Virus record (IMG/VR): IMGVR_UViG_3300025133_000647 | Coordinates: 1 to 22,264 of that record | DNA length: 22,264 nucleotides | From: a virus | Strand: one strand, 5' to 3' | Shown: piece after piece, positions 1 through 22,264 of the stretch | Layout: each line of letters begins with the position of its first letter | Position numbering within the stretch: position 1 is the stretch's first letter | The notes under the pieces: generated by a model | Database searches by the model: none | The model's input: only the letters and a program-made list of their open reading frames with translations | What the model was told of the DNA's origin: nothing | Made by a program: the position numbers and the translations under genes

Positions 1-40
1 CTTAGGTTTAACCAATCAAATACATGAAAGGAATTTAATT

Positions 41-241
41 ATGGCTTATGAAGTTAAAGATATGACAGGCTCTATATTCACAAACCAAGGTAAAAATAAA
101 GAGACACAACCAGATTTTACAGGTAACTTTAGAATAAAAGGTGTAGATTATTCTGTTGCTGGCTGGAAGAAGACAGCGCAAACAGGATTAGAATACGTTA
201 GTTATAAAATAGAAGAAAAGCAGGAAAAAGCACCATTCTAA
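41..241 (+). CDS. Small DUF736-like protein
   Basis: This 66-residue protein has alternating polar and hydrophobic stretches and a central motif, GWKKTAQTGLEYVSYKIEE (residues 42-60). That resembles the 'AWKKTSKDGRDYLSVKL' pattern of DUF736-type small beta-rich proteins of bacteria and phages. No biochemical role can be read from the sequence; some similar small proteins are suspected nucleic-acid binders, but that is only a suggestion. The start is set by AAAGGA at 27-32, eight bases before ATG. The frame stays open to the left edge of the window, so an upstream start cannot be excluded. The gene ends directly before the small terminase ATG, so the two are probably co-translated. Confidence 0.75.
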   Translation: MAYEVKDMTGSIFTNQGKNKETQPDFTGNFRIKGVDYSVAGWKKTAQTGLEYVSYKIEEKQEKAPF

Positions 242-1072
242 ATGAAAGTAACATGTAAAGGAAAGGAATTTGACCAATATGAATGCGATGAAATTAACGC
301 TCTTGGAATTGAAACAGTCAAAAACTGGCGTGATGCAGAGATTGGTGATTGGATACGGACTCATGATGGTAAGGCTCTTGAGGTTACTGGAAAGCGTTTC
401 AAAAAGCTTAAAGGCAAGCGTAAGCAAATTACTTTTATACGCACAGGTTTTGGAGAAACCCCAACGTATTATACAAAAATCTACGCCAAGCAGCAAAAAG
501 ACTGGTCCGGAAATGACCTCATCTATAAGCAATATGTTAGAAATGTCCCAGCAACTGTATTACAAAAACAATTCGCGGACTATATCTCTAAATTCGGAAT
601 ACTGGACAAAAACGGAAAGTTCGATTCAGCCTCAATCGTTGACGCGTATACAAACGCATATAGCGACAACAACCCTAAACAAGCGCTTAGAAGAGGTGTT
701 AGAATTTTACGAAAAAAATATATATCTGATAGGATTAGCATGAACATTAGAGAGACATTATTAGAACATGGTATGGATGATAATTGGATTATCAATCAAT
801 ATCGTGAACTAATTGATAGCGCTCCACCTAATGCAAAACTAAATGCACTCAACCGCATATCGGATTTATTAGGTCATAGTAAGAAAGAAAAAGAAGAGAA
901 GACACAAAATATTATTATGATATCAGATGGAGATAAGAAACTATTGGCAGAAGCAAGACAAAAATTATCTGATAAAGATATTGGTCGTTTAATGAATGTT
1001 GTGAAAAACAAAGGAATACAAGGTGTTATTGACTCGGAAGATACCGGAAGCAACAATCACGCTAGAGATTGA
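242..1072 (+). CDS. terS: Probable terminase small subunit, two-domain
   Basis: The 276-residue protein is probably the DNA-recognition subunit of the packaging motor. Residues about 100-215 carry the features of small-terminase proteins: an N-terminal helix, then SIVDAYTNAYSDNNPKQALRR-type helix-turn-helix text (131-151), an RETLLEHGMDD segment (170-180) and a helical segment ending near SDLLGHSKKEKEE (207-219). Residues about 22-85 look like a separate small beta domain (KNWRDAEIGDWI, THDGKALEV, then a basic stretch). The C-terminus is charged and helical. It lies three short genes before the large terminase, the usual place. The start directly follows the previous stop, and the only purine-rich site is 16 bases upstream, so translational coupling is likely. 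The family call rests on pattern and position. Confidence 0.7.
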   Translation: MKVTCKGKEFDQYECDEINALGIETVKNWRDAEIGDWIRTHDGKALEVTGKRFKKLKGKRKQITFIRTGFGETPTYYTKIYAKQQKDWSGNDLIYKQYVRNVPATVLQKQFADYISKFGILDKNGKFDSASIVDAYTNAYSDNNPKQALRRGVRILRKKYISDRISMNIRETLLEHGMDDNWIINQYRELIDSAPPNAKLNALNRISDLLGHSKKEKEEKTQNIIMISDGDKKLLAEARQKLSDKDIGRLMNVVKNKGIQGVIDSEDTGSNNHARD

Positions 1073-1229
1073 TGAGTCATATACAGGCGTTATTTTGCTA
1101 GATGGTAAAGAAATGTTTGTAGAGCCTAAGATATCTGCCTTAATTTTAAGCATGATTGAACAAGTAGATTCACTCAGCGAAAGATTAGATGCTTATGAAA
1201 AATACATAACAGGAACAGCAGATGCCTAA
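1023..1229 (+). CDS. Small hypothetical protein overlapping terS
   Basis: This 68-residue protein starts with GTG and overlaps the end of the small terminase gene by 50 bases in another frame. The start is supported by AAGGA at 1011-1015, seven bases before GTG. The product has a short beta-like stretch (ATITLEIDESYTGVILLDGK, residues 10-29) followed by an amphipathic helix (ISALILSMIEQVDSLSERLDAYEKYI, from about residue 38) that could form a short coiled coil. I do not recognise the family. Because it lies between the terminase genes it may be a small packaging or accessory protein, but nothing in the sequence shows that. Confidence 0.6.
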   Translation: MLLTRKIPEATITLEIDESYTGVILLDGKEMFVEPKISALILSMIEQVDSLSERLDAYEKYITGTADA

Positions 1230-1365
1230 TTACACATCAACAAATCAAATGAGATTCACAGACGGAACATCTCGTCTTATGACAACCTTAGAGGGAGGCT
1301 CGAAATCGAAGAGGAAAAAGCACATGAAAAAATGCAAGGGATTAATGAAGAAATCAAAAAAATGA
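1222..1365 (+). CDS. Short overlapping ORF, possible frameshift partner
   Basis: This 47-codon frame starts at ATG 1222, overlapping the previous stop (ATGCCTAA). AGGA at 1211-1214 lies seven bases upstream, a good ribosome site. The first 27 residues (MPNYTSTNQMRFTDGTSRLM, then TTLEGGS) look protein-like and faintly resemble the start of the capsid protein in this window. The last 20 residues are almost all Lys, Arg, Met or Cys and look like out-of-frame text. The frame ends with A AAA AAA immediately before TGA, a classic -1 slippery heptamer. A -1 slip there would enter the frame of the next gene. It could be a real small gene, the front part of a frameshifted gene, or chance. Confidence 0.35.
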   Translation: MPNYTSTNQMRFTDGTSRLMTTLEGGSKSKRKKHMKKCKGLMKKSKK

Positions 1366-1517
1366 TTTCAGACAGATTGGACTTAGGTCAAGCTAAATAC
1401 AATCAAGATGTACCTATAAACGATGATAGAGACTTTACGCAGGAAGCACTAGAAGAATTACTAGATGCTTGCGTATATTTGTCTGCTCAAATATTAAGAA
1501 TAAAGAATAAGGGATAA
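1332..1517 (+). CDS. Small helical protein, possibly MazG-like
   Basis: The 61-residue product contains ISDRLDLGQAKYNQDVPI (residues 13-30) and FTQEALEELLDACVYLSAQI (36-55). This is the 'xxRLxLGxxKYG...xEELLDAxxY' pattern of a small all-helical protein common in aquatic phages. Some members are annotated as MazG- or dATP/dGTP-pyrophosphohydrolase-like. The ELLD segment resembles only half of the MazG metal-binding pattern, so enzyme activity is not shown. The frame is open back to 1230 with no ATG, GTG or TTG before 1332. The nearest ribosome sites, GAGGA (1311-1315) and GAGGGAGG (1291-1298), are badly spaced for ATG 1332. The true start is therefore uncertain, and translation may enter from the overlapping frame that starts at 1222. 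It ends one base before the terL start. Confidence 0.6.
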   Translation: MQGINEEIKKMISDRLDLGQAKYNQDVPINDDRDFTQEALEELLDACVYLSAQILRIKNKG

Positions 1518-1518
1518 T

Positions 1519-3153
1519 TTGGAACTATCTTACACATTGGAAGAACGCGAAGCTTTAATGAAGAGAATGTACCTTGATATATTCTTTTTTGCTAAATTTA
1601 TATTAGGTGACCCAGAGTTACCTATGCACTACCATATAAGAAGTAAGTCTCCAGAATTTCATAAAGATATTGTATCTAAGCTGTTGAATTTAGAAATAGG
1701 TTCTAAGTTAGCGGTGGTTGCACCTCGTGGTCATGCCAAGTCAACCTTAATCAACTTAGTCTATCCTTTACATCGTATTTTGTTTGATGAAGAGAAGTTT
1801 ATTTTATTAATATCAGAATCTGAAAAGCAATCTAAATTTTATTTAGAAACGATTGGTAATGAAATAGAGTTCAATGAAAAGCTGCGTTATTTCTTTGGGG
1901 ATAGAAAAGGTAGGAACTGGGGTAAGGAAGAAAAAGAATTTGTTGCAGGTTTTGATGAGACTGGCGCACCTAATAGTTATTGTAAAGTATTGATTCGTGG
2001 TACAGGTCAAAAGGTTCGTGGATTAAAGTACGGAGCATACAGACCAACATTGACAGTTATTGATGATGGAGAAGGTGAAAGAAATACAGCAACACAAACA
2101 TTGAGGGACCAATTTAGACAATGGTTGAATGGTGCAGTTATTGCTGGCTCTGGTGATTCAAAGCTTATATTTATAGGAACAATTGTTGATGAAGAGTCGT
2201 ACCTTAACAGAATTGCTGGTCCGCGTGCTTATGACAAGCATGGCAAGCGCAAGATTAAAGGGTGGGACAGTATGTTTTTCCAAGCAATCCTACAAGATAA
2301 TGAGCCGGGGCAGTTTACAGCAAGTGGTAAAGAAATTTTAGATAAAAAAGGTAAACCTAAGGTCTTATGGGAAGATTACCGACCCTATGATTGGCTAATT
2401 GCTGAACGCGACAGACTAGTTTCTGAAGGTGATGTAGCTTATTTTTACCAGGAGTATCAGAATATACCAATGGATGACAGTTTTCGTGTATTTAAGAAAG
2501 AAAATATTAACTATTGGGAAGGACATTTTAAAAATGACAATGATTTTTCTGTTATTATCCAAAATGTTGAAGATGAGATATGGGATATACCTGTAAATGT
2601 GTTTATGGGTGTTGACCCAGCGTCAAGTGAAAATGTAAAAGCTGATTTTTCTGTTATTATGGTGATTGGAGTAGATGCAGAGAACAATATTTACGTTATT
2701 GACTACCATCGAGGTCAAATGGCTCCAATGGATTTAGCTGATAAGTTAACCGAAATGATTGAATATTACAAGCCTAAATTGATAAATATAGAAGAAACAG
2801 GACATGTAATGCTTTCTGATTATATGATGAGAGAATCTAAAAGGACAGGAAAGTTTTATAACATAAATCCTAAGAAAGCAATAAAAAGTAAGTACTACAG
2901 AATTAAACAATTACAACCTTATTTTGCTAGCGATGCTATGCGCCTAAAGGATGAGCATTGGGAGTTAGAGCAAGAACTTTTAAATTTTAAAGAACATGGT
3001 AGTTTTAAAAAGGATACATTAGATGCATTAAGATGGGCAATTGATGATATATATGCACCTAGACATGGTTTTGACGAAGATGGAATGCAATATAGAGGCT
3101 ATTCTCCATTTAAAGGTATAGATTGGGAAACTGGCGAAAGTGTATTTGCATAG
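1519..3153 (+). CDS. terL: Terminase large subunit (packaging ATPase-nuclease)
   Basis: This 544-residue motor protein pumps DNA into the prohead and cuts it. The ATPase domain shows a Walker A-type motif APRGHAKST (residues 68-76), a Walker B region LTVIDDGEGE (178-187), and a coupling motif around IFIGTIVDEESY (217-228). The RNase H-like nuclease domain shows acidic clusters at MGVDPASS (Asp366), NIEETGH (Glu425/426) and DTLDALRWAIDD (Asp499/Asp502), the usual metal-binding positions. Length is normal for TerL. The start is TTG, one base after the previous stop, with GGGA four bases upstream. ATG 1558 (residue 14) is an alternative, but residues 7-20 already resemble the conserved TerL N-terminus, which favours the TTG. 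Confidence 0.96.
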   Translation: MELSYTLEEREALMKRMYLDIFFFAKFILGDPELPMHYHIRSKSPEFHKDIVSKLLNLEIGSKLAVVAPRGHAKSTLINLVYPLHRILFDEEKFILLISESEKQSKFYLETIGNEIEFNEKLRYFFGDRKGRNWGKEEKEFVAGFDETGAPNSYCKVLIRGTGQKVRGLKYGAYRPTLTVIDDGEGERNTATQTLRDQFRQWLNGAVIAGSGDSKLIFIGTIVDEESYLNRIAGPRAYDKHGKRKIKGWDSMFFQAILQDNEPGQFTASGKEILDKKGKPKVLWEDYRPYDWLIAERDRLVSEGDVAYFYQEYQNIPMDDSFRVFKKENINYWEGHFKNDNDFSVIIQNVEDEIWDIPVNVFMGVDPASSENVKADFSVIMVIGVDAENNIYVIDYHRGQMAPMDLADKLTEMIEYYKPKLINIEETGHVMLSDYMMRESKRTGKFYNINPKKAIKSKYYRIKQLQPYFASDAMRLKDEHWELEQELLNFKEHGSFKKDTLDALRWAIDDIYAPRHGFDEDGMQYRGYSPFKGIDWETGESVFA

Positions 3154-3157
3154 TATG

Positions 3158-3163
3158 TATAAT
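3158..3163 (+). promoter_or_regulatory. Weak candidate -10 element before portal gene
   Basis: A perfect TATAAT lies in the 30-base gap between terL and the portal gene, preceded by TG. I see no recognisable -35 box 16-18 bases upstream (the sequence there is inside the terL end), and such a hexamer is expected often by chance in A/T-rich DNA. The gap also lacks a strong ribosome site for ATG 3184. Confidence 0.2.
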
Positions 3164-3183
3164 AATAATTAATATGTGGTAGC

Positions 3184-5214
3184 ATGATAAGTTTAAAAAA
3201 TATCAAACTTGATGATATATCTGCGTCAGACATTAGTAACGAATACGTTTACTATCAATCTTCAGCAGATGAACATAAGTTTCAGATGGCAGAAGATGAA
3301 GAGTTTTATTTAGGATTACAGTTAACAAGAGCGCAAAAGGATTACCTAGTAAGTGTCGGTCAACCACCTGAGGCAAATAATAAGATTAGACCTGCTGTTG
3401 AGCAAGTTTTATCAAATGTTGCTGGTGCTAGCCCGGAATGGGATGTTAGACCTACTGGAAAGACAGATTCTGAGGTTGCTTTTGTATATAATAAATTATT
3501 AGATAAAATTTGGTATGAGTCTGATGGAGATAGACATTTTAGAAGTATTGTAAAAGACTATACTATTAAAGGTCTTGGTTATATGTATGTATATCCAGAT
3601 TGGCAAGCAGAGCAAGGTAGAGGTGGAATTAAAGTAAAAAGGGTTGCACCAGAAAATATGTATGTTGACCCTAACTCAACTGACCCATTTTTTAGAGACG
3701 CTGCATCTATAATGCTTTCAGATACTAGCACAAAAGAATCTATGAAGGTAATGTTCCCAGAACATGCAAATGATATAGAAGATGCACATGAAGATTATAG
3801 AGATGATGATTATGCTACGTCTAAATATAATAGAGATGATATTATAAGAAGAAGTGATGTAAATGATGATGGTCAAGCTAAAGTAAGAAGATTTATACGT
3901 TGGTCAAAAGTAAGCGAAGAACAAATTTTATTAACAGATAAGCTTACTGGAAGACAAAAAAGTTTTAACAAAAAAGAATATGATGAATTTAAATCTACAA
4001 AAAGATATAAAGCTTATATTCAAAATAATCAAGTAGAAGAAGAAAAGATATTTGTAACTAGAGTGCGTGAAAGTTTTGTAATAGGTGATGCATTGATATA
4101 TGATATTGTATTGCCATTAGAAGACTATCCTATTGTGCCATGTTGCAATGAGCATAATGGGAATCCGTATCCTGCTGGTGACGTAAGGCATGCAAAAACT
4201 CCACAAAGAATGTTAAATAGGACCGAGGCATTGCTTATATCTCACGCCACTAGCACAGCTAGTTTTAAATTAATTTATGAAGATGGAGCTATTGACCCAG
4301 AAGAGCTTGAGAAATGGTTTGTACCTAATGCAATTATTAGAGCAAACCCTTCAGCTTTAAGAGAAGGTAAAATAAAAGAACTATCTCCACCGGCAATTAG
4401 TTCCCAACTTTATGTAGAAAAGCAAAGATATGAAACAGATATAGAAACTGTATTTGGTGCATATAAGTTTCAACAAGGAAATCCTTCTGGTGCTGTTGGA
4501 ACATTTGGTGAAGCTAAGATATTGGATGAAGCATCTTCTAGAAAACAAAATTGGAAGATATTACCTGCATACGATATGCTTACACATGTTGGTAGGATAG
4601 TTTCAAAGTATATACCTTATGTATATGATAAAGAAAGAATTTTACGCGTAATCAATCCATTAGGAATTGAAAAAGAATTAAAGATTAATGTACCGGTAAT
4701 AAATGATTATACTTTAGCAATTGAAAGAATGTACGATGTCACAACAGCAGAAGTAGATATTCGTGTTGTTATTGGTAGTACACGCTCAAAAAGTCCAACG
4801 GCAGATTTGGCAAAAGATATACAATTATTACAAGCTGGTATTTACGATAGAACTCAAGTAATTATGGGTCTACAAGGAGATGTAGATAAATCATCATTGA
4901 TTGCTAGAATGAGTGAAATTGAAAAGCTTAGAGCGCAAAATCAACAATTGTCAAAACAATTACAGTCTATGACTGGAGATTTGCAAACTAGAGAAAGAGA
5001 ACTGTTCCATACAAAGATGAGAGCAGAAGTCTCTGAAGCAACAAAGCCGGTACAACAAGCGGTAAGTAACTTGAGGGCAACAGCGAAGAACGAGGAAAGA
5101 AAACAGAAAGAGATGACAGATAAAACAGCTATTGATTTAGCTGATTTAAGAAGCGCGGTTAACTCAGAAGAAACGGCTTCCAATCCGTTTGAAGAACAAA
5201 TGGGATTGGGATAA
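3184..5214 (+). CDS. Portal protein, P22-like
   Basis: The 676-residue protein would form the dodecameric ring at the capsid vertex through which DNA enters and leaves. It follows terL and precedes scaffold and capsid genes, the standard order. Recognisable text includes NNKIRPAVEQVLSNVAG (residues 65-81), SPEWDVRP (83-90), DRHFRSIVKDYTIKGLGYMY (116-135) and KVKRVAPENMYVDPNSTDPF (150-169). These match the wing/stem core of the P22-type portal family. From about residue 570 to 660 the C-terminus becomes a long charged helix (SEIEKLRAQNQQLSKQLQSM and following), probably the barrel that projects into the head. Its length is close to that of the P22 portal (about 725 residues). The ribosome site is weak. 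TerL itself, scaffold or internal protein are excluded by size and motifs. Confidence 0.93.
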   Translation: MISLKNIKLDDISASDISNEYVYYQSSADEHKFQMAEDEEFYLGLQLTRAQKDYLVSVGQPPEANNKIRPAVEQVLSNVAGASPEWDVRPTGKTDSEVAFVYNKLLDKIWYESDGDRHFRSIVKDYTIKGLGYMYVYPDWQAEQGRGGIKVKRVAPENMYVDPNSTDPFFRDAASIMLSDTSTKESMKVMFPEHANDIEDAHEDYRDDDYATSKYNRDDIIRRSDVNDDGQAKVRRFIRWSKVSEEQILLTDKLTGRQKSFNKKEYDEFKSTKRYKAYIQNNQVEEEKIFVTRVRESFVIGDALIYDIVLPLEDYPIVPCCNEHNGNPYPAGDVRHAKTPQRMLNRTEALLISHATSTASFKLIYEDGAIDPEELEKWFVPNAIIRANPSALREGKIKELSPPAISSQLYVEKQRYETDIETVFGAYKFQQGNPSGAVGTFGEAKILDEASSRKQNWKILPAYDMLTHVGRIVSKYIPYVYDKERILRVINPLGIEKELKINVPVINDYTLAIERMYDVTTAEVDIRVVIGSTRSKSPTADLAKDIQLLQAGIYDRTQVIMGLQGDVDKSSLIARMSEIEKLRAQNQQLSKQLQSMTGDLQTRERELFHTKMRAEVSEATKPVQQAVSNLRATAKNEERKQKEMTDKTAIDLADLRSAVNSEETASNPFEEQMGLG

Positions 5215-5235
5215 CCTTAAAAACAGGAGCATCGA

Positions 5236-6129
5236 ATGTCTAAAAATACGACAAGTACACAAGAAACTAAAGACGATAACTTAATGGGAATGTTAAATAC
5301 TTTTAACGAACCATCTAGCTCAGAAGAAGTAAATGTGGAAACTGAAATAGAATCCGAAACAGAAGAAGCTATTGAGCTTTCAGAAGAAGAAATAACTCAA
5401 AAAGAAGAAGAAGCTGTAGAAGAAGTTAAGAAATGGCTTATTGATAATAAGTTTGAAGATACCGAAGAAGGTCGAGATAAGCTTGCTGATGCATATAAGA
5501 ATATTCAAAGTGCAAAAGATAAAGCAGAAGGCGAACTTCGTGAAAAAAGTTCAAAGTATGAAAAACTTGAAGTGATTGATTCTTGGTTGCAAAAGAATCC
5601 TCATATTGTAGAAAAATTGCAAGAAGAAGCTAACAAGCAAGAAGCGGGGGGTCCGCCTCAAAAGCCGGAAGATTATGAAATACTAGAAGAAGCAAGCGAT
5701 GGCTCTTCTTCCCAAGTCTGGCGACAGGAATACGACCAATGGCTAATTGACCAAGGCGCACAGAAAGCAATGAAACAATTTGAAGGTGTAAGGCAACAAG
5801 AAAGTCAAGTTAAAGCACGACAAGCTGAAATCAATGAACTTAAATCACTTGGTATGACGGAAGAAGAAATACAATCATACTATGGTTTTATGAAAAGTCC
5901 GGAAAACGTAACAACTTCTAATATGGTTAAGGTGTGGAAGGTTCTGAATGGAAAAGAAGAAAGTGTAAATCCTCCTTCAGAAAAAGAAAAAGCTGGTCAA
6001 AGCAAAGTACTTGAAATGGAAAAGGTTCAAAGTGGAGCCTCAGTTGAAGGCAAACCAACTCCTGTCAAGAAACCTGCTGAAAAAGAATTAGATGACTTTA
6101 TGAAGGGGATATTGCAATTTAGCAAATAG
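5236..6129 (+). CDS. Capsid scaffolding protein
   Basis: This 297-residue, very acidic protein sits directly between the portal and major capsid genes. It is rich in Glu and Lys, largely helical, and has no hydrophobic core typical of an enzyme. The N-terminal 60 residues are disordered-looking and acidic. A coiled-coil-prone middle covers about 75-130, and the C-terminus carries a Lys-rich tail (VKKPAEKELDDFMKGILQFSK). Basic C-terminal helices of scaffolds usually contact the coat protein. It has no visible protease motif. A good ribosome site, AGGAG at 5225-5229, is six bases before ATG. The role is inferred from composition, length and position, all of which agree. Confidence 0.85.
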   Translation: MSKNTTSTQETKDDNLMGMLNTFNEPSSSEEVNVETEIESETEEAIELSEEEITQKEEEAVEEVKKWLIDNKFEDTEEGRDKLADAYKNIQSAKDKAEGELREKSSKYEKLEVIDSWLQKNPHIVEKLQEEANKQEAGGPPQKPEDYEILEEASDGSSSQVWRQEYDQWLIDQGAQKAMKQFEGVRQQESQVKARQAEINELKSLGMTEEEIQSYYGFMKSPENVTTSNMVKVWKVLNGKEESVNPPSEKEKAGQSKVLEMEKVQSGASVEGKPTPVKKPAEKELDDFMKGILQFSK

Positions 6130-6156
6130 AAACCCTAAAATAAAGGAGTATGTATT

Positions 6157-7611
6157 ATGCCAAATACATATGGTGCCGGAACTGCAACACAGTTCTCTGA
6201 CGGCACACAAAGGCAAGTACTCGAATTAGGTCCAAAGATTTATTATTACAATGAATCCGTAACACCTTTGCTATCTATTTCTGGTCGTGCAGGCACAGTT
6301 GGAACTCCTGTACCGATTTTTGAATGGATGGAAGACGAGTACTTCATTAAAAGAAGTATCAAAACTGAAATTACAAGCACAGATGTAACTGATACTGCAA
6401 CTGCTGGAATTAATGGCGATAATGCTATTGTTAAATTCCGCAGACAAGCACAGGTAGAAGCATTTGAAGTTGGTGGAATTTATGCTGCATCTGTAGCTGG
6501 TGGTTCTGCTGCTTTAACAACTGCTGTAACACACTTTATTTGTGTTGCAATAGGTAAAGATGTTAACCTAGCAAGTCCAAGTGATAAGCATGTTCAATTT
6601 TTAAGTGCGCACAAGCACGCATCATTGAATGCTTATAATGTTGAAGCTGTAGCTGATGGTACTGATATGATTACTGCTGACGCTTCCGGTGTTCTTACCT
6701 TAACATACGTTGCAACCGCTGGTCAATTTTATGACAACGCTGTAGCAACTACTTACTATGGAAATGACCCAATGGGATTTGGCGAAGTTAATTTTGCTGA
6801 TGCCGATTATTTCATGGTAGCGGGTGGTAATGGTGAGTACGCTGAAGGTGCTGCTGTTGGTTCTGAAACTCGTAAAAAAGTTCGTAGATTAAAGAATTGT
6901 ACGCAAATCTTTCGCGAGCCTTATACGATTACAAGAACAGCTAGAGTGTCTGACCAATATGGCGGACCAGAACTAGCAAGACTGCAAGCGCGTAAGCTAG
7001 CACAAATTAAAGCAAACGTAGAATACGCTATGCTTTTTAATGGTGCAATTAGCTTAGATGCAACCTCTGCTAACCCTAAAAGAACCTTTGCAGGTTTAGG
7101 TGTTGGTGGAACTGCTGGTGTTATTCAAACTAATAATGCTGATATTGATTCATCATTACAGTTAAATAACTCAAGTGGTACTCAAGCGCATTTTGATGCT
7201 GTAATAGAACATATTTTCCAAGATACAATTGATGGTTCAATGGAAAAGACTGTTTTTGCTTCAAACAAATGGCTATTGAAACTTACAGCAATGGTTCGTG
7301 CTGACTCTTCTAGCAATATAAATGCAATGATGGGCGAAGAAGAAAAAGCTGGATTAAGAGTAATGAGTTATATGGGACCAGTTGGTACATTAAACTTTAT
7401 TCCTCATCCTTTCCTAAAAGGTGCTTATGAAGATTATGCAGTAGCTGTTGACTTTGCTAACTTTGATGCGCGTGTCTTAGCCGAATCTGATTTTCAGCTT
7501 CGCAGAGATATCGTTCAAGATGGTAGTGATGGTCAAACAGACGAGTGGTTAGTTGAGGCAGGTCCTGAGATTCGTCAGGAACAAACTCATGCAATCATGA
7601 AGCTTGTGTAA
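6157..7611 (+). CDS. Major capsid protein, SU10/DUF5309-like
   Basis: The 484-residue protein is the probable HK97-fold shell subunit. Supporting text includes LGPKIYYYNESVTPLLSI near the N-terminus (residues 24-41), EVNFADADYF, and RRLKNCTQIFREPYTITRTA followed by SDQYGGPELARLQARKLAQI and NVEYAMLFNG. The block 'tQIFr...T.tar...G.elar..a..l..i...vEya.lnG' is typical of the DUF5309 capsid family that includes phage SU10. The C-terminal half contains an IEHIFQDTIDGSMEKTVFAS segment and ends in RQEQTHAIMKLV. It has the strongest-looking ribosome site in the window (AGGAG 6144-6148, eight bases from ATG), as expected for the most abundant virion protein, and it is followed by a stable hairpin. 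Confidence 0.92.
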   Translation: MPNTYGAGTATQFSDGTQRQVLELGPKIYYYNESVTPLLSISGRAGTVGTPVPIFEWMEDEYFIKRSIKTEITSTDVTDTATAGINGDNAIVKFRRQAQVEAFEVGGIYAASVAGGSAALTTAVTHFICVAIGKDVNLASPSDKHVQFLSAHKHASLNAYNVEAVADGTDMITADASGVLTLTYVATAGQFYDNAVATTYYGNDPMGFGEVNFADADYFMVAGGNGEYAEGAAVGSETRKKVRRLKNCTQIFREPYTITRTARVSDQYGGPELARLQARKLAQIKANVEYAMLFNGAISLDATSANPKRTFAGLGVGGTAGVIQTNNADIDSSLQLNNSSGTQAHFDAVIEHIFQDTIDGSMEKTVFASNKWLLKLTAMVRADSSSNINAMMGEEEKAGLRVMSYMGPVGTLNFIPHPFLKGAYEDYAVAVDFANFDARVLAESDFQLRRDIVQDGSDGQTDEWLVEAGPEIRQEQTHAIMKLV

Positions 7612-7620
7612 ATAATAGTG

Positions 7621-7645
7621 TAGGGGGGTAATTTTTACCCCCCTA
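7621..7645 (+). terminator. G/C hairpin after the capsid gene
   Basis: TAGGGGGGTAA and TTACCCCCCTA form a perfect 11-bp stem with a TTT loop, starting nine bases after the capsid stop. Six consecutive G-C pairs are striking in such A/T-rich DNA. No T-run follows, so this is not a complete intrinsic terminator. It may act as a leaky terminator, an RNase-resistant 3' end that stabilises capsid mRNA, or a processing site. Phage T7 has a partial terminator just after its capsid gene, an analogous position. Confidence 0.6.
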
Positions 7646-7662
7646 ATACTTAAAGGTTTAAA

Positions 7663-7831
7663 ATGACTGAACAAGAAAAAAAGAAATTAAAATGGTAAGA
7701 ATATTGCTAAAGGAAAAACATCTGCTGCATATTGGGCAAATAAACTTTTTTGGGCAGGTAAAGGTGGGAGCAAAAAAAGTCCACCTAAATCACAAAAGCA
7801 TGTAAAAGGAATAAGGAGACGTAAAGCGTAA
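7663..7831 (+). CDS. Small basic protein in two frames (frameshift)
   Basis: ATG 7663 has a good ribosome site (AAAGG 7652-7656, six bases upstream), but its frame reads only MTEQEKKKLKW before TAA at 7696-7698. The +1 frame is open from 7691 and reads NGKNIAKGKTSAAYWANKLF (20 residues), then a Gly/Lys/Pro-rich basic tail ending IRRRKA. It stops at 7829-7831, overlapping the next ATG as TAATG. This second part has no ATG, GTG or TTG but looks coding. Joining the two gives about 55-56 residues (…KKL[K]NGKNIAKGK…), a compact, strongly basic protein of unknown function. Possible causes are +1 or -2 frameshifting, a natural disabling indel, or an assembly error. Its position after the capsid gene suggests a small virion or assembly factor. 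Confidence 0.5.
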
Positions 7832-8724
7832 TGAGATATCAAGAAGCATACGAAATGGTTGAAGCCGGTTTAAGTAAATCAGCTTTAGGATTTCCAATTA
7901 CAGAGCCTTTAATATCTAGTTTTTTTGATAATAAAGTTCAAGAGGTTGGAGGAAGAGTGGTAAGGAAAAGAAGTTCACAAGAACTATCTACTACTACTAC
8001 AAATGTTTATACATTAACCAATGAAGATGCTAGCATGAGAATATATAAAGTTACGCTTATTGGTAGTAGCGACAGCAAGACTGTTCCTTATGTTAGTGAA
8101 AAAAGATATGCAGAGGGTGCAGATGAAGACACTATACAGAATATTGGTTATTTTGTTAGTGAAGAAAATTCAAGTACTGGCACTATTACAGGTGCAACAA
8201 GTGCCAATCCAATAGTTATTACAAGTAGCTCTCATGGATTAGAGACTGGTGATAAAGTAAAAATAACTGGTATTGTTGGATTGCTTTCTGGTACAGGTGC
8301 TAAAAGTGAAGTTAATGATGTTGTTCATGAGATTACAGTAACAAGTGCAAATGCATTTTCAATTCCAGTTAAAGGCGCTGCTTATGGAACTGCTTATGGA
8401 AGTGCAGGAGCTTGGACCTCAAAAGATATAAAATTAACATTAACTAAAACACCTGATTCTGGAAGTACCTTAAAAGTTTATTATTATGCAAATCCTATGA
8501 CTAAAAATGCAATTACAGATGGAGTAGATTTGCCTGACCAATTAATACCAGCTTGCGTACATTATTCGTTAGCTCATTTTTTATTTTTAGATGGTCAAAT
8601 GCAAATGGGTAGCGGACATTATGGATTAGCAGAAAAAATAGAAAAAGAATTTATAGAGACAAGAAATTCAAGAGAGGCTAAACCAGATATTATACCACCA
8701 CCATTACAGGACTTTATATTCTAA
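7831..8724 (+). CDS. Head-tail adaptor-like protein with FCCH-type insert
   Basis: This 297-residue protein lies where the head-tail adaptor is expected. Residues 1-110 contain a helical start, then a beta region (TNVYTLTNEDASMRIYKVTL). Residues about 116-196 read as an inserted beta module (NPIVITSSSHGLETGDKVKI, then FSIPVKGA) typical of the 'FCCH-like' domain often found in phage structural proteins. After it the first domain appears to resume (KLTLTKTPDSGSTLKVYYYA), followed by the helix DGVDLPDQLIPACVHYSLAH and a charged C-terminal helix. The start overlaps the stop of the frameshifted small gene; AGGAG at 7814-7818 is 12 bases upstream. It could instead be another tail component, but an enzyme role is not suggested. 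Confidence 0.65.
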   Translation: MRYQEAYEMVEAGLSKSALGFPITEPLISSFFDNKVQEVGGRVVRKRSSQELSTTTTNVYTLTNEDASMRIYKVTLIGSSDSKTVPYVSEKRYAEGADEDTIQNIGYFVSEENSSTGTITGATSANPIVITSSSHGLETGDKVKITGIVGLLSGTGAKSEVNDVVHEITVTSANAFSIPVKGAAYGTAYGSAGAWTSKDIKLTLTKTPDSGSTLKVYYYANPMTKNAITDGVDLPDQLIPACVHYSLAHFLFLDGQMQMGSGHYGLAEKIEKEFIETRNSREAKPDIIPPPLQDFIF

Positions 8725-10079
8725 TGAGTACATTTAAAGTAAGAATAGAAGATTATGTTGGGGCAGTAGGTGACGACACTTTTCTAGGTGACGCACTTAC
8801 TGACACAGCAGCAGAAATTATAAGAGCAATACCTGACGATAAGGTTAAAAGTTTTACACAAGAATCTGGAGATATATCAGCAGCTTCTACAAATATAGCT
8901 AATCATAGAATAGTTAGTGTTATTAGAGAACGAGGTACAGATGGAGAGTATGTTGAGTGCAGGGAATTGCCTGTAAAGTATTTTAGAAAAGTTCAAGACT
9001 CTTCAAGCATGTTTGCTGCTAGCGTTGAATCTCCTGTATATATTATTAAGAATAGTTCTATACATGTATTTCCAACTCCTGGAGCAAGTCCAAATTGTTT
9101 TAAAGTTGAAAGTGTTACATTTCCAACTGTAGCTGCAAGTGCTTCAAATATAACGGATAGTCCAGTAGACCCGTTTCCAAACAGTATGGAAGATATGGTT
9201 GTTGTTGGTGCTAGCTCAAAAGCATGTCAATATTTAATGGCTAGAGTAAAAGATTCTATGCCTTCAGAACCTGTTTTAGTACTAGATGATATTACAGTAC
9301 CTATTACACCTAGCAACCCTACTATATCTTTTTCAAATGCAACCATAGGTGATGGGGTTAGTGTTGCTGTAGACTCAATAACTGTAGCTCCTGAAAATGC
9401 AAGTGCTACAAGTTCTACTGGTAGTGGAGATTCTGCTTATACAAAACCTAGTTTACAAGGAACTTCAGACGATTTAACAGATGTTACTGGTGGAACATTT
9501 GGAAGCCCTGCTGTAGATTATGCTACTTGGTGGGATACATTATCAGATATTATAGAAACAGAAGAAGACTCTGAATTAGCTACAGTACAAGTTGCTAAGA
9601 TTAGAAGTTATATAGAAGCTTTTAATGCAGAGGTAAACAGCGCAAGAAATGCAATGCAAGCAACAATTGAAGATGCTAGACTATCAACTCAAGCTAGCAT
9701 AGCTACTGCTGGAGATGCAACACAAGCTTCAATAGCAAATGCTTCTAATGATGTTAATGCTTCTATTTCAAAGATGAGAGAAAGCACAGGAGCTGCAATA
9801 GCAAAAATGTCACAAAGTACTAATGTTAATATTTCAAATGCTGCTAAAACTTTAGAGTCTTCAATACAGGATTACAGTTTAGAAGTAAGTAAATTTGGAA
9901 CAGATATACAAAGATATACTTCTGAAGTAAATACAGCGATTAATGAATACTCAACTGATATACAAAAATATACAGCACAAGTTGATAGATATACTAAAGA
10001 GTATAGTTGGTATCAAGACCAATATATTAGACTTGACGCAAAATTTAAAGAATCATTACAAGTGTTGATTGCTAATTAA
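8724..10079 (+). CDS. Virion protein with adaptor-like head and coiled-coil tail
   Basis: The 451-residue product has three parts. Residues 1-180 resemble adaptor or tail-completion proteins: a helical start (DYVGAVGDDTFLGDALTDTA), beta strands with SPVYIIKNSSIHVFPTPG (103-120), then DPFPNSMEDMVVVGASSKAC (149-168). Residues about 185-265 are a Ser/Thr/Pro-rich linker. Residues about 268-451 form a long helix rich in Ala, Ser, Asn and Gln with regular hydrophobic spacing, a probable coiled coil. Similar three-part proteins are common in uncultured marine phages and have no experimentally known role that I can name. It starts on the stop of the previous gene (TAATG) with no good ribosome site, so translation is probably coupled. 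Confidence 0.65.
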   Translation: MSTFKVRIEDYVGAVGDDTFLGDALTDTAAEIIRAIPDDKVKSFTQESGDISAASTNIANHRIVSVIRERGTDGEYVECRELPVKYFRKVQDSSSMFAASVESPVYIIKNSSIHVFPTPGASPNCFKVESVTFPTVAASASNITDSPVDPFPNSMEDMVVVGASSKACQYLMARVKDSMPSEPVLVLDDITVPITPSNPTISFSNATIGDGVSVAVDSITVAPENASATSSTGSGDSAYTKPSLQGTSDDLTDVTGGTFGSPAVDYATWWDTLSDIIETEEDSELATVQVAKIRSYIEAFNAEVNSARNAMQATIEDARLSTQASIATAGDATQASIANASNDVNASISKMRESTGAAIAKMSQSTNVNISNAAKTLESSIQDYSLEVSKFGTDIQRYTSEVNTAINEYSTDIQKYTAQVDRYTKEYSWYQDQYIRLDAKFKESLQVLIAN

Positions 10080-10480
10080 TGCCTAATAAAAAAATTATAA
10101 CAAAAGTTATGGTCCATCCTACTGAGTTTGTAAACGTACAATCTCGTTATTACAATGATAGTGATATAGGCAAAAGACTATCTGGTAAAATGACTACAGA
10201 TATTGCTGATAGTCAACATTCTAGTTTTTTTTCTAAAGATAAAGAAGTTACATCAGTTGGTGCTATTTTAAATACCGGTGGTGTAAGTATTATTTTTATT
10301 ATGATAAAGAATAAAGCAAATAACGATGTGTTTTTGTCTCTTAATGGTGGTAGTCAATACAATATAAAAATTTCAAAAAATGATGTATTTTCATCAGAGT
10401 TAAACGGCGTATCGTCAGCAAATATTAAAGTAAAAACAAGTTCTGAAACTAGCAATATAGAATATATAGTAGCCCAATGA
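10079..10480 (+). CDS. Small beta-rich structural protein A
   Basis: This 133-residue protein of unknown name has its first half polar. Its second half contains strands: SIIFIMIKNKANNDVFLSLN, then NIKISKNDVFSSELNGV and a final NIEYIVAQ. That second half resembles the C-terminus of the next gene product (hydrophobic strand, N-G-S, L-x-L, then 'exYVl'). The two may be diverged copies and possible decoration or tail-spike base components. The gene begins on the stop of the previous gene (TAATG) and ends overlapping the next start (ATGA), so it is tightly coupled. No ribosome site is visible. Confidence 0.55.
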   Translation: MPNKKIITKVMVHPTEFVNVQSRYYNDSDIGKRLSGKMTTDIADSQHSSFFSKDKEVTSVGAILNTGGVSIIFIMIKNKANNDVFLSLNGGSQYNIKISKNDVFSSELNGVSSANIKVKTSSETSNIEYIVAQ

Positions 10481-10974
10481 GTGCAGCAGCAAGAAGAATA
10501 CAGTATAATACTCAAGTACTTCCATTTATAAACGATGTTGCTTTAGAAGAAGAAACAATAACTCCTAAGTTAAAATATGTTGATTCTGATATAAAAAAAT
10601 CTTATGGGTGTTCTAGCTTTATAGATATAACAGCAAATCAAGTTGATGATAAATGGTTTAGAATTGACACAGAATGGGGAACTGCAAATTCTAATTGGGA
10701 AACTTTAACTACATTAAATTGGGAGGAATCTGGAGAAGATTTAACTGCTTCTGCAGAAAGGTTAAATACTTCTAATACTGCATTAGTTTTTGCTTATTTT
10801 AAAAATATTGGTTCAAACACAATATTGTTAAGTAATGATACCGGTTCTAATTATTTATTAAAGTTATCTCCTGGTAATGCCTTATATTTTAAAGCATCAA
10901 ATATACCGGTAAGTGCTATTTTTGCCAAATCTGCTAGTGGTACTAGCGCACTTGAATACGTTCTAGGAATATAA
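10477..10974 (+). CDS. Small beta-rich structural protein B
   Basis: The 165-residue protein has a Trp-rich middle (KWFRIDTEWGTANSNWETLT, then LNWEESGED) and a C-terminal beta module: ALVFAYFKNIGSNTILLSND, YLLKLSPGNALYFK, and finally SGTSALEYVLGI. The module looks like that of the gene before it and, less closely, of the C-terminus of the spike-region protein encoded at 21026-22021. I infer a small virion surface or tail component. The Trp-rich segment recalls the 39-residue product at 22021-22140 (ISQLDWDESNVKWEE). The gene overlaps its upstream neighbour by four bases (ATGA). Confidence 0.55.
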   Translation: MSAAARRIQYNTQVLPFINDVALEEETITPKLKYVDSDIKKSYGCSSFIDITANQVDDKWFRIDTEWGTANSNWETLTTLNWEESGEDLTASAERLNTSNTALVFAYFKNIGSNTILLSNDTGSNYLLKLSPGNALYFKASNIPVSAIFAKSASGTSALEYVLGI

Positions 10975-13904
10975 TGCCTAAAGAAATTTATAAATTAGAC
11001 AGATTTCATGGAGGTCTAAATACAAATGCGGACCCAAGAGATATAGAAGAAAACGAACTATCTAAAGCTACCGATATAATGGTAGATGAAATAGGAACAA
11101 TAAGAACTTTAGGCTCCGGTGTCAACCATGAAGCTTTTACTGCTACATCAAATAGACCATTTAGCGGAGCAATTAGTGCTGGTTATGGATTGTTTCATTG
11201 GAGTAGCGATAGAAAAGGTGCGCATGTTAAACAAGCAGACCTTAGTGGTACGCATACAGGAGCCGATAGTGCTACAAATATGATAGATACTAGTGCTAAT
11301 TTTCCTATAGATGGATTAATTGGTGCTAGAATAAACAATTTAACTGATGGTAGCTCTGGAACTATTACTGATAATACAGATGTAACTGTAATTGTTGGTT
11401 CATTAAGTGGCGGTTCTGATAATAGTTTTGATGACGCAGCTAACGATGCATATACTATTGATAGCTTTCCTACTACTGGCGATAATTATATAGCTTTTTC
11501 TGACGCAGATGCAACAGGTACAGTAAGTATGTATTCATTTGCATCTGATACATGGGGAGAAACAGTAACAGGATTAACTAATGTTGATGGCGGTAATCGT
11601 AAAGATGTTTTTCATGCAGTAGATGGTCAATTAAGAATATGTGATAGTAATTTTGAAAATACAAATTCAAATCAATGGTATGGTTATATAGATGAAGTAT
11701 TTTTTAAATCTGTTTCTGATACTGTAATTGTTAACCAATGGTATCAAGCTCCTGCTATGATTTCACCACCAGATGATACTTCAGAATTTGACAATATTGA
11801 ACCTACTGATATAACATACACTTCTACAGGCGGGAATTTAAGTTTGTCAGCAGATACTGGAACAAGAGATGAAACACCAGCAGCAGTACTTAATGCAGCA
11901 GGGGTATTAAATATGGTTGGAGGTATTGAGGTTACAGTAAGAATTACTACCGCTTCATATTCTGGAACTGCTTATCCGGATGAATTAATATGTGGGTTTA
12001 CAATTACTACAGGAAGTTATACTATAGCTAGTGATTTATTTAATGGAGTTGTTGGCGTAAGTCATAAAACAGATAATAAAACAGAATACGCAACAGGAAC
12101 GTCTGCTGCTACAAAAGATATAACTTATACTTTTGAATTTGGAGATAATTATTTAGGAAGTGGTAGTTTAGGGGATGATTTTGGTGCTAGTGAAACTGGA
12201 ACTGGAATAGGAACGACTTTAACAAATTTTGTGCAAGGAGGAAAAGTTGCTTCAGCAGTTTTAACAAATGTAAAAGTGACTGAAGCTGTAGTTAGTTCAG
12301 CAAATACTCAAGCTAAATTAACAGCTGAAAATGTATTTATGCAAATATTGCAAAAAACTCCAAGCGATACAACTAATATGATACCAAGAGGGTGGGATAA
12401 AGAATGGGAATATGGATTATCATTTATTTATGATGGGAAACAAGAGTCTTTAGTAAGAACTTTATTTGATAGTTCTAATAGCAATAAAACTCTTTTAGAC
12501 AATACAGATGGTCCAGAAAAATGCCCACAAGTAAAACTTTATATAGATGCAGGACAGTCTACTTTTAGCAGAAGAAAAACAGGCGCAGTTTGGTACATAC
12601 GAGAAGCAAGTGGTGGTGATTCTGCAAATGAATGGACAGCTCAAATTGAATATGATTTTATAAAAGGTGTAGCTAGAGTTGTTTCTTCTGGGAATGAAAC
12701 TGATTGTAGATTTAATTTTGCTGACGGAAATCAATATGAATTTACTGTAGATAGGGACCATTTATTATCGCCTAATTTAGTTGACACTTATTTTAGTAGA
12801 ACAGGAGTTTCAAATACAGAAACAAGTATTAATGCTAGATATAAAACTTCAGCATTAGTAAATCGTAGAATGTATGTTGGAAATGTTTTAATAACAAAAG
12901 ACGATGGCACAACTGAAGTAAAAGCCGATGCTATGTTAAAATCTCCTGTTAATAGTTTTGATGTTTTTCCTTCTTTAAGTATAGTTGAGGCTGCTGTTAA
13001 TGATGGTGAATCAATTATTGCACTTGAAGAATTTGCAGATAGAATATTACAATTTAAAGAAAACTCTTTGTATATAATAAATGTAGCTCAAGGTACTGAA
13101 TTTTTAGAAGAAACATATAAATACAAAGGTGTTTCTCAACCTTCTGCGGTATGCAAAACAGACTATGGAATTGCTTGGGCTAATAAATATGGATGTTTTT
13201 TTTATGATGGTAGACAAGTAAGAAATCTTCTTGAGAAAAAAGGAATGAATAAAATTAAAGACCATGGAACAAATTCGTGGGAAACTTTTTCTTCAGATAA
13301 TCCTATGATTGCTTATCTTCCAAAAAAGAGACAGTTACTTCTTGTTGATGGCAATACTTCAAGCGCAGATGGAGATGTTCTAATTTACGATATGGTAACA
13401 CAATCGTGGATAAAAGGTGGAGATGGCACTTTAGTTATGACATCAAATGTTACAAATTTTATTACAGATGTTAATGGAAATTTAGTTTGGTCAGCTATAA
13501 GTGGAGGCTCTACAATTACTAAGTGGGATGACGATAGTGCAACTACCGAAGGTATGGTTATAGAAACAAAGGATATAGATTTTGGTGAACCAGGAAGAAG
13601 AAAAAAATTGCACAAAGTTTTAATTACTTATGATACAGGTAATGCTACTTCTAATGTTCAAGTTGATTATGATGTAGATGGTGGGACCACATTTCCATAC
13701 GATTTTGCTGATGGTACTCAATTTGCTAGCACAGAACTAGCAGCTGCTAATGGATGGAAAGTTGCTGAATTAAAACCAGATGTATCATCAGAATCTAACA
13801 ACATTAAATCTTTTAGATTACGATTTGCTACAGATGGAACTGTTCCTGCTGGTTTTAGAATAAATGATATTTCATGTGTTTATAGAATGAAACCTCCTAG
13901 ATAA
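10974..13904 (+). CDS. Tail nozzle / head-completion-like protein
   Basis: The 976-residue protein begins KLDRFHGGLNTNADPRDIEE (residues 5-24), then LSKATDIMVDEIGTIRTLGS. This is the characteristic start of the P22 gp10-/T7 gp12-like tail nozzle family ('f.GGlNt...p..i..ne...a.Nv.vde.G.irtR.G'). The C-terminal half has beta-propeller-like text (YGIAWANKYGCFFYDGRQVR, AYLPKKRQLLLVDG, DGDVLIYDMVTQSWIKGG) and ends FRINDISCVYRMKPPR, also typical. It is longer than P22 gp10 (about 470) and T7 gp12 (about 790). The extra length seems to be two inserts, about residues 94-166 (Ser/Gly/Asp-rich) and about 270-450 (beta-rich). TAGGA at 10964-10968 precedes the ATG by five bases, and the start also overlaps the previous stop. 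Confidence 0.75.
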   Translation: MPKEIYKLDRFHGGLNTNADPRDIEENELSKATDIMVDEIGTIRTLGSGVNHEAFTATSNRPFSGAISAGYGLFHWSSDRKGAHVKQADLSGTHTGADSATNMIDTSANFPIDGLIGARINNLTDGSSGTITDNTDVTVIVGSLSGGSDNSFDDAANDAYTIDSFPTTGDNYIAFSDADATGTVSMYSFASDTWGETVTGLTNVDGGNRKDVFHAVDGQLRICDSNFENTNSNQWYGYIDEVFFKSVSDTVIVNQWYQAPAMISPPDDTSEFDNIEPTDITYTSTGGNLSLSADTGTRDETPAAVLNAAGVLNMVGGIEVTVRITTASYSGTAYPDELICGFTITTGSYTIASDLFNGVVGVSHKTDNKTEYATGTSAATKDITYTFEFGDNYLGSGSLGDDFGASETGTGIGTTLTNFVQGGKVASAVLTNVKVTEAVVSSANTQAKLTAENVFMQILQKTPSDTTNMIPRGWDKEWEYGLSFIYDGKQESLVRTLFDSSNSNKTLLDNTDGPEKCPQVKLYIDAGQSTFSRRKTGAVWYIREASGGDSANEWTAQIEYDFIKGVARVVSSGNETDCRFNFADGNQYEFTVDRDHLLSPNLVDTYFSRTGVSNTETSINARYKTSALVNRRMYVGNVLITKDDGTTEVKADAMLKSPVNSFDVFPSLSIVEAAVNDGESIIALEEFADRILQFKENSLYIINVAQGTEFLEETYKYKGVSQPSAVCKTDYGIAWANKYGCFFYDGRQVRNLLEKKGMNKIKDHGTNSWETFSSDNPMIAYLPKKRQLLLVDGNTSSADGDVLIYDMVTQSWIKGGDGTLVMTSNVTNFITDVNGNLVWSAISGGSTITKWDDDSATTEGMVIETKDIDFGEPGRRKKLHKVLITYDTGNATSNVQVDYDVDGGTTFPYDFADGTQFASTELAAANGWKVAELKPDVSSESNNIKSFRLRFATDGTVPAGFRINDISCVYRMKPPR

Positions 13905-13905
13905 T

Positions 13906-14157
13906 ATGGCAATGACAAGACAAGAAAGAATTAACCTTAATAAAAAGCAAAATAAAATTGCAAGCGTTAAAGAATCTTTTAAGAATGATTCTACTATACC
14001 TGTTAAGCCTATAGCTCAATTAAAAGATAGCACAGGTGGTACTGTTAGCAATGTATTAGATGATACAACTGCAAATCAAAAAGACGATGTAGCTTCTATC
14101 GCTAGCAAAGTAAATGAAATAATATTGGCATTACAATCTGTAGGAATTGTTAAATAA
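13906..14157 (+). CDS. Small virion protein with helical C-terminus
   Basis: This 83-residue protein has a basic N-terminal stretch (TRQERINLNKKQNKIASVKE), a Thr/Ser linker with LKDSTGGTVSNVLDDTTANQ, and a C-terminal helix DDVASIASKVNEIILALQSV. The 'DsTGGt.s..l......ndn.A.la.kvN.ii.aL...G' layout is common in small phage structural proteins, often annotated as head-fibre- or decoration-like; the exact role is unknown. It follows the nozzle gene through a TAATATG junction with no ribosome site. Confidence 0.55.
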   Translation: MAMTRQERINLNKKQNKIASVKESFKNDSTIPVKPIAQLKDSTGGTVSNVLDDTTANQKDDVASIASKVNEIILALQSVGIVK

Positions 14158-14158
14158 T

Positions 14159-14227
14159 ATGACTTTGAAAAAACTAAAAAATTATGGTAAAATATACTGG
14201 GAAAATACAACATGTCATCACGCATAG
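14159..14227 (+). CDS. Possible 22-residue leader ORF
   Basis: ATG 14159 sits in the same TAATATG junction seen at 13902 and 14794. It opens a 22-codon frame (MTLKKLKNYGKIYWENTTCH, then HA) that runs 16 bases into the next gene. It may let terminating ribosomes carry on to ATG 14212, act as a leader peptide, or be chance, since the same bases also contain a promoter-like sequence. Confidence 0.2.
   Translation: MTLKKLKNYGKIYWENTTCHHA
14165..14193 (+). promoter_or_regulatory. Candidate sigma70-type promoter
   Basis: TTGAAA (14165-14170) and TAAAAT (14188-14193) are separated by exactly 17 bases. Each box matches the bacterial consensus at five of six positions. It lies in the only gap of more than 50 bases between 7831 and 20918 and would start RNA a few bases before ATG 14212, driving the ejection-protein cluster. 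In A/T-rich DNA such matches arise by chance. Confidence 0.38.
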
Positions 14228-14796
14228 AAAAACTAGCAACAGCATATAAAGAAAGTAAGCCAGATATAGCAACTTCTGGTATTTTAAAAAGAGTGCAGTT
14301 AGAATCTGCTTTAGCAGAAGATAGAACTAATGTAGATATAAGAAGGTTTAGTACAGGATTAGATTTAGTTCAATCTACGGCACAATTTGCAAATGAATTA
14401 TCTGAACAAAAAAGATTAACACAAAGAGCTGGAAAAGAATTTGGTATATTAGATATTTTAGTAGGCGATGAAGAAGCTTTGGCTGCTGTTGAGTTAGGCG
14501 CTGCTTTAGAAGAAGAAGGTACAGTTATGATGGATGGAATGAAAGTTAAAGCACCTTCAATATATGAAGAAGACGCTTTAACTGCAAATAGGCAAATTAA
14601 AGAGTTTAGAGATAAAACTACACAGGCAACAGAAAAAGCTTTAGGAATAACAGGTGAACTTGCTAGTAGTCTAAAAGAAACAGGGTTAACAGATGAAGAA
14701 CTTGGAGGCTCTGGTTTTACAGATGAAGAAATACAATCTATGGGATTAAAGCAAAAATCATCTTTTCAAAATTTATTAGAAATGTTTAGAGAATAA
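14212..14796 (+). CDS. Helical hypothetical virion protein
   Basis: This 194-residue acidic, mostly helical protein belongs to no family I recognise. The first 100 residues form amphipathic helices (IEKLATAYKESKPD; FSTGLDLVQSTAQFANELSE). The C-terminus carries a duplicated short motif, LTDEELGG and FTDEEIQSMG (about 165-184), before a final helix. It opens the run of four genes that ends in the 1592-residue protein, the region that in T7-like phages encodes internal core proteins. A role in the internal core or as an assembly partner is an inference from position. The ribosome site is poor, so translation may depend on the upstream gene or the short leader ORF. Confidence 0.55.
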   Translation: MSSRIEKLATAYKESKPDIATSGILKRVQLESALAEDRTNVDIRRFSTGLDLVQSTAQFANELSEQKRLTQRAGKEFGILDILVGDEEALAAVELGAALEEEGTVMMDGMKVKAPSIYEEDALTANRQIKEFRDKTTQATEKALGITGELASSLKETGLTDEELGGSGFTDEEIQSMGLKQKSSFQNLLEMFRE

Positions 14797-14797
14797 T

Positions 14798-15292
14798 ATG
14801 GACCCATTTACATTAGCTTTAACAGCAGGAACGTCATTAGCTAACATTGGTTATAGTGAATTTAAAGATAGGCAGCTTCGTAAACAAAATAGAAGATTAA
14901 GTGAAACGTATGATGACCAAATTACTAAACTGTCTAACAGTATATCTGGTATAGAAGAGTTTTCTCAAGGATTAATAGAGTTAGAAACAGATACTTCTAA
15001 TATACGAAGAGGTGATATGTTTGCAGATTTTCTAACTAAATCTGAAGATATAAATACATTGTATCGAACAAATCTTGAAAAAACAGATTTAGTTTCTAGT
15101 GGTTCAATTGAAGAACCAGCTAAAAGAGCAAGAGAAAGATTAAATAGAAAAATAACTTTAGGTGAAGCTGATGAAGCTATAAGAACAGAAAAGAATTTAT
15201 TAAATATTTTGACTAGCAAAGAAGATAGTCTGGCTAGTGTAAGAAATGAGATTTTTAATTTAGAAAGCGCAAAAGCAGGACTTAGAACATAA
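14798..15292 (+). CDS. Possible small ejection (internal virion) protein
   Basis: The 164-residue product starts with a short nonpolar segment (MDPFTLALTAGTSLANIGYS) followed by long charged helices that are likely coiled coils (RKQNRRLSETYDDQITKLSN and the C-terminal half). A short nonpolar N-terminus plus a helical rod, placed before a giant internal protein, resembles the layout of T7 gp14, which forms a pore in the host outer membrane. Sequence similarity to gp14 itself is not evident to me, so this is inference from architecture and position. It joins the previous gene by TAATATG and the next by TAATG. Confidence 0.45.
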   Translation: MDPFTLALTAGTSLANIGYSEFKDRQLRKQNRRLSETYDDQITKLSNSISGIEEFSQGLIELETDTSNIRRGDMFADFLTKSEDINTLYRTNLEKTDLVSSGSIEEPAKRARERLNRKITLGEADEAIRTEKNLLNILTSKEDSLASVRNEIFNLESAKAGLRT

Positions 15293-16140
15293 TGGCAAAA
15301 TTACCCGCATCAAAAGCTTTAGAGTCTTATAGAAATAGAACAATACAAGATTTGTCTTCTACAATAAAAGAAAGAACAAAAGCATTAAGAAGAGGAAGAA
15401 GTTCAATATCTTTTAAAGAAGAAGATGAAGTTAATCCACCTAAACCTAGTGAAATATTAAGAGAATATAAAGCTCAAATAGAAATGGGAAAAATTCGTGA
15501 AAGAGAAATGGAGAGAGCTAGCACAGGAATGTCGCGTACTGAGTTTGAAGATTATGAAGATACTGTTAAAACTCAAAAAGCTTTAGCAAAAACATTAGCG
15601 TCAGAAAAAAGAACTGTAGGCAGAACTATAGCTAGAGAAGGTAGAGCAGCTGAAAGAGTAAAAGAAACAGCTTTAGATAAAGAAGAAAAAGCAGCTCAAG
15701 AAAAACAAGCTGAAGAACAAGCAATGAAAGATAAAATTGCAAAAGGTTCTGGGTTTTTACCTAGTATAATAAGAGGTCAGTTTCCACAAACTAACACTAC
15801 ATTTGGAAAGGCAAGTGATATTATTATTATAACTGACCCTTTAGATGCTCCAGACAGAACTAAAACAAAAGCTTATTTTACTTTAGAAGATATTGATTAT
15901 ATGATTAAAAATAATGAATTTGAAAAAGCAGATATAGGCAGAGGTGATGTTGTAAATGCTTTAAATGTAGATTCTTCAACAGGTAAGGCTGGATTTTCGA
16001 TAGGGGATGTACAAGAGTTAATGTTTAGATTTTTACAAACTCCTTACGGAAAAGGTATGGCTACAGCACAAAAAATGAGATATAAAGACCCAAGCATAAT
16101 AAACGTAGTACGCGAAATAAAACTTGCAGACCCTGAATAA
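15292..16140 (+). CDS. Hypothetical internal virion protein, coiled coil
   Basis: This 282-residue protein has two halves. Residues about 1-150 are highly charged, Lys/Glu/Arg/Ala-rich and helical (coiled-coil-like around TQKALAKTLASEKR through EEKAAQEKQAEEQA). Residues about 150-282 look globular, with GSGFLPSIIRGQFPQTNTTF (about 151-170), TLEDIDYMIKNNEFEKADIG, and VQELMFRFLQTPYGKGMATA. I recognise no family. Its place between a possible gp14-like protein and the 1592-residue protein corresponds to T7 gp15, an internal core protein, but that is positional inference only. Start and stop both overlap neighbours as TAATG, implying fixed co-translation with the giant protein. Confidence 0.5.
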   Translation: MAKLPASKALESYRNRTIQDLSSTIKERTKALRRGRSSISFKEEDEVNPPKPSEILREYKAQIEMGKIREREMERASTGMSRTEFEDYEDTVKTQKALAKTLASEKRTVGRTIAREGRAAERVKETALDKEEKAAQEKQAEEQAMKDKIAKGSGFLPSIIRGQFPQTNTTFGKASDIIIITDPLDAPDRTKTKAYFTLEDIDYMIKNNEFEKADIGRGDVVNALNVDSSTGKAGFSIGDVQELMFRFLQTPYGKGMATAQKMRYKDPSIINVVREIKLADPE

Positions 16141-19100
16141 TGGCACAAATTAACTATACTTTTAAATCTATTGCAAATAAACCCAAACAACAATTGGATG
16201 TGCTAGCAAAAACAAATGCAATAGAATATGATTTTTCAAATGCACTTGGTATAGACACAAAACCTAAAAAAACTAATTCTAGCATTGACGCTTATTATGA
16301 TGCATTAACAAAATTAGAATACAATGGTCCAAATGGTTTAACCTCTAGAACTAACAACCCTGTTGCTACTTTATATACGCAAGAGTTAGCAGAAAAATTT
16401 GGTGCAACAAAAGGACCTGCTTTACCTTCTGGAGATAACCCAGAAAACAGACCTTTGTTTACTGCTGTATTCCCAGATATTGAAACTGGAACTGCTGCTG
16501 GAAAATATATAGTTGGTAATATATACAACAATGCTGGTGGTGATGTTGAAAAGTTTGCTAGCATATATTCTATGGGCAAGCTTCCAAACCAATTAATTGA
16601 CTCTAATGAAATAGCAGTAAAAGATAGGTATGTAAAAGCTTTGTTAAGTAGTACTTCTAAAGATGATTTAGCAGTTACATTAAAAAGACAAGAGGATGAT
16701 GTTAGTCAAGCTGTAATTGACGAAACACAAAGATTGATAAAGGGAGATGATTTATTTAGAGATTCATCTGATATATCAAGAATATTTGACCCAACTACTA
16801 GGATGTTAAAAGATGAACCAGCAGATATTACTGCTTTTGCACAGCCTTCAACTACTAAAACTGGTGCAGATGACCCTAATTCTTTGGCTCAATTTGAAGA
16901 AAGTAAAGTTCCTATAACTCCTCTTGGAGAAGGTGTTAAATATAGTAAAGAGTTTACTCAACTAGAAGAGCAAGCTGCTGAAGCTAATACAAGATTTAGC
17001 ATTTCAAATCAACCAGATGCTCCTACTGGAGTAGATGCGTGGAAAACTTATTGGTCAAATACTTTTGGGGTTAATCCTACTGATGGAACTGCAAAAGCAC
17101 TTGCAGTTAATATTTTATCTAATGCTGGAGAAATTGTTGCTGGATTTTCTGAGTTAAAAGATAAAGCTATTCAATCAATAGCAACAGGAGAGGGCGGATT
17201 AGAGTTTGCAGAAGAATTTATTGCAGGTTTTGCTGCTACTCCAGAAATATTAGGTAATTTAATTGTTGCTGCTGGAATAAATCCTGTACCACAATATAAT
17301 AACAGCACTCCAGAAGGCAAAGAAAGAGTGTTAAAAGCACAACAAGATGTTTGGAACTCACCTTTACTTCCTATTTTGTCAGTTGCAGGGTTAAAAGCAG
17401 CACAGTCAGGTCTTGTTAAAGCTCCGGCTCAAGTAAAAGCATTTGCAAATGCTAGCAAAAAAACAATTAATGAATTAACAAGTATGTCAGAATCTGCTCT
17501 TAAAATTGCAAAAGGTGAATTAAATAAAGCAGATTATTCACTTGCTGTAAATAGATTAGCAGAAGCAATAAAAAATCCTGCTGTATATGAAAATACATTA
17601 AAAGTTCTTAAGGAAGGTAAGCCATATAAAAGACAAGTTAAAGGAGGGTATTCTCCTAAACAAATAAAAACAGCGTTAGATGAAATTAATACGTTAGCTG
17701 AAACTTATTTTGAAACAATAAATTCTTTACAAAATCCATATGTAATGAAACCTTTAACTGGAAATCAAAAAATAGGATTGCAAAATTCTGCTAATCAATT
17801 AAAAACGCGTATATTGCAACAATCTAAAATTGTTGGAGATGATGCTACTATTACGCAATTGCAAGGTGGATTTGGATTATTTAAGCCAGATGCAAAACTT
17901 CTTTTAGAATATATAAAAGGAATAAAAAAAGAACTTCCTGATTATATTAATAAAAAAATAATAAGTTTTCAAAAAACACCAGAGTATATTAATCCAAATA
18001 AAAAAACATCAAAAGATTTAGATAATGCAATTAATCTACTTAAAAAAACTGACGACGAAAACAAAACAAATGCTGAAATGAACAAGCCGTCTTGGAGAGA
18101 TAAATTAGGTAAAATGGCAAAAGTAACATATGATGTAGGAGCTGAAGTTAATTTTGCTATAGATAAAGCTATTAAATCAGTAGGTGGAGAAGAAAGCGCT
18201 TTATTACGACAAGTTAGAATTACAAAAGATTTATTAAATGGTACAAGCGGTAAAGCTGCTTTTAAAATTCAACAAGTAAATTCAACTATATACAATACTC
18301 TAACTAGAGCAGAGCAAAAAAAATTAAATGGTTATATAAACATGAGGAGAGAAAATAGTCTTAAAAAATATCATGATAACCAATTAATTGAATTAGAAAA
18401 TAAATTAAAAACAGAAACTAAAAAACCAGAAATAAAAAAAATACAAGATGAAATAAAAAGAATTAAAAACTATAAATACTCTGGAGATAAGAAAAAAGGT
18501 GAAGTGTGGGTTGATGGGAAAAAAGCTACTGAAAGCGTAAGAGGTTCATCTCCTTGGCTTGTAGATGGTGCTATTGATGATTTTCTTGCTAATAATAGCA
18601 ATATTTCTTCAAAGCTTGTAAATGCAGCTGATGATTATTTTAATGTTTATAAAAGTTTAGTTGATGATATGGAAAATTCTGGTCTTATTACTCCAGAAGA
18701 AGCTATTCGATATAAGGCAAGAGATTACTCTCCAAAAGAATATTTAGAATTTATGCAAGGTCAAAAAACATATGATGTTTCTGGTAAAAAAATTACAGTA
18801 ACAGATAGAGGTATTAAAAAATTAAAAGAAGGTGATGAAGGTGTTTTGTATAATAACAGTCAACAGCTTTTATACGATACAATTAATTCTGTAGAAAATA
18901 AAATTGCTAATAACAATGCTAATAATATGTTAGCTAATGCTTTAAGAAATGGTGAAATAGAAGGTATAGGTTATTTGTTAAAAAATGCAAATACAAAAAC
19001 TAAACCTGGTTATGTTAGGGTAGAATATTTTAAAGACGGCTCAAAACAAGCATTAGCATTAGATGATACTTTTGCTAGCGGTTGGATTAAAACAGATGGT

Positions 19101-20918
19101 TTTGGAAACCAAGCAGCTTTAACAGCTACTCAATGGGTTATAGGAACAAAACTTTTAAAAGCTTCAGCAACTGGATACAATCCAGCTTTTGCTTTTGTAA
19201 ATATTCCTAGAGATATGGCTTATATTACCTTAACACAGCATGGTCTTTATAGTAATTTTATACCAAAAGCTTATGTGCAATTAATTGGAGATATGGTTAA
19301 AGTAAGTAAAGATGCAGCTTTTGGAACCGGTAGGAAAATTGATTATATACAAGAAGGTGGTTCTATGCAAATGTTGACCGGCATGGGAAGACTGGGAGAC
19401 CCTTTTAAGCCTTCTAATTCAAGATTTAAAAATGGAGTTAAATTTGCAGAAGCTATGATGGGCAAGATTGGAGAGTTTAGCGAAATTGTAACAAGATTAG
19501 CTGTAAGAGAAAGAGCTTTAAAAAATGGACTTTCTCCTAAAGAAGCAACTTGGACTGCAAGAAATTATTTAGATTTTTCTAAACAAGGTCAAATAACAAA
19601 AATGGCTGAAACATTTATCCCTTATAGTGGAGCTACTGTTCAAGCAACAAGAGGTCTTCTTAGAAGCATGGGTAAAAAAGATTTTTACATAAAAGGTGGG
19701 CAATTGATATTCTTGCAACATCAATGGAGAAATTATATAAATAATTCTGAAGAAAGAAAAGAAGTTTATAAAAGAATACCTGATTATGTAAAATATAAAA
19801 ATTTTGTAATGCCACTTCCTTTTACAGTAACTGATAAAACTGGAAGAAAAAGAAATCCTTATTTAAAATTTCCAAAAGATAGTGGTCAATCTTTAATTAC
19901 AGGTCTTTATGATTCTAGTTACAATATGCTAACTAAAGAAAGAACCTCTGATTATAATATGAGTCAATTAGAGGAAACTATTAGTTCTTTAAAACCTTAT
20001 GAAATATCAAGGTTGGCGCCAGCTTTAAATGTTTTAGCTTCTTGGAGTCAAAATAGAAAGTTTCCTTATAACTCAAAAATTTATAAAGGCGATGATAGAG
20101 TTACAGAAGGTAGGGTAATGACCAATTTAGATGAAGAGCTAGTCTGGAAAGACATTGGAAATACTTTAAATATAAGTCCAGCAAAACTTCAATATACAGC
20201 AGATAAATTTATAGCAAGTGGGAATACTTTTGCTGACATAGGCTATGGTGCTTATGATTATATGAGAAAAGAAATGTCAGAAGAACAGCTTGATGAGTAT
20301 GATAGAAACTTTGAAAAATATATAGACATGCCAATTTCAGATATACCAGGAATTAGACAAATACCTAAAAGATTTATTGGTTTTGCAGAAGATACTGATG
20401 TTGCTTTAAAAGAAGAAATAAAAGAACAAGAGTCTGATAAAGCAAATATTATAGCAACAAACAATCAAGAAGTTGATTCTTTTTTATTTAATTATAGAGC
20501 AATAGAAACAAAAAAAGATAAAGAAATAGCTTTAAAAGAAATGCAAGATTGGATTGATGAAATTGATAAAAACAATCCAGAAGAAGCAAAAAGGTTAGCG
20601 GATAGGTATTCTAAAAGAGTAGGTGTAAATAAAACAGATTTAGCTAGAGGCATAATTGAGTTGTCAGCTAATAAGCCACCTGCTTTAAGAGCATACTCTA
20701 TTGCTTGGGAAATGATTAAACATAAAGAAAGTCAATCTACTCAAAAAGCTTTAATAGAAGAATTAGAAAATATAAGTCCAATAAAAAGAGGTAAGCGAAC
20801 TGGATATTTTAACGAAGAAACTTTTGAATACTATGATGCAATAATGACAAGTTTTAAAAAAGATGGAATTTTAAAGAAACCAATCTTTGTAGGTGGTAAA
20901 GAAATAAATAAGAAATAA
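16140..20918 (+). CDS. Giant ejection-type protein with NNP and LPD38-like regions
   Basis: The 1592-residue protein is probably stored in the head and ejected into the host, like T7 gp16. Residues about 60-148 read NGPNGLTSRTNNPVA, FTAVFPDIETGTAAG and a YN-G-GD-V-KFASIYS segment. This is the 'NNP...F..F.d.e.G..A....i...Y' pattern of a domain found in phage virion proteins and peptidoglycan-associated proteins, so a role in crossing the cell wall is plausible; I see no proven lytic catalytic residue. Residues about 320-460 contain Ala/Gly-rich hydrophobic helices. Residues about 1000-1200 (NPAFAFVNIPRDMAYITLTQ; WTARNYLDFSKQGQITKMAE; IPYSGATVQATRGLLRSM) match the style of the 'large polyvalent protein' LPD38 region seen in giant phage proteins. 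The gene is coupled to the one before by TAATG and ends the operon-like run. Confidence 0.7.
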   Translation: MAQINYTFKSIANKPKQQLDVLAKTNAIEYDFSNALGIDTKPKKTNSSIDAYYDALTKLEYNGPNGLTSRTNNPVATLYTQELAEKFGATKGPALPSGDNPENRPLFTAVFPDIETGTAAGKYIVGNIYNNAGGDVEKFASIYSMGKLPNQLIDSNEIAVKDRYVKALLSSTSKDDLAVTLKRQEDDVSQAVIDETQRLIKGDDLFRDSSDISRIFDPTTRMLKDEPADITAFAQPSTTKTGADDPNSLAQFEESKVPITPLGEGVKYSKEFTQLEEQAAEANTRFSISNQPDAPTGVDAWKTYWSNTFGVNPTDGTAKALAVNILSNAGEIVAGFSELKDKAIQSIATGEGGLEFAEEFIAGFAATPEILGNLIVAAGINPVPQYNNSTPEGKERVLKAQQDVWNSPLLPILSVAGLKAAQSGLVKAPAQVKAFANASKKTINELTSMSESALKIAKGELNKADYSLAVNRLAEAIKNPAVYENTLKVLKEGKPYKRQVKGGYSPKQIKTALDEINTLAETYFETINSLQNPYVMKPLTGNQKIGLQNSANQLKTRILQQSKIVGDDATITQLQGGFGLFKPDAKLLLEYIKGIKKELPDYINKKIISFQKTPEYINPNKKTSKDLDNAINLLKKTDDENKTNAEMNKPSWRDKLGKMAKVTYDVGAEVNFAIDKAIKSVGGEESALLRQVRITKDLLNGTSGKAAFKIQQVNSTIYNTLTRAEQKKLNGYINMRRENSLKKYHDNQLIELENKLKTETKKPEIKKIQDEIKRIKNYKYSGDKKKGEVWVDGKKATESVRGSSPWLVDGAIDDFLANNSNISSKLVNAADDYFNVYKSLVDDMENSGLITPEEAIRYKARDYSPKEYLEFMQGQKTYDVSGKKITVTDRGIKKLKEGDEGVLYNNSQQLLYDTINSVENKIANNNANNMLANALRNGEIEGIGYLLKNANTKTKPGYVRVEYFKDGSKQALALDDTFASGWIKTDGFGNQAALTATQWVIGTKLLKASATGYNPAFAFVNIPRDMAYITLTQHGLYSNFIPKAYVQLIGDMVKVSKDAAFGTGRKIDYIQEGGSMQMLTGMGRLGDPFKPSNSRFKNGVKFAEAMMGKIGEFSEIVTRLAVRERALKNGLSPKEATWTARNYLDFSKQGQITKMAETFIPYSGATVQATRGLLRSMGKKDFYIKGGQLIFLQHQWRNYINNSEERKEVYKRIPDYVKYKNFVMPLPFTVTDKTGRKRNPYLKFPKDSGQSLITGLYDSSYNMLTKERTSDYNMSQLEETISSLKPYEISRLAPALNVLASWSQNRKFPYNSKIYKGDDRVTEGRVMTNLDEELVWKDIGNTLNISPAKLQYTADKFIASGNTFADIGYGAYDYMRKEMSEEQLDEYDRNFEKYIDMPISDIPGIRQIPKRFIGFAEDTDVALKEEIKEQESDKANIIATNNQEVDSFLFNYRAIETKKDKEIALKEMQDWIDEIDKNNPEEAKRLADRYSKRVGVNKTDLARGIIELSANKPPALRAYSIAWEMIKHKESQSTQKALIEELENISPIKRGKRTGYFNEETFEYYDAIMTSFKKDGILKKPIFVGGKEINKK

Positions 20919-21025
20919 TTATTGAATAAATAACTTTGCTAGCAAATGCTAGCGTGTATAAATTAACCCATTGGAAGAACGTCTAATACGTTTAATTCCA
21001 TGAAAATTTAAAAAGGAAAGAAGAT
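20919..21025 (+). promoter_or_regulatory. Intergenic gap with inverted repeats
   Basis: This is the longest noncoding stretch (107 bases). It holds a 12-base palindrome TTTGCTAGCAAA (20935-20946) that overlaps a GCTAGC-AAAT-GCTAGC hairpin (20938-20953), and a second small hairpin AACGT-CTAAT-ACGTT (20978-20992). No T-run follows either, so a classic terminator is not supported. TATAAA at 20957-20962 could be a -10 box, with only a poor TTGCTA 15 bases upstream. AAGGA at 21013-21017 is the ribosome site of the next gene. It separates the ejection-protein run from the appendage genes, a sensible place for a promoter, operator or RNA-processing site. Confidence 0.4.
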
Positions 21026-22021
21026 ATGGCTGGAATACAAGAATATACAGCTTCCGAAGCTCTTTGTAGAGTTTTAAATACAGATGAAGATGCGCTGAAA
21101 GTTGACATTGATAACGTAACCCTCAAAACAGAGGGTTCAGATGTAAATATAGAAGTACATCTAGATAAGGCTGAAGATACTGTTTTAATGTTCAGTCATA
21201 CTGTTGCATCCGGTACGGGTGGAACAAGTTTAGTACCTTTAGTAGATAGCGCTGGACATCTTCAAGTTGATGTTCTAACAACTCCATCTACTGATTCAAT
21301 ATATGCAGATGACGCAGATTGGACAGATGGCTCATCTAAACACACATTAGTAGGTGGATTATACCAATCTTCTCCTCAAAGTATTACAGATGGCGATGTA
21401 GGACCTTTTCAAGTAGATGTCAATGGTAGACTAGGGGTTGCTTTATCTCCTACGGATAACGCAGTATTAGACGCTATGGTTGTTGATTTAGCAGCTATAG
21501 AAGTCTTATTAACAGCAGCAAACGTAGACCACGCTGCAAACGAAGTATTATTAACAGGTATAGATGCTGATACTAATGCAATAAAAGTTGACATGGCAGC
21601 TATTGAAGTTTTGTTGACTGGAATTGATGCTGACACAGATGCAATTAAAACAGATGCAGCAGCTATAGAAGTATTGTTGACTGCGGCAAATGTGGACCAT
21701 GCAGCTAATGAAGCTTTGCTTACCACTATAGACTCAGATACTAATGATATAAAAACTGCTACTGAATCATCTAATACGCATTTAGGCAATATGTTTTATG
21801 ATACAGCACTTGCTGTAACTCCTGCTGATGGTTCAGATTTAAGTGGTGAACCATATTTTGCTGTTTGGGTTGGTACAGGTGGAAACTTAAAAGTTGATAT
21901 GGCTGATGGTGGTTCTGCTGTTACTCTAAATAATTGTGCTTCTGGACAACTTATACCTATAATGGTAGAAAGAATTTATTCTACAGGCACAACAGCATCT
22001 AATATTATAGTGTTTAAATAA
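21026..22021 (+). CDS. Spike/fibre-region protein with heptad repeats
   Basis: The 331-residue protein begins the appendage cluster. Residues 1-150 are beta-rich and resemble phage fibre or spike base domains (VASGTGGTSLVPLVDSAGHL; GLYQSSPQSITDGDVGPFQV). Residues 156-246 are thirteen seven-residue repeats. Residues about 250-331 form a C-terminal beta module: PYFAVWVGTGGNLKVDMADG, LNNCASGQLIPIMVERIYST, then GTTASNIIVFK. Such small 'GTTAtnIvaL'-type modules are common in phage virion proteins near fibre genes. I infer a trimeric rod with a terminal beta domain that joins or decorates the fibre. AAGGA at 21013-21017 is eight bases before ATG, a good site. It shares its end with the next start (TAATG). 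Confidence 0.65.
   Translation: MAGIQEYTASEALCRVLNTDEDALKVDIDNVTLKTEGSDVNIEVHLDKAEDTVLMFSHTVASGTGGTSLVPLVDSAGHLQVDVLTTPSTDSIYADDADWTDGSSKHTLVGGLYQSSPQSITDGDVGPFQVDVNGRLGVALSPTDNAVLDAMVVDLAAIEVLLTAANVDHAANEVLLTGIDADTNAIKVDMAAIEVLLTGIDADTDAIKTDAAAIEVLLTAANVDHAANEALLTTIDSDTNDIKTATESSNTHLGNMFYDTALAVTPADGSDLSGEPYFAVWVGTGGNLKVDMADGGSAVTLNNCASGQLIPIMVERIYSTGTTASNIIVFK
21491..21763 (+). repeat. Thirteen in-frame heptad repeats
   Basis: Codons 156-246 of the spike-region gene encode units such as AAIEVLL, TAANVDH, AANEVLL, TGIDADT and NAIKVDM, with no break in the seven-residue phase. AAIEVLL occurs three times and TAANVDH and TGIDADT twice each. The DNA copies differ at many synonymous positions (for example gtc-tta-tta against gta-ttg-ttg for VLL), so the repeats are old and held by selection on the protein. 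Confidence 0.8.
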
Positions 22022-22140
22022 TGATTACTTGGTTTAGAGCGGGTAGCAATTTTTTAAAACAAATATATGATGTTATTTGGAATATATCTCAACTTGATTG
22101 GGATGAAAGCAATGTTAAATGGGAAGAACACACAGGTTAA
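22021..22140 (+). CDS. 39-residue Trp-rich small protein
   Basis: ATG 22021 overlaps the stop of the spike-region gene (TAATG) and opens a 39-codon frame. The product starts MITWFRAGSNFLKQIYDVIW (residues 1-20) and ends LDWDESNVKWEEHTG, with five Trp residues. The spaced W-D/E pattern recalls the Trp-rich middle of the 165-residue protein encoded at 10477-10974. The function is unknown; the position in the appendage cluster and the coupled start suggest a small virion or fibre-assembly protein. There is no separate ribosome site. Confidence 0.5.
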   Translation: MITWFRAGSNFLKQIYDVIWNISQLDWDESNVKWEEHTG

Positions 22141-22167
22141 AATTTAAATTATGAATAGGAAAATATT

Positions 22168-22264
22168 ATGGCAGCTTTAGGTTCACAAACAATAGCAAGT
22201 AGTTATGAGCAACTACTACACGTAGATACTGATGGTGGAGGAAATACTACTACATTAGTACCTA
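22168..22264 (+). CDS. Start of a probable tail fibre protein (partial)
   Basis: The first 32 codons of a gene run off the window edge. The text MAALGSQTIASSYEQLLHVD, then TDGGGNTTTLVP, is the style of start seen in fibre or receptor-binding proteins of many uncultured phages. AGGA at 22157-22160 lies seven bases before ATG, which decides the start over ATG 22151 (a nine-codon frame). With the two genes before it, this suggests that the fibre cluster continues to the right. Confidence 0.65.
   Translation, partial: MAALGSQTIASSYEQLLHVDTDGGGNTTTLVP

Follow-up and report, generated by a model that had tools for sequence, protein, structure and literature searches.

A covarying hairpin without a U-tract follows the capsid gene in a clade of SU10-type podoviruses

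We describe a G/C-rich hairpin that lies directly downstream of the major capsid protein (MCP) gene throughout an uncultured clade of SU10-type podoviruses, that covaries between relatives, and that lacks the U-tract of an ordinary intrinsic terminator. We give about an even chance to the explanation that this intercistronic hairpin, standing at the 3' end of the capsid message, blocks 3' exonucleases and thereby raises capsid mRNA over the tail genes. Phage virion genes are carried in one operon, yet hundreds of capsid subunits are required per dozen adaptors. Terminators past capsid genes and exonuclease-blocking hairpins within operons are both already known, and in the open-access PMC literature we found no description of a clade-wide, covarying post-capsid hairpin without U residues behind it.

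Results

The window, meaning the whole stretch of DNA that was analysed, comprises 22,264 bp (positions 1 to 22,264 of IMG/VR record IMGVR_UViG_3300025133_000647) with a G+C content of 33.6%. It contains the structural module of a marine SU10-type podovirus, with portal, capsid and adaptor identified by Pfam matches (P22-like portal, PF16510), and all of its recognised genes are on the + strand, as are the features described here. The MCP gene (SU10_MCP type, 484 aa; 6157..7611) was identified from its ORF and from matches to PF17236 (E 4.8e-35) and PHROG 1328, major head protein. Its TAA stop codon (7609-7611) is separated by a 9-nt spacer (7612..7620) from the hairpin (7621-7645), which consists of a G-rich 5' arm TAGGGGGGTAA (7621..7631), a TTT loop (7632..7634) and a C-rich 3' arm TTACCCCCCTA (7635..7645) that covaries with the 5' arm. 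As a preliminary description made from the sequence had stated, the arms form 11 Watson-Crick pairs with no mismatch, including six consecutive G-C pairs, around a 3-base loop. No U-tract follows on the + strand, again in agreement with that description; the 8 nt past the last G-C pair read TAATACTT. A further 17 nt, also without a U-tract (7646..7662), lead to the next ATG at 7663. This ATG opens a 'split gene' (7663..7831), the remnant of a 112-aa gene of the ARKSFKARHGKNIAKGK type, which is followed by the SU10-type adaptor protein gene (297 aa; 7831..8724; PF24175, E 4.6e-07). The hairpin had been placed 18 bases before the split gene; the proximity holds, and the distance is corrected to 17 nt.

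RNA folding of positions 7600-7680 gave -25 kcal/mol with a z score of -3.63, and 1 of 200 shuffles folded equally well. The post-capsid hairpin is the sole Watson-Crick stem in the window with at least 8 pairs and at least 5 G-C pairs (loop of 3-8 nt), compared with a mean of 0.1 such stems in 40 dinucleotide shuffles of the window, none of which contained a stem with at least 11 pairs and at least 6 G-C pairs. Of 1500 random 60-nt segments, which may overlap the 60 nt past the MCP stop, 4 folded as well as that stretch. A tiled scan of the window located one stronger 60-nt fold, the strongest of all, at 8751-8810 (-25.1 kcal/mol), inside the gene after the adaptor, and a second short hairpin, GCTAGCAAATGCTAGC (20938-20953), lies 3' of the stop of a 1592-aa gene. 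No Rfam family matched the window at its gathering score; within 7400-7900, the five matches with E values up to 10 scored 16.7-21.6 bits against gathering scores of 50-219. Stop-codon readthrough was rejected, since the fourth codon past the capsid stop in the window is TAG.

Relatives were collected by scanning viral contigs with the capsid, and the best 80 of 152, with MCPs 58-100% identical, were taken. Together with the window these gave 81 sequences, four of which (L024, L046, L059, L060) end too soon past the MCP stop; the remaining 77 have at least 60 nt past the capsid stop, and among these first 60 nt there are 53 distinct sequences. Our strict criterion was a stem of at least 8 pairs with at least 5 G-C pairs and a loop of 3-8 nt within 60 nt past the MCP stop. 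Such a stem was present in 47 of the 53 distinct sequences (window included, from the best 80 of 152 relatives), whereas the rest of these loci, 508,834 bp in all, contained only 17, or 0.0020 per 60 nt. The six remaining sequences (L049, L051, L061, L062, L067, L076) have a longer loop or, in L076, a 7-bp stem; once these are allowed the hairpin is found in 53 of 53, a count that rests on a criterion loosened after these six had been seen. A chance origin, which the preliminary description had considered very unlikely, was ruled out by the fold z score, the window shuffles and the density of stems among the relatives' loci.

The architecture of the element is uniform, as the G-rich arm (4-8 G, 0-2 C) is always 5' and the C-rich arm (4-7 C, 0-2 G) always 3' in the 53 sequences. 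Apart from this G/C run the arms share no common sequence. The loops of other members are TTTA, GCAA, GTAA, GCGA, TTCG, GAAA or longer. TTCG or GNRA-type tetraloops often cap post-capsid stems (L042, L058, L064 and several roseophage loci such as L126, L160 and L173), and L049, L051 and L067 have a near-identical 21-nt loop (cagagagcaatgcaatcg...) where their sisters have one of 4 nt, with the stem hardly changed. Stems are 7-14 bp long in 52 of the 53 sequences and reach up to 17 pairs in L070. A stable, conserved intercistronic stem of this kind, particularly one as long as that of L070, could be an endonuclease processing site, for example of RNase III type, at which the late transcript is cut past the capsid gene. 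RNase III usually wants roughly two helical turns, however, and 52 of the 53 stems are shorter than this; the arms also offer no shared sequence beyond the G/C run, and we consider processing of this kind very improbable.

The genome collection contributed two further loci, L198 and L199, whose capsids (56% and 48%) were its only matches. Both contigs are binned as Candidatus Marinimicrobia, a weak hint that this group may be the host of the uncultured clade.

The preliminary description had proposed looking for compensatory base changes in related phages, and this check was positive. The 53 sequences reduce to 34 distinct arm pairs; because the sequences are related, the permutation and shuffle fractions obtained from them are counts and not probabilities. 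The arms of each locus pair with one another at 322 of 340 positions, whereas arms permuted among loci paired at a mean of 231 and a maximum of 264, and 0 of 100,000 permutations reached 322. The covariation alignment used 24 of the 34 arm pairs, those that align without gaps, and 94.2% of its cells are paired. These 24 hairpins had a covariation score of 0.590, compared with 0.231 when shuffled (0 of 500 as high) and no more than 0.172 with slid partners. Changes on both sides were seen in 7 of 10 pairs against 5.3 in shuffles, a modest excess (17 of 500 as high), and further pair types numbered 19 against 16.9, with no clear excess (65 of 500 as high). For 14 members aligned with gaps by MAFFT, RNAalifold had returned only three pairs and no double change because the gaps slid the arms, and the arms were therefore anchored at the loop for the covariation tests; MAFFT applied to the 34 distinct arm pairs likewise slid part of them by one column. 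A sister-pair table (64 double, 18 single and 0 broken) was set aside as evidence, because its 'broken' class is zero by construction and differences in loop length shift the register.

The nature of the tolerated mismatches bears on the strand involved. In a search that allowed both mismatches equally, 41 distinct hairpins contained 32 G·U and 4 A·C. A G·U on the + strand is an A·C in the complement, and the comparison therefore indicates that it is base pairing in the plus-strand RNA that is under selection. Any perfect inverted repeat is a dyad in DNA too, and the repeat might instead be a DNA-level signal for protein binding, replication or recombination, or a functionless leftover. The tolerance of G·U over A·C, the lack of common sequence in the arms besides the G/C run and the presence of the hairpin in every relative read all argue against this, and we rate it the least probable of the readings considered. 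Viewed from the minus strand the dyad fits a loose terminator pattern; no recognised gene is on that strand here.

We then compared what lies downstream of the hairpin. The first ORF past it (an ATG frame of at least 28 codons) belongs to at least four kinds of gene in the 53 sequences: 23 encode TYGTG peptides, 11 are ARKSFKARH genes, 9 are fibre-like, 3 are the adaptor and 7 are other, the last including L009, which has an ARKSFKARH-like start on a contig that ends. In the window the ATG at 7663 is 168 nt from the adaptor ATG, compared with 338 nt in L005, a loss of approximately 170 bp that disrupts the frame. By this comparison the split gene is an out-of-frame deletion remnant of the 112-aa ARKSFKARH gene, of which L005 and L015, among other relatives, have an intact copy. 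The remnant is also present in L001, 99.5% identical to the window over 11.2 kb; in L006 most of the gene is gone. Because the downstream gene varies while the hairpin is constant, the comparison assigns the hairpin to the capsid message and not to the split gene. An influence on translation of the split gene, which had been suggested earlier, is not supported by these observations, and we rejected it as the main function.

A more general translational element, controlling whether ribosomes pass or re-initiate on the way from the capsid stop to the next start codon, has some appeal. The stem is close to the capsid stop, and the first ATG with a frame of at least 28 codons follows the stem by just 6-12 nt in 25 of the 53 sequences, so that the stem would touch the ribosome binding site. 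However, the hairpin persists when the next gene is of another kind, is broken (in the window) or is mostly lost (in L006), and the ATG is 28-68 nt away in L006, L034, L043, L062, L070, L076 and L079. We consider such a role quite unlikely.

The TYGTG peptides, which start TYGTGATxFSDGSSR and occur past the hairpin in L021, L025, L033 and others, are 36-50 aa long and very basic. Their start resembles the capsid N-terminus (TYGAGTATQFSDGTQR). The window has a similar 38-aa ORF (MRFTDGTSRLMTTL...; 1249-1365), placed upstream of the terminase instead.

The absence of a U-tract proved to be a property of the clade. We counted U residues behind 51 window-clade hairpins, comprising 49 distinct members of the 53 and the two loci from metagenome-assembled genomes, L198 and L199. 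None of the 51 reaches 6 U within the 8 nt past the last G-C pair. Their mean of 2.96 is slightly higher than the background of 2.27 per 8 nt in the same loci, and two of the 51, L006 and L017, have a run of 4 U within 12 nt; weak termination may therefore occur. By contrast, hairpins of the roseophage clade have a mean of 5.46 U of 8, with at least 6 in 27 of 46, and 3 of 5 in the ABTNL-3 clade have at least 6 U of 8. The stem is also closer to the stop codon in the window clade (spacer 4-32 nt, median 13, in the 51 members) than in the roseophage clade (median 29 nt).

A contrast was also seen within genomes. Six of the eight long window-clade relatives have intergenic hairpins elsewhere that are followed by 7-8 U in 8 nt. 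Behind the post-MCP hairpin the count is 1-5 in each of the eight. U-tract terminators therefore appear, from these hairpins, to be in use in most of the long relatives' genomes, though not behind the capsid gene. This contrast comprises few independent cases, because G001 and G002 are near relatives with the same hairpins, and because G006 has no U-tract hairpin elsewhere and G008 only one, with 5 U.

Searches with two distant MCPs each found 24 named phages, of which 10 were taken, the other 14 being Pseudomonas phages. For the three distant named phages measured, the MCP is 22-23% identical to that of the window. A hairpin is present at the post-MCP site in 10 of the 10 records, 9 of them distinct since the PaP2 and 119X intergenic sequences are identical. 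A U-run follows in 6 of these 9, namely Vibrio phage ABTNL-3, Roseobacter phage CRP-810, PaP2/119X, EBPR podovirus 3, Aeromonas phage P5 and, with a shorter run, Tiera. In Kuura, Mel-JY34 and the Desulfofustis phage the U-run is weak or missing. In EBPR podovirus 3, Tiera and Aeromonas phage P5 the stem is interrupted and was recognised from the fold, having been missed by the simple finder. A second scan for relatives kept the best 80 of 95. From 88 further loci the partial L197 (26% identity) was left out, and 61 distinct ones, mostly of the roseophage clade, were compared. All 61 have a stem of at least 7 pairs within 90 nt past the MCP stop, although that of L165, 7 bp long and located at the stop codon, is doubtful; the criterion here (at least 7 pairs, at least 4 G-C, within 90 nt) was looser than the strict one, to which alone the density control applies.

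The main rival to an exonuclease block is a leaky intrinsic terminator without a U-tract, in which the hairpin would stop or pause part of the polymerases past the capsid gene. Several observations are in its favour. U-run hairpins occupy the same site in six of the nine distinct distant phages and in 27 of the 46 roseophage-clade cases, and T7 has Tphi at that place, 48 nt past the end of the gene 10B reading frame in the T7 record. Actinophage phiC31 reportedly has terminators without poly-U tails (Ingham, 1995). LUZ100 has an apparently strong terminator directly past its MCP gene (PMC10134795), and a putative intra-operon terminator ends the procapsid module of phage L (PMC8022706). However, of two features of an intrinsic terminator, the window has the G/C-rich hairpin past a gene and not the U-tract directly after the stem, all 51 clade members lack the tract by the 6-of-8 criterion, and six of the eight long relatives carry hairpins with 7-8 U elsewhere. 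The short distance between stop and stem also argues against efficient termination, by analogy with the E. coli terminator tR2, which is almost completely repressed when several bp past a translated gene and gains efficiency with distance (PMC4824070). An ordinary terminator is thus not supported, because the U-tract is absent clade-wide and the stem is a median of 13 nt from the stop, and we regard leaky termination as possible but on balance doubtful. The T7-like capsid terminator invoked in the preliminary description consequently stands with respect to position, as both Tphi and the distant U-tract hairpins show, and lacks support with respect to its being an ordinary terminator. In SU10 itself, terminators are predicted among the late genes (PMC4281155).

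We also considered a translation-gated switch. As a ribosome on the capsid stop codon can reach the start of the stem, the hairpin could be held open while the capsid gene is translated, permitting read-through to the tail genes, and shut when ribosomes leave, ending and protecting the capsid message. We judge this unlikely. If this is true, loss of the U-tract and a shift of the stem closer to the stop codon would, across a whole uncultured clade, have converted a capsid terminator inherited from an ancestor into a device that senses ribosomes and sets head-to-tail stoichiometry.

Discussion

Capsid protein is needed in excess over adaptor. Under the exonuclease-blocking explanation, the best supported of the mechanisms considered, the late structural genes would be transcribed together, and the downstream RNA would be cut or would end farther on; we assume here that downstream cleavage or Rho termination takes place in the host. 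Exonucleases working 3' to 5' would then trim the RNA back and halt at the hairpin; the capsid mRNA would be stable and the tail-gene portion would be degraded, so that one operon could yield capsid in excess of adaptor and tail protein. The site shares two features with elements of the galE and puf kind, namely a stable stem between two genes of the same direction and base pairing under selection in the transcribed strand.

The closest experimental precedent is the galE hairpin of the E. coli gal operon. Its stem of 8 bp with a 4-nt loop blocks exonucleases and sets operon polarity (PMC11925234, PMC9239205). Transcripts whose ends are generated farther downstream, by Rho or by RNase E, are shortened as far as the hairpin, and the message of the upstream gene is thereby stabilised; the 3' ends disappear when the bottom pair of the stem is broken and return when it is re-paired. 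By analogy with galE (PMC11925234), the capsid mRNA 3' end would be expected approximately 5-10 nt past the stem, at about 7650-7655. It has also been proposed that a galE-type stem can prolong a polymerase pause (PMC9239205), and a mixed role for the capsid hairpin is therefore possible.

That distant relatives have U-tract hairpins at this position speaks for an ancestral hairpin with a role in transcription. The window-clade hairpin most likely descends from a post-capsid intrinsic terminator at this site, with the U-tract retained in several of those relatives. Since the hairpin is selected yet without a U-tract in the clade, nature seems to have separated termination of transcription from protection of the 3' end, which are the two tasks of a terminator hairpin. 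Members with and without the U-tract at one site thereby offer a direct comparison of which job matters for capsid dosage.

Among known systems, T7 Tphi resembles the window hairpin in lying directly past the capsid gene and ahead of the tail genes. Tphi serves a phage RNA polymerase and has a U-run. T7-type termination by a phage polymerase found no support here: a search for a T7-like RNA polymerase (PF00940), positive in T7, gave no match in 12 long relatives, whose sequences are possibly incomplete. The distant phages with an SU10-type MCP (ABTNL-3, CRP-810, PaP2 and Aeromonas phage P5) share the hairpin, the MCP family and the site, and ABTNL-3, CRP-810 and most of the roseophage clade also have a G-run in the 5' arm, like the window clade; they differ from it in the U-run of those distant phages and in the greater distance of the roseophage-clade stem from the stop. 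An intercistronic stem-loop of puf, a bacterial photosynthesis operon, is said to act as an mRNA decay terminator (Chen, 1988). It is likewise an intercistronic stem in an operon and reportedly tied to mRNA stability. Like the capsid hairpin, that of galE is a stable G/C stem inside an operon; it differs in being on the E. coli chromosome, approximately 130 nt past the stop codon and inside the next gene. The galE block has been shown by experiment, whereas the capsid hairpin is known from its anatomy and covariation.

Follow-up and report, generated by a model that had tools for sequence, protein, structure and literature searches.

The window analyzed here, a 22,264-nucleotide stretch of a metagenomic viral record (IMG/VR IMGVR_UViG_3300025133_000647), carries downstream of its major capsid protein gene a small gene (7663-7831) that is split between two reading frames. 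Are both frames joined into one protein by programmed frameshifting, or is the gene broken? Comparison with relatives of this phage points to the latter: the feature is very probably a pseudogene left by a recent deletion in a common phage gene and, as such, an ordinary one.

The small gene as read in the window

The locus comprises the following features.

6157..7611, + strand: major capsid protein gene, upstream (SU10_MCP, PF17236; E 4.8e-35)
7652..7665, + strand: ribosome-binding site and start codon of the small gene (AAAGG, then ATG at 7663; from the sequence)
7663..7698, + strand: 5' remnant, with gene codons 1-10, a fused TGG codon and a TAA stop
7691..7692, + strand: deletion junction, where approximately gene bases 31-200 (170 bp) of intact relatives are absent (BLAST and breakpoint fit)
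7691..7831, + strand: 3' remnant in the +1 frame, with the gene's last ~45 residues and TAA (identity to the L006 protein; phrog_7595 match)
7831..8724, + strand: SU10-type adaptor gene, downstream (PF24175; E 4.6e-7), whose start overlaps the remnant stop

A preliminary description of this DNA had reported a ribosome site and an ATG at 7663 followed by a stop after 11 codons, and these elements are all in place: AAAGG precedes the ATG, and the frame that it opens (MTEQEKKKLKW) ends with TAA at 7696-7698. The leader ACTTAAAGGTTTAAAATG before this start also precedes the intact gene in two relatives, L006 and L016. In the +1 frame, the sequence behind a TAA at 7688-7690 stays open from 7691 to the TAA at 7829-7831 (NGKNIAKGKTSAAYWANKLFWAGKGGSKKSPPKSQKHVKGIRRRKA), which overlaps the adaptor gene ATG at 7831 as TAATG. 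This frame had likewise been correctly described as lacking a start of its own, with no ATG, GTG or TTG within 7691-7831; the earliest start of any type under translation table 11 is an ATT at 7703. A given frame of such length stays open in 1.9% of base-composition shuffles. Since the +1 frame alone matches phrog_7595 (E 3.5e-4, profile positions 78-96) and shares 95% identity with residues 71-112 of the intact L006 protein, it truly derives from coding sequence.

An inverted repeat made of a G-run and a C-run lies 3' of the capsid stop at window positions 7621-7645 (GGGGGGTAATTTTTACCCCCC). In close relatives its bases differ while the pairing is preserved (e.g., TGGAGGGTAATTTATTGCCCTCCA in L006), and it is probably a terminator or an mRNA-stabilizing hairpin.

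An intact gene in relatives and a 170-bp deletion

We compared the capsid-adaptor slot in 80 viral contigs fetched with the window capsid protein. The preliminary description had left open whether relatives encode the protein in one frame. Sixteen close relatives do so: their slot holds a single unbroken ORF of 110-113 codons (L003-L006, L011-L019, L021, L049 and L070; the L006 protein is MTIQEKKKLQRVGLTRLNSPKRTPKHATKKGIVAIRENGKIRIIRFGAQGMGHNYSPEARKSFKARHGKNIAKGKTSAAYWANRLFWAGKGGSTKSPPKSQKHVKGIRRRKA). The ORF is also open in L010 and L020, where it runs off the contig end, and a 96-residue version occurs in two distant loci, L071 and L080. The first 10 residues of the family ORF match the first frame of the window and the last ~45 match the second. 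Every intact copy reads through in one frame, and the two-frame arrangement was found in none of these relatives. The two frames were thus rightly taken as parts of one gene set apart by a net -2 (equivalent to +1) change; the joined protein of 55-56 residues proposed from them did not hold, as it would consist of only the two ends of the family protein.

BLAST alignment of the window with L006, the closest intact homologue, is continuous to L006 position 6541 (window 7692) and resumes at L006 position 6711 (window 7692), and it breaks at the same position against L003-L005, L016, L018, L011 and L070. The gene measures 339 bp in L006 versus 169 bp in the window. The 170 absent bp cover codons 11-66 and two further bases, from codon 67, and the breakpoint fits best behind gene base 29 or 30; because 170 equals 3 x 56 + 2 and is not a multiple of three, the remaining frames differ by +1. 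The relatives thus have an intact orthologue at the same locus, and the window has a frame-breaking deletion, which together point to a pseudogene. A miscounted A-run had been offered as the main competitor to recoding. An indel is indeed the kind of event involved; the homopolymer part of that proposal fails, given that relatives hold 170 extra bases encoding 56 further codons.

Allele, artefact or recoding

Could the deletion have arisen during sequencing or assembly, with the living phage carrying an intact gene? Intact relatives are known, and both the window and the only other viral contig with exactly the same 24-base junction (IMGVR_UViG_3300008050_000923, hereafter L082) are metagenome contigs. 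However, 170 missing bp do not resemble a homopolymer miscount, and the breakpoints share ~1 nt with L006 and contain no repeats that an assembler could have collapsed. Recovery of the same junction from a second metagenome contig favors a real allele. L082 aligns gap-free to the window over 12,427 bp with all 62 mismatches inside one patch (9294-9575); these are therefore near-identical strains, and may be the same strain, so that this support is not fully independent. Searches with the strain-specific left and right flanks retrieved only the near-identical L082, and neither flank was found in a contig with an intact gene. Altogether, an artefact is very improbable.

The preliminary description favored a programmed slip, +1 on AAA or net -2, at TTA AAA TGG TAA, which would yield a functional joined protein. 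Protein-like sequence in both frames, the native ribosome site and the retained stop overlap with the next gene would suit such a mechanism. Nonetheless, this proposal is not borne out. All intact relatives are single-frame and none shares the break, so that no conservation of a shift site was found among them; the junction occurs in no viral contig besides L082; and the joined product lacks 21 of the 31 positions invariant in the intact family. The junction has neither a stimulatory RNA structure, the downstream RNA folding no better than shuffles (z -0.65), nor a recognized slippery motif as judged from the sequence. AAA TGG is not known as a +1 site, and the stop sits one codon past the proposed slip. 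A search of the literature on phage frameshifting yielded no case of this kind. We consider a programmed frameshift at this junction extremely unlikely, and equally so that the truncated gene still yields, through a +1 shift, a family member of new, minimal form. The case shows how relatives can reveal a deletion behind a two-frame mini-gene of a metagenomic phage; its value is mostly cautionary, in that recoding should not be called from one genome.

Age and fate of the remnant

Under the deletion reading, the capsid and adaptor genes of the ancestor would have flanked a phrog_7595 gene of 112 codons, in which loss of 170 bp would have brought codon 10 up against the final base of codon 67. 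The native ATG would now give 11 codons before a stop, with the 3' end left in the +1 frame and translated at no more than noise level, if at all. Besides the invariant positions, the deletion costs the modeled intact protein its beta-hairpin (31-46) and the larger part of the helix at 57-72, and loss of this conserved core suggests loss of function. The phrog_7595 profile (1-96) is absent from the window as a single open frame, only its two ends being kept. Judged by its sequence, the window copy is a broken phrog_7595 copy and not a working member. A second, compensating copy was not found in the window, a 22-kb fragment in which such an absence weighs little.

The remnant diverges from its homologues in a purifying manner, with dN/dS of.019/.337 versus L006 and.019/.192 versus L016 (8 and 5 synonymous differences, respectively, and 2 amino acid differences each). 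This suits a deletion that came after most of the remnant divergence, since substitutions that largely predate the deletion would be expected to carry that signature; continued translation of the 3' part under selection would also keep dN low, and 46 codons cannot separate the two. The deletion is thus probably young, and the remnant likely serves now as just leader sequence for the adaptor gene. It is tentatively possible, and compatible with a pseudogene, that the 3' remnant is retained for that gene, either as leader RNA or to aid its translation. An AAGGAG at 7813-7818 and the TAATG overlap sit within the remnant, and L007-L009 likewise keep ~12 first codons, the last few and TAATG. The argument draws only on position and conservation of the last bases, but those bases are coding in relatives too.

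Parallel loss in close relatives

Three contigs whose capsid protein is 95% identical (L007-L009) have also lost most of the small gene, through a different, in-frame deletion of 285 bp relative to the 339-bp gene. The resulting ORF retains the start of the gene with ~12 codons and, at the other end, the last few codons with the TAATG shared with the adaptor start. Its junction occurs in those three contigs only, and the right ends of the 170-bp and 285-bp deletions differ. In the capsid-gene tree, the intact L003-L006 separate the two deletion types, and every bootstrap tree requires two changes; the best-supported branches by themselves force just one. A separate deletion in L007-L009 suggests that the small gene is dispensable in this phage group. 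A widespread small gene beside the capsid gene would thus have been lost at least twice among close relatives.

In L007, the shortened reading frame is a 17-codon ORF in the region 5892-6000 (MTKEENNKFKKLAGSEA), with the same place in L008 and L009. Thirty-three relatives (e.g., L024, L022, L031, L050, L062 and L081) encode another small protein, mostly in the post-capsid slot, as exemplified by L024 4561-4713. Its first ~17 residues (TYGTGATxFSDGSSR) resemble the N terminus of the same phage's major capsid protein (TYGTGTALQFSDGSQR), and a Lys/Arg-rich tail follows this capsid-like part. This protein may have arisen by partial duplication of the capsid N-arm, or may mimic it.

Over 12.4 kb, the window and L082 show 100% identity save for the 62 mismatches within 282 bases (9294-9575) inside the gene at 8724-10079; these mismatches comprise 24 nonsynonymous and 22 synonymous codons with both alleles open. 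Two further near-identical pairs, L004/L005 (~L004 8200-9199) and L008/L009 (~L008 8000-8606), differ mainly in the same segment of this gene, whose product is a probable neck or fiber protein. The patch looks like a hotspot for allele swapping by recombination in a variable domain. We rate this putative hotspot and the candidate capsid N-terminus mimic as more interesting than the deletion pseudogene.

The phrog_7595 family and comparison with known systems

The lost gene belongs to phrog_7595, a family of small phage proteins (L006 profile match, E 3e-25). The intact protein also matches the head-protein family phrog_220 locally (E 1e-9) and found no name in Pfam or NCBIfam. Stretches of this family are abundant (at least 600). 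Relatives occur in 73 phage records, the named ones, identified by tblastn, including Celeribacter phage P12053L, Roseobacter phages SIO1 and CRP-9, Synechococcus phage S-CBS2 and Vibrio phage D274. They mostly do not adjoin a capsid gene of the window type; because no family locus among the matches listed had the same capsid and adaptor neighbors within ~3 kb, the family is not tied to the capsid-adaptor slot. A structural model of the intact protein (mean pLDDT 76) predicts a helix, a beta-hairpin, two helices and a low-confidence basic tail. A fold search of the PDB with this model gave nothing significant; in BFVD its matches included parts of ICP1 ORF125 (F1D1E8) and of an XkdF-like phage protein, with E values of 8.6e-4 and 1.5e-4, respectively, and 33% identity. 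A head-associated role of the intact protein is a reasonable inference from these predicted matches.

Programmed frameshifts of phages are found in tail-assembly chaperone genes. The window resembles them in having two overlapping frames with a short joint, but it has neither a conserved slippery site nor a relative with the same break, and where the joint lies its relatives carry 170 further bases of coding sequence. The phrog_7595 profile is matched both by the intact homologues and by the 3' remnant, whereas the window copy is without codons 11-66 and out of frame. In ICP1, ORF125 is predicted to be a procapsid protease, and gp125 lies in the capsid-morphogenesis cluster of this phage (PMC7567579). 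It and the XkdF-like protein partially match the predicted fold of the intact family; there, however, the matching part is a segment of a longer head protein, whereas the window-type family is encoded by a stand-alone small gene.
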